This document shows, piece by piece, positions 1 to 64,000 of a DNA stretch of 64,000 nt; within the stretch, counting starts at the first letter, position 1; the number at the start of each line of letters is the position of its first letter. Below the pieces are notes generated by a model, which made no database searches, was not told the origin of the DNA, and saw only the letters and a list, made by a program, of their open reading frames with translations. Origin of the DNA: Puniceicoccales bacterium Verruco_02 (GTDB lineage: Bacteria > Verrucomicrobiota > Verrucomicrobiia > Opitutales > Oceanipulchritudinaceae). The position numbers were made by a program, and so were the translations under genes. The stretch is from the NCBI GenBank assembly GCA_001604585.1, contig LVBW01000032.1, positions 1 through 64,000 on the forward strand, given 5' to 3'.

Positions 1-10
1 GACCTGTCGC

Positions 11-28
11 GCATCCCTAACAGGATGC
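11..28 (-). terminator. hairpin 3' of the RNA-binding protein gene
   Basis: GCATCC and GGATGC form a 6-bp stem with a 6-nt loop just past the stop codon of the minus-strand RNA-binding protein gene. No clear T-run follows inside the window, so this is a possible 3' hairpin and not a textbook terminator. Confidence 0.35.
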
Positions 29-35
29 ACTAGGC

Positions 36-515
36 CTAGTACTCGTCGCCGCCACGGCCACCACGGAAGCCACCACGGCTGCCGCCACGGTCACCACCAC
101 GGCCACCACGGTCGCCGCCGAAGCCACCACGGCTGCCGCCACGGTCGCCGCCGAAGCCACCACGGCTGCCGCCACGGTCACCACCACGGTCGCCACCGCC
201 GAATTCACGACGGGGGGCGCCGCCACCGCCGAATTCACGGCGGGGAGGACGGGGGCCACTGCGTTCTTCCTTTGCGCGGGCCTCGTTCACTGTGAGGGGG
301 CGTCCGGCAAATTCCTTGCCATTGAGGCTCTCAAGCGCGGCCTGTGCAGCTGCGTCGTCTTCAAAGGTCACGAAAGCGAAGCCACGCGGCCTGCCTGTTT
401 CCCTGTCCTTGGGCATGAAGACTTCCTGAATCGCGCCGTAAGACGAGAGGAAATCCTGCAACTCTTGCTCGGTCGCCTGAAAGTTCAGGTTACCAACGAA
501 TATCTTTGTGCTCAT
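36..515 (-). CDS. RRM-type RNA-binding protein with RGG-rich tail
   Basis: 159 aa. An N-terminal RNA recognition motif (about residues 3-80) has an RNP2-like IFVGNL and a canonical RNP1 RGFAFVTF. The C-terminal third is low-complexity Gly/Arg/Asp (repeated GGDRGG, SRGGFGG). This matches small bacterial glycine-rich RNA-binding proteins of the cyanobacterial Rbp type, which bind single-stranded RNA and are often cold- or stress-linked; the target here is unknown. The gene stands alone and diverges from obg. The leader carries a perfect small hairpin (AACCGC-ATG-GCGGTT, 540-554) about 25 nt before the start, which might affect translation. The ORF on the opposite strand (17-259) is only a shadow of the GC-rich repeats. 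Confidence 0.9.
   Translation of the reverse strand: MSTKIFVGNLNFQATEQELQDFLSSYGAIQEVFMPKDRETGRPRGFAFVTFEDDAAAQAALESLNGKEFAGRPLTVNEARAKEERSGPRPPRREFGGGGAPRREFGGGDRGGDRGGSRGGFGGDRGGSRGGFGGDRGGRGGDRGGSRGGFRGGRGGDEY
42..205 (-). repeat. in-gene tandem repeats encoding the RGG tail
   Basis: Imperfect direct repeats of the type gccaccacggctgccgcc encode alternating GGDRGG and SRGGFGG units of the RNA-binding protein. They are coding repeats, prone to copy-number change, and lack the unique spacers of a CRISPR array. Confidence 0.7.
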
Positions 516-835
516 TGATCGTAGTTGAAATCATCAGAAAACCGCATGGCGGTTCATCGGACAGCGAGATGGCATTGTCTTACGGAATAGATTCGATTCT
601 CGATACGATCAAAAGCCCTTTTCTAGCTACGCGAGCCACTTGGTTTCCCGAATACAGTCGAGCGTCAACATGGACCGACTTTTGCAGAAATGCAACCCGA
701 ATCGGTGCCTTGACCAAGATTTAACGTTCTTTCCCCCTTCCAAGCTGTGGATAACTGCCGGAAAAGACAGCCCCGCGCCGTTCAAAGCTCTCATGCTCCT
801 TGCTGAACGCGGGCGGAACACTTACATTCTGCCGG
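516..835. other. divergent intergenic region, rbp / obg
   Basis: About 320 nt between two divergent genes. Apart from the 540-554 hairpin in the rbp leader I see no gene. The short ORFs tracked here (506-724, 640-849, 627-821) have no recognisable protein character and no good ribosome binding sites. It presumably holds both promoters, but no convincing -35/-10 pair stands out. Confidence 0.6.
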
Positions 836-1837
836 ATGTTCGTAGATGAAGCGATGGTTAAGCTGCGCGCCGGAGACGGCGGCAGCGGCACGGCGAGCTT
901 TCGCCGCGAGAAGTTCCTGCCAAGAGGCGGCCCTGACGGGGGCGACGGCGGGGACGGCGGAGACGTTGTACTGGAATGCGATGAAAACGCGAGCGACCTT
1001 CGCGCCTACATGTACAAGCCTCACTGGAAGGCCGACGATGGCGAGCGCGGACGCGGACGCCAGCAAACGGGCGCGCGCGGGCACGAGTGCCTGATGAAGG
1101 TGCCGCCCGGCACGATAGCCTTCGACCTTGAAGGACGCATCTGCGCGGAGCTAATCGAGCACGGCCAGAGGCACATCCTGCTAAGGGGCGGACGCGGGGG
1201 CCTTGGCAACCTGCACTTTAAAAGCAGCATTAACCGCGCCCCCCGCCAGCACACTCTGGGCAAGCCGGGCGAGGCTGGCCAGTTCAAGCTGGTCCTAAAG
1301 ACCATTGCCGACGCGGGCCTAGTCGGCTACCCGAACGCGGGCAAGAGCACCCTCACAGGCGCCATCACATCGGCCAGCCCCCGCGTAGGCGCCTACCCCT
1401 TCACCACCCTGCGCCCGAGCGTGGGCGTAATAAGCTACCCGGAACGCTATGAGACGCTGACCCTTGCCGACATACCCGGCCTTATCGAAGGCGCGCACGA
1501 GAACCGCGGCCTCGGCCACCGCTTCCTGCGCCACATAGAACGCTGCAAGGTGCTTCTATATATAGTGGACATGGCGGGCAGCGACACGCGCGACCCACGC
1601 GACGACTTTGCGAGCCTGCGCGAGGAACTTTGCAAGTACAGCGCCGCCCTCATCGAAAAGCCCTGCCTAGTGCTGGCCAACAAGATGGACGAAGCGGCCG
1701 CGGCAGAGAACCTGAAGGAATTCTGCGCAGCCAACCCCGGAATCGACGTTCACGCAATGTCCTGCATCACGGGCGAGGGCCTGCCGGAGCTTAAGGAACG
1801 CATTTACGCAATGGTGAAGGCACTGTCCCCCTCATGA
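836..1837 (+). CDS. obg: GTPase Obg/CgtA
   Basis: 333 aa from the ATG at 836. Family alignment (MFVDEAMVKLRAGDGGSG) favours this start over the longer tracked ORF from 800. Residues 1-157 form the glycine-rich Obg fold. The GTPase domain follows with G1 GYPNAGKS (about 164-171), G3 DIPGLIEG and G4 NKMD. Obg binds the large ribosomal subunit and links ribosome maturation to (p)ppGpp and growth state. The protein ends soon after the G domain, so it lacks the variable C-terminal OCT domain of some homologues. It is not tightly linked to rplU-rpmA here. Confidence 0.96.
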   Translation: MFVDEAMVKLRAGDGGSGTASFRREKFLPRGGPDGGDGGDGGDVVLECDENASDLRAYMYKPHWKADDGERGRGRQQTGARGHECLMKVPPGTIAFDLEGRICAELIEHGQRHILLRGGRGGLGNLHFKSSINRAPRQHTLGKPGEAGQFKLVLKTIADAGLVGYPNAGKSTLTGAITSASPRVGAYPFTTLRPSVGVISYPERYETLTLADIPGLIEGAHENRGLGHRFLRHIERCKVLLYIVDMAGSDTRDPRDDFASLREELCKYSAALIEKPCLVLANKMDEAAAAENLKEFCAANPGIDVHAMSCITGEGLPELKERIYAMVKALSPS

Positions 1838-1920
1838 CCCGCCTCCGGCAAGTCCCTACCCATCATGGGCGAACACTATCCTTGCCCTCTGCGGGCAGGA
1901 TGCATAACCTTGCCTGAACA

Positions 1921-2412
1921 ATGGACATCGACAAATCGCTGTTCATACGCGGAAACAGGGCGCTCGGGCAGGCACTGGTGCAGAGTGGTCTTCTCTCGCA
2001 GAGTCGCCTTGACGAGGCCAACACCCGCCTTATCGACACAGTGCGCGCCGGAAATCTGCGCGCACAGGGCCTTTTGCCCATATTGACGCATCAGCTAGGT
2101 GCCCTGTCGGAAAATGCCCTGCTCCAGTATCAGGCTCAGGAATGCGGCACAGGCCTCATAGACCTGCACTCCTATGCCATGCGCCAGTTGCCCGGCACAG
2201 ACCCCGCAGCCTGCTGGGCCACCTGGACCCTGCCCATCGACGAGCGCGAAGGGGTGCACTTTCTCGCAAGCGCCTATTACCTAAGCCAACCAGTCCGCGC
2301 CTACTGGGAACAGCTACTGGGTGGGCAGATAGTGTGGTATGCAGCCAGCCAGCAGGTGCTGATAGAGGGAATCGAGCGCTTGGAAAGCCAGACGAAGGGA
2401 GCCTCATCCTGA
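1921..2412 (+). CDS. GspE/PilB N-terminal-like protein
   Basis: 163 aa. The N-terminal part (LGQALVQSGLLSQSRLDEA, then a block around LHSYAMRQLP) resembles the N-terminal domain of type II secretion/type IV pilus ATPases (GspE_N/MshEN), a fold that often stands alone in regulatory proteins. There is no ATPase domain, signal peptide or membrane segment. Its stop overlaps the start of the next gene by one base (TGATG), so it is translationally coupled to the receiver-domain regulator downstream and probably works with it. The precise role is unknown; the domain call is by pattern recognition only. Confidence 0.65.
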   Translation: MDIDKSLFIRGNRALGQALVQSGLLSQSRLDEANTRLIDTVRAGNLRAQGLLPILTHQLGALSENALLQYQAQECGTGLIDLHSYAMRQLPGTDPAACWATWTLPIDEREGVHFLASAYYLSQPVRAYWEQLLGGQIVWYAASQQVLIEGIERLESQTKGASS

Positions 2413-3713
2413 TGGCACACCGCATCCTGATAGTCGATGACGACCAGATATTCAACAACCTGCTCGCGGACGTGTTCCGTCAGGCAGGTTACGAGGTAAG
2501 CTGCGTCTTCAGCGCGGCACAGGCGCGCGAAATGCTGGCCGGGGGCGGCTTCCACCTTGTGGTGACTGACAACCGGATGCCCACCGAGAACGGCACACAG
2601 CTTGTGCGCCACATCACGCGCGAGCACAAAAATCTGCACGTAGTGATGGTGAGCGGCTACCTGTCCAACGACGACATCCGCCAACTTATACGCGACGGGG
2701 TGGGCGGAGTCTTCATCAAGCCTCTCAACATATTCCAGCTACTAAAGCGCGCGGCCCAACTGCTAGAACATCGCGAAGAAACGCCCAAGGAAAAGACTCA
2801 GGACAAGGAAACGCGCAGTGAAAACCCCGCACAGAAGCTGAAAAGCTTTGCGGGAGCGGGTAGCTCTATGGCGCAAAAGTTCGCAAGACAGATTCTGTCC
2901 CTGCGCTCCTTCAGCAGCAACCTCATAGTGTCCGGGCAAGCCGGATCGGACTTCAAAGCCATCTGCGAAGACCTAGCCGAAGGTCCGGGCGAAACCCTGT
3001 TCATCCTCGACCCCGCTGATCTGGACAAACCGGATGTGCTGGCTTCGCGCCTTGGCGGACTGGCCGGAAACGGCAGGGCGGGCCGCCTGACCATCGCCTT
3101 CCAGCAGCTCGAACAGATCGACGCCAAAAGGGCCGAGGCAATCTTCTCCATAGCCAGAGTGCGCCCCCCATTCGACAACATCGGGCAAGGCACACGCTTC
3201 ATATTCTGCCTGAAGGAAAACCTCGACCAGATGTTCGACGCCGGACGCATCGACGAGAACTTGTACCTGTTCATGGGCACAATGGAGCTGAAGCTGCCCT
3301 CGCTTGACGAACTGCGCGAAGACCTGCCTGGAATCGCCAGAGCCATTCTCGAACAAAGACAGCCCTCGTGCAGACTCGACGAAGAGGGCGCCGCCCTTCT
3401 TGCCAGCATGAACTGGCCAGGAGACATGGCCCAACTATGCAAGGTGCTGGCCGATGCGGCGGCATTCTGCGGCGGGCAGTCGATAGGTGCCGACCTGCTA
3501 AGAGATGCCCGCGACGGGCTTCTTTCCAACCCTGTCCTTGAACCCGAGGCAAGCTCCGGCGGACTGCGCGAACACCTCGTGCGCTGCCGCGACAGCTACG
3601 TCAAGGCCATGAGCATCATTCTGGACGGCGACGCCACAGCCGCCCAGCTAGCGCTGGAAATCGGCAAAGAGTCGCTACAGCGGATACTCGCCAGCGGACA
3701 GGACCAGCCCTGA
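2412..3713 (+). CDS. response regulator with degenerate NtrC-like AAA and Fis domains
   Basis: 433 aa from the ATG at 2412; the tracked ORF from 2142 is only an open upstream extension. Residues 1-120 are a receiver domain: acidic cluster VDDD, phospho-acceptor Asp53 in VTDNRMP, Lys103 in FIKP. Residues about 165-375 follow the layout of a sigma54-activating AAA domain (LPSLDELREDLPGIARAIL, then MNWPGDMAQL matching the family's WPGNVREL). However, Walker A, the GAFTGA loop and a standard Walker B are absent. The C-terminus (YVKAMSIILDGDATAAQLALEIGKESL) resembles the Fis-type helix-turn-helix of NtrC proteins but is also eroded. I infer a phospho-switch descended from an NtrC regulator that can no longer hydrolyse ATP or open sigma54 promoters. 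It is coupled to the preceding GspE-N-like gene. Confidence 0.8.
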   Translation: MAHRILIVDDDQIFNNLLADVFRQAGYEVSCVFSAAQAREMLAGGGFHLVVTDNRMPTENGTQLVRHITREHKNLHVVMVSGYLSNDDIRQLIRDGVGGVFIKPLNIFQLLKRAAQLLEHREETPKEKTQDKETRSENPAQKLKSFAGAGSSMAQKFARQILSLRSFSSNLIVSGQAGSDFKAICEDLAEGPGETLFILDPADLDKPDVLASRLGGLAGNGRAGRLTIAFQQLEQIDAKRAEAIFSIARVRPPFDNIGQGTRFIFCLKENLDQMFDAGRIDENLYLFMGTMELKLPSLDELREDLPGIARAILEQRQPSCRLDEEGAALLASMNWPGDMAQLCKVLADAAAFCGGQSIGADLLRDARDGLLSNPVLEPEASSGGLREHLVRCRDSYVKAMSIILDGDATAAQLALEIGKESLQRILASGQDQP

Positions 3714-3868
3714 TGCAAGGCCCCCCCACGAACGCAAAGCGGTAATACATGCCCATGCAGGATAGATTCACTTTGCATCTGAAACCCCTGCGCCCGGCTC
3801 TTGTTGTTTGACTTGGGCAAGCTTTGCGCTGAAACTCCCAAACTTTTCCGCCAGCCCGACACAACGCG

Positions 3869-4558
3869 ATGAACACCCCCGAAAACGATCCCCGGAAGGC
3901 CCAGCCCGTCACAGTCATACGCAACAGCGGCGTAGATAGCGCCCTTCCCCCGGACGCAGACCCGGAAGAGCGTTTCAACCAGTTCTGGCGCGAGAACGGA
4001 ACCTCCATCTTTTCCTCCATCGCCATCGGCGCGGCCATTGTGATTGGGGTGCAGATCTGGCGCTACATCGAGGCCCAGGCGGAAAAGCGCACCCAAGAGA
4101 GCTATCTGGCCGCCGGAAGCAGCGCCGAGGCCCTCGTCAGCTTCGCTAGCGAAAAGGGCAAGCACCCTCTGGCCGGAGCCTCATACATGCAGATAGCAAC
4201 TGCCGAGTTTGCCCGTGGCGAGTACATACAGGCTGCCGAGCACTACGCGCTGGCGGCTGGCATATTGAGCGGCTCCGCCTTTGCCGAACGCGCGCGCCTT
4301 GGCGTAGCTATGAGCGAACTAATGTCCGGCAAGGTCGATAGCGGGCTGGAAAGCCTGCGCGCCATAATGGATAACCCAGACTACACCGAGCTTACCCGCG
4401 CCGAGGCCGCCTACAACCTGGCCCTCTACCACTACAAGGCAGGCAACGATGCCGCCGTGGCGGAAATACTCGCCATCACCGACACTTTTTCGGAAGGCAA
4501 CAACTACGCCACCGCGGCGGGCTACCTGCGCAATCGCCTGCCCAGCGCGGGCCAGTAG
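3869..4558 (+). CDS. membrane-anchored TPR-like protein (YfgM-type)
   Basis: 229 aa. A hydrophilic N-terminus is followed by one membrane segment (about residues 47-64, SSIAIGAAIVIGVQIW) and an Ala-rich helical part with TPR-like spacing (KHPLAGASYMQIATAEFARG, AAYNLALYHYKAG). This is the layout of YfgM/TPR_21 periplasmic chaperone-associated proteins, anchored by an N-terminal helix with the repeats outside the cytoplasm. No Sec signal or lipobox is present. It stands alone between the regulator pair and the glycosyltransferase genes and has its own 3' hairpin. The specific partner is unknown. Confidence 0.75.
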   Translation: MNTPENDPRKAQPVTVIRNSGVDSALPPDADPEERFNQFWRENGTSIFSSIAIGAAIVIGVQIWRYIEAQAEKRTQESYLAAGSSAEALVSFASEKGKHPLAGASYMQIATAEFARGEYIQAAEHYALAAGILSGSAFAERARLGVAMSELMSGKVDSGLESLRAIMDNPDYTELTRAEAAYNLALYHYKAGNDAAVAEILAITDTFSEGNNYATAAGYLRNRLPSAGQ

Positions 4559-4569
4559 CCGCTTCACAC

Positions 4570-4589
4570 AAGGCCCTTCCACGGGCCTT
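4570..4589 (+). terminator. hairpin after the TPR protein gene
   Basis: AAGGCCC and GGGCCTT form a 7-bp stem with a TTCCAC loop 11 nt after the stop codon. Only a weak AT stretch follows, and the next gene starts 12 nt later, so it may attenuate readthrough and not stop it fully. Confidence 0.5.
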
Positions 4590-4601
4590 ATATGCTTAGC
4601 T

Positions 4602-6047
4602 ATGAGCGAAACGGTACCCGCCAAGGCCACGCCCGGCGCGCGCGAGCACATCGAGCGCGTGCGCGACTTTTACGAGCATAACACGCAGAGGGCGGGCCTT
4701 TTCGGGCGCACATACCGTCGCCAGCTCGCCCATTATTATCGCCACATAATTCCAGCCGAGGCCAGCGCGCTGGAAATAGGCTGCGGACGCGGCGGCCTGC
4801 TCGAACTATTGCCAAACCGCGACATATGCGGCGTGGACATCGCCCCGTCCCGTGTAGAAGAGGCGCGAAAGAGACTGCCACACGGAGAGTTCCACGTAAT
4901 GGCTGGCGAGGAGCTGAAGCTGGGGCGCAAGTTCGACTACATAATACTGTCCGACACGGTGAACGAAGCCGGAGACGTGCAGGCCGTGCTGGAAGCTGCC
5001 CTGACAGCGGCCCGCGAAGACACGCGTCTTGTCCTCAACTTCTACAACACCCTGTGGAAACCCATGCTCTCGCTTGGCACGGCGCTAGGCCTGCGCGTGC
5101 ACCATCCACAGCAAAGCTGGCTCTCGGGCGCGGACATTGCCAACCTTTTGCACCTATCAGGCTGGGAGCTTGTCCGGCGCGAAGGACGCATCCTCTGCCC
5201 TGCCCCAATCCCCTTCATCGCCAAGCTTGCTAATCGCCTATCCCCTCTCCTGCCCTGGGCAGGGCTTACAGTGTTCGAGGTGGCCCGCCCCGCACGCCAA
5301 GACCCATCAAGACGGCCCGGCCCCAGCGTCAGCGTCATAGTTCCAGCCCGCAACGAAGCTGGAAACATAGCCGACGCAGTGGCGCGCACCCCGCTGATGG
5401 GCGAATGGACGGAGCTGATATTCGTGGAGGGCGGCTCCAGCGACGACACCTGGGAGCGCATACAGGCCGTGGCAGGCACTGTCTCGCCCAAGGGAGTGCG
5501 TATCGTCCCGGCCCTGCGCCAAAAGGGACGCGGCAAGGGCGACGCTGTCCGCGAAGGTTTTGCCGCGGCAAAGGGCGACATAGTGATGATACTCGATGCC
5601 GACCTCACGGTTCCTCCCGAGGAACTAGCCAAGTTCCATGAGGCACTTGCCACCGGACGGGGCGAGTTTGTCAACGGCGTACGCCTAGTTTACCCGATGG
5701 AGGACAAGGCCATGCGCTTCCTAAACATGTGCGCGAACAAGTTCTTCGGCATTGCCTTCACCTGGCTGCTCTCCCAGCACGTGAAGGACACCCTCTGCGG
5801 AACCAAGGTCCTGTACAGGCGCGACTACGAGAAAATCGCCGCCAACAGGGCCTACTTTGGCGACTTCGACCCCTTCGGGGACTTCGACCTGCTCTTTGGC
5901 GCAGCACGCCTGAACATGAAGATAGTGGACCTGCCCATTCGCTACAAAAACCGCTGCTACGGAACGACAAACATAAGCCGATTCCGCCACGGGCTGATAC
6001 TATTCCGCATGATGCTGCACGCGGCGATGAAGCTGAAATTCATCTAG
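4602..6047 (+). CDS. SAM methyltransferase-GT2 glycosyltransferase fusion
   Basis: 481 aa from the ATG at 4602; the tracked start at 4449 lies inside the previous gene. Residues about 1-220 are a class I SAM-dependent methyltransferase (motif I ALEIGCGRGGLLELL, acidic residue in GVDIAPSRV). Residues about 230-480 are a family 2 glycosyltransferase of the dolichyl-phosphate-mannose/DPG-synthase type: SVSVIVPARNEAGNI, metal-binding ILDADLTVPPEE, and a late DLLFGAARL/ YGTTNISRFRHG block. It probably moves a sugar to a lipid carrier and methylates the product or a precursor, for surface glycan or glycolipid synthesis. No membrane helices are obvious. The next gene is another glycosyltransferase, which supports an envelope-glycan role. 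Confidence 0.85.
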   Translation: MSETVPAKATPGAREHIERVRDFYEHNTQRAGLFGRTYRRQLAHYYRHIIPAEASALEIGCGRGGLLELLPNRDICGVDIAPSRVEEARKRLPHGEFHVMAGEELKLGRKFDYIILSDTVNEAGDVQAVLEAALTAAREDTRLVLNFYNTLWKPMLSLGTALGLRVHHPQQSWLSGADIANLLHLSGWELVRREGRILCPAPIPFIAKLANRLSPLLPWAGLTVFEVARPARQDPSRRPGPSVSVIVPARNEAGNIADAVARTPLMGEWTELIFVEGGSSDDTWERIQAVAGTVSPKGVRIVPALRQKGRGKGDAVREGFAAAKGDIVMILDADLTVPPEELAKFHEALATGRGEFVNGVRLVYPMEDKAMRFLNMCANKFFGIAFTWLLSQHVKDTLCGTKVLYRRDYEKIAANRAYFGDFDPFGDFDLLFGAARLNMKIVDLPIRYKNRCYGTTNISRFRHGLILFRMMLHAAMKLKFI

Positions 6048-6269
6048 GTCTATCGTACGATGGGATAAGCTCCGGCATATGCGCGGCCTTTTGCGGCGCA
6101 TTGGGCCGTGCAACGAGGCTCCTTGGCACATTATCCTTCGCCATCCAGCGAAACATTGGGCTTTGGCAGGGTTTTCACTGAAGGCACTCCCGTCTGAACT
6201 CCCTTCGGATTACCGCGAATGGGCAGCACAGTCATGGGACTGCTCCGGCGGCAACACCGCAACAAGGGA

Positions 6270-7433
6270 ATGCGGACACTAATCATACAGGACTATTTGC
6301 GCATGGGAGGCACGGAAAGGCAGAGCCTGTTCCTTGCCCGCGAGCTGCTGAAAGTCGGGCACAAGGCGCAGCTACTCCTGTTCCGCCCCGGCGGCTGCCT
6401 TTGGAAGGACATGCTGGCGGCGGACATTCCGCACAGCGTGCTCCAGAGCTTCGACACGCGCATTTGCTTCTACGCCCCCGGCCTCATGGAGAGTATCGAG
6501 GCCATCGCCCCGGATGTCATCCTATGCATGGGCCGCACGGCCAACTGTTACGCTGGCTTCATACAGAGGCACTTCCCGCAGACAAACGTCATCGCCACCC
6601 TTCGCACGGGCAAGCTGGTATTCCCTCTGCACCTCTGGTCGCTGGGGCAAGTGCGCGCCATCCTTGCAAACAGCAACTGGTGGAAGCGCAGGATGCTGGA
6701 GCGCGGCTTCCCGCCTGAAAAGGTCCGCGTAATCCACAACCCTGTAATGACGAGCAAGGCCGACGAGTGCCGTGCAAAATGGCGAGATGTGATGCGCGCG
6801 CGCAGCGGAGCCGGGCCGGATACCTGCGTGTTTCTGGATGTGGCGGCCCTGCGCCCCGGCAAGCGCCACGCGGAACTGCTGGACATGTTCACCCGCTTTG
6901 CCGCACACACGCGGCAGGACTGGCAACTATGGCTCGTGGGTGCGGGCAAGGAACTTGAACGCTGCCGCAAACTCGTTCGCCAGTCAGGCCTCGACCGGCA
7001 TGTGTTCTTTTTCGGCCAACAGGCGGACACAGGCCCCTACTACGCCGGGGCAGACGTGGCCGTATCGGCATCGAGGGAAGACTCTCTGCCCAATTTCCTA
7101 ATCGAGGCTCAGGCTATGGGCCTACCCCTTGTGGCCGTGGAGTGCCGCGGGGTCGGCGAATGCTGCATACCGGGCGAAACGGGCATAATAATCCCCCCCG
7201 ACATGCCAGCTCTCTTTGCCGATGCCCTCGAAGAAGCCGCCGCCAGCCCCGCCCTGCGCGCCACAGCAGCGGCAAGAGCGCCAAGCTTTGCCGCAGAACG
7301 CTTCGGATCAGCACGGCAGGCGGCGCTTTCGGTAGCCTTCCTTGAGGAAATCGCCTCGAACGGAGCCAACTCCCCAGGGGCGAAACTAAAGAGCGTCACG
7401 CATGTTTCGACAGAAAGGGGCTTGGCCGGTTAG
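6270..7433 (+). CDS. GT4 family glycosyltransferase
   Basis: 387 aa from ATG 6270; an in-frame ATG at 6219 is the alternative. The N-terminus at 6270 (RTLIIQDYLRMGGTERQSL) begins directly with the first strand of the Rossmann fold, which is why I prefer it, although AAGGGA lies too close to serve as a normal Shine-Dalgarno. The C-terminal half has the GT4 pattern: nucleotide-sugar loop LRPGKRHAELLDMF, and the E-x7-E-like block DSLPNFLIEAQAMGLPLVAVECRG. It is a retaining glycosyltransferase using an activated sugar; donor and acceptor are unknown. It follows the methyltransferase-glycosyltransferase fusion and precedes an efflux operon. Confidence 0.87.
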   Translation: MRTLIIQDYLRMGGTERQSLFLARELLKVGHKAQLLLFRPGGCLWKDMLAADIPHSVLQSFDTRICFYAPGLMESIEAIAPDVILCMGRTANCYAGFIQRHFPQTNVIATLRTGKLVFPLHLWSLGQVRAILANSNWWKRRMLERGFPPEKVRVIHNPVMTSKADECRAKWRDVMRARSGAGPDTCVFLDVAALRPGKRHAELLDMFTRFAAHTRQDWQLWLVGAGKELERCRKLVRQSGLDRHVFFFGQQADTGPYYAGADVAVSASREDSLPNFLIEAQAMGLPLVAVECRGVGECCIPGETGIIIPPDMPALFADALEEAAASPALRATAAARAPSFAAERFGSARQAALSVAFLEEIASNGANSPGAKLKSVTHVSTERGLAG

Positions 7434-7453
7434 CCTAGCAGCCCTGTTTCATC

Positions 7454-8776
7454 ATGCGCCCTCTTCGCTCCATTCTGCTGTCCCTGATTATTGCCGCCTG
7501 CACCTGCAACGCGGCGGGACTGTTGCCGGAGGACAACTTCCCCGCCCTGAGGGAACTGCTCGACCAGTTCGAGGCAAACAGCCCCGTACTGCGCAACGAG
7601 GCCGGGCGCATCGAAGAGGGACGCGCCGGACTTGAAGCCGCCAACCGCATCCGCCGCCCTAGGGTCAACAGCTTCTACCGCATTCAGGGCCAGTACGAAA
7701 CGCGCTTCAACAGCGAGGCCGACAACATAAACAACTTCGACTTCGGCCCCTTCGCATCGGTCAACCTGAGCCTGCCCCTCTTTCTCTGGGGCGAGGTGGA
7801 GGCTCGAAAAGACGCCGCCGAAGGCCGCATAGAGTCCGCCACGGCATGGACAGCGCACCGGGCAATGCAGCTAAGGCAGGAGCTGAGGCGAAACTTTGTC
7901 GAATACCAGCTCGCGATGTATGCCGCCGCCGTGGCCGAAGAAGGCATGGAATACGCAAGGCGCAAGGAGGAGGCCATCCGCGCAATGCTGGACAAGGGAC
8001 AGACGGCCCGCCAGAACCTGTATGAGGCGCAACTATTTGCACAGGAAAGGCAGGAAGAATACGACGACGCTATGGCGCGCGCGGGCAACTGCCTCGACAA
8101 CATGCGCGAGATCTGCGCCATGCCGCGCCTCATGCCCGGAGTAGCGCCCTTCCCGGGCCTCGGTCCCCTGCCCGTGGAGCTTCTCGAACGCATCTGCTCG
8201 GAGGCTGTATCAAGCCCTTCGGGCGAAGAGCTGTCCCTGCGCGGAGAACTGGAAACTGAGCAAGCCTTCTGGCGAGAGCTACAAGCCCGCAACAAACCCA
8301 AGATCGAGGCCGTGGCCTCGACCAACCTCGACTACGTGGACGAATACCGCGTCGGGGGCAATTACGAGAACGTCACAAGGGTTTACTCCTGGCTGGGCAT
8401 TCAGGCCAACTGGACAATCTACGACAGCGGCATGGTGAAAACCGAGCAGAGGGCCAGCACGGCAAGACAGCGCAGGCTGGAGGCCCGCATGGACGAGGCC
8501 CGCCTGCGCCGTGCCAAAGAGGCCTCGTCCATTGCGCGCGAGGCCCGCCTGAACATGAGCCGTATGCAGACCCGCGCCACAAGGCTGGACATGCTGGAGG
8601 CGAGCGTGAAGCTGATGGAGGCCCAGCTAGCCGACAACCTCATACCCGCCAACGACCTTTTCCAGCGAAAACTGGACCTTGAACGCACCCGGCTGGAACT
8701 TGTCCGCGCCGAGGCGGCCTACATGCTTGCAATTGCCGCCCTTGAAGAAATGGCCAAACCTTTGCTCGAAAAATGA
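7454..8776 (+). CDS. TolC-family outer membrane efflux protein
   Basis: 440 aa. A Sec signal peptide (MRPLRSILLSLIIAACTCNA; Cys residues near the end of the hydrophobic core could also make it a lipoprotein) precedes long alpha-helical hairpins rich in Glu, Arg and Ala, typical of the periplasmic barrel of TolC-like channels. It provides the outer-membrane exit duct for the adaptor and ABC transporter encoded directly downstream. Its stop overlaps the adaptor start (ATGA at 8773), so expression is coupled. First gene of a four-gene operon. Confidence 0.9.
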   Translation: MRPLRSILLSLIIAACTCNAAGLLPEDNFPALRELLDQFEANSPVLRNEAGRIEEGRAGLEAANRIRRPRVNSFYRIQGQYETRFNSEADNINNFDFGPFASVNLSLPLFLWGEVEARKDAAEGRIESATAWTAHRAMQLRQELRRNFVEYQLAMYAAAVAEEGMEYARRKEEAIRAMLDKGQTARQNLYEAQLFAQERQEEYDDAMARAGNCLDNMREICAMPRLMPGVAPFPGLGPLPVELLERICSEAVSSPSGEELSLRGELETEQAFWRELQARNKPKIEAVASTNLDYVDEYRVGGNYENVTRVYSWLGIQANWTIYDSGMVKTEQRASTARQRRLEARMDEARLRRAKEASSIAREARLNMSRMQTRATRLDMLEASVKLMEAQLADNLIPANDLFQRKLDLERTRLELVRAEAAYMLAIAALEEMAKPLLEK

Positions 8777-9891
8777 AAACGCTGCTGAAGATTCTCCTGC
8801 CCCTTGTTCTGGTGGCGGCACTGGCCTACTTCGGTATGGACAAGATGCGCGCGCAGGTTCCCGTGGCAAGAGCGCGCACAGGCACGGCCGTCAACGCGGT
8901 CACAGGCACGGTCAAGGTCTTTGCCAACATTGACCTGAAAGTGAAGACCGAGGTCGAGGGCCGCATCGCCGAAGTCCCGGCTGAATTGAATGCCAAGGTA
9001 AAAAAGGGCGACGTATTGATGGTGCTCGACTCCGACGAGCTGAGCCACCAGATACGCGAGAAAGTCATCCAGCTCAAGGCGGCTCAAAGACGTCTGCAAC
9101 TGCCGCTCAACCAAGTGCGCGAGATACAGAACATCGAGGACGACATAGCCCGCATCAAGCAGCAGATAGAATACGGCGGAGCGAGCAAGGCAGACCTGGA
9201 GCGTCGCCAGCGCGACCTGCAAAAGCAGCAGACAGAGTTTGGCCACCAGCAGATTGGCCGCGAGGAGCAGGCTGCGCTCTTCGAGGCCACTGTGGACCAC
9301 CTTCAGGCACAGCTTGAGCGCATGACAATCCGTGCGCCGATGGACGGCACCGTGACCGAGCACCTCAAGTTCGCCGGAGACTTCATCTGGCGCGGCAACG
9401 AGATCTGCCGCCTTGTATCGACGGGGCGCTGGCTAGAGCTGACCCTTGCAGAGGAGGACTCCGCCTATGTTACCAACGGACAGAAGGCGCGCGTACGCCT
9501 TGCGAGCTACCCGGACCGCACTTTCGAGGCCACTGTGACGGGCCTTAGCACGACGGCGGATTCGGACTCCAAGACGCGAAAGATATTTCTTAGTGTGGAC
9601 GCTTCGGACGATGTCCTTGTCCCCGGCCTGACGGGCGAAGCCGTCCTAATCAAGGCCGAAAGGGCCAACACGGTCCTCATCCCACGCCGCGCCCTCATCG
9701 GCAACCGCGTGTATGTGGTGAAGGATGGACTAGTGGAGATCCGCCGCGTGCAGCCGGGCTTCACCGGCCTGGACAGGGCCGAGATTCGCGAGGGGTTGGC
9801 CGCTGGCGAAATGGTGGTGACCGAGGGGCAGAGCATGTTGCGCAACGGCGAGCGCGTGGACAGCCTCGCTGAAGAGGTCTTCAAGCCCTAG
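8773..9891 (+). CDS. HlyD/MacA-like periplasmic adaptor
   Basis: 372 aa. An N-terminal uncleaved anchor (LLKILLPLVLVAALAYFGM, residues about 4-22) is followed by the lipoyl/barrel-sandwich half (DLKVKTEVEGRIAEVPAELNAKVKKGDVL), a coiled coil (about 90-175), the second lipoyl half (MTIRAPMDGTV) and beta-barrel/membrane-proximal domains. It is the membrane-fusion partner joining the inner-membrane ABC permease to the TolC-like duct. It overlaps the upstream TolC gene by four bases and the permease starts 12 nt downstream. Confidence 0.92.
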   Translation: MKTLLKILLPLVLVAALAYFGMDKMRAQVPVARARTGTAVNAVTGTVKVFANIDLKVKTEVEGRIAEVPAELNAKVKKGDVLMVLDSDELSHQIREKVIQLKAAQRRLQLPLNQVREIQNIEDDIARIKQQIEYGGASKADLERRQRDLQKQQTEFGHQQIGREEQAALFEATVDHLQAQLERMTIRAPMDGTVTEHLKFAGDFIWRGNEICRLVSTGRWLELTLAEEDSAYVTNGQKARVRLASYPDRTFEATVTGLSTTADSDSKTRKIFLSVDASDDVLVPGLTGEAVLIKAERANTVLIPRRALIGNRVYVVKDGLVEIRRVQPGFTGLDRAEIREGLAAGEMVVTEGQSMLRNGERVDSLAEEVFKP

Positions 9892-9903
9892 CATCGAACG
9901 AAC

Positions 9904-11145
9904 ATGGGGCTACTTCTGCAAATTGCGTGGCGTTTCCTCTTGGCCAAGAAAAGGGCCATGCTCATGAGTCTTGCCGGGATCGTGTTCGGCGTGGCCTTCT
10001 TCATCGTGTCGCAGGCGCAGACGAGCGGCTTCGAGAGCTACTTCATCACCCTTGTATGGGGTTCCAACGGCGCGCTCAAGGTGCAGGACCGCTTTCAGGG
10101 CAATGTCACCAGTATGCTGGCCGGAGATAGCGACGACAGCTTTCGCGTGGAGCTGAAGGAGGGGCGCAGCTACGTCGAGGGCATAGAGCATCCTTCGGAC
10201 ATCATGGAGGCTCTGCGCAGCTTCAGCGAGGTGGCGGGCGCGAGCGAGGTATTGCGCGGCAAGGCGGGGGTGCGCAGCGGCTTCCGTCAGGACGAGTGCG
10301 AGCTGTACGGCATCCGCCTTTCCGAGTATCTTTCCGTATCCAATCTTACCGGACAGATGCGCTATGGGGAACTCAACGACTTCGAGAACGACCCACAGGG
10401 CGTTCTAATCGGCGTAAAGCTGGCCGAGCGCCTGAGTCTGGACGTTGGCAGCGCCCTTTTCATCGAAAGACAGGGGCAGAGCCGCCGCTTCCGCGTGACG
10501 GGCATTTTCGAGACCGGCGTGGAGGACTACGACAAGCGCCGAGTGTATGTGCAGCTTCGTCAGGCAAGAGAGCTGCTGGACGAGCCATACAAGGCGAGCT
10601 TCATACAGGTGTCCCTTTACGACAATTACCGCGCAGACATCGTGGCCGCACACATGCAGGAGGTGCTCCAGCACGACGTGCGCCCTTGGCAGAAGAGCGA
10701 GAAAACCTGGCTCGAAGTGTTCCGCGCACTGAAGATTTCCTCGGGCATAACTATGAGCGTCATCATAATGGTGGCTGCCCTTGGAATGTTCAACACGCTG
10801 GCCATCATCGTGATGGAGCGTCGCCGCGAGATCGCCATCCTGCGCTCGATGGGCTACACGCGGAGCGACGTTGTGCGCATCTTCGTCGGGCAGGGCATCA
10901 TCGTGCTGGCCGCCGGGCTTGTCCTTGGCTGCGCACTCGCCTTCCTTCTGACGGCGGGACTTGAGCGTCTGCCCATTCGCATACGCGGCATATTTTCGAC
11001 GGACCACTTCGTTGTAAAATGGTCCATATGGCACTACGTGTGGGCCTGCATCGTGGCCGGGGCCGTGGTGCTCATCGCCAGTTACCTGCCCGCGCGAAGG
11101 GCCGCACGCATCGAGCCGGGCGAGATAATAAGGGGGGCCTCCTAA
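9904..11145 (+). CDS. MacB/FtsX-type ABC transporter permease
   Basis: 413 aa. An N-terminal membrane helix (AMLMSLAGIVFGVAFFIVSQ) is followed by a large periplasmic domain (about residues 40-270, MacB_PCD type) and three further helices in the C-terminal FtsX domain (IIMVAALGMFNTLAIIVMERRREIAILRSMG, then the GQGIIVLAAGLVLG and final helices). Such mechanotransmission permeases drive export through TolC or lipoprotein release. Its stop overlaps the ATPase start by one base (TAATG). The substrate is not evident. Confidence 0.92.
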   Translation: MGLLLQIAWRFLLAKKRAMLMSLAGIVFGVAFFIVSQAQTSGFESYFITLVWGSNGALKVQDRFQGNVTSMLAGDSDDSFRVELKEGRSYVEGIEHPSDIMEALRSFSEVAGASEVLRGKAGVRSGFRQDECELYGIRLSEYLSVSNLTGQMRYGELNDFENDPQGVLIGVKLAERLSLDVGSALFIERQGQSRRFRVTGIFETGVEDYDKRRVYVQLRQARELLDEPYKASFIQVSLYDNYRADIVAAHMQEVLQHDVRPWQKSEKTWLEVFRALKISSGITMSVIIMVAALGMFNTLAIIVMERRREIAILRSMGYTRSDVVRIFVGQGIIVLAAGLVLGCALAFLLTAGLERLPIRIRGIFSTDHFVVKWSIWHYVWACIVAGAVVLIASYLPARRAARIEPGEIIRGAS

Positions 11146-11849
11146 TGGCTGGAGACTCAGCGGAAGGCACTGCCCTACTGGAAGCAAGGGGCGTAAGGCG
11201 CACCCTTGGCAGGGACGAGGCGCGCACCCATGCCCTGCGCGGGGTGGGGATTACTCTGCATGCGGGCCGCAGCTACGCGGTGACCGGACCTTCGGGCTGT
11301 GGCAAGAGCACCCTGCTATACCTGCTGGGGCTTCTGGACAGGCCCGACGAGGGCACTGTAAGCATAATGGGGCGCGAACTAGCCCAAGCCGGGGACGAGG
11401 AGCGCACGCGCTTTCGCAACGAGCACGTGGGCTTTGTTTTCCAGTTCCACTTCCTTTTGCCCGAATTCAGCGCGCAGGAGAATGTCATGCTGCCGATGCG
11501 TCGCCTTGGGCGGGCAAGCCGCAGGGAGATGCTGACGCGTTCGGCCCTACTGCTTGAACAGGTGGGGCTGGCGGACAAGATGAGGCGCTCCACGGGGCAC
11601 CTGTCCGGCGGCGAACAGCAGCGCGTGGCCGTTGCCCGGGCACTGGCGAACGAGCCTGCCCTGCTGCTGGCGGACGAACCGACGGGCAACCTTGACGAGC
11701 GCAACTCGCGCCTGATTTTCGAGCTTCTGGCCGCTTCCGCTCGCAGACAAAACCGTGCCGTCCTGATAGTGTCCCACAACCCGGACTTGGCCGCCCGTTG
11801 CGACTGCGTGATGCGTATGCGCGACGGCCTGTTCGTGAATGATGGCTAG
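11145..11849 (+). CDS. LolD/MacB-type ABC transporter ATPase
   Basis: 234 aa from the ATG at 11145; the tracked ORF from 11019 reads back into the permease gene. Walker A GPSGCGKST, Q-loop region FVFQFHFLLPEFSAQENV, signature LSGGEQQR, Walker B LLLADEPTG and the H-loop IVSHNPDLA are all intact. It energises the permease encoded one base upstream. Last gene of the TolC-adaptor-permease-ATPase operon. Confidence 0.95.
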   Translation: MAGDSAEGTALLEARGVRRTLGRDEARTHALRGVGITLHAGRSYAVTGPSGCGKSTLLYLLGLLDRPDEGTVSIMGRELAQAGDEERTRFRNEHVGFVFQFHFLLPEFSAQENVMLPMRRLGRASRREMLTRSALLLEQVGLADKMRRSTGHLSGGEQQRVAVARALANEPALLLADEPTGNLDERNSRLIFELLAASARRQNRAVLIVSHNPDLAARCDCVMRMRDGLFVNDG

Positions 11850-11972
11850 AGAGTCATACGCAAGCTCCATACCACGAATATTTTAGGCGTAAAACGCGTG
11901 TCTCTGACAAGTGGCATTGCAAGGTAGCTGAGCACATAGACAAAGATAAATCGAGTCGCGTTCAAAGGGGGA

Positions 11973-12002
11973 TTGACATGCCCGAGACATTGTGGCTTCA
12001 TA
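11973..12002 (+). promoter_or_regulatory. possible promoter of tRNA-His
   Basis: A perfect TTGACA (11973-11978) lies 40 nt before the mature tRNA. The -10 at 17-18 nt spacing is poor (cttcat/ttcata), so this is a tentative call based mainly on the -35 box and position. Confidence 0.35.
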
Positions 12003-12017
12003 GCCGACTTTCCAGAC

Positions 12018-12095
12018 GGTGGTAGTAGCTCAGTTGGTTAGAGCATCGGATTGTGGTTCCGAGGGTCGCCGGTTCAAGTCCGGTTTACCACCCCA
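12018..12095 (+). tRNA. tRNA-His (GTG)
   Basis: Full cloverleaf: acceptor GTGGTAG/TTACCAC, D arm GCTC...GAGC, anticodon stem TCGGA/TCCGA with loop TTGTGGT (anticodon GTG), T arm GCCGG-TTCAAGT-CCGGT. The extra G at 12018 opposite discriminator C12092 is the G-1:C73 pair diagnostic of tRNA-His. The CCA end (12093-12095) is encoded. Confidence 0.97.
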
Positions 12096-12501
12096 ATTTT
12101 TCTTCAGAAGCGGCGGAACAACCAACCCGCACCGCATTACTCCAGCCCGGCAGCCCATCGCGCCGGGCTTCTTCGTAAGTGGCTGTGGGCAATGAGTTAC
12201 GGAAGTGTGGGCCGAGAGCCAGTTTTCTGAGTTCCGCAGCGTGAACCCGATCATTCCGACGGCCCGGACGCTGGTTCTGAAAATCCCGGAAGTTTCTCTG
12301 AGAATCCCCTCATAATCCGCCGCGCTTGAGCAACAGTTAGTCTCGTTTGGGGTGGAGGAGACGGCACGCAGTGTGGAAAGGCGTTGGATCGCCTGAAAGC
12401 ATGAAATCGTCTTGCGAAAATACCGGCAAGCTACTAAGAACAAGTGGAATAAGTATTGCTTGACATTAGTAGCACCGTCACCCGCAAAACCCTCCCCGCC
12501 A
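12096..12501. other. gene-free stretch downstream of tRNA-His
   Basis: About 400 nt without a supportable gene. It contains a hairpin (AGCCCGGC 12144-12151 with GCCGGGCT 12162-12169, then TCTTCG) that can terminate the tRNA transcript. The minus-strand ORF 12030-12575 is an artefact: its C-terminus is simply the translated antisense of the tRNA. Composition is AT-richer than the core genes, consistent with the start of an acquired segment. I looked for a repeat of the tRNA 3' end downstream (an att site) and did not find one. Confidence 0.5.
12144..12173 (+). terminator. terminator after tRNA-His
   Basis: An 8-bp GC-rich stem (AGCCCGGC/GCCGGGCT) with a 10-nt loop, followed by TCTT, lies about 50 nt past the tRNA. 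Confidence 0.5.
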
Positions 12502-12687
12502 ATGCCCTCGGAAGACACTAGTACACCACAAGCACTTGAGCAGGCTCGCCAAAGCATCATGAAACTTGCTCGCAATCAAACACCTGAGTATATTTGGAAG
12601 GCGGCTGACGCCTTCAATCGCCCCTCATCATCGCAGCATGGTTTGATAGTAGTCACTTCTGCAATTGGTACGGGCGATGCCGAGTAG
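12502..12687 (+). CDS. small hypothetical protein upstream of SDH_sah protease
   Basis: 61 aa from ATG 12502; the tracked longer form begins with TTG at 12412 and its N-terminal extension looks non-coding. It is hydrophilic and probably helical (LEQARQSIMKLARNQTPEYI) with a C-terminal HGLIVVTSAIGTG stretch. The frame overlaps the protease start at 12677 by 11 nt, which suggests translational coupling. No family recognised and no strong ribosome binding site seen; the overlap is the best evidence that it is real. Confidence 0.45.
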   Translation: MPSEDTSTPQALEQARQSIMKLARNQTPEYIWKAADAFNRPSSSQHGLIVVTSAIGTGDAE

Positions 12688-13594
12688 AGAAGAGATCAAT
12701 CGGACCCTTTTTCCGCGAATCGACGATGTCCGAAGGAAGTTTCTGCAGGACTTGTCGGCTCACACCGGCCGCGATACGATATTATATGCTGCTGACACCG
12801 GCAACAAGTCGCTGCCTCCCGACATAGCGTTCCACCTCTCAATCGAGCAGAATGATCTTCAGGGTTTCATGGCCTCGCTTCATGAGCTGAAGCGGCAAGA
12901 ACTGGACCTTGTTCTTCATAGCGGAGGCGGTTCTCTGGAGGCCGCAGAGAAGATCGTAAACTACCTTCGCTGTAAGTATTCGAACATTCGGGCCATAATT
13001 CCGGATCGTGCCATGTCCGCCGCGACGATGATCGCTTGTGCCTGCGACTCAATCGTCATGGCTAAACACTCAGCTATCGGACCGATTGACCCACAGTTCG
13101 TAGTCAATGGCACTGCAATTCCTGCAAACGCGATCTTGGAAGAGTTTGCCATGGCCCGCAACGAGGTTTCGAAGAATCCCAACCTTGCATTCTTCTGGGC
13201 GCAGCGCTTCCAAAGCCTTCCTCCAGGGTTTCTCGATCAGTGTCGAATCGAGAGCGAGCGATCGGCTGCGGTCGTGGCGAAATGGCTGCTGGATCGAATG
13301 CTCAAGGGCAAGACACCAGACGAGGTTGCAGCAGTCGCAAAGTGGCTCTCAGATCGAGAGGCCCACAAGAGCCATGGACGCCCGATCTGCGCACAGGAAG
13401 CGTCGGATGCCGGTCTTAAGGTTGAACTGATGGAGAAAGATGCGACGCTTCAGAATCTCGTTCTGTCGTTGTATCACACGACAATGCTCACTTTCGAACA
13501 GAGTCCCACAATCAAGATTATCGAGAACCACGCGAAGAAGGGCTTCTACGTCAAGGTTCAGCAGATGACACAGCAGCGGAGCAACGGCGCATAA
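12677..13594 (+). CDS. SDH_sah family (ClpP/SppA-like) serine protease
   Basis: 305 aa from ATG 12677. The fold is ClpP/crotonase-like: LDLVLHSGGGSLEAAEKIV (oxyanion glycine loop), then DRAMSAATMIACACDSIVM with the probable nucleophile Ser114, followed by GPIDPQ. This is the hallmark of the 'serine dehydrogenase proteinase' (SDH_sah) family, cytoplasmic or membrane-associated relatives of SppA. No signal peptide or membrane helix is evident. Codon use is less GC-biased than the housekeeping genes, and it lies beside a tRNA gene and a recombinase-associated relic, so horizontal acquisition is likely. The substrate is unknown. Confidence 0.85.
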   Translation: MPSREEINRTLFPRIDDVRRKFLQDLSAHTGRDTILYAADTGNKSLPPDIAFHLSIEQNDLQGFMASLHELKRQELDLVLHSGGGSLEAAEKIVNYLRCKYSNIRAIIPDRAMSAATMIACACDSIVMAKHSAIGPIDPQFVVNGTAIPANAILEEFAMARNEVSKNPNLAFFWAQRFQSLPPGFLDQCRIESERSAAVVAKWLLDRMLKGKTPDEVAAVAKWLSDREAHKSHGRPICAQEASDAGLKVELMEKDATLQNLVLSLYHTTMLTFEQSPTIKIIENHAKKGFYVKVQQMTQQRSNGA

Positions 13595-13620
13595 CTGCTT
13601 GGTTCACTCACGAAGCAATA

Positions 13621-13830
13621 GGCTCCCCTCCTGCTCCCCCGGCTCTAGGAGGCGTAGGTTCATGCTCCTCGTGATGCGGGAGCGGTCGAGGCCGGTGATG
13701 GAGGCGAGTTCGGCGTAGTCTTTACTTCGCCCTTGGCTAACCACTCTTCAAAGACGATGTCGAAACCATCAGGCTGACCAAGCGCGAGACGGTCTTGGGG
13801 AGAGCCTTTGCCACTGGCGGCAAGCTCCAC
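13621..13830 (-). pseudogene. relic of a recombinase-associated HTH protein
   Basis: On the minus strand one frame reads DYAELASITGLDRSRITRS then MNLRLLEP. This matches the small HTH proteins often encoded beside site-specific (serine) recombinases, whose core is (Y/D)xELAxxxxVxRARxTQIMNLLxLAP. The upstream part of the same protein appears in another frame (KALPKTVSRLVSLMV), interrupted by a stop and a frameshift, and no start or intact ORF remains. It marks a decayed mobile element at the end of the tRNA-His-linked segment. Confidence 0.5.
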
Positions 13831-13842
13831 CCATCGCCCTGC

Positions 13843-14955
13843 TCATAGCGACAGCAGATCTGCGAAGTTCACATCCGCGGCAAGCACCCCGCAAAAAGCG
13901 CCCCGTTCATCAAACACCGGTCCCGACAAAGTGAAACAGAAGCTGTCCGTCGCGCTGGAGCGGTAAATGTCCGACACAGACACCTCGCCGGACTCTGCCA
14001 CGCTGCGGAACCAAGGCCTGACCGACCAGTCGCGCCCAAACACGCTGGCATCCACCCGCCCATCGCTCCATATGTTGGCGCTTAGCTGCCTGCCTCTGGC
14101 ATCGGTCAGGTAGAGCAGCTCGAAAATGCGCATCGTGGCCACCGCATCGCGCATCAGAGCCTCGCACTCGGCCCTGCGCCCACGGGAAAACACGGGGTTG
14201 CCCAGCAGCTTGCGAAATATGGCCACGGCGTGTTCGTGAGCGGGCATACGGAAACTGCCCACCTCCAAGAGCAGTTCCTCGCAAAGGCTGCGTATGCGCT
14301 CGCTAGTGCCATCCACGGTGCGGGCCGCAGCAGCCGTCTGCCCCGCAATGCTGGCCATCTCGTTCATCTCCGACCCCAGTCTTGCGATGCTGAAACCCTT
14401 GCGCGAAGCCGCCGAAGCCGCCTCGCCAAGACCCGCCGCGAGCACGGCGCTCTTGATATTGTTGCGAATCGTGTCCACCTTGCCCGAAATCTGGACCGTG
14501 GCGCTGCTCGTCTGCCCGGCAAGAGACTCCACCTCCTTGGCCACGGCGCCGAATGCCAGCCCTATCTGCCCAGCACGCGCCGCCTCTATGCTCGCGTTGA
14601 TGGACAGAATGCGCGTCTGATCGGCCACCCTCTTGATGGCGGCCACTATCTCGCTGACACTGCCCGAGGACAGGTTGAGCGTCTCCATTGCCGAAGAAAG
14701 AGCCTTGGCCATGCTGTCCACATTCTCGGCAATCACGCGCGACTGACTGGCCTGCTGCTGCGCCCCGCTGGCAAGCTGGGAAGCAATGGCCGTAAGCTCC
14801 GGGGCAAGGCGGGAGAGCGAAATCGTGGCTCGCGCCAGCTTCTCCATCTTATGGTTTGTACGGGAATCTGTCGAATTACTGGACGAGGAGGGCGAAAATG
14901 TACTGCCGAGGGGTGTTTTCACGGTATCCATGCCTGAAGCAAAGGGCATTCCCAT
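13843..14955 (-). CDS. soluble MCP-like protein with C-terminal Cache/PAS-like sensor
   Basis: 370 aa from ATG 14955 (the tracked 14961 start is TTG). A methyl-accepting chemotaxis signalling region comes first (about residues 40-220), with the conserved hairpin tip VADQTRILSINASIEAARAG followed by FGAVAKEVESLA. The C-terminal third (about 235-370) resembles a PDC/Cache-type ligand-binding domain (TDARGRQLSANI, GRDWSVRPWF, FCFTLSGPVFDERGAFCGVLAADV). There is no membrane segment, so it should be cytoplasmic. Domain order is the reverse of a classical chemoreceptor. No che genes are in the window. It could feed a chemotaxis or other phosphorelay pathway. Confidence 0.85.
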   Translation of the reverse strand: MGMPFASGMDTVKTPLGSTFSPSSSSNSTDSRTNHKMEKLARATISLSRLAPELTAIASQLASGAQQQASQSRVIAENVDSMAKALSSAMETLNLSSGSVSEIVAAIKRVADQTRILSINASIEAARAGQIGLAFGAVAKEVESLAGQTSSATVQISGKVDTIRNNIKSAVLAAGLGEAASAASRKGFSIARLGSEMNEMASIAGQTAAAARTVDGTSERIRSLCEELLLEVGSFRMPAHEHAVAIFRKLLGNPVFSRGRRAECEALMRDAVATMRIFELLYLTDARGRQLSANIWSDGRVDASVFGRDWSVRPWFRSVAESGEVSVSDIYRSSATDSFCFTLSGPVFDERGAFCGVLAADVNFADLLSL

Positions 14956-15018
14956 ATGCAAGAGGCTGGGGAATTAAGAAAAAACTTACAATCGGCAAGA
15001 CACCGTCCCGCCTATACA

Positions 15019-16644
15019 TCAAAAAGTGGGCAGGAACCAGAAACACGCCCCCATGACCACAGTCGGGGCCAAAGCGCCAAGCAGCAGCTTCATGGGCGAA
15101 ATACCCCCACCCCCGAAAAAGCCGTTAAGAAGGGACTGCCCGGCAGGATTGGGCGCATTGGCTATGACGGTAAGACCACCACCAGTCACCGCTCCATAGA
15201 CCACGGCGTGCTGCAAGGCGGAATTGTCGGCAAAGGCAGGCACCTGCGAGGCGAGAAAAGTAATGGCCGCGTTGTCGTTGAAGGCCGTAAGCACTGTCGA
15301 GCCGAGGAACAGCGTAACATCGTCGAGCGAGGAGAGGACCGGCTCTATCCACCACTGCTGAAGCTTGCCATGAGTCACTAGGGCCGCGAGGAAGAACCCA
15401 ACAAGGAGCGGCGCACGTATATCCAACCCGCCCTGCCAGGTGCGCGTAGCCATGTAGAAGGCGATGAAAAAGAGGAAGCCGCCGATGAACATGGGCGGAT
15501 GGTGAACCGTGAACACCGTCCATGCCATGAAACCCAGGGCGCTTAGGATAATCCAGCCCGGCACCGGTTCTTCGCCATCGGGCAGGCCATAGTTGGAAAT
15601 GTGGCTGGTCTTTTCCTTTAGCTGATCGAATTCCGCCTTGAATATGTAGTAGTAGCCAGCGGTGGATATCAGAATGCCAATCACGGCCTTCCATCCGTAG
15701 TTCAGGAACATGAACTTCATGTCCCAGCCCCAGACCCCGGCCACCATAAGGACAGGCGGTGCGGCAAAGTGTGTGAGGGTGCCGCCTACCGATATGTTCA
15801 CAAAGAGCAGGCCAAGAGTGCCGTATTTCAACCTCTGAGAGGGGTTGAAACGGTAGAACATGCGCGAAAGCAGTATGGCCGATATGGTCATGGCGGCAGG
15901 CTCGGTGATGAAGGAGCCAAGGATGGGGCCGACAATCAGGATCGAAATCCACCATGCAGCCGGGCTGTTAGTCCCCAACCTGCGCGCTATGAAACGCATG
16001 CAGCGTTCGGCAAATCTAATCACGGGCCGCGTGTGCGCGATGGCCATTATGATGACAACGAACATCGGCTCTGTGTAGTTCACCTTGTGATCTACAAAGT
16101 TGGCAAAGTCGCTGAAGCTGTAAAAGAATGTCACAGCCAGCATCAGTGGTATCAGCCATAGGCCGAAAATCGCCTCCACCTCTCCGAACAGATGGACGAC
16201 CTGAGCCTTTACGCAAACATCGTCCTTGGCATTCTCGAAGGGCTTTGCACTGGCGGTGCGCCCCTCGCGAACGATGCGCTCCTTGTGCTTTTCCTCCAGA
16301 TGATGCGCATACTTGCTGATTGGCCCGGCGAGGAATGTGTGCAGCACGGCAAGCAGAAATATGGCCGTGGCCACAAGGTTGAAAGGCGTCTGCGAGGCAC
16401 GGCTTTTCAGGACGTTCCAAACCCCGCTTACCCCGTTCTCCCGCTCGTATTTCTGATACTCCTCCAGCGGCGGGGGAATACGAGTAACTCCGGGGACGAC
16501 ATCCGAACTCGCGCGCCCGTCAAAGGCGGCAAGTGTTGGCAGGGCGTTCCCTTCGTTTGTTACGGAAGCTGTGCCAGCCGACGTTTCCTGCACATGGGCA
16601 AGGCACGACAGCAGGAGGAGTAGTAATAGCCTGACTGTATGCAT
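15019..16644 (-). CDS. putative Na+/H+ antiporter
   Basis: 541 aa from the ATG at 16644; the tracked 16662 start is a TTG six codons upstream. A signal-like hydrophobic N-terminus (LLLLLLLSCLAHVQ) is followed by a soluble stretch and roughly a dozen hydrophobic segments. Conserved-looking polar motifs lie inside the membrane region (ITEPAAMTISAILLSR, SVGGTLTHFAAPPVLM, LTAFNDNAAITFLASQVP, ANAPNPAGQSLL). These are typical of a putative Na+/H+ antiporter family in the ion-transporter superfamily. It presumably exchanges sodium for protons at the inner membrane. Monocistronic, with a divergent promoter region upstream. Confidence 0.85.
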   Translation of the reverse strand: MHTVRLLLLLLLSCLAHVQETSAGTASVTNEGNALPTLAAFDGRASSDVVPGVTRIPPPLEEYQKYERENGVSGVWNVLKSRASQTPFNLVATAIFLLAVLHTFLAGPISKYAHHLEEKHKERIVREGRTASAKPFENAKDDVCVKAQVVHLFGEVEAIFGLWLIPLMLAVTFFYSFSDFANFVDHKVNYTEPMFVVIIMAIAHTRPVIRFAERCMRFIARRLGTNSPAAWWISILIVGPILGSFITEPAAMTISAILLSRMFYRFNPSQRLKYGTLGLLFVNISVGGTLTHFAAPPVLMVAGVWGWDMKFMFLNYGWKAVIGILISTAGYYYIFKAEFDQLKEKTSHISNYGLPDGEEPVPGWIILSALGFMAWTVFTVHHPPMFIGGFLFFIAFYMATRTWQGGLDIRAPLLVGFFLAALVTHGKLQQWWIEPVLSSLDDVTLFLGSTVLTAFNDNAAITFLASQVPAFADNSALQHAVVYGAVTGGGLTVIANAPNPAGQSLLNGFFGGGGISPMKLLLGALAPTVVMGACFWFLPTF

Positions 16645-16958
16645 TTTTGATGCAGAGGGCAAAAGTTACCGCAAACGTCTCCCATCCCATCACCCAAGAG
16701 GCACCATTGTCAATCTGAACACAGAAAGTTGGTTAACTTTTCTACCTGAACGGTTCAACAAAGCTCAAGTGCGCATGACAACTGAGGAATACATGTAACA
16801 GAGTATTACAATCGGATGGAGACAGGACATTGTTAAGCAGACAGTGTGCCCAAGACATGGGGGACGGAGCCGATTGCCAACAATACGCCCTCTTTTCCGC
16901 ATCATCCTAAACAAGACGCTTGCTCCGTAGGCCCGGTCTTATTTGCTGTATTTCAACC
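16645..16958. other. divergent intergenic region, antiporter / DUF1015
   Basis: About 310 nt, AT-richer than the flanking genes. I see no gene, RNA or convincing promoter motif; it must hold both divergent start regions. Confidence 0.5.
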
Positions 16959-18176
16959 ATGCGAATCCGCTGTTTCAAAGCCCTGCGCCCGGCCAAGGCC
17001 GATGCGCCCGTAATCTCCGCCCCGCCCTACGACGTGGTGAATACCGAGGAGGCCCGCGCCATCGCAGCGGGCAACCCCCTGTCTCTATTGCACGTATCCC
17101 GCGCCGAGATTGACTTTGCCCCGGGTCAGGACCCGCACGCGGACTGCGTGTATGCCAAGGCGGTGGAAAACTTCCGCAAGCTCGTGGATACGGGCCGTCT
17201 GAGCCGCGACGCCGAGCCTGGCCTCTTCCTCTACGAGCAGGAGATGAACGGACGGCGCCAGCGCGGCATAGTGGCCCTCTGCCTTGTGGAAGACTACGAC
17301 AAGGGCACCATCCGCCGCCACGAGAAAACGCGCAAGGACAAGGAGGACGACCGCACCCGCCTTACGGGCGACACCTCGGCCAACCTTGGCCCGGTGTTCC
17401 TGACCTACCGCGACGATGCCGCCGTGTCGGCCATATGCGCTGAGGCGCTGGCCAGCGAGCCGCTTTTCGACTTTGTGGCCGAGGGCGGAGTGGCCCACCG
17501 CGGCTGGCGCATCCCGCGCTCCGCAGAGCTTGAAAAAGCCTTTGCCGCCGTGCCCCGCGCCTACATTGCAGACGGGCACCACCGCGCGGCGAGCGCCGCA
17601 AGAGTGGGCCGCGAGCGCCGCAACGCCAACCCCGCCCACACGGGCGAGGAAGATTACAACGCCTTCCTCTGCGTGCTCTTCCCCGCCAGCGAACTGCGCA
17701 TCCTGGCCTACAACCGCCTCGTGACCGACCTAAACGGCCTATCCGAGGCGCAGTTCATAGCCGCTCTGGCAAAGGCGGGCACGCTTAGCGAAAACGCCAA
17801 CCCCGTGCCGCTGGGCGCAGCCAGGGTGTCCGTTTACATTGGCGGGCGCTGGCTTGGGCTGACATTCTCCGAGCCGCACGGGCATGACCCGGTTTCGAGC
17901 CTCGATGTGTCGATGCTACAGGACCGCGTGCTTGCCCCCGTTCTTGGCATCGACGATCCGCGCACCTCGGAGCGCATCAGCTTTGCGGGCGGCATACGCG
18001 GGACGGCCTACCTCGAAAAGGAGGTCGACGAAGGCCGCGCCGCAGTGGCCTTCTCGATGTATCCCACAAGCGTGGAGCAGCTGATGGACATTGCCGACGC
18101 CGACCAGATAATGCCGCCCAAGAGCACATGGTTCGAGCCAAAGCTGCGCTCGGGCCTTTTCATCCACAGCTTCTAG
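16959..18176 (+). CDS. DUF1015 family protein
   Basis: 405 aa from ATG 16959; the tracked TTG at 16920 adds an unlikely extension. It matches DUF1015 along its whole length: MRIRCFKALRP...APPYDVV at the N-terminus, NPLSLLHVSR, EQEMNGRRQRGIVALC, IADGHHRAASAAR and VEQLMDIADAD near the end, followed by the usual PPKSTWFEPKL...SGLF C-terminus. These proteins often sit beside serC/serA in other phyla and their biochemical role is unresolved. It is soluble and presumably cytoplasmic. It ends at a bidirectional terminator shared with the convergent von Willebrand gene. Confidence 0.93.
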   Translation: MRIRCFKALRPAKADAPVISAPPYDVVNTEEARAIAAGNPLSLLHVSRAEIDFAPGQDPHADCVYAKAVENFRKLVDTGRLSRDAEPGLFLYEQEMNGRRQRGIVALCLVEDYDKGTIRRHEKTRKDKEDDRTRLTGDTSANLGPVFLTYRDDAAVSAICAEALASEPLFDFVAEGGVAHRGWRIPRSAELEKAFAAVPRAYIADGHHRAASAARVGRERRNANPAHTGEEDYNAFLCVLFPASELRILAYNRLVTDLNGLSEAQFIAALAKAGTLSENANPVPLGAARVSVYIGGRWLGLTFSEPHGHDPVSSLDVSMLQDRVLAPVLGIDDPRTSERISFAGGIRGTAYLEKEVDEGRAAVAFSMYPTSVEQLMDIADADQIMPPKSTWFEPKLRSGLFIHSF

Positions 18177-18210
18177 AGGGATTTCCTACAAGGGAATTTT
18201 ATCCAAACAA

Positions 18211-18262
18211 CAAACGCGGCAGGCGCCGGGGACTCTTCCCCTTTGCCCGCCGCGTTGTTTTG
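18211..18262. terminator. bidirectional terminator between DUF1015 and VWA genes
   Basis: A long hairpin: AACGCGGC (18213-18220) pairs with GCCGCGTT (18249-18256), with inner GGC/GCC and GGGG/CCCC pairs. It is followed by GTTTTGT on the plus strand and preceded by ACAACAAA, which reads as T-rich on the minus strand, so it can serve both converging genes. Confidence 0.8.
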
Positions 18263-18276
18263 TACTGGCCCCTGCT

Positions 18277-21060
18277 CTATTCGCCGCCCTGCTTCGATAG
18301 CGTTTCCACTTTGCGCACCATGCCCATGAACTGTGTGCGCTCGGCGTCGGGCTTGTCGCCCAGTGCGGCCTCTGCAATATCCAGAACCATTGCGTAGCTG
18401 CCCTGCCCCGCGTGCTCGCTGCCGCGAAGCAGCATGCCGAATAGCGCCACGGCGCTGGCCCAGCGCGTGTCATTGCTCGCCTTGGCAAAGGGGCGGGCGG
18501 CGTCGCGCTTCAGGCTGAACTCCTGCTTGGTGCTCGTGTCGCCGTCGGGCTGCTTGTAGCGGATTTTCACCGTCAATAGCTCGTCCGATGCCGCCCTGTC
18601 AGCCGCCTTTGCCTTTTCGGCGGGCTGCTGGTATTTCAGCGCATCGACTCCGGGCTGCGTCCAGTCCACACCCACGGGCACAACTTCGTACAGTGCCGTC
18701 ACAGTATGCCCGGCTCCGATTTCGCCGGCGTCCTTGCGGTCGTCGTTAAAATCCTGCGCTGCGAGAGTGCGGTTTTCGTAGCCTATCAGGCGATAGGCCT
18801 GCACATGGGCGGGGTTGAACTCGACCTGAATTTTCACGTCCTTGGCGATTGTTATCATGTTGCCGCTTACGCCCTGGATGAAGACGCGCCGCGCCTCGGC
18901 CTCGCTGTCGATGTAGGCGTAGTTGCCGTTGCCCTTGTTGGACAGCTCTTCCATCGTGGCGTCCTGATAGTTGCCCCTGCCAAAGCCGCAGATTGTAAGG
19001 AAGACTCCGCTTTTTGCCTCCTGCTGGATAAGGTCGGTCAGCTCGCTGCGGCTAGTGACGCCCACGTTGAAGTCGCCGTCGGTGCAGAGTATGACGCGGT
19101 TTACGCCGCCTTTTATGAAGTGCTGCCGTGCCTGTTTGTATGCCATGCGGATGCCTCCTTCGCCATTTGTCGAGCCGCCGGATGAGAGGCTGTCTATGGC
19201 GTGCGAGATGGTCTCGCGGTTGTTGGCCGTGGTGCCGGGCAGGGCCAGACTTTCGCGCCCTGCGTAGGTGACGATGGCGACACTGTCGCGTCCGTCCAAC
19301 CGAGAGACGAGCATTCTTAGCGCCTTCTGCACAAGGGGGAGTTTGTTTGCGGCGCTCATCGAGCCGCTTACATCCACTAGGAAGACGAGGTTGCTCGCAG
19401 GGCGCTCGCTCCAGGGAATTTCGTAGCCTTTGAGGCCGATGCTGACAAGCTGATGCTTCTTTTCCCAGGGGGCGTTTGTTGCTTCCAGATGCGCGGCAAA
19501 GGGCGCGCTTTTGTCGGCAGGCGGTGCGTAGTCGTAGTTGAAGTAGTTGATCATTTCCTCGATGCGGACAGAACCGGCGGGGGGGCGCTGCCCGTAGGAG
19601 AGCAGGTCGCGGATATTGGAGTAGGAGGCGGTGTCAACGTCGATGGAGAAGGTGCTCAGTGGCTCCACTAGCGGCGTCGCAAAGGCGTTTTCCGTAATGG
19701 TGTCGTAGGCTTCGCGGGAGGGTTCGGGAACAGGAGGGTTTTCCTCGTAGATAAGGCAGTAGTCCCTGGCAGAAGCCCTTTTATCAACGACAACGACCTT
19801 CCCCTTGCTCGCTTTGCGAACGGCCCGCGTGGTACTCTCCGTCGTCGACCCGAAGGGCGAAAGATACACGACATCATCCGAAGAGGTGGCATTCCTGTTC
19901 CCGCCTATCGCGGCAGGCACCTGACGGGATGAACTTGGGGCGTTGGATGTAGCAATAGCAGAGCTGGGACCAATGTTATCCCGGAGACCACGCGTAGCGA
20001 CTGATGCTTGCCCATACTTCGTTCCCGCTACGACATTGACTGAAGCGTATCCCTCGCGCGGGGGAGCCACAACCTCCAAGGGCGGAAGACTGCTATCATC
20101 AACTACCGCAGTGGCAGGAACAGCCGCAGCTGCGACTTCCGTATTTGTGATGTAAACGAGAAGTTGATCAGAACTGGTAACGCTCACATCCTGAAGGAAC
20201 TGCTGACTGACGATGCCGTTCGCATTCGCAATATCTACCAAGCCTGAGTTCAGCCGGGTCTCGGCCAATGTATTGGGAGTCAATGAACCAGCACTCCCCT
20301 CCTGACTTGCTCTGAATTGCGGCAAGGCATAATTCTCGCCATCCTCCGCTACTTCAGCGTCACTCGCCTGCTCGATGTTGGCGACATAGCCCTCGCTGGC
20401 CAAGTACTTCATCAGATCCGCGCTAATCCGCGTCCCTACAAGTGACTCTGCTGAATGATAGTCCAAATCCTCTGTCACCTCCACCTCAAAGGGCGACATT
20501 TCCACCTCATCCGTCTTCTGCACAGGGACAGAGTCCGCAATAACTGCGGATGGCTCCGGCTGGCGTAGTTCGGCATGGGTCTGCGACGGCACCAAAGGCA
20601 ACGCCTCTTCGGGCTTCGCTTCGAGAGGCGGCACGATGTCAACAGGCTCCGGTCCTGCCTCTCTCATCTGGATCAGTGGCGGCTCCCGCTCTGGCCTTGT
20701 CAATGCTGGGATAACCAGCGCCATGACAAGGCAGGCCGCGATAGCGCTGCCGATGGGCAGCCATACACGCAAGGCGGAATTTGCCGGAATGAACGGCACA
20801 GTCCGAGAGTGATGCGCACCACTACGCGCCGGAGCAAGGGACGCCGTCTCCTCTCCGTACGCACCCTTCAGTGCGCCCGCCATTGCATTAATGCGCTCGT
20901 ATTCCGCCTTCAGGGCAGGATCGGCCTCCACTCTGGCCAGCAAGGCTGCGTCCTCCAGCTCGCCAAGAGCCAGCGCCGTAAGACGCGGATCGTCGGCAGA
21001 GAGCGGAACATCCCCGCCCTGTCCGTTAATGCCATTCACTTTGTCATCGAAATTGTTCAT
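18277..21060 (-). CDS. von Willebrand factor A protein with TonB-plug-like insert (YfbK-type)
   Basis: 927 aa. Residues 1-75 are a hydrophilic, anti-sigma-like N-terminus ([15 protein letters not shown]) and residues about 101-120 a single membrane helix. Residues about 188-311 contain [25 protein letters not shown] and [22 protein letters not shown]. These match the plug region of Opitutae TonB-dependent receptors (LSPFEV, LAGTR, DLLVYTTNTEV). A second SPF element lies at about 400. From about 466 the usual VWA_N block ([13 protein letters not shown]) leads into the VWA domain with an intact MIDAS (VDVSGSMS, about 563-569) and the C-terminal DUF3520 region. It follows the ECF sigma gene by 20 nt and probably acts as its membrane regulator. 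The plug-like segment's role is unknown. Confidence 0.85.
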
Positions 21061-21080
21061 CAGCTCGTTCTCCCGTGGTT

Positions 21081-21605
21081 TCAGGCGACTAGATCGCTGT
21101 TAAGACGCACGCGCTCCCTCAGGGTGCGCAGCGCGGTGTGTATGAGAACGCCCACGGCATTTGCCGTGCGGTCGGTCACTTCGCCAATCTCGGCATAACT
21201 GAGGCCGCCCTGAAACTTCAGGCGCAGCACCTCGCGTTGCGCTGGAGGCAAGAGGTCCACCTGCGCGAAAAGGACGCGCGCGGTGTCCTCGCTTTCTGCA
21301 ATCGTGACGGGGGCCGGGCAGTCCGCCGGCGCGTCGAAGTCATTTCCCTGCTCTATCATTCGGCCCTTCCTACGCAGAAAATCGATCACCTGCCTGCGAC
21401 AAACAAGAAAGAGCCATGCCGGTATTTTCGGCTCCACATCCGGGCGGCAGCTCCTGAAAAAGCGCAGCCAGGTGTTCTGCACCGCGTCGTTGGCCAGCTC
21501 CCAGTCCCGGCAAAGACTGTATGCGTAGCGGCGAAGCGGCTGGTCGTGCAAGCCCGCCAGTTCGCGGGTCCAGTCCGGAAAGTCGCTGACAGAGTGTTCG
21601 GACAT
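21081..21605 (-). CDS. ECF RNA polymerase sigma factor
   Basis: 174 aa from ATG 21605 ([12 protein letters not shown]); the tracked start at 21878 would overlap the divergent GH2 gene. Region 2 is recognisable ([20 protein letters not shown]), and region 4 ([34 protein letters not shown]) is a clear sigma-70 helix-turn-helix. It lacks sigma regions 1 and 3, as expected for the ECF class. Its regulator is probably the downstream membrane protein with an anti-sigma-like N-terminus, in the same transcript. The target regulon cannot be seen from here. Confidence 0.93.
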
Positions 21606-21642
21606 CTGCGTATATGTAATGGGGTAATAAACGTATGCGTTG

Positions 21643-21687
21643 GAACGGGCACTTCTGCGGAAAGACCTCCGAAGCATGTGCCCGTTC
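21643..21687. promoter_or_regulatory. long inverted repeat in the sigma / GH2 divergent region
   Basis: GAACGGGCAC (21643-21652) is repeated inverted as GTGCCCGTTC (21678-21687), with further inner pairing CTTC/GAAG and CGG/CCG. It lies 38 nt upstream of the sigma start on its transcript and upstream of the GH2 leader on the other. It could be an operator or an RNA leader hairpin. Confidence 0.45.
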
Positions 21688-21719
21688 AACAAGCTAACGC
21701 GAGAGCAGGAGGAAACATT

Positions 21720-21785
21720 ATGAAGATATTTTGCATAAATAACAGCCAGCTCCATTGTTCTTTGCGCCTCACATACTGTTTGTAA
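21720..21785 (+). CDS. possible 21-aa leader peptide upstream of GH2
   Basis: ATG at 21720 preceded by an excellent ribosome binding site (AGGAGGA, spacing about 7) opens a 21-codon frame, MKIFCINNSQLHCSLRLTYC plus Leu, ending 30 nt before the GH2 start. The GH2 start itself has no visible Shine-Dalgarno. The arrangement fits a short translated leader feeding ribosomes to the downstream gene, but no homology supports the peptide. Confidence 0.4.
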   Translation: MKIFCINNSQLHCSLRLTYCL

Positions 21786-21815
21786 TGTTCGCTCGGCTCC
21801 GTAATGTAACAATTC

Positions 21816-24566
21816 ATGCGAATACCCCTCCGCTCCTACTGTGGCGCAGCCATGCTCGCCGCAATCGCACCGACCCATACCTCCGCCGCCCGCCAGACGC
21901 TGCTACTCGACAAAGACTGGCGCTTCGCCCTCGGCCACGCCACAGACCGCGAGGCCGACTTCCGCTTCAACACCTCGCCCTTCTCCTACATCACAAAACT
22001 CGGCTACGGCAGCGACGGCCCTGCCGCCGCCGACTACGACGACAGAGGCTGGCGCATCGTGGACCTGCCCCACGACTGGGGAGTGGAGATGCCCTTCTCT
22101 CCCCGCGGCACAAACAGCCACGGCTACCGCGCCTTCGGCCCCGGCTTCCCCGAAACAAGCGTTGGATGGTATCGCAACAGCTTCCACATCCCCGAGGCCG
22201 ACCTTGGAAAAAAGATCTTCATCGAATGCGACGGCGCGTTCCGCGACTCGATGGTATTTGTGAACGGCTTTTTCTGCGGGCGAGAACCGAGCGGCTTTTC
22301 CGACTTTCGCTACGACATAAGCGACTACCTCAACTACGGCGGGGAAAACGTCGTCAGCTTCCGCCTCGATGTATCCACCGAAGAGGGCTGGTACTACGAA
22401 GGCGCGGGCCTTTACAGGGACATACGCATCGTAAAGACAGAGCCTGTGCGCATCGAAAAGGACGGCATATGGGTGCGCACCCTGGAGCTTTCCCCCGGGG
22501 CCGCACAGCTCGAATTCCGCTGCGAACTGCGTAACGACAGCGACTCCGAAGCCGCCCTGCGCGTAACTCACGCGATCATTTCGCCCGATGGGCAGCGACT
22601 ATCCCTCATCGAGGGAGATCTTCAGGTGCCAGCGGCGGAAACTCTCACTAGCGCCATCCGCCACAATATCCCCGCCCCCGCGCTCTGGAGCATCGAAAAG
22701 CCCCAGCTCTACACAGTGGAGACAACCATACGGCAGGGCGGCAAAGTCATCGACAGCCTGAGCACCCGCTTCGGCATCCGCACGGCAAGATTCGACCCGG
22801 ACCGCGGCTTTCTCCTAAACGGCGAAGTCGTGAAGCTCAAGGGTGTCAACCTGCACCAGGACCACGCGGGCGTTGGCGTCGCAGTCCCCGCAGAACTGGT
22901 CGAATGGCGCATACGAAAGCTCAAGGAAATGGGCGTCAACGGCATCCGCGTGGCGCACCACCCGGCCTCGCCAGACCTGCTCGAAGCCTGCGACCGGCTC
23001 GGCATGTTCCTCATCAGCGAAAACCGCCTCATGGGCATCAACGACTACATGCTCGGCCAGATGGAGCGCATGATCCGCAGCGGACGCAACAACCCAAGCG
23101 TCATCCTATGGTCCATAGGCAACGAGGAATGGGGCATGGAGGGCAACGTCAAGGGCGCGCGCATAGCGGCCACCATGCAGAAAGCGGCTCAAAGGCTGGA
23201 CCCGGACCGCCAATATACGGCGGCGGTTAGCGGCGGCTGGGGTGGCACTTCGAGCGTAATCGAAGTACTGGGCGTAAACTACGTCAACCAAGGCCGCCCG
23301 GACCAGCAGCACGAGGAATTCCCCTGGCAGCCACAGCTCGGCACCGAGGAAAGCACAACGAGATGCACGCGCGGCATTTACGTAACAGACAAGGCAAGGG
23401 CGCACCTTGCCCCCAACGAGGCCGATCGCAACAGCGATGTCGTCGAAAGAGGCTGGAAGTTCTACGCCGAGCGCCCACACACTGGCGGAGTGTTCTTCTG
23501 GACAGGCATCGACCACAAGGGCGAGCCCAACCCCTTCGGCTGGCCACAGGTCGGCTCTCAGTGCGGCATACTGGATAGCTGCGCCTTTCCAAAGGACCCG
23601 GCCTATTACCTGAAGGCATGGTGGACGGGCGAGGACGTGCTGCACATATTCCCGCACTGGGACTGGCAGGGACGCGAAGGTGAGACCATACAGGTGCGCG
23701 CCCTGAGCAACGCCGATGAGGTGGAGCTGTTCCTCAACGGGAAGAGCCTCGGGCGCAAAGCCATGCCCACTAACGGGCACCTTGCATGGGACCTTGCCTA
23801 CAAGGCGGGAGAACTGAAGGCCATAGGCTACCGCGATGGCATAGCAGTGATGAGCGCCATTCGAGCGAGCACCGGCCCAGTTGACCATTTGAAGGCCGAA
23901 GTCGAAAAGGTGGACGCTATTCGCGGCGAAAAGGACCTGTATGTTGTAAAGGTGAGTCTTCACGACGCGGCAGGGAGGCTTTCCCCACTGGCCTGCAACA
24001 AACTCCGCCTCGGCCTACAAGGACCGGCCCGCATCATTGGCGTTGGCAATGGAGACCCGTCCAGCCACGAGCCTGACCTCTTTGTGGAAAGCGTGCGCTG
24101 CGAAGTGCTTGGCAAATGGGTGGCCCCCGATGCGGTGAACCCCGGCCCGACCGTGGCCTTCGAGGCCGTGTTCGATGCGCCCGATGCCGCTCCCGGCTCA
24201 AGCATGGAGTTGCTGCTAAACACCCTTGGTGCAACACAGACAGCTTGGCTCAACGGAGTGGAGCTATACCGCGACGCCGCTCCTGAAGCAGCCCGCCTGA
24301 CGCTCGCCCTGAACGCTGACAATTTGCGCGCAAAGGGCAATGTGCTGCGTCTTGAGGCCGTGCCATTGGACAATCGCTGGACGAGGGAAAGCCACTGGGC
24401 AAAGCTCATCCCCGCAATGCTTCGAGTGCAGACCCCGGCTCCACAGTGGGAAAGGAGCGCCTTCAACGGTCTTGCACAGATACTTGTGCAAAGGCTTGGC
24501 GAGGGCGAAATCTGCCTCGAAGTGAACAGCGAAGGACTGGAGGGGGCCATCGCAACGCTGAGATAG
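21816..24566 (+). CDS. glycoside hydrolase family 2 beta-galactosidase-like
   Basis: 916 aa with an N-terminal export signal (MRIPLRSYCGAAMLAAIAPT...). GH2 layout: sugar-binding jelly roll (about 25-200, containing LPHDWGVEMPFSPRG and WYRNSFHIPEADLGKKIF), an immunoglobulin-like domain, and a TIM barrel with the acid/base Glu in WSIGNEEWG and probable nucleophile in LGTEESTT. A DUF4982-like beta domain follows (VRALSNADEVELFLNGKSLG), then a further C-terminal carbohydrate-binding-like region (about 700-916). It should remove terminal beta-galactosyl or related residues from exported glycans, probably in the periplasm. It diverges from the ECF sigma gene. Confidence 0.92.
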   Translation: MRIPLRSYCGAAMLAAIAPTHTSAARQTLLLDKDWRFALGHATDREADFRFNTSPFSYITKLGYGSDGPAAADYDDRGWRIVDLPHDWGVEMPFSPRGTNSHGYRAFGPGFPETSVGWYRNSFHIPEADLGKKIFIECDGAFRDSMVFVNGFFCGREPSGFSDFRYDISDYLNYGGENVVSFRLDVSTEEGWYYEGAGLYRDIRIVKTEPVRIEKDGIWVRTLELSPGAAQLEFRCELRNDSDSEAALRVTHAIISPDGQRLSLIEGDLQVPAAETLTSAIRHNIPAPALWSIEKPQLYTVETTIRQGGKVIDSLSTRFGIRTARFDPDRGFLLNGEVVKLKGVNLHQDHAGVGVAVPAELVEWRIRKLKEMGVNGIRVAHHPASPDLLEACDRLGMFLISENRLMGINDYMLGQMERMIRSGRNNPSVILWSIGNEEWGMEGNVKGARIAATMQKAAQRLDPDRQYTAAVSGGWGGTSSVIEVLGVNYVNQGRPDQQHEEFPWQPQLGTEESTTRCTRGIYVTDKARAHLAPNEADRNSDVVERGWKFYAERPHTGGVFFWTGIDHKGEPNPFGWPQVGSQCGILDSCAFPKDPAYYLKAWWTGEDVLHIFPHWDWQGREGETIQVRALSNADEVELFLNGKSLGRKAMPTNGHLAWDLAYKAGELKAIGYRDGIAVMSAIRASTGPVDHLKAEVEKVDAIRGEKDLYVVKVSLHDAAGRLSPLACNKLRLGLQGPARIIGVGNGDPSSHEPDLFVESVRCEVLGKWVAPDAVNPGPTVAFEAVFDAPDAAPGSSMELLLNTLGATQTAWLNGVELYRDAAPEAARLTLALNADNLRAKGNVLRLEAVPLDNRWTRESHWAKLIPAMLRVQTPAPQWERSAFNGLAQILVQRLGEGEICLEVNSEGLEGAIATLR

Positions 24567-24684
24567 CAGATATTGCCCGCCTGCAAAGCCTGAGCGACGG
24601 AATTGCAAGCCATTGAAGGGGAATACGCACCAAGGGTCGCGGCTCAAACCGGCAAAGCTCCCTCTTAACACTCCGAAGCGACTT

Positions 24685-25200
24685 ATGAATCGAATGACCA
24701 TTTCCGGGCTGGCACTTGCCGCAGCCATCATGCTGGCCCTGCCAATCAGCCGCCTTCTGGCCGCACAGGGCGAGGCTTCGCCAAAGGCCAACCCGGCTCC
24801 GGCATGGGAGACATCCTACGAAAAGGCACTGCAAAGGGCACAGGACGAGAACAAGCGAATCCTGATCGACTTCAGCGGCTCGGACTGGTGCCACTGGTGC
24901 AAGGTCATGGAGGAAGAGACTCTTTCGCGGCAGGCATTCAAGGACTACGCCGACGAAAAGCTCGTGCTGCTCTTCATCGACACCCCGCGCAAGCCCCAGT
25001 CCCAGCAGCTTACTGCGCAAAGCGAGCGGCTCCGGCGCAAATACGGGGTGGACGGCTTCCCCTGCTTTGTGGTGCTGGCCCCGGACGGGCGGGAGCTTGA
25101 CCGCCGCAGCGGCTACGTGCGCGGAGGTCCGCAGAATTTCATTGCCTTCCTGAAGGTGACAGAGTTCGCGGTGAAAAAGTCCGAAAAAGCCGCAGAGTAG
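24685..25200 (+). CDS. exported thioredoxin-like protein
   Basis: 171 aa from ATG 24685 (MNRMTISGLALAAAIMLALP), chosen because it starts a clean signal peptide; the tracked 24613 start adds a hydrophilic tail before it. The mature part has a thioredoxin fold with DFSGSDWCHWCKVMEEE, an active CHWC motif of the thioredoxin_7/DUF255-like group, and the cis-Pro loop GVDGFPCFVVL. It is probably a periplasmic thiol-disulfide protein. It lies 118 nt after the beta-galactosidase on the same strand and may be co-transcribed. Confidence 0.88.
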   Translation: MNRMTISGLALAAAIMLALPISRLLAAQGEASPKANPAPAWETSYEKALQRAQDENKRILIDFSGSDWCHWCKVMEEETLSRQAFKDYADEKLVLLFIDTPRKPQSQQLTAQSERLRRKYGVDGFPCFVVLAPDGRELDRRSGYVRGGPQNFIAFLKVTEFAVKKSEKAAE

Positions 25201-25908
25201 CTATATGTAAACGATGCGGCCGCAGGAATCGCAGCGCGTTATCGTGCCCTTGACCCTGGCCTGCTGAATCACGTCGTTGGACACCTTGAGGTGACAACCG
25301 CAGCAGTGCTGATCCTCTATGGGCACCACGTAGGGCGGGCGGCGCACCCTGCTCTTTACGTATATGTACGAGGCCAGCGCGTCTTCGGACACCTTCTTGC
25401 GCGCCGCTTCTGCCGCTGTCTTTGCCCCGTCCAGCTCGGCCTTCAGCGCAGCGCTCTGCCTCTGCATGGCGGATATGGCGTCGCGGTGACGGGCTATCTC
25501 GGCATCACATTCGGCTCGCTTGCCTTTGAGTGAAATCTCGGACTGGTCCAGCTCCAGCATCACTTCGATAGTCTGCGTTTCCAGCTCGTCGATGTGGACT
25601 CCGGCGGCCTCTATCTGCTTTTCGAGGGCTGCATATTCGTCGTTCTTCTTGACGGCAAGCTGCTGGGTGCGGAAGCGGTTGCGCTGCTCCTCGCTCTGAG
25701 ATGCCTGCTTTTCCAGCTCGCGCCGCTTCAGCTCAAGGGCCTTGTGCGCCTCTCTTGCCACATTGAAGCGGGCCTCGATGGCTGCGATGTGCTTCTCTTC
25801 GGCGGCCAGCCTTGGAGGTATGTCCTCCAGGTGGCGCACAATTTCGTCGTGGCGCACGTCCCTATCCTGAAGGACGAGCAGGTTCTCGATCATTGGGTCC
25901 AGAGCCAT
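25201..25908 (-). CDS. coiled-coil C4 zinc-ribbon protein
   Basis: 235 aa from ATG 25908 (MALDPMIENLLVLQDRDVR); the tracked start at 26202 overlaps DUF5069 on the other strand. Residues about 30-180 are a long coiled coil (LEKQASQSEEQRNRFRTQQLAVKKN and similar heptads). The C-terminus is a four-cysteine zinc ribbon (CCGCHLKVS ... RCDSCGRIVY). This is the zf-RING_7/C4-type zinc ribbon family, soluble nucleic-acid-associated proteins of unsettled role, widespread in bacteria. It ends one base after the convergent thioredoxin-like gene. Confidence 0.88.
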   Translation of the reverse strand: MALDPMIENLLVLQDRDVRHDEIVRHLEDIPPRLAAEEKHIAAIEARFNVAREAHKALELKRRELEKQASQSEEQRNRFRTQQLAVKKNDEYAALEKQIEAAGVHIDELETQTIEVMLELDQSEISLKGKRAECDAEIARHRDAISAMQRQSAALKAELDGAKTAAEAARKKVSEDALASYIYVKSRVRRPPYVVPIEDQHCCGCHLKVSNDVIQQARVKGTITRCDSCGRIVYI

Positions 25909-25998
25909 CAGAGAAGGGTTCTCCCGCATGAGGGGCGCACTTGCAAGGGAAAACGTCGGCTTGCAATGAGTTCCCATTGATGGCAGAGAAAGCGCACC

Positions 25999-26463
25999 AT
26001 GAGCGAGAACACGCAAAGCGCCGAAGGCCCGACGGGGGCCATTCTTTACGATCTGCCCTCCCCCTACATCCCGCATCAGGGAACGGGCCTTCTGCACCTG
26101 CCCCGCTTCATAGCCAAGATACGCAAGCACCTGGCCGGCGAGCTGCCCAAGAGCTACCAGCGGAACTTCTGCCGCGGCTTTGACGGCTTTCTCTGCGCCC
26201 ATCTGGGCGTGGAGCCACAGGCCGTCGTGGAGCTGGTGCGCGACTGTGGCGAGGACGAAGCCATGTTCGAGAAGCGTCTGCTCGAGATGCTGCCAGTGAA
26301 CCTGCGCGTGGCCGCGTGGAACCGCGAACTGGTGCAGCGGGGCATGAGCGAGATGGGCCGCCAGCGCCTGGCAGAGATAAAGGCGGACATGGGCATAGCC
26401 GATCGCGACGACCTGATAAGCTTTGCCGACATGATAGATTACGACGAGGGGCGCCTGAAGTAA
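25999..26463 (+). CDS. DUF5069 domain protein
   Basis: 154 aa. Matches DUF5069, small proteins abundant in Verrucomicrobiota and Planctomycetota: LHLPRFIAKIRKHLAGELP, NFCRGFDGFLCAHLGVE, AWNRELVQRGMSEMGRQRL. No catalytic motif, signal or membrane segment is seen. It diverges from the zinc-ribbon gene and converges on the BadF-type kinase. Its function is unknown; its presence is one of the taxonomic hints for this window. Confidence 0.85.
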   Translation: MSENTQSAEGPTGAILYDLPSPYIPHQGTGLLHLPRFIAKIRKHLAGELPKSYQRNFCRGFDGFLCAHLGVEPQAVVELVRDCGEDEAMFEKRLLEMLPVNLRVAAWNRELVQRGMSEMGRQRLAEIKADMGIADRDDLISFADMIDYDEGRLK

Positions 26464-26478
26464 CTGGGCCCCTCTGCC

Positions 26479-27528
26479 CTACACAAATTGGCCGGTGCCG
26501 CCCGATATTGACAGCCCAGGCTGTGTGTTGACAGCTGCCGGGGTGGCGGCGCTTTTTACCACCGCCTCCTGTAAGTTCTTGAGCTTTTGCCCTTCGATTC
26601 GCCGCCCGTTCTTTGCGTAGGCAAGTATCAACGCCCCAAGAACCGGCGTGGCCCTTGCGTGGACCATGCTGGCGAAGGGGAGCTGCGCGTGCAGCGCCTC
26701 AAGTAGCCTGTCCTCAAAAGTCTGCCCGCTGTGGGTTATGCCGCCCACGGCCGCCACATGCGGGCGCTCCATGTCCAGCTCCCTCGCCACGGTGGCCACC
26801 ATCAGGGCCAGCTCGTCAAAGCCTTTCTTCAATATGGCGTTGGCGCAGGCGTCGCCAGCCTCGGCCACCTCGAAAATTATCGGCGCAAGCTCCGCCACCC
26901 TCTCGCGCGAGAAGTGGGGATTGTAAATGATGTTTGGCATCTCGTGCAGAGTCATGATGCGCAGAAAGTTGCGCACTCGCTCTTCCAGCATAGTCGTCGG
27001 CCCTCTGCCATCGCAGCTCCTTGCCGCGGCCCGCATCGCCTGATACCCCAGCCAGTAGCCGCTGCCGGGATCGTCGATAAACCAGCCCCAGCCACCTGCC
27101 TGCCGGGTGCGCCCGCGTTCATCGCGCCCGAGGGCCGCAGAGCCTGTACCGACAACGAGCACGACACCCGGCTCTCCCCCCAGTGCGGCGGCGTGCGCCA
27201 CGTCGAGGTCGTTGCCAAGGTGCAGCTGCGCCCCTCCAAGGCCAAGTGCGGCGAGCGGTTCCCGGAGAGCCTCTTCCACTGCCTTGCGGTCGGGCGAGGT
27301 GCGCACCCCTGCAAGGCCAGCGTAGATGCAAAGCTCCTGCGGCGGCTGCCCCATGTCGCGAAACGCCCTCTGGAGGGCCTCGCATACGCTGAAGGCCGTG
27401 CCTTCGAGGCCCACCGCCTTGGGATTGGACGCGCCCGAGGCTCCGTAGCCGACAAAGCCCCCGTTCTCATCCACAATCACCGCGCGGGTGCGCGTCCCGC
27501 CGCCGTCAACGCCACAGTAACAAGTCAT
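26479..27528 (-). CDS. BadF/BadG/BcrA/BcrD-type ATPase, N-acetylglucosamine kinase-like
   Basis: 349 aa from ATG 27528 (MTCYCGVDGGGTRTRAVIVDE), placed by the phosphate-1 loop DGGGTRTRA; the tracked 27609 start is an open extension. ASKHA fold: phosphate-2 GTGSAALGRD, adenosine loop AAVGGITHSG. This group covers eukaryote-type N-acetylglucosamine kinases and 2-hydroxyacyl-CoA dehydratase activators; the absence of a partner dehydratase and of the activator's cysteines favours an amino-sugar kinase. It diverges from the E2-like gene, with 113 nt between their starts. Confidence 0.85.
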   Translation of the reverse strand: MTCYCGVDGGGTRTRAVIVDENGGFVGYGASGASNPKAVGLEGTAFSVCEALQRAFRDMGQPPQELCIYAGLAGVRTSPDRKAVEEALREPLAALGLGGAQLHLGNDLDVAHAAALGGEPGVVLVVGTGSAALGRDERGRTRQAGGWGWFIDDPGSGYWLGYQAMRAAARSCDGRGPTTMLEERVRNFLRIMTLHEMPNIIYNPHFSRERVAELAPIIFEVAEAGDACANAILKKGFDELALMVATVARELDMERPHVAAVGGITHSGQTFEDRLLEALHAQLPFASMVHARATPVLGALILAYAKNGRRIEGQKLKNLQEAVVKSAATPAAVNTQPGLSISGGTGQFV

Positions 27529-27641
27529 CGCCAAGAGAGTATTGGCAAGCAAAGGCCCCGTGGCAATCTCTTGCGCTGGCGTCTTTGCACACTCCCCACC
27601 CGCTTCCATCTACCGTGTTGCACTTGGGCGGCATAAATGCG

Positions 27642-28085
27642 ATGATGGTATTTGTGGACGCCGCACGGCTCAAAATCGAAACGACGGTGCTTGAGAAGAC
27701 CTTTGCCGGGGCCTTCCGTCTTGGCGGCGAACCCGGAGATACGGCACGGCTGGAAGTGGATGTCACCGTGCCCGGCGGCGGGCGCTACACCCTGCTCCTT
27801 ACCTGCGCGGCGGACTATCCCTCGTCCATGCCGGACGCCTTTCTTATTAAACCCCTCGTTCTTCGCGACTATCACGGGCAGGAACTGCTGGCCATATCGC
27901 CCTCGCACCAAATGCACCTGCTCCGTCCCGAAGGGCGCTTCCTGCGGCTCTGCCATTACAAGCCCGAGAACTGGCACCCCAACGTCACCCTGTACAAAGT
28001 GGTGCTAAAATGCCTGATATGGCTAGTAGCCTACGAGAATCACCTTCAGAGTGGCCGCCCAATAACCGACTATCTAGGCAAGTGA
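27642..28085 (+). CDS. prokaryotic E2-like (ubiquitin-conjugating fold) protein
   Basis: 147 aa from ATG 27642; the tracked 27585 start is TTG and adds 19 unlikely residues. The pattern fits a UBC fold: the strand LEVDVTVPGGGRYTLLLTC, the E2 'FPxxPP' equivalent DYPSSMPDAFL, the His flap SPSHQMHLL, then FLRLCHYKPENWHPNVTLY and a long amphipathic helix KVVLKCLIWLVAYE. The last block aligns with eukaryotic E2 active sites (ICL...xxWSPALTISKVLLSI), placing the catalytic Cys at about residue 104 and the conserved Trp at 111. Bacterial E2-like families (Pfam Prok-E2) normally sit beside E1-like adenylating enzymes, as here. Together they would transfer a ubiquitin-like protein to a target. Target and modifier are unknown. 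Confidence 0.75.
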   Translation: MMVFVDAARLKIETTVLEKTFAGAFRLGGEPGDTARLEVDVTVPGGGRYTLLLTCAADYPSSMPDAFLIKPLVLRDYHGQELLAISPSHQMHLLRPEGRFLRLCHYKPENWHPNVTLYKVVLKCLIWLVAYENHLQSGRPITDYLGK

Positions 28086-28094
28086 CATCACTTG
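28079..28094. repeat. short inverted repeat at the end of the E2-like gene
   Basis: CAAGTGA-CA-TCACTTG spans the stop codon of the E2-like gene and lies 10 nt before the next ORF. It could be an operator or small RNA hairpin, or chance. Confidence 0.3.
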
Positions 28095-28104
28095 TCATTA
28101 CCCC

Positions 28105-28287
28105 ATGAGAGAGCTACAATCGGCAGTCATTGGCGGGGAACTTCTCATGCGCGAGCGTGGGGAAAGGCCCATGCACAAGCTTGTCTTCGACCCCGGCAGC
28201 GGAGAGCTGCGCCTGCGCCCGCGAGACGAAATGCCGCTGGCCGAGGCTACGCCCGTTGACCAGATTGCGAGCGACGGCTTCGCATAG
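28105..28287 (+). CDS. 60-aa ORF between the E2-like and E1-like genes
   Basis: 60 aa, on the same strand, 19 nt after the E2-like stop and 23 nt before the E1-like start. Charged, with a likely beta hairpin (KLVFDPGSGELRLRPRD). No family recognised. It does not end in the Gly-Gly of a ready ubiquitin-like modifier (it ends DGFA), so it is not an obvious Ubl, though its position makes it a candidate partner or an atypical modifier. No strong ribosome binding site is visible. Confidence 0.5.
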   Translation: MRELQSAVIGGELLMRERGERPMHKLVFDPGSGELRLRPRDEMPLAEATPVDQIASDGFA

Positions 28288-28310
28288 ACACCCACCCGCA
28301 CCCACGCACG

Positions 28311-29525
28311 ATGCCTGCCCAAGTCAGCGTATTGAAGGCCCAGCTCGAAGAGCTGCGCGAGAGCGCCCGACGCCGCCACCTGCGCGTTGTCGAGGGCGTC
28401 GCCTTTGGCCTGCCCGGCGAGGACGTGTTCCACTGCTTCAGCACCCGCCCGTCATATCAGCCCCACGGCAGCCCCCTGCCCTGCTTCTTTGTGATGCAGG
28501 AAGGCGGGCGCCTGCCAACGGAGCTGCCAAGGACTCTGGCCAGCCTGCGCGCTGCGGACAAGTCGCCCGTTGTAATCGTGCCCTTCAACGGTCTTGACGC
28601 ACCCACAGCCTTCATTGGCACGGCGATGAGCGAAAGGGCCACCCTGCACCTTCTCTGCCCGCTGGACGATGCCGCTTCGCGCAGCCGGGGCCTCTTGGAA
28701 AGCGGAATGCTCGCCACCCGCCGCGTGCTCATTGCGGGCCTTGGCAGCTTCGGCTCCACGGCTGCGGTCGAACTGGCCAAGGCCGGGGTAGGCTCCTTCG
28801 CCCTGCTGGACATGGACAGGCTGGAGCCGGGCAACGTGACCCGGCACGAGTGCGGGCTGGCGGACGTAGGGCGCTGGAAAACCCTCGCCGTGCGCGATGC
28901 CATACTGGCGCGCAACCCTGCGGCCAAGGTGGACACTTTCGAGCTGGACCTTAACACCCGCCTCGACTTGGTCTGCGAAGAAGCCCGCCGGAGCGACCTA
29001 GTCATCTGCGTCACAGATCAGGCCCGCAGCCGCTTCAACTGCAACGTGGCGGCCCTATCCGCCGCCCGCCCAGCCCTGTTTGCCCGCGCTATCACCCGCG
29101 CCACCGGAGGGGACGTGTTCCGTATGCGCCCCGGCGGCCCATGCCTATCATGCCTGTTCAATCAGGGCCTGAGCATGGGAGAGGACGAGGTGGCAAGCGA
29201 GCGCGCTGCCGCCGAACGCACGCCGGACTATGCCCCGCCGGGCAGCGCAGTGCAGGCGCAGCCGGGCCTTGCCTGCGACATAGCCCCGCTTGTCCAGATG
29301 CTTGTCAAACTGGCCCTTGTAGAGCTGGCCCCCCGCGGCATTGGCCACTGGGAGCGCCTACGCGAAGACCTCGCAGCGCCATTCTACATATGGGCGAACA
29401 GGCGAGACGACATCTACCGCGACTGGCAAGCGATGGACTACCTGTACAACCGCAATTCCATCATGCGCTGGTACGGGGTTCGCGTGCCAAGGGACAGTAG
29501 CTGCATGAGCTGCTCGATGAGCTAG
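28311..29525 (+). CDS. E1-like (ThiF/MoeB/UBA family) adenylating protein
   Basis: 404 aa. An N-terminal domain of about 135 residues has no recognised family; it lacks the JAB HxH...D metal motif. Residues about 138-345 form the ThiF adenylation domain: GLGSFG nucleotide loop (143-148), LLDMDRLEPGNVTRHE with the acidic residues and the NxxR-like pair, and DLVICVTDQARSRFNCN. Two CxxC pairs (C278/C281 and C398/C401) fit the structural zinc site of ThiF/MoeB. A Cys in GLACDIAP (about 322) could be a thioester site but this is unproven. It would adenylate the C-terminus of a ubiquitin-like protein and pass it to the E2-like protein encoded upstream. A plain ThiF role in thiazole synthesis is less likely given the E2 neighbour and the extra N-terminal domain. 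Confidence 0.82.
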   Translation: MPAQVSVLKAQLEELRESARRRHLRVVEGVAFGLPGEDVFHCFSTRPSYQPHGSPLPCFFVMQEGGRLPTELPRTLASLRAADKSPVVIVPFNGLDAPTAFIGTAMSERATLHLLCPLDDAASRSRGLLESGMLATRRVLIAGLGSFGSTAAVELAKAGVGSFALLDMDRLEPGNVTRHECGLADVGRWKTLAVRDAILARNPAAKVDTFELDLNTRLDLVCEEARRSDLVICVTDQARSRFNCNVAALSAARPALFARAITRATGGDVFRMRPGGPCLSCLFNQGLSMGEDEVASERAAAERTPDYAPPGSAVQAQPGLACDIAPLVQMLVKLALVELAPRGIGHWERLREDLAAPFYIWANRRDDIYRDWQAMDYLYNRNSIMRWYGVRVPRDSSCMSCSMS

Positions 29526-29573
29526 GAGTGTTTGCAAATATACGGACTAGGCAGCCCGATTTGCAGACACTCC
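29525..29573. terminator. bidirectional terminator after the E1-like gene
   Basis: GGAGTGTTTGCAAAT (29525-29539) pairs with ATTTGCAGACACTCC (29559-29573) with a single mismatch, between the convergent E1-like and receiver-kinase genes. No long T-run, but the stem is strong. Confidence 0.65.
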
Positions 29574-29590
29574 CTTGAAAACCCTCGAAG

Positions 29591-30721
29591 CTATTCGGGT
29601 AGGCTGCCAAGACGGACCGGCTGCGCCTCAGGGTGGCTCACCCTTGCAATCGTTCCCCCACCCCTGCGGCGCTCAAGGCGGATCTCCCCGCCAAGCATGC
29701 GTATGCCGTGCCGGGCCACGGTGAGGCCCATTCCGCGCCCGACTGCGGTCTTGCCCGATATGAAAGGCTCGAAGGCGTGGTCCTCGATCTCCGGGTCTAG
29801 CCCCTGACCACGATCCTGCACGAGCAGTTCCAAAGATCCCTCCCCCTGGGCGGGAATAACTTCCAGCTCTATGCTCCTGTCGGCTGAGGAGGCGTTGTCC
29901 GGGTAGCTCTCCCATGCGTTGATGAGCAGACGGCCCAACACCTCCTCAAAAGTCTCGATATTGGTCTCCAGATACATGCCGGGGGCCGGGTTGATGACGC
30001 GCACCTGTGCAGGCACTTTGTAGTCGCCAATGAAGCGACGTATCGCCCCCTCCACAGCCTCGTCCAAAGACACGCGCACAAAGTGCGGCTTCTCGTCGGT
30101 GGCGATGGTGGAGAGCTGCTGGACAATCTTCACCATGCGCTTCACGGCCTTGTCGATAAGCTCGCTGGAGCGGCGCACGAGGGCCGGGTTGTCCGAGGCC
30201 GTGCGCAGAAGGTCCACATAGCCCACCACCACGCCCAGCAGGTTGTTCAGGTTGTGGGCGATGCCCTGCGTAATGGCACCGACGGCGGCGGACTGGCGAG
30301 CATCGGCGAGGCGGTTTTGCAAGTCGAGGTTGCGGCGGTGGTTCTCGCGAATGCGCAGCTGCGTGTTCACGCGGGCCATCGTCTCGTCTAGGTCGATGGG
30401 CTTTGTAATGTAGTCCGAGCCGCCCGCGTTAAGCCCCGCCAGCTTGTTCTCGCGGCTGTCCTTGGCGGTGATGAATATTACGGGCAGATCCTCGGTGCCG
30501 GGCATCTCGCGCAGACGGCGGCACACCTCCATCCCGTCCATGACAGGCATCATAACATCCAGAAGTACCAGTGAAGGCTTGGACTCGGCAATGCGCTCCA
30601 GAGCCTCCACGCCGCTGCTTGCAGTGACAACACACATCCCTTCCTTCTCCAGCTTGCGCTGAAGAATTCTCACATTCACAGGCTGGTCATCGACGACCAG
30701 AATTGTGGGGGGCTTGTTCAC
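29591..30721 (-). CDS. receiver domain-histidine kinase hybrid
   Basis: 376 aa. Residues 1-120 are a receiver (VVDDQ, phospho-acceptor Asp55 in LLDVMMP, KPID at about 107-110). A short coiled linker leads to the kinase H-box AITQGIAHNLNNLLGV with His156. The N-box (LGRLLINAWESYP), G1 VQDRGQGLDPE, F-box FEPFISGK and G2 GRGMGLTVARHG complete the HATPase domain. There is no membrane segment or other sensor, so it is a cytoplasmic kinase controlled through its own receiver, typical of systems fed by another kinase. Its partner regulator is not adjacent. Confidence 0.92.
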   Translation of the reverse strand: MNKPPTILVVDDQPVNVRILQRKLEKEGMCVVTASSGVEALERIAESKPSLVLLDVMMPVMDGMEVCRRLREMPGTEDLPVIFITAKDSRENKLAGLNAGGSDYITKPIDLDETMARVNTQLRIRENHRRNLDLQNRLADARQSAAVGAITQGIAHNLNNLLGVVVGYVDLLRTASDNPALVRRSSELIDKAVKRMVKIVQQLSTIATDEKPHFVRVSLDEAVEGAIRRFIGDYKVPAQVRVINPAPGMYLETNIETFEEVLGRLLINAWESYPDNASSADRSIELEVIPAQGEGSLELLVQDRGQGLDPEIEDHAFEPFISGKTAVGRGMGLTVARHGIRMLGGEIRLERRRGGGTIARVSHPEAQPVRLGSLPE

Positions 30722-30823
30722 TGGAAAGGCGGTTACAGAACCGAGCGCGCTAGAAAGAGGGCGGAGTGTGTATTAAACAAAAGCAAGGGCGGCCGTGTTC
30801 CGAATCCTGTAAGCAACAATCGT

Positions 30824-31699
30824 TCAGCATCCACGCATCTTGAATGCTTTCAAGGTGTTTTTCATCAACATTGCAACTGTCATCGGACCAACACCGCCGG
30901 GAACGGGCGTGATGGCCTCGCAAAGGGGGGCCACGGCGTCGTAGTCCACGTCTCCGACAAGGCGCTGCCCGCTCTTGCGCGAGGCATCGGCAATGCGGTT
31001 GATTCCCACGTCTATCACCACAGCGCCCGGCTTGACCATGTCGGCGCTTACAAAGCGGGCGCGACCGATGGCGGCGATTAGTATGTCCGCCTGCGCCGTT
31101 TTCGAGGGCAGATCCTTTGTGCGGGAATGGCATACCGTCACGGTGGCGTCGGCAAAGGGGCCTTTCTGGAGCATTAGTAGAGCCGCTGGCTTGCCAACGA
31201 GCAGGCTGCGGCCGAGCACTACGACGTGCTTGCCGGCCGTGCGAACGCCCGTGCGGCGGAGCAGTTCCACGATGCCCGAGGGCGTGCAGGAGGCAAAGCC
31301 GGACTCGTCGTCCTGCACCAGTTTGCCGACGCTTGCGGCGTTCAGTCCGTCAACGTCCTTTAGCGGGCTGATGCGGTTAAAAGTGTCGCGCTCGTTCATG
31401 TGCTTGGGCAGCGGGGCCTGCACAAGGATGCCGTGCACGGAAGAGTCGGCGTTAAGAGCGTCGATGAAGGCGAAAAGCTCCGCCTGAGTCGTAGCCTCGG
31501 GCAGCACTGTGACTATGCCCGTCATGCCGATTTTTGCAGCAGTCTCCTGCTTCTTTTTGACATAGGACACCGAGGCCGGGTCCTCGCCCACGCGCACAAG
31601 GTGAATGCAGGGGCGGGCGTTTTCGGGCATGGCGCTCACTTCGGAGCGAAGCTCCTCGATGAGTTGCCCTGCAATGGCGTTTCCGTCGATGACTGTCAT
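30824..31699 (-). CDS. folD: methylenetetrahydrofolate dehydrogenase/cyclohydrolase FolD
   Basis: 291 aa from ATG 31699 ([14 protein letters not shown]); the tracked 31738 start adds 13 residues outside the family. Family motifs: [15 protein letters not shown] with the catalytic Lys, [22 protein letters not shown], the NADP loop [18 protein letters not shown], and the C-terminal [15 protein letters not shown]. It interconverts 5,10-methylene- and 10-formyl-tetrahydrofolate, supplying one-carbon units. It heads no obvious operon; DUF167 and pheA follow it in the minus-strand series. Confidence 0.97.
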
Positions 31700-31795
31700 G
31701 AATCCGGTGGCTTGGTTGGAGATGTGGAATGTATCCAAGCGCAGACTATTACGAATGCGCGAATTACTGAAGAAGAAAAAAACGGCGGCATATGC

Positions 31796-32080
31796 TCAGG
31801 CCACACCAAGGCGCGCCTTCACCTCTTCCATCGTCAGGCCATTCACCCTCAGCAGCTTCTCGCGGGAAGAGTCGCCCTTTTCCACCGCTACGGCGCGCTT
31901 TGGCAGGCCGAGCGCCCCTGCCAACAGCTCCTCCACAGCCCTGTTTGCGCGACCGCCCTCGGGCGGGGCGCTCACCTTCAGCTTCAGCCTGCCGTCCGCC
32001 TGCCAGCCGACAACTTCCGCTCGCGATGCGTTGGGCACCACGCGCAGCGGCAAAAGGCAACTAGCACCCTCCGCACTCAC
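31796..32080 (-). CDS. DUF167 (YggU) family protein
   Basis: 94 aa from GTG 32080, whose GTGA overlaps the pheA stop by four bases; the tracked long ORF is an extension inside pheA. The DUF167 core is present: LPLRVVPNASRAEVVGW, LKLKVSAPPEGGRANRAVEELLAGAL, SSREKLLRV. It is a small alpha/beta protein of unknown function. Coupled translation to pheA. Confidence 0.88.
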   Translation of the reverse strand: MSAEGASCLLPLRVVPNASRAEVVGWQADGRLKLKVSAPPEGGRANRAVEELLAGALGLPKRAVAVEKGDSSREKLLRVNGLTMEEVKARLGVA

Positions 32081-33153
32081 AGGCCGGTGTCCGGATAGCT
32101 GCCCAGCCAGCGCACCATCGGGCAGAGCGATTCCAGCTCGCTCATTGCCTCCTTTACGTGCGCCTCGTCCACATGGCCGATGAAGTCGATGTAAAAGTAG
32201 TAGTCCCAGGCCTTCCTGCGCGTCGGGCGGGACTCGATCTTGCAAAGGTTGATGCCCCGCTTGCTGAAACAGCTCACTACGTCCACTAGCTGGCCGGGCC
32301 GGTCGCGAATCGTGAACACGATGCTCGTGCGGTCCCTGCCCTTGCCAAGGGGCGGCGAGGAGTGCTTCCCGATGACGATGAAGCGGGTGACGTTGTCGCC
32401 CACGTCCGCGATGTTCTCCGCGATGATGGGCACCTCGTACATCTCCGCCGCCACGCGGCTGCCGATTGCGGCCACGCCCTCGTTGTCCCGCGCGTGGACA
32501 ACCGCCGCCGCCGTGCTGTCGCAGGCTATCTGCTCGGCATCGGGCAACATGCGCGCAAGCCACTGGCGACACTGTCCAAGGGCGTTGTCCTTGGAATAGA
32601 CAGTGAGAATTTCGCTTAGCGGACTCTTGCTGACCAAAAAGTGGTTAATTTCCAGATACACCTGCGCGGTTATGAGCAGCTCGCTCTGCACTAGATCGTC
32701 CAAGGTGCCCAGCACCGTGCCCTGCGTGGAGTTCTCCACCGGAACAATTCCGTAGTCGGCATCGCCACGCTTAACGGCGGCGAATACGTCCGGCACCACG
32801 CGGCAGCGAGAATAGTTGCAACTGGACCCGAACTGCTTCATCGCCGCCTGATGGGTGTACGTGCCCTCGGGGCCGAGATAGGCTATTGTAAGCTGCTTTT
32901 CCAGTGCGATTGCGGCTGAAATAACCTCGCGGTATATTTTGCGCAGGGCCTTGTCGGGGAGCGGCCCTTTGCTGGACGCAACGAGTTTGTCAAAGACCTC
33001 CTCCTCGCGGCTTGGCACGTAAATGTCCATGCCCTGCTCGTGCTTGATGTGCCCGATGCGGGCGGCAAGGCGCACGCGCTCGTTTAGGCGCTCGACTATC
33101 TCCTTGTCAATGGAGTCTATGGAATCGCGAAGTTGCTTGAGGCTGTCGTCCAT
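32077..33153 (-). CDS. pheA: chorismate mutase/prephenate dehydratase
   Basis: 358 aa from ATG 33153 (MDDSLKQLRDSIDSID). Residues 1-85 are an AroQ-type chorismate mutase (LRDSIDSIDKEIVERLNERVRLA, IYVPSREEEV). Residues about 90-270 are prephenate dehydratase (YLGPEGTYTHQAA, GIVPVENSTQGTV, NVTRFIVIGK). A C-terminal ACT domain (RPGQLVDVVSCFSKRGI, KIESRP) gives phenylalanine feedback control. It makes phenylpyruvate for phenylalanine synthesis. It is followed without a gap by DUF167. Confidence 0.97.
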   Translation of the reverse strand: MDDSLKQLRDSIDSIDKEIVERLNERVRLAARIGHIKHEQGMDIYVPSREEEVFDKLVASSKGPLPDKALRKIYREVISAAIALEKQLTIAYLGPEGTYTHQAAMKQFGSSCNYSRCRVVPDVFAAVKRGDADYGIVPVENSTQGTVLGTLDDLVQSELLITAQVYLEINHFLVSKSPLSEILTVYSKDNALGQCRQWLARMLPDAEQIACDSTAAAVVHARDNEGVAAIGSRVAAEMYEVPIIAENIADVGDNVTRFIVIGKHSSPPLGKGRDRTSIVFTIRDRPGQLVDVVSCFSKRGINLCKIESRPTRRKAWDYYFYIDFIGHVDEAHVKEAMSELESLCPMVRWLGSYPDTGL

Positions 33154-33377
33154 CGTAGGGCATACAATCAAGACAATTCGCGCCCTTCAGGCAAGAGCAC
33201 TCTTTGCCGCGAGGCCCAAGCCGCCAGAGCACAAAAATATTCCGGCAACTTTGTTTGAAAAAACAGCATTACCGAACACCTATAGTGAAACAGGTATCGC
33301 ATGGAATATATCCAACCGCCCACAAGCAAGGTCCTATTGTGATACGCGCCTCGTAAATAACCACGTATAGGCACTAC

Positions 33378-33992
33378 ATGAACACCCCCATCAGGCTCCT
33401 GCTTCCAGCACTGCTACTAATCTCAACCGGCTCCAGCGCGCGCGCTGACTTCTCAGGCGAGTTCGACCTTGGGACCGGAGCCACTTACTCCAACAGCTCC
33501 GGCAGCTTTGGGAACTGGTCGTATGAAATATCTACATACATGGGATCCGCCAGTGTGACCACCACAAATGCGCCCCTCTCGCTCTCTCTCTACACGTATT
33601 CCGACTGGGATGTCCCTTGCACAGCCTCGCTGACATATTCCGCCGCTGCCTTCGATGGCACCATCAGCTTCAGTGCAGACGTGCTCACGGGCCTGACAGT
33701 AACTGTGGGCAATGGTTCGGAGACGATCGACGCCGTGGACAACACCTTCACGTTCGACCTGACAAGCGGCGACACATTCACCATATCGCTGACCGCGACA
33801 GGCGACTATTACTGGCATGACTTTGGCGGTGGCAACGGTAGCTACATTTCTTTGCCCGTGACATACACCTCAGTCATATCAAATTTCACTGCCACACCTG
33901 TCCCCGAGCCATCCACATACGCCATCATTGCAGGCATTGGCACGCTTGTTTACGCCATCAGGTTACGCAAGCGCCACAGCAAAGGGCAATAA
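33378..33992 (+). CDS. PEP-CTERM sorting domain protein
   Basis: 204 aa. A Sec signal peptide (MNTPIRLLLPALLLISTGSSARA) precedes a Ser/Thr/Gly-rich beta-type passenger. The C-terminus is a classical PEP-CTERM signal: PVPEPSTYA, then the membrane segment IIAGIGTLVYAI and the basic tail RLRKRHSKG. Such proteins are processed by an exosortase (EpsH/XrtA type) and linked to exopolysaccharide or biofilm surfaces; no exosortase is in the window. Family and motif both point to Opitutae-type Verrucomicrobiota. The passenger has no recognised fold. Confidence 0.9.
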   Translation: MNTPIRLLLPALLLISTGSSARADFSGEFDLGTGATYSNSSGSFGNWSYEISTYMGSASVTTTNAPLSLSLYTYSDWDVPCTASLTYSAAAFDGTISFSADVLTGLTVTVGNGSETIDAVDNTFTFDLTSGDTFTISLTATGDYYWHDFGGGNGSYISLPVTYTSVISNFTATPVPEPSTYAIIAGIGTLVYAIRLRKRHSKGQ

Positions 33993-34028
33993 CTGCCAAG
34001 GGATAGAGTATTACAAGCCCACGTTGAT

Positions 34029-34065
34029 GCCCCCCTGCGCCGACGGGGGCTTCTTGTTGATTTTG
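34029..34065 (+). terminator. terminator after the PEP-CTERM gene
   Basis: GCCCCC/GGGGGC stem with a 10-nt loop, followed by TTCTTGTTGATTTT: a standard intrinsic terminator between the PEP-CTERM gene and thrS. Confidence 0.85.
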
Positions 34066-34255
34066 CCACACTCATCCATGGGGGCAGGCTTTCGCCTTGG
34101 TAGTCAACCCGTGGCACCCTGCCAAGGACACACGCGCAATAAAGAACAGCCAAGAAAGCGCATCCGAACCACTTACCGGGCACCCGGCTGCTGCACGGGC
34201 CACAAATGGAGACTTGCTACTGCGGGCTAGCAAGGCACAATCCAGCCTTTACGCG

Positions 34256-36091
34256 ATGAAAACCTTGAGTCCGCTAGAAGAACTCCGCCACTCGGCCAGT
34301 CATATACTGGCCACGGCGGTACTGCGCCTGTATCCCGAAGCAAAGCTCGACATCGGTCCCGCGACCGACGCCGGGTTTTACTACGACATAGACCTCGACA
34401 AGAAGCTCACTACCGAAGACCTCGAACAAATCGAGGCCGAGATGTACAAGGTCGTGAAGGAAAACCAGCGCTTCGAGCGCCGCGAGGTTAGCCGCGAGGA
34501 GGCCGTCGAACTCATCACACAGAGCGGGCAACAACGCTACAAGCTGGGCCGCCTCGCGGACGTGCCCGAAGGCGCACCCATCTCCTTTTACAAGAACGGC
34601 GAATTCCTGGACCTCTGCGCCGGGCCGCACGTCAACTACACATCGAAGGTCAAGGCGATAAAGCTCCTGCAAATCGCAGGCGCCTACCACCGCGGCGACG
34701 AGAAAAACAAGCAGCTCCAGCGCATTTACGGAACGGCCTTCCCGAGCAAGCAGGAGCTGGAGGACTACCTCAAGCAGCAGGAAGAGGCCCGCCAGCGCGA
34801 CCACCGCAAGATAGGCAAGGAGATGAACCTCTTTGTCATAGACGACAGCGTGGGGCCGGGGATGATACTCTGGACGGGGCGCGGCACGATAATCCGTCAG
34901 GAACTGATGGACTTCATCATGCAGCACCTGCGCCGTCAGGGCTACCAGCAGGTTACCACCCCTCACATCGGCCGTCTTGGCCTGTACCGCACCAGCGGTC
35001 ACTTCCCCTACTACCGCGCCAGCCAGTTCCCGCCCATCATAGAGCCGGGCGCAATGGAGACGCTTGTCGAGCACAAGTGCAGCTGCTCGGAACTGTCCAA
35101 CAAGCTCGATTCGGGCGATGCGGACGGCTTCCTCCTGAAGCCGATGAACTGCCCGATGCACATCAAGATTTTCCAGTCCCGGCCCCACTCCTACCGCGAG
35201 CTGCCCATCCGCCTTGCGGAGTTTGGCACCGTGTACCGCTGGGAACAGTCGGGCGAACTGAACGGCCTGACCCGCGTGCGCGGCTTCACACAGGACGACG
35301 CGCATATATTCTGCACCGAAGAGCAGCTGGGCGCGGAAATCAACGGCTGCCTCTCGCTCGTAAAGACCGTGTTCGCAACGCTGGGCATCAAGTCCTTCCG
35401 CGTGCGCGTCGGCCTTCGCGACCCGGACTCCTCCAAGTACGTCGGCAGCGCAGAAGGCTGGGACAAGGCAGAGAGCGCCCTGCGCAAGGCCGCCGAAGGC
35501 TTGGGCGTACCCTTCGTCGAGGAACAGGGCGAGGCCGCTTTCTACGGGCCGAAGATCGACTTCGTCGTAAAGGACGTGATCGGCCGCGAATGGCAGCTTG
35601 GCACCGTGCAGGTGGACTACAACCTGCCCGAACGCTTCAAACTCGAATACATCGGCGCGGACAACAAGGCACACCGCCCCGTCATGATACACCGCGCGCC
35701 CTTCGGCTCGCTGGAACGCTTCACAGGCGTCCTCATCGAGCACTTCGGGGGCAATTTCCCCACTTGGCTCGCCCCCGAGCAGCTCCGCATCATCACCATA
35801 ACCGATGCGGAAAATGCCTTCGCTGAGGAGCTTGTGGCCAAGGCCCGCGACATGGGCATCCGCGTGACGATGGATTCAGAGTCCGACAAGCTGGGCGCCA
35901 AGATTCGCCGCGCCGAGACGGAAAAGGTGCCCTGGATGTTCGTAATCGGCAAAACGGAAGCCGCCGAAGGCTGCGTGACCGTCCGCTCGCGCATCAGCAA
36001 GGCGTCCGAGGGCAAGAAGGGGGCCGACGAAGCCCTCGCCATGATAAGGCAGGCCATCGAGACCCGCGCCCTGCCCGAAGCAAGCGCCTAA
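34256..36091 (+). CDS. thrS: threonyl-tRNA synthetase
   Basis: 611 aa from ATG 34256 ([19 protein letters not shown]); the tracked 34097 start runs through non-coding sequence. The protein begins at the editing (SAD) domain, with HSASHILA and DLCAGPHV carrying the editing His and Cys residues, so it lacks the N-terminal TGS domain present in about 640-aa homologues. The class II core has motif 2 ([22 protein letters not shown]), zinc ligands in NCPMH and motif 3 ([11 protein letters not shown]). A C-terminal anticodon-binding domain follows ([18 protein letters not shown]). It charges tRNA-Thr. Confidence 0.96.
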
Positions 36092-36125
36092 GCCCATTAT
36101 TGAGCAAGAGTTTATGCAATCCGAG

Positions 36126-36160
36126 AGGCCCGGCCATTCGATATGGACCGGGCCTTTCCG
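36126..36160 (+). terminator. terminator after thrS
   Basis: AGGCCCGG (36126-36133) pairs with CCGGGCCT (36148-36155), with inner CCA/TGG pairs and a TTCC tail. Confidence 0.75.
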
Positions 36161-36272
36161 CTGTACTGAAGAGGCTGGCGTTAAGGCCAGGGAGCATACA
36201 ACGGCACGAAATAAACTCCTTTCGGGCATTGACAGGCAGGGGGCGTCCTGTTTCATTCGGACTTTTTCAGCC

Positions 36273-36398
36273 ATGAAAGTCGTAAGCTCCCTGAAGTCGC
36301 TCAAGCACCGCCACCCGGACTGCCAAGTCGTCCGCCGCAAGGGGCGCGTGTACGTGATCAACAAGACCAATCCGCGTTTCAAGGCACGCCAGGGCTAG
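36273..36398 (+). CDS. rpmJ: 50S ribosomal protein L36, cysteine-poor (YkgO-like)
   Basis: 41 aa from ATG 36273 ([20 protein letters not shown] ...). It matches L36 but keeps only one cysteine and lacks the C-x2-C...C-x4-H zinc ligands of the standard protein, as in the zinc-independent paralogue YkgO. It pairs with the L31 gene 62 nt downstream, the same pairing as ykgO-ykgM in enterobacteria, where it is Zur-regulated under zinc starvation. I see no clear Zur box, so it may instead be the only L36 copy. Confidence 0.93.
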
Positions 36399-36460
36399 TC
36401 CCATCAGGCAGCGCCACACGGAACAGTCCCCCAATAATTCAGGAGAGGAGAAGAGCAATC

Positions 36461-36709
36461 GTGAAATCCAACATTCATCCAAAGACCAGCCCGGTGTGCT
36501 TCATGGACGTGTCCACGGGCCGCAAGTTTCTCACCCGTTCCACCCTTCGTTCGGACCGCAAGGAAAAGATCGACGGCGTTGAATACACGGTGATACTGCG
36601 CGACGTGACCATGGACAGCCACCCGGTTTACACCGGCGAAAAGCGCTTTGTCGATACCGCGGGCCGCGTGGACAAGTTCAACAAGAAGTTCACCCGCCGC
36701 CGCGCCTAG
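36461..36709 (+). CDS. rpmE: 50S ribosomal protein L31 type B
   Basis: 82 aa, GTG start at 36461 with a good GGAGAGGAG site upstream. MKSNIHPKTSPVCFMDVSTGRKFLTRST and the YTGEKRFVDTAGRVDKFNKKF block identify type B L31 (YkgM/RpmE2 class), which lacks the CxxC zinc site. It forms a cysteine-poor ribosomal pair with L36 upstream. Confidence 0.95.
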   Translation: MKSNIHPKTSPVCFMDVSTGRKFLTRSTLRSDRKEKIDGVEYTVILRDVTMDSHPVYTGEKRFVDTAGRVDKFNKKFTRRRA

Positions 36710-36739
36710 CGCGAGTGGTCTGAATCACTTTATTCACCG

Positions 36740-36785
36740 TGCGCCCGCCGGGAGGCAATGCCCCGACGGGCGCATGTTGTATGTA
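36740..36785 (+). terminator. hairpin after rpmE
   Basis: TGCGCCCG (36740-36747) and CGGGCGCA (36767-36774) form an 8-bp stem followed by TGTTGTATGT, 30 nt past the L31 stop. Confidence 0.65.
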
Positions 36786-36920
36786 AACTTATGCGGTTTG
36801 GTGCCTTACAGCGGGCGGCCCACAACATGCCTTCGCACGGCTGAATGGGATTGGCGTGCCTCGCATCCAAGACTCCTGCCGCGTGCGCAACAAATACTCA
36901 TCCAACAAGAGCAGCAGCAT

Positions 36921-37850
36921 ATGTCAGTCGGTCTTCTATTCTCCGGTCAGGGCGCCCAGAGTGTGGGCATGGGCAAGAGCCTTTGTGACAACAGCGCAGC
37001 AGCACGCACCGTGTACGAAAGCGCGGACAAGGCGCTGGGCTGGTCCATAAGCGAGCTATCCTTCAACGGCCCCAACGAGGCCCTGACGCAGACCAAGGTC
37101 TGTCAGCCCGCGCTCTTTGTTCAGGGCATGGCAATAGTGGCCGCGCTGGAAGAGACCGGCCGCCTGCCGCAAGTGGGCACGGCGCTGGGCCTGTCGCTGG
37201 GTGAACTTACGGCACTGACCTACGCCGGGGCCTTCAGCTTTGCAGACGGCCTGCGCACAGTGGCAGAGCGCGGCAGACTGATGCAACTGGCCTGCGAGGC
37301 CACAGTGGGCACAATGGTGTCGCTAATTGGCGGCAGCGTGGAACAGGTAAAGGAGCTTTGCGCAGCGCATGACGTTGACATGGCAAACCTTAACTGCCCC
37401 GGCCAGATAGTCATATCCGGCGACAAGGACAAGTGCCTCAAGGCGGCCGAGGCGGCCAAGGCGTCGGGCCTTTTCAAGATGGTCGTCCCGCTCAACGTGG
37501 CCGGTGCCTACCACAGCCGCCTTATGCAGGGCGCGGCGGACGAGTTCGCCAAGTTCCTGACAACAGTGCAGATAAAGGCCCCGCGCATCCCGGTTTTCAG
37601 CAACGTTACCGGCAGCGCCCATACAAGCCCCGACTCAATCCGCGAAAACCTAGTAAAGCAGGTTACAAGCTCTGTGCTCTGGGAGGACGACATGCGCGCT
37701 GCTGCTGCACTCGGCATTGGCGAATACATAGAATGCGGCCCAGGCAAGGTGCTCAACGGCATGGCCAAGCGCATCGACCGCGCCCTGAAGGTGCAAAGCG
37801 TGAGCGAATGGGCAGAGCTTGAGGCGCTGCCCACGATAGTCAGAGCCTAG
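36921..37850 (+). CDS. fabD: malonyl-CoA:ACP transacylase
   Basis: 309 aa from ATG 36921 (MSVGLLFSGQGAQSVGMGK); the tracked 36648 start lies inside rpmE. Motifs: LFSGQGAQ oxyanion region, the nucleophile elbow GLSLGE (Ser), the His in NVAGAYHSRLM and the C-terminal ECGPGKVLNGMAKRI. It loads malonyl groups onto acyl carrier protein for fatty acid synthesis. No other fab genes are adjacent. It ends 11 nt inside the convergent gene downstream. Confidence 0.96.
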   Translation: MSVGLLFSGQGAQSVGMGKSLCDNSAAARTVYESADKALGWSISELSFNGPNEALTQTKVCQPALFVQGMAIVAALEETGRLPQVGTALGLSLGELTALTYAGAFSFADGLRTVAERGRLMQLACEATVGTMVSLIGGSVEQVKELCAAHDVDMANLNCPGQIVISGDKDKCLKAAEAAKASGLFKMVVPLNVAGAYHSRLMQGAADEFAKFLTTVQIKAPRIPVFSNVTGSAHTSPDSIRENLVKQVTSSVLWEDDMRAAAALGIGEYIECGPGKVLNGMAKRIDRALKVQSVSEWAELEALPTIVRA

Positions 37851-38511
37851 GCTTGGCGCGACTTTCCTCGAAGCGCTGCTTATGGATCAAAGGACTCAAC
37901 ACCTGTTCCCAGATGAGCCTGCATGCTTCATGACAACAGCAGGATTCAGGGTAGCTGATTCCCAATACATTCAATAATTCCAATTGCGTCGAGGAAGCTG
38001 GCTGACAAGGGTCGCTTTTCACGCATCTGCATAGAGCCTCATGCTCTTTGCGTGCCTCGCGGCCAAAGGTCAACCGTGCTTCGCTTTTGTACGGCTCAGG
38101 CATGACATTGAGGATGGCGCAGGCAAGATGCCGCCTTTCTATCTCAGACACCTGATTATCGTCCAGTATGTCATCCACGAGTGCCTTGAGATACGGTAGC
38201 GCCGGTATCGCATTTTCCTCCGCCCTCTCCAGCCAGCTCCTTAAAAGCTCGATTTCCTCATCAGCCAAGACCCCATCGGCGCAGACCGCCCTCAACAGGA
38301 GCAACAGCTCTTTAGCCGTGTGAAGTTTAAGCTGCTTGCCGGTCAATGATACATGTTCGTTCATGACAAGTTCAGCCTTTCTTAGCATACCTTCCAACCG
38401 TTTGATGAACATGTCAAACCTGCCTGCCAATCGTTTTTCACTTGCGTTCGCCAGAGGGCTTTCGGACGACCAAACTCTATGAGCGACAGCTAATGCTTGA
38501 AACGCTTGCAT
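37840..38511 (-). CDS. hypothetical protein, TerB-like region
   Basis: 223 aa from ATG 38511 (MQAFQALAVAHRVW); the tracked 38544 start is TTG. All-helical and acidic; residues about 70-140 (RAVCADGVLADEEIELLRSWLE ... AILNVMP) have the EF-hand-like helical look of TerB/DUF533 domains, but the match is weak. Composition is AT-richer than fabD and lepA, suggesting recent acquisition. Its 3' end overlaps fabD tail-to-tail by 11 nt. No function can be assigned. Confidence 0.7.
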   Translation of the reverse strand: MQAFQALAVAHRVWSSESPLANASEKRLAGRFDMFIKRLEGMLRKAELVMNEHVSLTGKQLKLHTAKELLLLLRAVCADGVLADEEIELLRSWLERAEENAIPALPYLKALVDDILDDNQVSEIERRHLACAILNVMPEPYKSEARLTFGREARKEHEALCRCVKSDPCQPASSTQLELLNVLGISYPESCCCHEACRLIWEQVLSPLIHKQRFEESRAKPRL

Positions 38512-38629
38512 CGCGTATGACGCATTGGCATTGCCCGAGGGCAAAGATTAGGGTTTCTTCCGAACATCAATCTGTGTAGAACAGCCAGTTTGCAAGCCCC
38601 ACGACACCGGGCATGACATCCCTTTCCAT

Positions 38630-40444
38630 ATGACACAACAGCTTCACAAGCGTAACTTCTGCATCATAGCGCACATCGACCACGGCAAGACGACCCTCAG
38701 CGACCGCCTGCTGGAGGCGACCAACGCCGTGCAGAAACGCGACATGAAGGAACAGTTGCTCGACTCGATGGACCTGGAGCGCGAGCGCGGCATCACGATC
38801 AAAAGTCACCCGGTCTGCGTCAAATACACGCACGAGGGGCGGGAGTATGAATTCAACCTCATAGACACCCCCGGCCACGTGGACTTTTCCTACGAAGTCT
38901 CGCGCAGTCTTGCGGCCTGCGAGGGCGCACTTCTGCTTGTGGACGCCGCGCAGGGCGTGGAAGCCCAGACGGTGGCCAACGCTCTTCTGGCCTCCAATCA
39001 GGGCCTTGAGATAATCCCCGTAATAAACAAAATCGACCTTCCCGGCGCGGACGTAGAAGGGGCGCGCCATCAGGTGGAGGAAGTGCTGGCCATCCCGGCC
39101 GACGACGCCATTCTGGCCAGCGGCAAGACGGGCATAGGCGTACCGGACATACTGCGCGCCATAGTGGAAAGGGTGCCCCAGCCGCGCTGGGCGGACTATG
39201 GGGCGGCCAGAGTGCTGATTTTCGACTGCGTTTACGACGCCTACAAGGGCGTAATCTGTTACGTGCGCGTATTCAGCGGCTCCATCAAAGTGGGCGACCA
39301 GATACTGATGATGAGCGACGGGGCGCGCACCGAGGTCAAGGAAGTGGGCCGCTTCGCCCCGCGCATGACCCCGGACAGCATACTGGAAGCTGGCGATGTA
39401 GGCTACATCACCACCTCCATCAAAGATCTGGCCGAGGTGAAAATCGGCGACACCATCACCCTGCTCTCCAACCCGGCCAAGGACATGCTTCCAGGCTACA
39501 AGGAAGTGCGCCCGATGGTGTTTGCAGGCATCTACCCAATCGACACCTCCGACTACGAGAAGCTCAAGGTCAGCATGGCCAAGCTGCGCCTCAACGACGC
39601 GGCCTTCACCTACACGGCGGAAAACTCCGTTGCTCTCGGCTTCGGCTTCCGCTGCGGCTTCCTCGGCCTCTTGCACATGGAGATAGTGATGGAGCGCATC
39701 CGGCGCGAGTACGACCTGGACATCATATCCACCTACCCGAGCGTGGTTTACAAGGTGGTGCTTACCGACGGGCGCCAGATAGAGGTCGATAACCCCGTCA
39801 ACCTGCCAGACCCCAGCACGATAGAGACAATTAGCGAGCCTACCATCGAGGCCAGCCTGCACATCCCCGTCACGGCCATTGGCGACATCCTGAGCCTTGT
39901 CATGGAAAAGCGCGGCATCTGCGGGCGCACCGAGAACATCGACGCGCACCGCGTCATCCTGCACGTAACCCTGCCGCTGAACGAAATACTCGTCGATTTC
40001 AACGACAGGCTCAAGTCCATCACCAAGGGCTACGGCTCCATGGACTACGAGCTTTCCGAATACGTGCAGAGCAAGCTCGTAAGGCTCGAGATTATGGTCA
40101 ACGGCGACGCCGTGGACGCCTTCTCATCCATCGTGCACGAGGACCGCGCCGTGTCGCGCGGGCGCCAACTCTGCGAAAAGCTCAAAGAAATCCTGCCCAA
40201 GCAGATGTACAAGGTGGCCATCCAAGCGGCAATCGGGGCAAAAGTCATAGCCCGCGAAACCATCAGCGCCCTGCGAAAGGACGTGACGGCCAAGTGCTAC
40301 GGCGGCGACATTACGCGCAAAAGAAAGCTCCTAGAAAAGCAGAAAGAAGGCAAAAAGCGCATGAAGCAGATAGGCAAGGTGTCGATCCCGCAGGAAGCCT
40401 TCGTGGACATTTTGAAAACATCTTCCGGCGGGTCTAACAACTGA
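38630..40444 (+). CDS. lepA: elongation factor 4 (LepA)
   Basis: 604 aa. Translational GTPase: G1 AHIDHGKTTLSDRLLE, switch DLERERGITIKSHPV, G3 DTPGHVDFSYEV, G4 NKIDLPGAD. The LepA-specific C-terminal region distinguishes it from TypA and EF-G: ALGFGFRCGFLGLLHMEIV, then AKCYGGDITRKRKLLEKQK and the KQIGKVSIPQEAFVDIL end. It back-translocates or remodels stalled ribosomes. Monocistronic. Confidence 0.97.
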   Translation: MTQQLHKRNFCIIAHIDHGKTTLSDRLLEATNAVQKRDMKEQLLDSMDLERERGITIKSHPVCVKYTHEGREYEFNLIDTPGHVDFSYEVSRSLAACEGALLLVDAAQGVEAQTVANALLASNQGLEIIPVINKIDLPGADVEGARHQVEEVLAIPADDAILASGKTGIGVPDILRAIVERVPQPRWADYGAARVLIFDCVYDAYKGVICYVRVFSGSIKVGDQILMMSDGARTEVKEVGRFAPRMTPDSILEAGDVGYITTSIKDLAEVKIGDTITLLSNPAKDMLPGYKEVRPMVFAGIYPIDTSDYEKLKVSMAKLRLNDAAFTYTAENSVALGFGFRCGFLGLLHMEIVMERIRREYDLDIISTYPSVVYKVVLTDGRQIEVDNPVNLPDPSTIETISEPTIEASLHIPVTAIGDILSLVMEKRGICGRTENIDAHRVILHVTLPLNEILVDFNDRLKSITKGYGSMDYELSEYVQSKLVRLEIMVNGDAVDAFSSIVHEDRAVSRGRQLCEKLKEILPKQMYKVAIQAAIGAKVIARETISALRKDVTAKCYGGDITRKRKLLEKQKEGKKRMKQIGKVSIPQEAFVDILKTSSGGSNN

Positions 40445-40449
40445 GTGCC

Positions 40450-41526
40450 CTAAATACCTTTGCGACTGCGACCAATGCCGTCCGCAGCCAGCATCGCGGC
40501 CAACACCTTCTCGGGTGTGATTGTGCCCGCCTCGTGGTGAATGTACTCACCGGGGGCGCAGGCCTTGCGCGCAGCCTTCATCAGCTCCTCCTCGCCTGCG
40601 TCGCCAAGGCCGAGGCCGGCAAGCGTAGTCGGCAGGCCCAGAGCCTCGCAGAAGCTGAACACCGTTTCGCTTTCCGCCGGGTCGGCATCGGTCAGTTGCA
40701 GGCCGGACAATACGCCGAAGGCCACCTTTTCTCCGTGGAAATAGGCGTGCGTCTGTTCAAGGGCGGTCAGGCCGTTGTGTATGGAATGGGAGCTGGCAAG
40801 GCCGCCGCTTTCAAAGCCGACGCCGCTTAACAGAATGTTGGCCTCCACTATGTGCTCCAGCGCCGGGGTGACTATGTGGCGCTCTGCCGCCACCTTTGCC
40901 GCCGGACCGTATTTCAGAAGCGTGTCAAAGCAGAGCCTTGCCAGCGCCAGTCCGGTCATCGTGCCAAGGCCGCCGCACTCGTTCTGCGAATGCGTGGTGG
41001 AGCAGGAGCGGGCCTCGAACCATGTGGACAAGGCATCGCCCATGCCTGCGACAAGGAAGCGCGCCGGGGCCTGCGCAATTACCAGAGTGTCCACAAGGAC
41101 CAGCGCCGGGTTGCCCTTCTGGTAATACACGCGCTCGAACTCCCCTTGCTGCGAATATAGCACCGCGCAGCCGCTGCACGGGGCGTCTGTGGAGGCGATC
41201 GTGGGGACGATGATAACGGGGATCCCTGCCCTGTCGGCGGCGATCTTGGCGGCGTCGATGGCCTTGCCCCCGCCCATGCCAACGAGCACATCGGCCCCGT
41301 TTTCCGCAATGGCGGCGCTTATGCGGGAGACTTCCGCCTCGCAGCATTCCCCGCCAAAGGGGCAAATGGGAAGCTCAAGGCCGGGATAATGCCCAAGTAT
41401 GCGCCGCCCCGAGGGCGAGGCAAGGAGCAGGCCCTTCCGCCCAAGGCGGGAGATGAACGATGGAAGCTCAGCAAGCGCAGCACTGCCCTGCACATAGGTT
41501 CCGGGAAACTGGATTCGGTTGAGCAT
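40450..41526 (-). CDS. gldA: glycerol dehydrogenase (iron-containing ADH superfamily)
   Basis: 358 aa. NAD-binding region VLVGMGGGKAIDAAKIAA and IIVPTIASTDAPCSG. Metal ligands are visible in GMGDALSTWFEA (Asp), SSHSIHNGLT (His) and AYFHGEKVAFG (His), as in GldA. It oxidises glycerol to dihydroxyacetone or reduces it in the reverse direction. Six bases separate its stop from the convergent lepA stop. Confidence 0.9.
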   Translation of the reverse strand: MLNRIQFPGTYVQGSAALAELPSFISRLGRKGLLLASPSGRRILGHYPGLELPICPFGGECCEAEVSRISAAIAENGADVLVGMGGGKAIDAAKIAADRAGIPVIIVPTIASTDAPCSGCAVLYSQQGEFERVYYQKGNPALVLVDTLVIAQAPARFLVAGMGDALSTWFEARSCSTTHSQNECGGLGTMTGLALARLCFDTLLKYGPAAKVAAERHIVTPALEHIVEANILLSGVGFESGGLASSHSIHNGLTALEQTHAYFHGEKVAFGVLSGLQLTDADPAESETVFSFCEALGLPTTLAGLGLGDAGEEELMKAARKACAPGEYIHHEAGTITPEKVLAAMLAADGIGRSRKGI

Positions 41527-41589
41527 GGGCAGAACATACCCAAATGAGACTCCCTACGCAACCTCAATACCAGTCCCGTGCATGCACAA

Positions 41590-42792
41590 TCAACCCCCAC
41601 CAAATGGAAGCTCCTGCTGTTCGTCAACAGGCTTGGGACGCGGCCTGCTCATGATGTTCAACAAATCGAAAGCGGCATACAGGCGATTCCGTTTCTGACC
41701 CGAAAACTCCCTCAGAAGACCCTTCTTCTGCCAGAATTCCACAGCTTTTTGAGCTGTAAGGTAACTGATTGCGTTCCTTTCCGCATACTTGGAAATGGAA
41801 ACCACAGGATTAGCGAATATACGTTCCAGCATTCTCGCGGCCTCTCCGGGGATACGCTTGCCATCCTTAGCCACCGATTCCCAATGCCTGTGCTGTGCCA
41901 ACATCCAGTTGGTGTCATCTATCGCAAAGCGTGCCTGCTGACGTACTCCGCGCAGGAAATACTCCACCCACTCGCGCCAAGCGCCATGCCTGCTCACGTT
42001 CATGAGCAGGCGATAGTATTCACCCCGGGTATCATCGAAGAAGCCGGAAAGGTAGAGCAGAGGCAGAGACAGGCATCCTGAACTACACAAATACAGGGTA
42101 ATTAGAAGGCGGCCAATTCTGCCATTGCCATCCAGAAAGGGATGGATGGTCTCGAACTGGTAATGCATCAGGGCAGCCTTGATCAAGGGCGGCTCTCTTG
42201 ATGGAGCATTTACATACTTTTCCCACTCACCAAGAGCCGGCCCGATGTCCTCCCATTGCGGAGGGACAAAGCTGGCCTCAGCAAGTGAACAGCCTTGAGG
42301 GCCGATCCAGTTCTGGCTGCGTCGAAACTCACCTGGAGCTTTCGTGGACTCTCCACCACGAACATTTTTCAATAGCACTGCATGAAGCTCCCGTATAAGT
42401 CTCGTGCTGATGGGAATCTCCTTCATACGGGCAAGCCCAATGTCCATCGCTCGAACGTAGTTGGCCACTTCCAACGCTCCTTGCCGGGGGTCGATTGCCG
42501 AATCTTCTTCGAGGACGGCAAGCTCTTGCATATCAGCATGAGTGTCTTCGATGCGGGAACTGAGGATAGCCTCCCTCTTCAAGTATGGTCGGATAAGCAG
42601 GTGAGGATTGGGAAGCAACTGACCGGCACCAGACAACTCCGACATGGCCCGATCTGCTTCAGACAGCAAATTGACCAGTTCCCAATTTAGGTCGATCTTG
42701 GGCGGCAAAGAGTTGGGAAGGTATGCGTAATATCCCTCCAAGGTTTTGCGGCAATGCCCCGCGCTCGTGCTTTTGAAATCTTCAGGCTTCAT
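41590..42792 (-). CDS. Fic family protein (AMP-transferase type)
   Basis: 400 aa. The catalytic Fic motif HPFLDGNGRIGR (about 217-228) is complete. The inhibitory-helix motif of class II Fic proteins, (S/T)xxxE(G/N), is present as SSRIED (78-83) with Asp at the last position. A C-terminal winged-helix-like segment (YAERNAISYLTAQKAVEFWQKK) is usual in this subgroup. Such enzymes AMPylate target proteins, often as stress or toxin-antitoxin modules. The gene is AT-richer than its neighbours and has its own AT-rich upstream region, suggesting acquisition. Confidence 0.92.
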   Translation of the reverse strand: MKPEDFKSTSAGHCRKTLEGYYAYLPNSLPPKIDLNWELVNLLSEADRAMSELSGAGQLLPNPHLLIRPYLKREAILSSRIEDTHADMQELAVLEEDSAIDPRQGALEVANYVRAMDIGLARMKEIPISTRLIRELHAVLLKNVRGGESTKAPGEFRRSQNWIGPQGCSLAEASFVPPQWEDIGPALGEWEKYVNAPSREPPLIKAALMHYQFETIHPFLDGNGRIGRLLITLYLCSSGCLSLPLLYLSGFFDDTRGEYYRLLMNVSRHGAWREWVEYFLRGVRQQARFAIDDTNWMLAQHRHWESVAKDGKRIPGEAARMLERIFANPVVSISKYAERNAISYLTAQKAVEFWQKKGLLREFSGQKRNRLYAAFDLLNIMSRPRPKPVDEQQELPFGGG

Positions 42793-42830
42793 GTTTCAAT
42801 CAACTGCTTATTTATGAAATAGGATGCTGC

Positions 42831-42864
42831 CTTATTTTGCCGAACTCAAATTTAATAAAATAAG
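42831..42864. promoter_or_regulatory. inverted repeat upstream of the fic gene
   Basis: CTTATTTT (42831-42838) and AAAATAAG (42857-42864) form an 8-bp inverted repeat about 40 nt before the Fic start, in an AT-rich stretch; a candidate operator. Confidence 0.35.
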
Positions 42865-42932
42865 AACCGCGCTTGTTATGCTTTGAGTAAACAGACCTGC
42901 TCTTTCGCAGTCTTCTCCCCTACAGAAACAAC

Positions 42933-42968
42933 AAAAAAGCCCCGGCCATTTCTGACCGGGGCTTTGCT
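42933..42968 (-). terminator. terminator after rpsA
   Basis: AAAGCCCCGG/CCGGGGCTTT stem; read on the minus strand it is followed by TTTTTTGTTG, a textbook intrinsic terminator 40-75 nt past the S1 stop. Confidence 0.9.
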
Positions 42969-43009
42969 TGCCTGTATCCCTGCGCTCTTCGCGCCTTGGC
43001 TGGGGATAA

Positions 43010-44671
43010 CTAGCGGGTGGCTTCGTCGAGGATGTCGCCGAGGCTTGTCAGTTCGTCGCCGCGAAGGCTGTCGTACTGGGCCGTTTCGGCGGCGAGCTGG
43101 GCGTCGTCGTAGTGAGCGGCCTTGATCGAGAGGCCGATGCGGCGCTCGTCGCGGTCGATCTTGATGACGCGGGCTGTCACGTCCTGACCCACCTTGAGCA
43201 CGTCCTTGATCTTCTCGACGTGATCTTCGGATACCTGCGAGATGTGAACAAGGCCGTCGATGCCATGCTCCAGCTCAACAAAGGCGCCGTAGCTCGTAAG
43301 CTTGGAGATCTTGCCCTTGACTACGTCGCCAATCTTGTAGTGACGCTCCATCTCGCTCCAGGGGTCGAGCATCAGCTGCTTCATGCCCAAGGAGATGCGC
43401 TGGTTGGAGCTGTCCACGTCGAGAACGACCGCGTCCACCTCGTCGCCCTTCTTGACGGCTTCGGAGGGGTGGTTGATCTTGCGCGTCCAGCTCATGTCGG
43501 AGACGTGCACCATGCCGTCGATACCCTCTTCGAGTTCGACGAATGCGCCGTAACTAGTCAGGTTGCGCACCTTGCCGCGGACGCGGGCGCCCACAGGGTA
43601 GTTGTGGCGGACCATGTCCCAGGGGTTCGGCTCGACCTGACGGATGGAGAGGGAAATCTTCTGCTCCTCGCGGTTGATGCCCAGGACCATCGCCTCGATG
43701 TCGTCGCCCACCTTGAGCAGCTCGCTGGGCTTGCCAACGCGCTTTGTCCAGGAAAGCTCGGTGATGTGCACAAGGCCCTCGACACCCTGTTCCAGCTCGA
43801 CGAATGCGCCGTAGGGAACGAGGTTGACAACCTTGCCACGCACGCGGGCACCCACGGGGTAACGGTTTTCGATGCCGTCCCATGGGTTGGAAAGAGTCTG
43901 CTTGAGGCCGAGCGACACGCGTTCGCGCTCGCGGTCCACTTCGAGGATCATCACGTCGATCTCTTCGGAGACCTTCAGCAGTTCGCTCGGGTGGCTTATG
44001 CGGCCCCAGCTCATGTCGGTGATGTGGAGAAGACCGTCGAGACCGTCCAAGTCGATGAACGCACCGTAGTCGGTGATGTTCTTGACCGTGCCGCGGCGCA
44101 CGTCGCCGGGCTTGATCTCGTCGAGCAGGCGGCGGCGCTTGTCGCGGCGCTGTTCCTCGATCAGCTCGCGGCGCGAGATGACGATGTTCTTGCGCTCAAG
44201 GTTGATCTTGAGGACCTTGAAGTCGTAGGTCTGGCCGAGGTACTGGTCCAGATTCTTCGGGGGCTGGATGTCGATCTGCGAGGCGGGCAGGAAGCTGTCC
44301 ACGCCGATGTTGACGATCAGGCCGCCCTTGACCTTGGCCTTCACGCGGCCGGAGACAATGCTGCCCTCTTCGCACTTGGAAAGGATGTTCTCCCAGTTCT
44401 TCTTCTGCTGGGCCTTGTCGTAGGAAACGATGGGATTGCCGTCGCGGTCTTCGAGCTTTTCGAGGAACACCTCGATCTCGGAACCGACCTGAAGTTCGCC
44501 TAGGTCAATGAACTCGTGGCCGGGCACTATGCCCTCGGCCTTGGCCCCGATGTCGAGAACGACTTCGTTTTCACGGATTTCCGTGATGGTGCCCTTGATG
44601 ATCTTGCCCTCTACGAGGTTCTCGAACTGGCTCTGCGCCAGCAATTCTTCCATTATGGAGGAATAAGCCAT
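43010..44671 (-). CDS. rpsA: 30S ribosomal protein S1
   Basis: 553 aa from ATG 44671 (MAYSSIMEELLAQSQFENL); the tracked 44689 start adds six residues. Six S1 (OB-fold) repeats are visible, for example VVLDIGAKAEGIVPGHEF, GAFIDLDGLDGLLHITDMSW, GAFVELEQGVEGLVHITELSW and the last GAFVELEHGIDGLVHISQVS. This is the standard length and repeat count of proteobacterial-type S1, which binds mRNA and helps initiation. A strong hairpin lies in its leader. Confidence 0.97.
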   Translation of the reverse strand: MAYSSIMEELLAQSQFENLVEGKIIKGTITEIRENEVVLDIGAKAEGIVPGHEFIDLGELQVGSEIEVFLEKLEDRDGNPIVSYDKAQQKKNWENILSKCEEGSIVSGRVKAKVKGGLIVNIGVDSFLPASQIDIQPPKNLDQYLGQTYDFKVLKINLERKNIVISRRELIEEQRRDKRRRLLDEIKPGDVRRGTVKNITDYGAFIDLDGLDGLLHITDMSWGRISHPSELLKVSEEIDVMILEVDRERERVSLGLKQTLSNPWDGIENRYPVGARVRGKVVNLVPYGAFVELEQGVEGLVHITELSWTKRVGKPSELLKVGDDIEAMVLGINREEQKISLSIRQVEPNPWDMVRHNYPVGARVRGKVRNLTSYGAFVELEEGIDGMVHVSDMSWTRKINHPSEAVKKGDEVDAVVLDVDSSNQRISLGMKQLMLDPWSEMERHYKIGDVVKGKISKLTSYGAFVELEHGIDGLVHISQVSEDHVEKIKDVLKVGQDVTARVIKIDRDERRIGLSIKAAHYDDAQLAAETAQYDSLRGDELTSLGDILDEATR

Positions 44672-44995
44672 TTGTATCTTTCTAATCACGCAAGCCCGTC
44701 AAAGCCGCCACGCCGACGCCGAAACATTCGGCCATCCAGTAAGCGAGGCAACCCCGCCGGGGTTGAGGTTTGGTTGTTTTGTTTGTCGTTATTGACCACA
44801 CAAGACCCTGAAGCCCAATTCCTTGCAAATGCACAAGGAAGGCCGCGGCCGATGTGCGGAGTTGAAAGGTGGAAATCTGGCACAAAGCGAAAAACCCGGC
44901 AAGCGCAAACACCAGCGTTTGCCCATGTGTCCGGGGTAGAAAAAAATGATTGCCGGAGGCGTATGCGCGTGCTTTCCTCTACCGCTCTGGAATAC
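44672..44995. other. intergenic region, rpsA leader / tRNA-Thr upstream
   Basis: About 320 nt. It holds a perfect 7-bp hairpin with a triloop (CAACCCC-GCC-GGGGTTG, 44749-44765) some 80 nt before the rpsA start on its transcript, with a T/G-rich flank. No gene is seen; the tracked ORFs 44516-45190 and 44686-45000 are not protein-like. Confidence 0.5.
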
Positions 44996-45071
44996 GCCAC
45001 CCTAGCTCAGTTGGTAGAGCGGCTCATTCGTAATGAGCAGGTCATCGGTTCAAGCCCGATGGGTGGCTCCA
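44996..45071 (+). tRNA. tRNA-Thr (CGT)
   Basis: Perfect acceptor GCCACCC/GGGTGGC, D arm GCTC...GAGC, anticodon stem GCTCA/TGAGC with loop TTCGTAA (anticodon CGT), T arm ATCGG-TTCAAGC-CCGAT, discriminator T and encoded CCA. Confidence 0.97.
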
Positions 45072-45292
45072 GCTTCTCCCGATTGGTCCCCGGCCAAGAC
45101 ATGGGAACTGGGAAGGCAATTGTGTTCATTTCGGCATTGCTTTGCCCTATTGGGCAAGGACGCGGCACCTCACTTATCCGCAATGCTTAAAACAGGCACC
45201 ATGCCTTGCGCGGAAGCGGCAAATCCGCTAGTTAGTGACTGACTGTTTATCCGCCCCCAAAGAACGCAGGACACTTACCATAGACCAACATC

Positions 45293-47257
45293 ATGTCAAT
45301 TGAAGCTATCCGCAAGGCAGGCGCCGAAGGCAAACTGCTCCCTTCCACTCTCAGCAACCTTGACGCCTGGCTTGGCGCGGGCTTTCTGCCCAAGTGGGCG
45401 CTCGCCAGCATCGACGAACTGGTGAACTCCGGCAACTGGGCCGAGCTGGACAACCGCTTCTTCAGGACAATCGCCTTCGGCACGGGCGGGATGCGCGACC
45501 GCACGATCGCCGCCAGCCCCACCAAGGCAGAGCTTGGCACCCTGTCCGAACTGGGCACCCCGGAACACGCCGCCGTGGGCAGCACGATGTTGAACGACTT
45601 CAACATCATACGCGCCGCGATCGGCCTGTACCGTTACAGCGCTGCCTACCTCAAGGATAAGATGGGCCGCGAAGAGCAGCCCCGCCTCGTAATCGCCCAC
45701 GACGTGCGGCACTTTTCCAAGCACTTTGCAGAGCTTGCCGCGGCGACCTTCGTCAAGCTCGGCGGCTCGGCCTTCATTTTCGACGGCCCGCGCTCCACCC
45801 CCCAGCTCTCCTTCAGCGTGCGCTACCTCAAGGCCACCTGCGGGGTAGTCATCACGGCCTCGCACAACCCCCCGGCTTACAACGGCTTCAAGGCCTACTT
45901 CGAGGACGGCGGACAGGTTGTGTCCCCCGCCGCAGAGGGCATCATAGACGAGGTGAACGCCGTTGACCTATCGAGTCTTGCCAAGTTCATGCAAAAGGAC
46001 ATGAGCCGCGTGGTCACCCTGCCCCCAGCGGCCGACGAGGCCTACATGGAAGCCCTGCGCGAGAACTTTACCGACACGGACTTGATAGCAAGAGCCGCGC
46101 CCAAGGTGGTCTTCACTGCGATCCACGGCACGGGCGCCGTTGGAACTCCCGCGGTCCTGCGCGCGGCAGGTGTTGAAGTAATCACCGTGGACGAGCAGAT
46201 GGTCATGGACCCGCGCTTCCCCACAGTCAAAAGCCCCAACCCCGAGGAGGGCGAGGCCCTTTCGATGGGTGTCGCGCTGGCTGAAAAAGTGGGCGCGGAC
46301 TGCGTTCTGGCCACCGATCCGGACGCCGACCGCATGGGCGTCGCCATTCGCGGGCACGACGGAAAGCTCAAGCTAATAACGGGCAACACCATCGGCTCGA
46401 TGATGGCCGAGTACCGCATACGCGCCCTCAAGGCCAAGGGCTGGCTGCCCGAAGAGGGCACGCCAAGCGCCTGCCTCATAAAGACCTTCGTGACGACGCC
46501 GCTTCAGGCCGACATCGCAAGGGCGCACGGCCTCAAGGTCATAGACACGCTGACAGGCTTCAAATTCATCGGCGACAAGCTTAACCAGTACGAGCAGACC
46601 CTGGCCAGCGAACTGCTGGAGGAGGACGGCCTAGTGCTCGACTACGACAAGTGCAGCCCGGATACGCGCCGCGACCTGCTCTTGAAGTACAGCACCTTCT
46701 ACGTATTCGGCGGCGAGGAAAGCTACGGCTACCTGGCCACCGACCGCGTCCGCGACAAGGACGCCAACGCCGCCGCGCTCGTCTTCTGCGAAATGGCCGC
46801 CGCGCTAAAGGCCGAGGGCCGCAGCCTTCAGGACTTTATCGACGAAATTTACTCAACTTACGGCTACTACAAAGAGGAGTTGCTCAACATCTACTACGAG
46901 GGGGCTAGCGGTTCGCAGAAGATTGCTAACATCCTCAAGAGCTACCGCGCCAACCCGCCCACCGAAATCGGCGGCAAGAAGGTGCTGGAGTTCAAGGACT
47001 TTGGAGTAAAGACCTTCAAGGACGCCGACGGGGTGGAGATTCCCAAGCAGGACTTCTACTTCGTCGAGCTTGAGGGCGGCTACTGCTACGCGGTGCGCGG
47101 CTCGGGCACGGAGCCGAAGATCAAGTTTTACTTCTTCGGCAAGGAGGCAGTGGAGTCCAAGGCGGACCTCGACCGCGCCGCCAAGGCGGTCAGCGGCGTT
47201 ATGGCCGGCCTCAAGGCTGCCGTGGACAAGGACGCCCGCGCAAGAGCAGAGGCATAG
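45293..47257 (+). CDS. phosphoglucomutase/phosphohexomutase
   Basis: 654 aa. Alpha-D-phosphohexomutase with all four hallmark loops: catalytic serine TASHNPPAYNGFKAYF, metal-binding DPDADRMGVAI, sugar-binding FGGEESYGYL and phosphate-binding RGSGTEPKIKFYFF. Length and the N-terminal extension (FGTGGMRDR) fit the PGM2/PgcA-like group acting on glucose- or mannose-phosphate. It supplies activated sugars for glycogen (glgB is at the right edge) and envelope glycans. It ends at a strong terminator. Confidence 0.93.
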   Translation: MSIEAIRKAGAEGKLLPSTLSNLDAWLGAGFLPKWALASIDELVNSGNWAELDNRFFRTIAFGTGGMRDRTIAASPTKAELGTLSELGTPEHAAVGSTMLNDFNIIRAAIGLYRYSAAYLKDKMGREEQPRLVIAHDVRHFSKHFAELAAATFVKLGGSAFIFDGPRSTPQLSFSVRYLKATCGVVITASHNPPAYNGFKAYFEDGGQVVSPAAEGIIDEVNAVDLSSLAKFMQKDMSRVVTLPPAADEAYMEALRENFTDTDLIARAAPKVVFTAIHGTGAVGTPAVLRAAGVEVITVDEQMVMDPRFPTVKSPNPEEGEALSMGVALAEKVGADCVLATDPDADRMGVAIRGHDGKLKLITGNTIGSMMAEYRIRALKAKGWLPEEGTPSACLIKTFVTTPLQADIARAHGLKVIDTLTGFKFIGDKLNQYEQTLASELLEEDGLVLDYDKCSPDTRRDLLLKYSTFYVFGGEESYGYLATDRVRDKDANAAALVFCEMAAALKAEGRSLQDFIDEIYSTYGYYKEELLNIYYEGASGSQKIANILKSYRANPPTEIGGKKVLEFKDFGVKTFKDADGVEIPKQDFYFVELEGGYCYAVRGSGTEPKIKFYFFGKEAVESKADLDRAAKAVSGVMAGLKAAVDKDARARAEA

Positions 47258-47284
47258 AACGTATCGGCCACATTCTGCACCAAC

Positions 47285-47320
47285 AAGCCGCCATCTGCCT
47301 TCAAAGGCGGTGGCGGCTTT
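47285..47320 (+). terminator. terminator after the phosphohexomutase gene
   Basis: AAGCCGCCA (47285-47293) pairs with TGGCGGCTT (47311-47319), followed by TGTCGTG; strong stem, short T tail. Confidence 0.7.
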
Positions 47321-47387
47321 GTCGTGCGCCATCGCGGCTCGTGTGCACTTTGCCCTTACATAAGTAAGCGAATACATGTGGGCTGCC

Positions 47388-47420
47388 CGTATCGGACGCC
47401 TCGCATATGCGTCCGATATG
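47388..47420. repeat. 12-bp inverted repeat, unexplained
   Basis: CGTATCGGACGC pairs with GCGTCCGATATG (one G-T pair) around a 9-nt loop, with no T-run. It could be an operator, a small RNA hairpin or a REP-like unit. Confidence 0.55.
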
Positions 47421-47585
47421 TCCGTAACATCTTGGCAGTATTGCAGGTAGCTACGGCGGCCCGCATAGCGCGATCTTCTGTCAAGTACGCGCCATCTGCA
47501 TTCCTTGGAGATGGCCGCGCGAGTGCAAGGCAAAGCCAATGCCGCATTTCTACTCCTCCATGTCCTGATGCCACACTTGAAAAAG

Positions 47586-47663
47586 TGGCATCCCGTAGCG
47601 GATTCGAACCGCTGTCGCCAGGATGAAAACCTGGTGTCCTAGGCCGGGCTAGACGAACGGGAC
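47586..47663 (-). tRNA. tRNA-Glu (TTC)
   Basis: On the minus strand: acceptor GTCCCGT/ACGGGAT, anticodon stem CCAGG/CCTGG with loop TTTTCAT (anticodon TTC), T arm AGCGG-TTCGAAT-CCGCT, discriminator G and encoded CCA. Confidence 0.97.
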
Positions 47664-47843
47664 ATGCCTTGGAAAGTTGGCCAAACTAGCCATTTGCCCC
47701 CGCTCTGCAAGAAGAAATGTATCCGATGACAGAAAAATCGTACACGCCCTTATCAGAAACGCTGATATGGCATGAACCGTTCCTAATCTGGTTGCCAATT
47801 TCCCGCTTCCTGCCCACAGTTTTTGCCCACAACCCGACAAACC

Positions 47844-48761
47844 ATGCCAGCACTAAGTGCAAACCAGATAGAGGAAGCCCTGCCCAGCCAAGCCCTGCTC
47901 CGCGTCCCGGAGCTGCCTTACCGCAAGGTGGGATCGGGCAAGGTCCGCGAGATTTACGACGTTGGCCAGTATCTTCTGCTCATCGCGACAGACCGCATCA
48001 GCGCCTTCGACGTAGTGATGCCCAACGGCGTACCCGGCAAGGGCATACTGCTGACCCAGATCGCGCGCTACTGGTTCGAGCGCACCGCCAGCTGGCTGCC
48101 CAACCAACTCCCCGACAACTACGACGCCAGGCTCGAAGAGGTGCTAGGCGAGAACGCATGGCTGGCCCCGCGCTGCACCCTTGCAAAGAAGCTGCGCCCT
48201 CTGCCCGTGGAGGCCATCGTGCGCGGCTACCTGTCCGGCAGCGGCTGGAAGGAATACAAAACAACAGGCAAGCTCTTCGGTCAGGATGTGCCAGCGGGCC
48301 TAGTCGAAAGCGACAAGCTGCCCCGGCCATACTTTACGCCCACGAGCAAGGCCACCGCCGGACACGACGAGCCGATGAGCCTCGAGGAGTGCGAGGAGCT
48401 GCTTACGCCCGGTATTTACCAGCAGGTGCTCGACGCCAGCATGAAGCTCTATGAGATCGGCCACAGCCGCGCAGCCGAGGCTGGCATGATACTGGCGGAC
48501 ACAAAGTTCGAGTTCGGCTTGGACGAGGCGGGCAAGCTCTACCTCATCGACGAGGCCCTTACGCCCGACAGCTCCCGCTTCTGGCCCGCGAACGAGTACC
48601 GCCCCGGTGGAGCACAGCCAAGCTACGACAAACAGTTCGTGCGCGACTATCTAGAAACCCTAGTATGGGACAAGACTCCGCCCGGCCCCGCCCTGCCCGA
48701 ATCGGTAATCTCCGGCACCCAGGCCCGCTACCTCTCGGCCGCCCGTCAGCTAATTGGTTAA
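47844..48761 (+). CDS. purC: SAICAR synthetase
   Basis: 305 aa from ATG 47844 (MPALSANQIEEALP). Motifs: GSGKVREIYDVGQYLLLIATDRISAFDVV (split here only for description), VRGYLSGSGWKEY, LPRPYFTPTSKA, and the ATP-site GMILADTKFEFGLD. This is the longer, about 300-aa PurC type. It joins aspartate to CAIR in purine synthesis. Upstream lies the minus-strand tRNA-Glu; downstream is a terminator and then carA. Confidence 0.96.
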   Translation: MPALSANQIEEALPSQALLRVPELPYRKVGSGKVREIYDVGQYLLLIATDRISAFDVVMPNGVPGKGILLTQIARYWFERTASWLPNQLPDNYDARLEEVLGENAWLAPRCTLAKKLRPLPVEAIVRGYLSGSGWKEYKTTGKLFGQDVPAGLVESDKLPRPYFTPTSKATAGHDEPMSLEECEELLTPGIYQQVLDASMKLYEIGHSRAAEAGMILADTKFEFGLDEAGKLYLIDEALTPDSSRFWPANEYRPGGAQPSYDKQFVRDYLETLVWDKTPPGPALPESVISGTQARYLSAARQLIG

Positions 48762-48822
48762 GCGCCTTGGGCTGTTACGCCACTATATGGCCCCGATGCA
48801 GGAACGGGAGCCGAGTAATTGA

Positions 48823-48848
48823 CCGCACACACATGCGGGGGTTTTTTA
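48823..48848 (+). terminator. terminator after purC
   Basis: CCGCA/TGCGG stem with a CACACA loop, then GGG and TTTTTT: an intrinsic terminator. Confidence 0.8.
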
Positions 48849-48912
48849 TAGGCCCGGAAGGCTCGGATTTTCTTGCGCGGGCGGCCCGGCTGTTCTTTTG
48901 TTGACCGTTAAT

Positions 48913-50076
48913 ATGCAGACTAGGACCATGTACGACAGACCCGGCGTCATCGCCCTTGAAGACGGCAGCGTATTTCGCGGACGCGCTTTCGGCGCAGTCG
49001 CCGTGAAAGCCGTCGGCGAGGCTGTGTTCAACACCTCGATGACGGGCTATCAGGAAATCCTGACAGATCCCTCCTACCTCGGGCAGATCGTCACCATGAC
49101 CGCCCCACAAATCGGCAACTACGGGGTCAACCCCGAGGACGTGGAAAGCGACGGCCCCAAGGTGACGGGCTTTGTCGTACGCGACCTCTCGCCCCTTGTC
49201 AGCAACTGGCGCGCCGCCGAAAGCCTGCACGAGTATCTGGCCCGCCACGGCGTGCCCGGCGTCACGGGCGTGGACACCCGCGCCATAGCCAAGCGCCTGC
49301 GCGTCACAGGCGTTCAGAAGGCCTGCATAGCAACCGAGGACATTTCCGATGAAGAGGCAGTGCGCCGCGCCCGCGAATGGGTGGGCCTCGAAAACGTGGA
49401 CTACGTCAAGGAGGTTTCGACGAAGGTAATCTACGAGTTCGACCCGGACAAGACCCCCGGCGGGCATCCCTTCTTTGTCGAGGGCACAAAGCTGGGCGAC
49501 TCCGTCCACACCGGGCCACGCAAACGCTGCGTCGCCTACGACCTTGGCGCCAAGTACAACACCCTGCGCAAGCTCTGGCGCGCCGGGTTCGACGTCACCG
49601 TGGTGCCCGCCAGCACGCCAGCCAGCGTGGTGCGCTCGATGAACCCTGACGCGATATTCCTATCCAACGGGCCTGGAGACCCCGCGCCCCTGACCTACGT
49701 CCACGAGGCCGTGCGCGACCTGATGCAGGACTTCCCAATGTTCGGCATCTGCATGGGCAACCACATGCTTTCGCACGCCCTCGGGGCGGACACCTTCAAG
49801 CTCAAATTCGGCCACCGTGGCGCAAACCACCCGGTGAAAAACCTTGAGACGGGGCACGTGTACATCACCTCGCAGAACCACGGCTTCGCGGCCAAGCCCG
49901 AGGATGTCACGGCAAAGGGCGGCGTAGTAACCGAGGTCAACATGAACGACGGCACCGTATCCGGCATCCGCCTCAAGGACAAGCCTGTCTTCGCCGTGCA
50001 GTATCACCCGGAGGCCTCCCCCGGCCCTCACGAGAGCGGCGTGCACTTCCAGACCTTCTTCGATTCCTGCAAGTAG
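48913..50076 (+). CDS. carA: carbamoyl-phosphate synthase small subunit
   Basis: 387 aa from ATG 48913; ATG 48928 (MYDRPGVIALEDG) is equally possible and the tracked TTG at 48898 is unlikely. N-terminal CarA domain (ALEDGSVFRGRAFGA, FNTSMTGYQEILTDPSY, GVTGVDTRAIAKRLR), then a class I glutamine amidotransferase with the catalytic Cys in FGICMGNHM and His in VQYHPEASPGPH. It supplies ammonia from glutamine to CarB for arginine and pyrimidine synthesis. carB is not adjacent: the next gene is the convergent proS. The elbow is GICMGNH in place of the more usual GICLGHQ. Confidence 0.96.
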   Translation: MQTRTMYDRPGVIALEDGSVFRGRAFGAVAVKAVGEAVFNTSMTGYQEILTDPSYLGQIVTMTAPQIGNYGVNPEDVESDGPKVTGFVVRDLSPLVSNWRAAESLHEYLARHGVPGVTGVDTRAIAKRLRVTGVQKACIATEDISDEEAVRRAREWVGLENVDYVKEVSTKVIYEFDPDKTPGGHPFFVEGTKLGDSVHTGPRKRCVAYDLGAKYNTLRKLWRAGFDVTVVPASTPASVVRSMNPDAIFLSNGPGDPAPLTYVHEAVRDLMQDFPMFGICMGNHMLSHALGADTFKLKFGHRGANHPVKNLETGHVYITSQNHGFAAKPEDVTAKGGVVTEVNMNDGTVSGIRLKDKPVFAVQYHPEASPGPHESGVHFQTFFDSCK

Positions 50077-50117
50077 GCTTGGGACATCGCAAGCGATGTC
50101 GCAAGAGGCGACATTTC

Positions 50118-50158
50118 AAAGCCCGCATACCAAGGCAATGCCTCCGAATGCGGGCTTT
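50118..50158. terminator. bidirectional terminator between carA and proS
   Basis: AAAGCCCGCAT (50118-50128) pairs perfectly with ATGCGGGCTTT (50148-50158), an 11-bp stem between convergent genes, with T/A runs on both sides. Confidence 0.88.
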
Positions 50159-50202
50159 GTCGTGAATAGGTTCATGGGATTATCCCGCTATCAACCCATC
50201 CG

Positions 50203-51720
50203 CTAGTAGCTCTTGGCCCAGATAACGCGCTGCTTGCTCGGGCGGCCGCTGAAGGGACAGGTGCCTTCTTCGCTCGGCATGTTGAGCGGGATGCAGCGGA
50301 TTGTCACCTTGAGGTCGGCGCTGATTTTGTCCGCCACCTCGTCGGAACCGTCCCAGTGCGTGAAGGCAAATCCGCCGTGGATTTCCGGCTTGTCGGCGTT
50401 CTTCGCCGTGAAAAAGTCGTAGAACTCTTCCTTGGAGTCGATGCGGCGGATGTTGGAGTCGCGGAAGGCCTTGGCGCGCTCTAGCAGGGCGCGCTGCATG
50501 TCGTCGAGTATGGAGCCGACCTTTGCGACGAACTCCCCGCGGGGCAGCGTGGCCTTTTCCAGAGTGTCGCGGCGAGTGTAGAACACGCCGTTCGAGGCCA
50601 CGTCGCGGGGGCCGATTTCGATGCGGATCGGCAGGCCCTTCTTCACCCACTGCCATGCCTTTTCACCGCCGCGAATGTCGCGGTCGTCAATCTGCACTTC
50701 CAGCGTGCGGCCGTCCCATACGGTGGCCTTCAGCTCCGCCTTCAGGCTTTCGCAGTAGGCGAGCACTTCGGCGCGGCTGTCCTCCTTGGGCGTCACGGGC
50801 AGGATGACGATGTGGACGGGGGCCAGACGCGGAGGCACCACCATGCCGTTGTCGTCGCCGTGGGTCATTATCATGCCGCCGATAAGGCGAGTCGATACGC
50901 CCCAGCTCGTCGTCCATGCGTGCTCCTCCACACCCCTGTCGGAGAGGAATTTTATCCCGCTGGCCCTGGCGAAGTTCTGGCCAAGGAAGTGGCTGGTGCC
51001 CGCCTGAAGGGCTTTTTTGTCCTGCATCATGGCCTCGATGCAGAGTGTGGACACGGCACCGGGGAAGCGTTCACCGGCGGTCTTTTCGCCCTGAATGACG
51101 GGCATGGCCATCCAGTTTTCGGCAAAGTCGGCGTACACGGCCAGCATTTTGCGCGTTTCCTCCCATGCTTCTTCGGCTGTGGCGTGCGCTGTGTGGCCTT
51201 CCTGCCAGAGGAACTCTGCGGTGCGCAGGAACAGTCGGGTGCGCATTTCCCAGCGCACGACGTTGGCCCACTGGTTGATGAGGATGGGCAGATCGCGGTA
51301 GCTCTGCACCCACTTGGCGTACATTTCGCCGATGATGGTCTCCGATGTCGGGCGGACGATCAGGGGTTCGTCGAGGGGGCTGGCGGGGATGAGCTTGCCG
51401 TTGCCGTCGGCTTGCAGGCGACTGTGGGTGACAACGGCGCATTCCTTGGCGAAGCCTTCTACGTGGGCTGCCTCTTTTTCAAGGTAGCTGACGGGGATAA
51501 ACAGGGGGAAGTAGGCGTTTACGTGGCCGGTGTCCTTGAACTTCTTGTCCAGCGCGCGCTGGATGTTTTCCCACAGGGCGTAGCCCCAGGGTTTGATGAC
51601 CATGCAGCCGCGCACGGGGGAGTTTTCGGCCATGTCGGCGGCTTTGATGACTTGCTGATACCACTCCGGGTAGTCCTCGGAGCGGGTGGGCGTAATAGCG
51701 GTGCGTTCGGGCTTGGCCAT
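50203..51720 (-). CDS. proS: prolyl-tRNA synthetase, archaeal/eukaryotic-like type
   Basis: 505 aa. Class II core: motif 1 region PVRGCMVIKPWGYALWENIQ, motif 2 NQWANVVRWEMRTRLFLRTAEFLWQEGHTAHAT, motif 3 WGVSTRLIGGMIMTHGDDNG. An anticodon-binding domain (VHIVILPV) and the C-terminal zinc-like domain with the Tyr end (VIWAKSY) follow. It lacks the YbaK editing insertion of the standard bacterial enzyme and is the type shared with archaea and eukaryotes. It charges tRNA-Pro. Confidence 0.96.
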   Translation of the reverse strand: MAKPERTAITPTRSEDYPEWYQQVIKAADMAENSPVRGCMVIKPWGYALWENIQRALDKKFKDTGHVNAYFPLFIPVSYLEKEAAHVEGFAKECAVVTHSRLQADGNGKLIPASPLDEPLIVRPTSETIIGEMYAKWVQSYRDLPILINQWANVVRWEMRTRLFLRTAEFLWQEGHTAHATAEEAWEETRKMLAVYADFAENWMAMPVIQGEKTAGERFPGAVSTLCIEAMMQDKKALQAGTSHFLGQNFARASGIKFLSDRGVEEHAWTTSWGVSTRLIGGMIMTHGDDNGMVVPPRLAPVHIVILPVTPKEDSRAEVLAYCESLKAELKATVWDGRTLEVQIDDRDIRGGEKAWQWVKKGLPIRIEIGPRDVASNGVFYTRRDTLEKATLPRGEFVAKVGSILDDMQRALLERAKAFRDSNIRRIDSKEEFYDFFTAKNADKPEIHGGFAFTHWDGSDEVADKISADLKVTIRCIPLNMPSEEGTCPFSGRPSKQRVIWAKSY

Positions 51721-51884
51721 GTTGATGCGAGGGATGAAAAGGGGAACCGCGTGCGGGTGCAGCGGTGTTGGAAACCGAGGGATTGTGCCAGCTTTCCGGG
51801 GGCGCTCAAGAAAAAGCTGATTACGAAGCGGCGTTCGTCAATAAATGTTTTGCGTTTACGGCAAGCGCGAAGAAAATTATACAA

Positions 51885-52047
51885 GGCTACCACTAACAAC
51901 TGGTTTCGTCGCGAGAACGAGTATTTGCGGATGGATGGCAAGGCTTTGGAAGTGATTAGTAATGTATGAATTACGGCGAACTTCCAAAACGCAGCCATCC
52001 ACCGTAAAGGCCGTTCATAGCAGAAAACAAAGTTATTAGAGGAGGCC
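51885..52047 (+). mobile_element. 163-bp palindromic element, copy A
   Basis: Same length as copy B and differing at about 21 of 163 positions by eye. It begins GGCTACCACTAACAACT and ends AGTTATTAGAGGAGGCC, so its ends are imperfect inverted repeats, and most of the interior also folds back on itself (GGCAAGGCTTTGGAAGT against ACTTCCAAAACGCAGCC). It has no coding capacity, so it must be mobilised in trans. Flanks ACAA/AAAA resemble a decayed 4-bp duplication. It sits about 165 nt before the proS start, between that gene and the AT-rich hypothetical gene. Confidence 0.8.
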
Positions 52048-52062
52048 AAAAAAGGGAAGCGT

Positions 52063-52674
52063 ATGTGCTGGGAGTATCTGAAGTCAGTTGATGTAAGCGG
52101 GGAGGTGACGGCTATAGCGGCAGCAGTTACAGCTGGAGCTGCCGTTTTTGCCGTAATTATCGCGAAGAAACAGTTAAAGACTTGGCGAGAACAACTGATC
52201 GGCACGGAAAGACGAAAGCTCGCCGTTGACATGCATAAATCTGCACTCCGGTTTCAATTGGCCATCAGGCAATGCCGTTGTCCCGTTTATGAATGGTCAT
52301 TTCAAAAATTCGATGACGCATATTGGAAGATAATTCAGGAGGAGAGAGTCAAACCAGTGGAAGAGGCTTTCCAGAACTTGGTGGACAAGAGTCTCGATTT
52401 AACAGTGAATCTCAAACGAGACATGGACTCCACCCTTGAACCATTTAACAAATTGCGAACGGAATTGATCCTAGCCATTGGAACAGTTTTTCGTTCCGAA
52501 ATGCGACCCACTGAAGCGAATGATGGGAATGCCAACAATCATCACTCAAACAAAGTTGAACAGGCCAGATTAATCTGGAGAAGACCTCTTGAAACAGAGA
52601 ATACTGACGAGTATGGAGATCGCGTAAATTCTGCAGTTAATAACCTTGCAGAACAACTCAAAGATTTTATCTAA
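52063..52674 (+). CDS. hypothetical protein with N-terminal membrane helix
   Basis: 203 aa. One N-terminal hydrophobic segment (about residues 14-34, GEVTAIAAAVTAGAAVFAVIIA) is followed by a helical, charged cytoplasmic-type domain. Clearly AT-richer than the core genes. It starts 16 nt after palindromic element copy A and ends 24 nt before the left REP of the transposase unit. No family recognised; a single-pass anchor with a helical tail is all that can be said. Confidence 0.65.
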   Translation: MCWEYLKSVDVSGEVTAIAAAVTAGAAVFAVIIAKKQLKTWREQLIGTERRKLAVDMHKSALRFQLAIRQCRCPVYEWSFQKFDDAYWKIIQEERVKPVEEAFQNLVDKSLDLTVNLKRDMDSTLEPFNKLRTELILAIGTVFRSEMRPTEANDGNANNHHSNKVEQARLIWRRPLETENTDEYGDRVNSAVNNLAEQLKDFI

Positions 52675-52698
52675 CCGTGCATTTTTTACGTAATTTAA

Positions 52699-52760
52699 GC
52701 CACAACGTGGCGGCATGAGATAGCCCGCGGGTGGAGGCCTGTCAGGCCGGAACCCCGGGG
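52699..52760 (+). repeat. REP sequence, left flank of the transposase
   Basis: GCCACAACGTGGC hairpin followed by the GATAGCCCG...GGCC/GGCC-type palindromic block ending ACCCCGGGG. It is repeated inverted at 53491-53551 on the other side of the transposase, the usual pairing of REPs with a REP-associated tyrosine transposase. Confidence 0.75.
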
Positions 52761-52818
52761 TACACGCCTCACCACCCCACCCCCTCTTTTTTCCAAGCCC
52801 TGCAAGGGCGGCATCAGC

Positions 52819-53438
52819 ATGCCACAATCTCTTTCGCAAATCCTTCTCCACGTTGTGTTCTCCACAAAAAACCGCGAACCGTTCCTTACGGATGCATTCC
52901 GGGACGAATTGCACGCCATAATCGGTGGCATTGTGCGCGAACACGGCGGCACCTCGCTAGTGGCCGGTTCGGTCAGGGAACATATTCAGGACAGCTCTAA
53001 CAACTGGTTTCGTCGCGAGAACGAGGATTTGAGGATGGATGGCAAGGCTTTGGAAGTGAGTAGTATTGAATGAAATCCGGCGAACTTCCAAAACGAAGCC
53101 AGCCGCCGCATAGACCGTTCGTAGCAGAAATCAAAGTTGTTAGAGGTGGCCTTCATCTTCTCATCACACATCCACGAACGGAAACCCCGGCGGACATGAT
53201 GAAGAACATCAAGACGGGTTCGTCCATGTGGATAAACAAGCACGTCGCCACTCAGGGAGGGTTCCATTGGCAGGCTGGTTACGGCATGTTTTCCATAAGT
53301 CCCGCGCATCGTCCCGCATTGGAGAGATACATTTCGTCTCAGCACGATCACCATAAGCGCGTGACGTTTCAGGAGGAATACCGGCGTTTGTTGAAGAAAT
53401 ACGGCATGGAATACGACGAAAAATATGTGTGGGATTAG
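52819..53438 (+). pseudogene. REP-associated Y1 (IS200-like) transposase, broken by an insertion
   Basis: The N-terminal part (MPQSLSQILLHVVFSTKNRE, 52819-52988) and C-terminal part (LLITHPRTETPADMMKNIKT through HHKRVTFQEEYRRLLKKYG and DEKYVWD, 53156-53438) are one Y1_Tnp/RAYT protein interrupted by a 163-bp element at 52989-53151. Removing the element and one TTCA copy restores a 453-nt frame (150 aa) without stops. The junction codon becomes His, recreating GSVREHIHLLI, whose HIH is the HUH catalytic motif, so the insertion splits the active site. Inverted REPs flank the gene. The enzyme would nick and join single-stranded REP hairpins; this copy must be inactive. Confidence 0.9.
52989..53151 (+). 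mobile_element. 163-bp palindromic element, copy B, inside the transposase
   Basis: Ends are inverted repeats (GGACAGCTCTAACAACT / AGTTGTTAGAGGTGGCC). It is flanked by a perfect 4-bp target duplication, TTCA at 52985-52988 and 53152-53155. The interior folds back on itself, so the whole unit can form one long hairpin. It has no transposase of its own. Copy A lies 1.1 kb upstream in the same orientation. Confidence 0.9.
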
Positions 53439-53740
53439 GCCCATGCCGCCCCGTTGGGGCTTGGTGATAAAAAGGTGGGGGGACCGTATTTCCCGGGGTT
53501 CCGGCCTGACGGCCTCCACCCACGGGCTATCACATTGCGCCCCGTTGGGGCGTTGAAACAGGCTGTTGCCGGATTTGCGCCTCGCTTCCAAATCGTATGG
53601 GACTCCAAGAACGCAGCTCAATCGCCACTCGAATAATCCGCCGCAATCCACCACATCCACTTGCCAACGACTCTTCGCTTTCGCCCCCTTTGCCCCTTTT
53701 CGAGACTTGGTCTCTTTCCAGATTTGACAAATACGCTGCA
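53439..53740. other. intergenic stretch with REP units before sufS
   Basis: About 300 nt between the broken transposase and sufS. It contains two identical GCCCC-GTT-GGGGC hairpins (53448-53460, 53539-53551) around the right-hand REP. The rest (53560-53740) shows no gene; the tracked upstream extension of sufS into it is not protein-like. TTGACA at 53724 lies too close to the sufS start to be its -35 box. Confidence 0.6.
53491..53551 (-). repeat. REP sequence, right flank of the transposase
   Basis: Inverted copy of the left REP (CCCGGGGTTCCGGCC ... GGCCTCCACCC ... GGGCTATC), ending with a GCCCCGTTGGGGC hairpin. Confidence 0.75.
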
Positions 53741-55045
53741 ATGACCTTCCTGAAGGAAGAGGTGGAACACTTCGTGCATCCACCCATAGGGGGCACATAC
53801 ACAGTGGCAACACAGACACACACTTTCGACATCGAGGCCGTCCGGGGCGACTTCCCACTCATCATGCGGGAAGCACTGCGCAAGCCTCCCCTGTCCTACC
53901 TCGACAACGCCGCCAGCACCCAGAAACCTCAGACCGTCATCGACGCCCTCTCGAACTTCTACTCGCAGGACTACGCCAACATCCACCGCGGCGTGCACTT
54001 CCTGTCCCAGCGTGCCACAGACCTCTACGACAAGGCGCGCGAAACGGTGCGCCGCTTCCTCAACGCCCGCGAAAGCGCCGAATGCATCTTTCTGCGCGGC
54101 GCCACAGAGGGGGTGAACCTCGTGGCCAACTGTTACGCCAAGCCCCTCCTCTGCCGCCCCGGCGCGAACATCGTCATCACAACGATGGAACACCACGCCG
54201 ACATCGTCCCCTGGCAACTCGCGATGGAGGACACGGGCGCGCAGCTGCGCGTGGTCCCAATCGACGGACGCGGCGTGCTGGACGAGGAAGCCTTTGAAAA
54301 ACTTGTGGACGAAAACACGGTCATCGTCGGCCTCTCTTACGTCTCGAACGTCCTTGGCACCGTGAACCCGGCCGAGCGTCTTATTGCCGCTGCGCACGCC
54401 AAGGGCGTGCCAGTCCTGCTGGACGCTGCGCAGGCCGCCCCACATGTGGCGCTGGACGTACAGCAGCTAGGCTGCGATTTGCTCGTAATCTCCGGCCACA
54501 AGATCTACGGCCCAACGGGCATCGGCATACTCTACGGACGGCGCGAAATACTCGAAAAAATGCCCCCCTGGCAGGGCGGCGGCGACATGATCCTGCACGT
54601 CAGCTTCGCGGGCACCACTTACAAGGGAATACCCGACCGCTTCGAGGCGGGCACCCCGCACATCGCGGGCGCGATGGGCATCGCGGCGGCAATGAACTAC
54701 ATCGAGCGCATAGGCATAGGCGCAATCGCAGCGCACGAGCACGAGCTTCTCGAATACGCGAACGCCGCCGTGACGGATATTGCGCAACTGCGCGTCATAG
54801 GCACTGCTCCGGGCAAGGCAGGCGTACTGTCCTTCGTAATCGATGGGGTACACCCACACGACATCGGGACATTCTTGGACGCGGACGGCGTGGCTATCCG
54901 CGCCGGGCATCACTGTGCGGAACCGCTGATGAAGCATCTCGGCCTGCCTGGCACGGCAAGGGCGTCGTTTGGCATGTATAACACTTTCGAAGAGATAGAC
55001 CGTTTCGCAGCAAGTATCCGCAAGATCGTGAAGTTCTTCCTCTGA
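53741..55045 (+). CDS. sufS: cysteine desulfurase SufS
   Basis: 434 aa from ATG 53741; residues 1-28 precede the family start (FDIEAVRGDFPLI), and the tracked 53597 extension is rejected. PLP-dependent class V fold: SYLDNAASTQKP, IHRGVHFLSQRAT, the PLP Lys in VISGHKIYGPTGIG and the catalytic Cys in RAGHHCAEPLM. It removes sulfur from cysteine as a persulfide and passes it to SufU, encoded 107 nt downstream, for Fe-S assembly. sufBCD are not in the window; the gene is preceded by the REP-transposase unit. Confidence 0.96.
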   Translation: MTFLKEEVEHFVHPPIGGTYTVATQTHTFDIEAVRGDFPLIMREALRKPPLSYLDNAASTQKPQTVIDALSNFYSQDYANIHRGVHFLSQRATDLYDKARETVRRFLNARESAECIFLRGATEGVNLVANCYAKPLLCRPGANIVITTMEHHADIVPWQLAMEDTGAQLRVVPIDGRGVLDEEAFEKLVDENTVIVGLSYVSNVLGTVNPAERLIAAAHAKGVPVLLDAAQAAPHVALDVQQLGCDLLVISGHKIYGPTGIGILYGRREILEKMPPWQGGGDMILHVSFAGTTYKGIPDRFEAGTPHIAGAMGIAAAMNYIERIGIGAIAAHEHELLEYANAAVTDIAQLRVIGTAPGKAGVLSFVIDGVHPHDIGTFLDADGVAIRAGHHCAEPLMKHLGLPGTARASFGMYNTFEEIDRFAASIRKIVKFFL

Positions 55046-55152
55046 AGGCCACATGCCATGAGAAAGCAACTTTCGCAATGGCTATTTCTATCGCTTGCTA
55101 ATCTGCGAAACTCGGCGTTTATCTGCGGTTCCAAGACTTACCTTATTCAACC

Positions 55153-55599
55153 ATGAACGAGATGGAAGAGCTTTACCGGGAGATCATCCTGGACCACAAC
55201 AAGCGCCCGCGCAACTTTCGCAAGATGGAAGACTGCACCCATCACGCGGATGGGCACAACCCGCTCTGCGGCGACGAGATAGAGGTGTTCGTCAAGATCG
55301 AGGACGGGCGCATTGCCGACATCAGCTTTCAGGGCGAGGGCTGCGCCATTTCCAAGTCCAGCGCCTCGCTTATGACCAGCGCCCTCAAGGGCAAGACCCT
55401 CGAAGAGGCCCATCGCGAGGCAGGTATTGTAATTTCTATGCTCACGGGCAAGGGCGCGACTGCGGACGTGGAGGAACTTGGCGACATAGCCGCCCTTCAG
55501 GGCGTGCGCCAGTTCCCGGCCAGAGTCAAGTGCGCAACCCTGTCCTGGCACGCCTTGGAGGCGTCGCTCAAGGGCGAGGCCGGTACCAGCACCGAATAG
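55153..55599 (+). CDS. sufU: SufU-type sulfur carrier / Fe-S assembly protein
   Basis: 148 aa. IscU/SufU fold with the three zinc/cluster cysteines and the Asp: NPLCGDEI, GEGCAISKSSASLMT and RVKCATLSWHALE, plus the SufU-specific insertion between the second and third. It accepts persulfide sulfur from SufS through its zinc site. It is expected in organisms with a SufBCDSU-type system. Probably co-transcribed with sufS. Confidence 0.95.
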   Translation: MNEMEELYREIILDHNKRPRNFRKMEDCTHHADGHNPLCGDEIEVFVKIEDGRIADISFQGEGCAISKSSASLMTSALKGKTLEEAHREAGIVISMLTGKGATADVEELGDIAALQGVRQFPARVKCATLSWHALEASLKGEAGTSTE

Positions 55600-55740
55600 G
55601 CTTGCGGGGGCAAAGGCAGGCCGGGCCTTGTCCACGAATCTGCGGGGCGAGCCTGCGTGAGCCTTGGCCCTTGTTTTTCTTGCTCTCTTTGACGCTTGGG
55701 CGCATGTTCATAGTCTGCTTTCACTCATAGGACCGTGCCC

Positions 55741-56658
55741 ATGAACACCCGCCGCCTCGTTATCGCCATCATATCGCTAGCCGCCGCCCTTTTGGCCGGT
55801 TGCAGCAGCTTTGTGCAGAACCTCACGCCCGCCCGTTTCGAGGCGAATGCGTCCGATATCTACACCTTCCGCGTGAAGGTGGACGAAAAGATGCGCAACG
55901 TCATCAAGGGGACAATGAAGGTGGAACTGGTGACCGACGGCAAGTCCTACAAGATGAAGCCCGACCCGGTGCTGGGCAAATACGTGTGGATGTACGAGCT
56001 TCAGGTGCCGAGCAACGTCTCGACCATTCCCTACTACTTTGTCCTCAACTATCAGAGCGAGGGCAACAGCGGCCCGGTCAACGAAAAGGTCTATTCGACC
56101 GAGTTTACACCCGAGCACAAGACCTACACATCCACGATCGCCAACCGCTACGTGGCACAGATTTCCAGCTCCCGCGGCCCCGTTGGCTCCACAATCGGCA
56201 TACTCGGGCAGGGCTTCACCAGTTACGACAAGGTTGTAATTGGCGATGTAGAGGCCCCCACGGTGTTCGTCTCGCACAGCCAGCTTAACTTCAGCATTCC
56301 GCCCATCCCCGCCGGCAAGACATACGTCGTCAGCGTGCGCACGGGCGACGGAGACCTCACGGCGGGCCGCCTGCGCGTGGACGCGGCAACCATTGGCGTA
56401 CAGCCCACAGCCCTCACATTGGGCGTTGGAGACTCCGTACCACTCACCTTTTTCATCGATGGCGTGGCCCCTGCGGGCGGCCTGCTGATCAACGTGACTA
56501 CGGACATCCCCTCGTCCATCGTGATGCCAGTGGTGGTAATCCCGGCCGGTCAGCGTTCCGTGAGCGTCACTGTAAAGGGCGCGGCTGCCGGAAGGGGCCA
56601 TCTCTGGATCTCCGCAGAAGGCTATTCGGAGAACAAGCTGCCGGTGACAGTGCAGTAA
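55741..56658 (+). CDS. lipoprotein with IPT/TIG-like domain
   Basis: 305 aa from ATG 55741; a GTG two codons upstream is possible. A signal peptide with a lipobox (LLAGC, Cys about residue 20) predicts a lipid-anchored envelope protein. A beta-rich N-terminal domain of unknown family is followed by an IPT/TIG-like domain (ISSSRGPVGSTIGILGQGFTSYDKVVIGDV) and a C-terminal Ig-like domain (TALTLGVGDSVPLTFFIDG). Adhesion or scaffold role is possible but unproven. A hydrophobic bias and repeats of Val/Ile/Thr fit an extracellular beta protein. Confidence 0.8.
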   Translation: MNTRRLVIAIISLAAALLAGCSSFVQNLTPARFEANASDIYTFRVKVDEKMRNVIKGTMKVELVTDGKSYKMKPDPVLGKYVWMYELQVPSNVSTIPYYFVLNYQSEGNSGPVNEKVYSTEFTPEHKTYTSTIANRYVAQISSSRGPVGSTIGILGQGFTSYDKVVIGDVEAPTVFVSHSQLNFSIPPIPAGKTYVVSVRTGDGDLTAGRLRVDAATIGVQPTALTLGVGDSVPLTFFIDGVAPAGGLLINVTTDIPSSIVMPVVVIPAGQRSVSVTVKGAAAGRGHLWISAEGYSENKLPVTVQ

Positions 56659-56689
56659 CCCCCTCCCCCACAACAGGAGGCAACGCAGC

Positions 56690-57034
56690 GTGGCCGACAA
56701 GACAATCTTCCAGAAAATTGGCGACGGGGATATTCCAGTCAAAATGGAGTATCAGGACGAGCTTTGCTTCTGCATCCGGGACATCAATCCGCAGGCCCCC
56801 CTGCACCTCTTGGTTATCCCGCGCCGCCTGATAGCAAGGCTGGATAGCGCCGTGGAGGCTGACGAAGCCCTGCTGGGGCACCTGCTCCTAGTCGGACGCA
56901 AGGTGGCCCTCGGACTGGGCTTCGAGGACGGCTTCCGCATCGTTATAAACAACGGCCCAATGGCTGGCGAGACGGTACCGCACCTGCATGTCCACGTTCT
57001 GGCTGGACGCCAGATGGGCTGGCCCCCGGGTTGA
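56690..57034 (+). CDS. HIT family protein (HINT type)
   Basis: 114 aa, GTG start at 56690 with an AGGAGG site 9 nt upstream. HIT motif VPHLHVHVLAGR (HxHxHxx) near the C-terminus, with the family N-terminus FQKIGDGDIPVK and HLLVIPRRLIARL. HINT proteins hydrolyse purine nucleoside phosphoramidates and related AMP conjugates. It lies 31 nt after the lipoprotein gene. Confidence 0.95.
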   Translation: MADKTIFQKIGDGDIPVKMEYQDELCFCIRDINPQAPLHLLVIPRRLIARLDSAVEADEALLGHLLLVGRKVALGLGFEDGFRIVINNGPMAGETVPHLHVHVLAGRQMGWPPG

Positions 57035-57379
57035 AACAAGGCTTTCTCCTAGGCGCAGTCCGCCCCATAGCCGCCGCACGACGGATTCTACCACAAGCCC
57101 GTTCCGCCCTGTCCGGGCGTGCCGCCTTGCACTGCCGATAACGCACCCTTCCGTGCAGCATTCTGATGCGTGTACAGTAGAAGGCGCCCCCGGCCTTGGG
57201 GGCGCCGTTCCGGGCCTAAATTTTGTTGGCCCGTAGGGATATTTCCCAGTGTCGTGCTGTTCTGCAACCTCTTGGTCCGACCAGTCATCGAGCACACTTA
57301 TTATATCGGAAACTCCGGGGAAAATTTACTCACTTTCGTCCGAAAAACGACGATTTCCGAACGAATAACGCCGCCCGTA
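57035..57379. other. gene-free stretch between HIT and HAD genes
   Basis: About 345 nt, with no supportable gene on either strand; the tracked 60-80 aa ORFs are compositional. It holds a 9-bp perfect hairpin (GGCGCCCCC-GGCCTT-GGGGGCGCC, 57183-57206), and an AT-rich patch near 57295-57345 with repeated CGGAAA/TTTCCG elements. It could harbour a small RNA or only the two 3' regions. Confidence 0.5.
57183..57206. terminator. strong hairpin, possibly the HIT-gene terminator
   Basis: GGCGCCCCC and GGGGGCGCC, 9 bp with a 6-nt loop, about 150 nt past the HIT stop. A T-rich tract (AAATTTTGTT) comes only 11 nt later, so a terminator is possible but spaced unusually. Confidence 0.45.
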
Positions 57380-58057
57380 TCAGGCGGGTAAAAGCTCGTC
57401 CACCCAACCCTGCTCGCGCATGAAAGCGGGCACATCGGCAAGGCTTGGCAACACCGCATCGGCCGCTGCGCGGATGTGCTCATCGGGAAATATGGAGTCG
57501 GGAATCATGATTATACGCGCTCCAGAGGCTCTTGCCGCCAGAACCCCGTTTGGCGAATCCTCCAACACTAGACAGGCCCCCGCCTCCATGCCCAAAGCCG
57601 AAGCGGTTTTGAGAAATATCTCCGGGTCGGGCTTGCCCTTTGTAACCTCGCTGCCCGTCACGATAGCGTCGAAGCGCCCCTCTATGCCTCCGCTGCTCAG
57701 TTTTACCTCTGCCAACACCCTGCCCGAAGAAGTGCCCACTGCCTTCCTTAGGCCCACCGCGTCGCAGTAGTCCAGCATCTGCATCAGGCCCGGCCTCTGC
57801 GGTATGGGCTGGTGGATATGCTCGCGGTACTGCCAGAGGCAACGCTCCATGTAGGAATCGGCATCAAACTTGCCAGCAAAGGCTTCGCGCAGGATAACCT
57901 GTATGTCTGCATAGGTTCTGCCGATGAGGCGGCGGTACAGCTCCGGATTCATGGGCACGCCCGATTCGGCAGCCTCTCGCATCCAGATTTCGCGGGCGAT
58001 TGTCTCGGTGTCGAGCATCAGCCCGTCCATGTCGAATATCACGGCCTTGACCTGCAT
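57380..58057 (-). CDS. HAD-superfamily phosphatase (beta-phosphoglucomutase/Gph-like)
   Basis: 225 aa from ATG 58057 (MQVKAVIFDMDGLMLDTE); the tracked 58186 start is an open extension. HAD motif I DMDGLMLD, a helical cap (about 15-90), motif II GTSSGRV, Lys in GKPDPEIFL and motif III LEDSPNGVLAA. A small soluble phosphatase or phosphomutase acting on phosphorylated sugars or cofactors; substrate not determinable. Confidence 0.9.
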   Translation of the reverse strand: MQVKAVIFDMDGLMLDTETIAREIWMREAAESGVPMNPELYRRLIGRTYADIQVILREAFAGKFDADSYMERCLWQYREHIHQPIPQRPGLMQMLDYCDAVGLRKAVGTSSGRVLAEVKLSSGGIEGRFDAIVTGSEVTKGKPDPEIFLKTASALGMEAGACLVLEDSPNGVLAARASGARIIMIPDSIFPDEHIRAAADAVLPSLADVPAFMREQGWVDELLPA

Positions 58058-58236
58058 GTGTCCCGCAGTAAGGTAAAGCAGCCCGTCGGGCAAGATTAAC
58101 CAGTCACAGGCCGTGGAATTGACCAGCTGGCTGCAAAGTTGAGGAAAACGACGACAAGCAGGATTACATTGCTTGACACTCGGCACGCAGACGGTTTTTA
58201 TCCAGCCTTTCTTCCGAAACAGGAGTAATTTTCACA

Positions 58237-58437
58237 ATGCCCGTAGAAGTCAGAATCCGCAAGGGTGAACCGATGGAGCGCGCTCTGCGCCGCCTCAAGA
58301 AGAAGCTCGACCGCGAAGGCGTCATCCGTGACGTTCGTGCAAAGCGTTATTACGAGAAGCCGTCCGAAATTTCCCGTCGCAAGAAGAAGGTAGCCGCCTT
58401 CTCCGCGATGCTCCGCGCCCGCTACGAGAACCGCTAG
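58237..58437 (+). CDS. rpsU: 30S ribosomal protein S21
   Basis: 66 aa: VEVRIRKGEPMERALRRLKK and KPSEISRRKKK, a typical S21. It binds the 3' end region of 16S rRNA and helps start-codon selection. Monocistronic, with a strong terminator. Confidence 0.97.
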   Translation: MPVEVRIRKGEPMERALRRLKKKLDREGVIRDVRAKRYYEKPSEISRRKKKVAAFSAMLRARYENR

Positions 58438-58464
58438 CGCGTTCGACAGGGAAACAACTTTCCC

Positions 58465-58497
58465 GCCCCGGTGCCGCATAGGCCCCGGGGCTTTTTC
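58465..58497 (+). terminator. terminator after rpsU
   Basis: GCCCCGG (58465-58471) pairs with CCGGGGC (58485-58491), followed by TTTTT. Confidence 0.9.
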
Positions 58498-58643
58498 ATG
58501 TACAGGAAAGGTGTAGATAAACATCTGTTGCGACGGTGGCGAAATGCATCGACATTCCCCAAGCACCAATACGGACTGCCATGGACAGCAGCCCTAGGCA
58601 ATAGCGCGCAAGTCGTCGTTTATCTCACGGGGAGGGATGCTCC

Positions 58644-58877
58644 CTAGCCGCCCGCCACTATGCGGACTATCTCCAGACGGTCGCCATCGCAGAGAACAAT
58701 ACTGCGGGCCTCTGCCGGAGACAGGGCCTCGCCATTGCGCTCCACAACCACCCTGCCCGGGGCCTGCCCGCGCTGCGCAAGAAAGGCCGTGAGAGTCGTG
58801 GCAAAGGCTACCTCGAACCACTCGCCGTTGGCACGTATGCGGATATTACCCGGCGCTGGTGCTGCACTGTCCGGCAT
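58644..58877 (-). CDS. thiS: thiamine sulfur carrier ThiS
   Basis: 77 aa from ATG 58877, overlapping the thiH stop by one base (TGATG); the tracked 58934 start extends into thiH. Beta-grasp protein (IRIRANGEWFEV, ALSPAEARSIVLCDGDRLEIV) ending in the required Gly-Gly (VAGG), the residue pair adenylated by ThiF and thiocarboxylated. It donates sulfur to thiazole formation. thiG and thiF are not adjacent. Confidence 0.94.
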   Translation of the reverse strand: MPDSAAPAPGNIRIRANGEWFEVAFATTLTAFLAQRGQAPGRVVVERNGEALSPAEARSIVLCDGDRLEIVRIVAGG

Positions 58878-60049
58878 CACGAGGCAAGCGCCTCCCCGTC
58901 GCGGCTGACAAAGGAACGGTCGAAGTCCTTCCAAACCGGCTCGTAACCCTTTGAGCGTATCATGGCCGCAATCTCGGCAGGGCCGCGCTCGTCGGCAACG
59001 TGGAACTGCTCGCCCGGCTGCGGGGTCTTCGGCCTCCAGTTACGTTCGTCAAAGTTGCTGTACCCGCCCGGCTCGGTGCTCGCACCCGCGCTCATATGCG
59101 TGGCCCCGGTCAGCACCATGCCATCGCGCAGGGCGGGAGCCTCGCGTGTGGTGACTGACATATCCACCCGCGGGAACATCATGCGAAAGGCACACATTAG
59201 CTGCACTGTCTGCCTATCGCTCATTATGTGCTCCGGCCTCGGGCTGAAACCTCCCGCCGCGGGTCTCATGCGCGTGAGGCCCACGGCAAGCTCCGCCTTC
59301 CAGCACTCCCGCTGAAGATGCCGGGCGTGCGCGGCCACGGCGATGGCCTCGTAGCGCCAGTTGTAGAGGCCGTACAAGGCACTGATGCCAAGGCGGCGCA
59401 TCCCGGCCTTGTAGGCCCTCTCCGGGGTGTCCAGACGGAAGGCAAAGTTCTTCTTCGGCCCTGCCGTGTGCATCTGGGCATAGGTAGCCAGGTGATAGCT
59501 CTCCTGATACACCACTATGCCCTCGGCCCCGGCCTCCACCATGGGGATGTATTGCTCGATTTTCGCAGGCCCAAGCTCGATGGAAATGCTCGGCATCAGG
59601 GGCAGACAGCGTCGAATGGCCTCCTGCACGTAGCCGTTACTGACGTATTTGGGATGCTCGCCCGCAACTATCAGCAAGGAGCGAAAGCCCTGCCTGTGCA
59701 ACATGCCCACCTCGTGCAGAAGTTGCTCCATCGAGATGGTAAGGCGAGGAATGATGTTGTTGCGCGAGAATCCGCAGTATTTGCAGATATTCACGCACTC
59801 GTTGGACAGGTATATGGGCGCGAAAAGGTGAATTGTGCGGCCGAAGTTACGCTGGGTAAGAGCCTGCGAAATGCGGGCCATGTGCTCCAGATACGGAGCG
59901 GCCGCCGCCGAGATGAGCGCGGCAAAGTCGTCCAGACTCTCCGCCGCGCCCCGTGCCAGAACACGTTCCACATCGCGGGCCGTTGCTGCCGCCGAGCGAG
60001 CCTCCAGCTCCGCAATGGGCAGAGAGGGCAGAATTTCGGAAAACATCAT
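58877..60049 (-). CDS. thiH: tyrosine lyase ThiH (radical SAM)
   Basis: 390 aa. Radical SAM cluster motif CVNICKYCGF (C-x3-C-x2-C), plus HLFAPIYLSNE before it, LIVAGEHPKYVSN and the C-terminal BATS-like region (SVTTREAPALRDGMV, GASTEPGGY). It cleaves tyrosine to dehydroglycine and p-cresol for the anaerobic route to the thiazole of thiamine. It lies in a minus-strand row lptD-scpA-thiH-thiS; thiG is missing from the row. Confidence 0.95.
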   Translation of the reverse strand: MMFSEILPSLPIAELEARSAAATARDVERVLARGAAESLDDFAALISAAAAPYLEHMARISQALTQRNFGRTIHLFAPIYLSNECVNICKYCGFSRNNIIPRLTISMEQLLHEVGMLHRQGFRSLLIVAGEHPKYVSNGYVQEAIRRCLPLMPSISIELGPAKIEQYIPMVEAGAEGIVVYQESYHLATYAQMHTAGPKKNFAFRLDTPERAYKAGMRRLGISALYGLYNWRYEAIAVAAHARHLQRECWKAELAVGLTRMRPAAGGFSPRPEHIMSDRQTVQLMCAFRMMFPRVDMSVTTREAPALRDGMVLTGATHMSAGASTEPGGYSNFDERNWRPKTPQPGEQFHVADERGPAEIAAMIRSKGYEPVWKDFDRSFVSRDGEALAS

Positions 60050-60144
60050 GATAGCGGCGGAATTTGAACCTCTTCAAACCGCCTTGCAAGCGCAAGCGGC
60101 GGGAAGAAGCACGCGGCTGGCAACGAGAGTCGCCCCCCCTTTAT

Positions 60145-60933
60145 CTAGGGAGCGCCAACAGACGGTGTTTCAGGCAGAGGCGTGGCACGGCATAGTATGT
60201 CGTCAAAGTCCGCACTCTGGCTCAAAGTCATCACCCCGAGCCGCGCCAGCTCCAGTACGGCTAGAAAACTCGCCGCGAGTAAAAGCCGGGAAATGGCCCC
60301 ATCTGCGGGGAAAAGCTCCGTAAAGAGAAAGCTCCCCCTCTCTGCCAGTAGTGCGCGCACACTGTCCATGCAGTCGCTAACGCTGATTTTCTCCGCCTCC
60401 ACCCTGCCCTCGCGTGTGCGCTCCTCAAGACGGCGCAGAACGCGATTGAGCGCGCTCCACAGCTCGAAGCGGTCTGCATTCTCCAGCACGGCGTTCTCCG
60501 GCTCCGGTAGTGGCTCGGACGCTATGCGGCGAGGGATGAGGTCCATTGCGGCCACTATCCGGGCGGAAAGCTCCGCCGCGGCATCCTTGAAGCGGCGGTA
60601 TTCGAGAAGCATCCGCGTAAGCTCCCAGCGAGGATCCTCCTCATCGGCCGAAGCCTCTTCCGAACGCTCTGGCGCTGGCAAGAGCATCCGGCTTTTTATG
60701 CGCATGAGCGTGGCCGCCATTACGAAAAACTCGCCCGCCAGCTCCAACCGCCCGTCCCCGGCAGATGAAATGAAGTCCATGTACTGGTCGGCAATCTGCA
60801 CGATGGGGATGTCGCAGATGTCTATCTCGTCCCTGCGCACTAGGTGCAGCAACAGGTCCAACGGCCCCTCGAATGCAGCCAGACGCACGGGGCCTTCGAG
60901 CTTGGAACCAAGTGCATCGCGCCCCTGTGTCAT
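60145..60933 (-). CDS. scpA: segregation and condensation protein ScpA
   Basis: 262 aa. ScpA kleisin: FEGPLDLLLHLVRRDEIDICDIPI at the N-terminus (SMC neck binding), YMDFISSAGDGRLELAGEFFVMAATLMRIKSRMLL, then a variable middle and the C-terminal winged-helix (LLLAASFLAVLELARLGV). It bridges the SMC heads with ScpB for chromosome segregation. Six bases separate it from lptD upstream; scpB is not adjacent. Confidence 0.93.
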   Translation of the reverse strand: MTQGRDALGSKLEGPVRLAAFEGPLDLLLHLVRRDEIDICDIPIVQIADQYMDFISSAGDGRLELAGEFFVMAATLMRIKSRMLLPAPERSEEASADEEDPRWELTRMLLEYRRFKDAAAELSARIVAAMDLIPRRIASEPLPEPENAVLENADRFELWSALNRVLRRLEERTREGRVEAEKISVSDCMDSVRALLAERGSFLFTELFPADGAISRLLLAASFLAVLELARLGVMTLSQSADFDDILCRATPLPETPSVGAP

Positions 60934-60939
60934 ACTCTG

Positions 60940-63027
60940 CTAGAAACGGTGAGCCGCCACGGACACCGAGAAAGTCACGTCATCCTGTCGCAGGTCGCCC
61001 TTGCGGTAGGACACGCGGTAGCGAAGCTGCCAGAAGTCGCCAAGCTGCTGGAGAAGACTGAATGAACCGTGGTCGAACTCTCCCGCTCTGGCATCGTATC
61101 CGATGGTGCTCATGCTGCCCCAGTTGCGGCTCAGCTTGTAGTAAAAGCTGGCGTAGTAGCTCTCGTAATTGTTCACCCTGTAATCGGCATACAGGCTAAG
61201 ACGCCAGAGGTCCGCACTCTTCAGGCTAAGGCGCAGACGCTGCCAGCAGGAGCTGACCGAGTCCGAATAAACGCCGCTCTCGTAGTAAAGGCTTATAAAC
61301 GATGCGGGGCTTAGGGATGCCTGCACATAGCTCATGTTGTCCGTGTAGTCGCTTAGATAATGGTCCTGAAATATGCCTAGCGAGGCCAGCTCGCGGGAGC
61401 CATGCTCGCCGTCCCTTGTCTGAAGGACGTTCTCCACTCCGTAGCGTACAAGGTGCGGGTTTTCCATGTACATCGAATCGTTGAACATGCTCTCGCGCAG
61501 GTTGAGGCTGGGCATTTGCAGGCTGGGCACAGAAAAGTCGTTGTCCACAATGGACTTGTCCTTGTCCCCGGCAGAGCCGTAGCGGCGCCACTGAACAAGG
61601 GGCCTCACGATGTGGCGCAGCCCGTCTATGCCGAGCAGCTTGTGCTTCCAGTCCCAAGTAGCGTGGAAGTTCGCCTCAAGGTCCAGCCCAAGTTCGCCAA
61701 TGTAGTGAACGGCGCTGGACTTGTCCCAGTCGCTGTCATAGGCCACATCGTACCGGGCGACAAAGGCCCCGGCACGCGGGGTGAGGCCTAGCCAGGGGGC
61801 CAGAGCCACCGGGCGCAAGAGGCCGTAATAGGCGTGCAGACGCTGATTGTGAATGGCAAAGCCCACGGTCTTGGTAGAGATGACTGCGTAACTCGCATAG
61901 CCGGTATGGTAAAGCCCGCCAAAGGGCAGAGGGTTGGCCAGCATGTCGATACGAAGCTCCGGCAGGCGGTTCTGAACCGGGTAGTCGTTGCCAAAGGCAG
62001 AGAAGCGGACAAGGGAGCTGGCCACAATATCCTCGCTGATGGGCATGGTCCACTCGATGAAGCTGTCGGGATACTGATTGCCATCGAAGGCCTCGGGGCG
62101 AAAGTCGCGCAGCATGTCCAGATCGCTTAGTAGATTGATGTAGGCGGTCATGCGGACCCCGCCCTTCAAATCCTGCCGGTGCCTTGCGCTGAAAAGCCAG
62201 CGATTCTGAGAGATATTACGGGCGTAGTAATCGTAACCGGTATTGCCCTGATCGGAAATCCAGGCAAAGTCCACGCTGCCATCAAGCTGCCCCTGCTCGT
62301 CGGAAAGATCGTATTGCAGGGCCGGGCCGACGAGCACTCCGCGCGAGGAATAGATGTCGAGGTTAGCGCCCGCAGACACACCCTTTGTCACGGGTACAAG
62401 GCTTCGCGAACGCAGGTATGCGCCCAGCTTGCCACGGAAGCCAAGCTCTCCCTCGGTGCTAAGCTCTGGGGCTTCGTCGAGCGAGCCGGAGAACTGCGGG
62501 ATGCGCAGGACGCGGAAGCTGCCAAGACCGGGCTGGGCACCGACAACTAGCAGACGCCTGCCGGGGAGAAGATTCACCTTCTCTGCGACAAGGCTGGGCA
62601 CGGCCACACCCGGCTCGCCCATCCATGCGCGCACGTTTGTCAGCTCCATGTTGTCGATGTCGCCGCTGGCAGAGTCACCCTCTATGACAAGGGGCGGATA
62701 CCCGGCGCGGAATTTGCCACAGGAAAAGCTGCGCTTGTCGGAGTCGTAGCTCAGGCTCTCGGCCACAAGGCGCAGCCCAGGCCGCGTTACACGCACATTG
62801 CCGCTGGCACGCGCGACCTTGCTCGTCTGCACGTAGCGAATCTCGTCCGCTTCAAGGCGGAACTCGTCGTGTGTGAACACGGCCCTGCCCCTTGCCACGA
62901 GGCTGCCGCTGGCTGCGTCGTAAACCAGAGGATCGTCAGCGCTCAGTTCCGGCGCTGCGGCATTCAGCAGCACACAGGGAAGCAGAGTTGCAGCAAGAAA
63001 TAGGCTCCGTATGAGTTTGTTGCGCAC
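60940..63027 (-). CDS. lptD: LPS-assembly protein LptD (OstA)
   Basis: 695 aa. Signal peptide (LIRSLFLAATLLPCVLLNAAA), then an OstA/LptA-type jelly roll (GRAVFTHDEFRLEADEIRYVQTSKVARASGNVRV) and a long C-terminal beta barrel with many alternating aromatic strands (YYESGVYSDSV, LWRLSLYADYRVNNYESYYA) ending FSVSVAAHRF, a terminal aromatic as for outer-membrane barrels. It inserts lipopolysaccharide into the outer membrane and shows the cell is a diderm. Shorter than the about 780-aa enterobacterial protein. First gene of lptD-scpA-thiH-thiS. Confidence 0.88.
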   Translation of the reverse strand: MRNKLIRSLFLAATLLPCVLLNAAAPELSADDPLVYDAASGSLVARGRAVFTHDEFRLEADEIRYVQTSKVARASGNVRVTRPGLRLVAESLSYDSDKRSFSCGKFRAGYPPLVIEGDSASGDIDNMELTNVRAWMGEPGVAVPSLVAEKVNLLPGRRLLVVGAQPGLGSFRVLRIPQFSGSLDEAPELSTEGELGFRGKLGAYLRSRSLVPVTKGVSAGANLDIYSSRGVLVGPALQYDLSDEQGQLDGSVDFAWISDQGNTGYDYYARNISQNRWLFSARHRQDLKGGVRMTAYINLLSDLDMLRDFRPEAFDGNQYPDSFIEWTMPISEDIVASSLVRFSAFGNDYPVQNRLPELRIDMLANPLPFGGLYHTGYASYAVISTKTVGFAIHNQRLHAYYGLLRPVALAPWLGLTPRAGAFVARYDVAYDSDWDKSSAVHYIGELGLDLEANFHATWDWKHKLLGIDGLRHIVRPLVQWRRYGSAGDKDKSIVDNDFSVPSLQMPSLNLRESMFNDSMYMENPHLVRYGVENVLQTRDGEHGSRELASLGIFQDHYLSDYTDNMSYVQASLSPASFISLYYESGVYSDSVSSCWQRLRLSLKSADLWRLSLYADYRVNNYESYYASFYYKLSRNWGSMSTIGYDARAGEFDHGSFSLLQQLGDFWQLRYRVSYRKGDLRQDDVTFSVSVAAHRF

Positions 63028-63138
63028 GGGGACCTATTTACCTGCCTGTTCAGGGCTTTGGCAAAGTGAATCTGCAAGAGTGCCTCGACAAGTTCAGAAC
63101 ATGGGCTATCAATTTTCGTGCATTACTACGAGCATAGC

Positions 63139-64000
63139 ATGTCGGTCCCCGTCCGACGAGCGCACCAAGAGGAACAACATCCCAACATCCTGCATCCTGT
63201 GATAATCTCCGATACAGAACTAAAGAGCTTCATCAATGCCGACAACGCCTCCCCGCATTCGATACTTGGAATGCACGCTGCAAGGGACAGGGAAGGCAAG
63301 GGACTAGTAGTGCGTGCCTTCCTGCGCGGGGCACGCGAGTGCGAGGTGGTGGATCTTGCCGACGCCACCAAGCGCTATGCGATGAAGATGCTGACCCCGG
63401 AAGGATTTTTTGAAGTGAAAATCGGCGACCGGGCAGAACCTTTCCGCTACCGCCTGCGCACGGTGGGCTACAACGAGGAAGTGCGCCAGTTCTACGACCC
63501 ATACTCTTTCCTTCCCACACTGGGGGAACAGGACCTGTACCTTTTCAACGAGGGCAACGAGTACCGTATTTACGAGAAAATGGGCGCCCATGTGCGGACT
63601 ATCGACGGGGTGCCGGGCGTGTCCTTCGCAGTGTGGGCACCGGGGGCAAAGCGCATCAGCGTGGTAGGCGATTTTAACGGCTGGGATGGGCGCTATCACC
63701 CGATGAGGCCGCTGGGCGCATCGGGTGTGTGGGAGATATTCATCCCCGGCCTGATGGAGGGGCAGAAATACAAGTACGAGATAAAGACGCAGGCCGGGCA
63801 CCTGCTGATGAAGACAGACCCCTACGGCACTGCCTTCGAGGCACCGCCAAACAATGCGTCCATAGTGTGCAATGTGCGCAAGTTCCACTGGAGCGATGAG
63901 GAATGGCTCGCCTCGCGAGAGAAGAACGACTGGCTGCGCCGCCCGATGAATGTGTACGAGGTGCACGCCGCTTCGTGGAAAAGGGTCAGCGAGGATGGCA
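63139..64000 (+). CDS. glgB: 1,4-alpha-glucan branching enzyme, N-terminal part
   Basis: Partial: at least 287 residues from ATG 63139 run off the right edge, so it is missing from the ORF track. Residues include a GlgB N-terminal region (ADNASPHSILGMHAARDREG), a CBM48 domain (SFAVWAPGAKRISVVGDFNGWDGRYHPM, GVWEIFIPGL) and the start of the catalytic part (MNVYEVHAASWKR). It makes alpha-1,6 branches in glycogen. GTG 63199 (VIISDTELKS) is an alternative start. It diverges from lptD. Confidence 0.93.
   Translation, partial: MSVPVRRAHQEEQHPNILHPVIISDTELKSFINADNASPHSILGMHAARDREGKGLVVRAFLRGARECEVVDLADATKRYAMKMLTPEGFFEVKIGDRAEPFRYRLRTVGYNEEVRQFYDPYSFLPTLGEQDLYLFNEGNEYRIYEKMGAHVRTIDGVPGVSFAVWAPGAKRISVVGDFNGWDGRYHPMRPLGASGVWEIFIPGLMEGQKYKYEIKTQAGHLLMKTDPYGTAFEAPPNNASIVCNVRKFHWSDEEWLASREKNDWLRRPMNVYEVHAASWKRVSEDG

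Follow-up and report, generated by a model that had tools for sequence, protein, structure and literature searches.

The two 163-bp palindromic copies in the window, the 64,000-nucleotide stretch of DNA analysed here, are best explained as insertions of a non-autonomous MITE family moved by the transposase that is encoded on a 1245-bp insertion sequence (IS) of the IS5 family residing in the same genome, a reading to which we assign a probability of roughly 0.93. The family is an IS5-type MITE, previously undescribed, in a genus of uncultured Verrucomicrobiota. The kind itself is known, and a MITE that owes its spread to a larger mobile element's enzyme is an ordinary sort of element; less ordinary are the nested size classes and the compensatory changes all along the hairpin. 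It is from the ends common to MITE and IS, together with the length of the target duplication, that we infer the probable mover.

A repeat search of the window places both copies in one direct-repeat family, with 87% identity, no gaps and a start-to-start spacing of 1104. The exact borders and this identity agree with what the sequence-only reading had described, namely two copies of 163 bp, about 87% identical. Copy A (51885-52047, plus strand) lies between proS, which starts at 51720 on the reverse strand, and an ORF of 203 aa (52063-52674) that begins 15 bp past the element and has no match in Pfam or NCBIfam. Its left terminal inverted repeat (51885-51901, plus strand) is GGCTACCACTAACAACT, and the right one (52031-52047, minus strand) reads GGCCTCCTCTAATAACT going inward; the flanks, ACAA at 51881-51884 and AAAA at 52048-52051, represent a degraded duplication matching at three of four positions. 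Copy B (52989-53151, plus strand) sits in a Y1 transposase gene and has the ends GGACAGCTCTAACAACT (52989-53005, plus strand) and, read inward, GGCCACCTCTAACAACT (53135-53151, minus strand). The perfect TTCA duplication ascribed to it earlier is indeed there, at 52985-52988 and 53152-53155. In both copies the 17-bp terminal inverted repeats are imperfect and have the core CTAACAACT; across the family the 17-bp end pattern is GGCCANCTCTAACAACT, and the subterminal sequence of the MITE is GGTTTCGTCGCGAGAACGAG / TTTGATTTCTGCTACGAACGG. The 163-bp element contains no gene, and what lies between its ends is an imperfect hairpin over the full length.

That further copies exist in the genome and in its relatives, as a small mobile family would have it, is now clear. 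With copy A as query, we found 15 matches in the genome of the window (G000), at least 15 in one congener (G001) and 52 in another (G002), all of these copy numbers being search-derived lower bounds. Occurrences of GGCCANCTCTAACAACT with up to two mismatches number 37, 36 and 99 in G000, G001 and G002, respectively, whereas reversing the pattern as a control gives 1, 0 and 6, and the two 17-bp ends of one copy are on average 88% identical (n = 38 copies). A further 52 genomes from the family and order gave no match to the MITE, nor did a plasmid search with copy A. In a class-wide sample of 286 genomes, which evidently did not include G001 and G002, it was found in G000 alone, pointing to a narrow distribution of the family.

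The target duplications go far beyond chance. Of 51 complete elements, whatever their size, 25 are flanked by a perfect duplication of exactly 4 bp, compared with a mean of 0.44 in offset controls, and none by a perfect duplication of 5 bp or longer; inspection of the flanks thus favours the 4-bp duplication that had been proposed from copy B. The symmetrised target has C at position -1 in 27 of 50 cases, T/A-rich (TWWA-like) positions 0-3 and G at +4, and can be written as C|TWWA|G-like. A short target duplication of 4 bp is characteristic of the IS5 subgroup. In the mechanism that we propose, an IS5-family transposase would bind the 17-bp terminal inverted repeats of the MITE, and DDE strand transfer would then put the MITE into such a site with a 4-bp stagger, leaving the 4-bp duplication.

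An autonomous IS with ends containing CTAACAACT, which the sequence-only reading had suggested looking for, does occur alongside the MITE in this genome, and its gene specifies a DDE transposase of the IS5 family. Two copies of 1245 bp, 88% identical to each other, have the same 17-bp ends as the MITE: one at G000:C51:1334-2578 (locus L056), with a degraded duplication, and the other at G000:C64:3055-4299 (locus L057), with ACAT on both flanks. Their proteins, 331 and 342 aa, are of intact length and match nearly the whole NF033581 model (IS5 family transposase) with 257 and 253 bits, the cut-off being 140; they also score above the cut-offs for Pfam DDE_Tnp_1 and DUF772. Similarity between MITE and IS is confined to the terminal 17-18 bp, and the subterminal sequence is not common to both. 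For this reason, we do not regard the MITE as a product of simple internal deletion within the 1245-bp IS. Such limited similarity fits mobilisation in trans through recognition of the ends, but does not show that the MITE descends from the IS.

Could the MITE instead have been moved by a second IS with the same ends, the 1245-bp IS being merely its relative? The abrupt stop of the similarity after 17-18 bp would be expected in that case, and G002, the genome richest in copies, gave no transposase match, although it is a fragmented draft. Moreover, contig ends of G001 carry a diverged IS whose left-end interior is slightly different. On the other hand, many bacterial MITEs have only their ends in common with their mover, for example those of the IS5 type in Porphyromonas gingivalis (PMC4596501), and the 1245-bp IS agrees with the MITE both in end sequence and in the length of its duplication (4 bp). 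We consider a second IS rather unlikely and regard the 1245-bp IS as the probable mover.

The site of copy B gives a view of the insertion that the sequence-only reading had overlooked. Copy B interrupts a Y1/IS200-type (RAYT-like) transposase gene (52819-53438, plus strand). Removal of the 163 bp and one TTCA restores a continuous frame of 150 codons, with an EHIHLL (HUH) motif at the junction. The first 56 and last 95 residues each match Y1_Tnp, the first half being borderline (22.9 bits versus a curated cut-off of 23), and both halves also match the NCBIfam IS200 model below its cut-off. The restored 150-aa protein aligns without gaps over the junction with solved IS200/IS605-type transposases, where DHVHLL corresponds to EHIHLL. 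Copy B thus landed in the catalytic HIH (HUH) motif, and its empty site can be read straight from the restored frame. The evidence for an empty site rests on this Y1 reading frame; for the G002 copy at locus L041 an orthologous empty site was not shown, as its two flanks lie apart in both G000 and G001.

The presence of a Y1 gene on the spot, together with the palindromic nature of the element, invites the thought that this is a REPIN/REP family moved by the very Y1 (RAYT) transposase whose gene copy B splits. REPINs are likewise dispersed and extragenic; however, they are pairs of short REP palindromes that move without target duplication, whereas the present family has terminal inverted repeats, 4-bp duplications and IS5-type ends. 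Y1 enzymes leave no target duplication, yet nearly half of the complete elements have a perfect one. The Y1 gene occurs once in G000 and is missing from both G001 and G002 despite the many copies of the MITE there. In addition, the Y1 unit has inverted ends of its own (52698-52731 on the minus strand and 53519-53552 on the plus strand), which are unrelated to those of the element. Taken together, the duplications, the unlike ends and the distribution make a Y1-moved REPIN family extremely unlikely; the Y1 gene did not move copy B but was disrupted by it. Accordingly, of the earlier description of the element as 'MITE-like or REPIN-like', moved in trans by a DDE transposase and not by a Y1 enzyme, the MITE and DDE parts hold, and 'REPIN-like' turned out to be wrong.

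The Y1 unit into which copy B inserted has inverted repeats of 41 nt at its borders, and these are weak matches to the Rfam family RF01687 (Acido-Lenti-1), with 23.6 bits against a gathering score of 37. Of 289 Verrucomicrobiota genomes, 82 contain RF01687, frequently as multiple copies that are dispersed or arranged in tandem runs and inverted pairs. Strong matches were found at 6 of the 20 Y1 loci scanned (L141, L142, L146, L147, L154 and L155). None of the 14 matches at Y1 loci is more than about 550 nt away from the gene, even though the loci reach up to 1.5 kb on each side. With one exception, strand goes with side, matches to one flank of the gene being on the minus strand and those to the other flank on the plus strand; further pairs occur, for example, at G247:C112, at G247:C39 and twice at G159:C11. 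This suggests that Acido-Lenti-1 may, at least here, be a REP-type end-repeat belonging to transposase units of the Y1 (RAYT-like) kind rather than a small RNA in its own right. Farther along the window, an ORF for a SufS-type cysteine desulfurase (53597-55045) is followed by one for a SufU-type protein (55153-55599); the desulfurase scores highest with the model for family 2A encapsulin cargo desulfurases, below its cut-off (598 versus 800 bits).

Another feature that had escaped the sequence-only reading is that the congeners harbor other size classes. Shared ends bound nested classes of 54-55, about 163, 210-218, about 250 and 1245 bp, of which the MITE classes (54-251 bp) have no transposase inside. 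The smallest elements (L061:443-496, L062:517-571, L063:365-418 and L064:447-500) consist of the two ends and a spacer of 20-21 bp. Since the one at L063 is flanked by a perfect TTTA duplication, even this minimal form appears to have been mobile. In the 210-250-bp classes, about 105-120 bp of the interior form a stretch in which several small hairpins (GGAGGGTGTAAACCCTCC and AAGGGCTTCGCCCTT among them) follow one another; longer variants from G002 include L065:474-683, L067:452-669, L068:393-607 and L049:1345-1595. The internal stretch has 39 matches in G002, many at positions bounded by the family ends, and only weak partial ones in G000 and G001.

Each 163-bp copy is one long imperfect hairpin. 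The self-complementary interior noted earlier is reflected in folding energies: copy A folded as RNA has a z-score of -7.9 and copy B folded as DNA one of -3.7, and in each case none of 200 shuffles folds as well. We analysed paired changes in 38 copies aligned by sequence only; the structure itself comes from these very sequences, and the events are modest in number. Changes on both sides were seen at 20 of 62 base pairs (62 cells), compared with 16 cells for shuffles and 6-16 for slid controls. On a maximum-likelihood tree, 19 branches carry a double change from one pair to another, versus 0-1 in slid controls, and 14 of these 19 fall outside the ends, where slid controls again give 0-1. The 14 changes outside the ends indicate that the interior, which need not bind the transposase, has been kept paired. 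Two explanations may account for this pairing. The folded strand may be under selection; alternatively, each arm may serve as a source for rewriting its partner by template switching, a process that can on its own give rise to paired changes in hairpins during replication (PMC8794818). It is only tentatively that we propose the broader statement, that the whole 163-bp hairpin, beyond the transposase-binding ends, stays paired through compensatory double changes, either because the folded strand matters for spread or for the host or because template switching rewrites the arms.

The same paired changes, with most of the double changes located outside the ends, might be taken to mean that the element is now a functional structured RNA or a regulatory hairpin (a terminator or an mRNA stabiliser) kept by the host, transposition being a thing of the past. 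Its surroundings could be read in this way too: of 39 elements with sufficient flank, 33 are extragenic, that is, not inside an ORF, with an ORF end within 150 nt, and 18 of them are next to a 3′ end. However, 3′ and 5′ neighborhoods are nearly equal (18 versus 15, using mechanical ORFs only); a preference for gene 3′ ends was sought and not found. No Rfam family scores above threshold for the element. Copies are present at many different sites, one of them destroying a gene, and those in G000 show the divergence or truncation to be expected of decaying mobile DNA. As template switching alone may also account for the paired changes, a host-kept RNA seems to us improbable, more so than a second IS, and a mobile MITE family remains the preferred interpretation.

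How does this family compare with known systems? IS5-family MITEs have been described in Porphyromonas gingivalis (BrickBuilt, MITE293 and MITE700) and in Neisseria meningitidis (ATR, with ISNme1 as the proposed parent) (PMC4596501). Like them, the present elements are short and gene-free, have no transposase remnant, and have the terminal inverted repeats of full-length IS5-family elements in the genome or of a proposed parent (PMC4596501). They differ in end sequence and in host phylum. The duplication is uniformly 4 bp in the present family, whereas in BrickBuilt its length varies (PMC4596501). Unlike the Porphyromonas and Neisseria MITEs, the present family forms one long hairpin over the whole element, with compensatory changes, and comes in several nested size classes. 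The partner IS conforms to the IS5 family (the NCBIfam NF033581 group) in its length of 1245 bp, a single DDE gene of 331-342 codons, inverted ends of about 17 bp and an AT-rich 4-bp duplication, but is set apart from other members by the end sequence GGCCANCTCTAACAACT. The nearest other copy that a scan of genome contigs with the transposase gave is from the congener 'Puniceicoccales bacterium Verruco_01'; it is 87% identical at the protein level and partial at a contig end.

Overall, our results document an IS5-type MITE family along with its probable mover, target site and empty site in uncultured Verrucomicrobiota, in which few have been described. The nested size classes show that such elements gain and lose interiors while retaining their ends. 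With their paired changes along the full hairpin, the diverged copies form a series that could serve to ask which process, template switching or selection, maintains the pairing of long palindromes. If the hairpin is indeed kept paired throughout, either its folded form would be important to spreading or to the host, or the family would represent a natural record of template switching within palindromes in bacteria.
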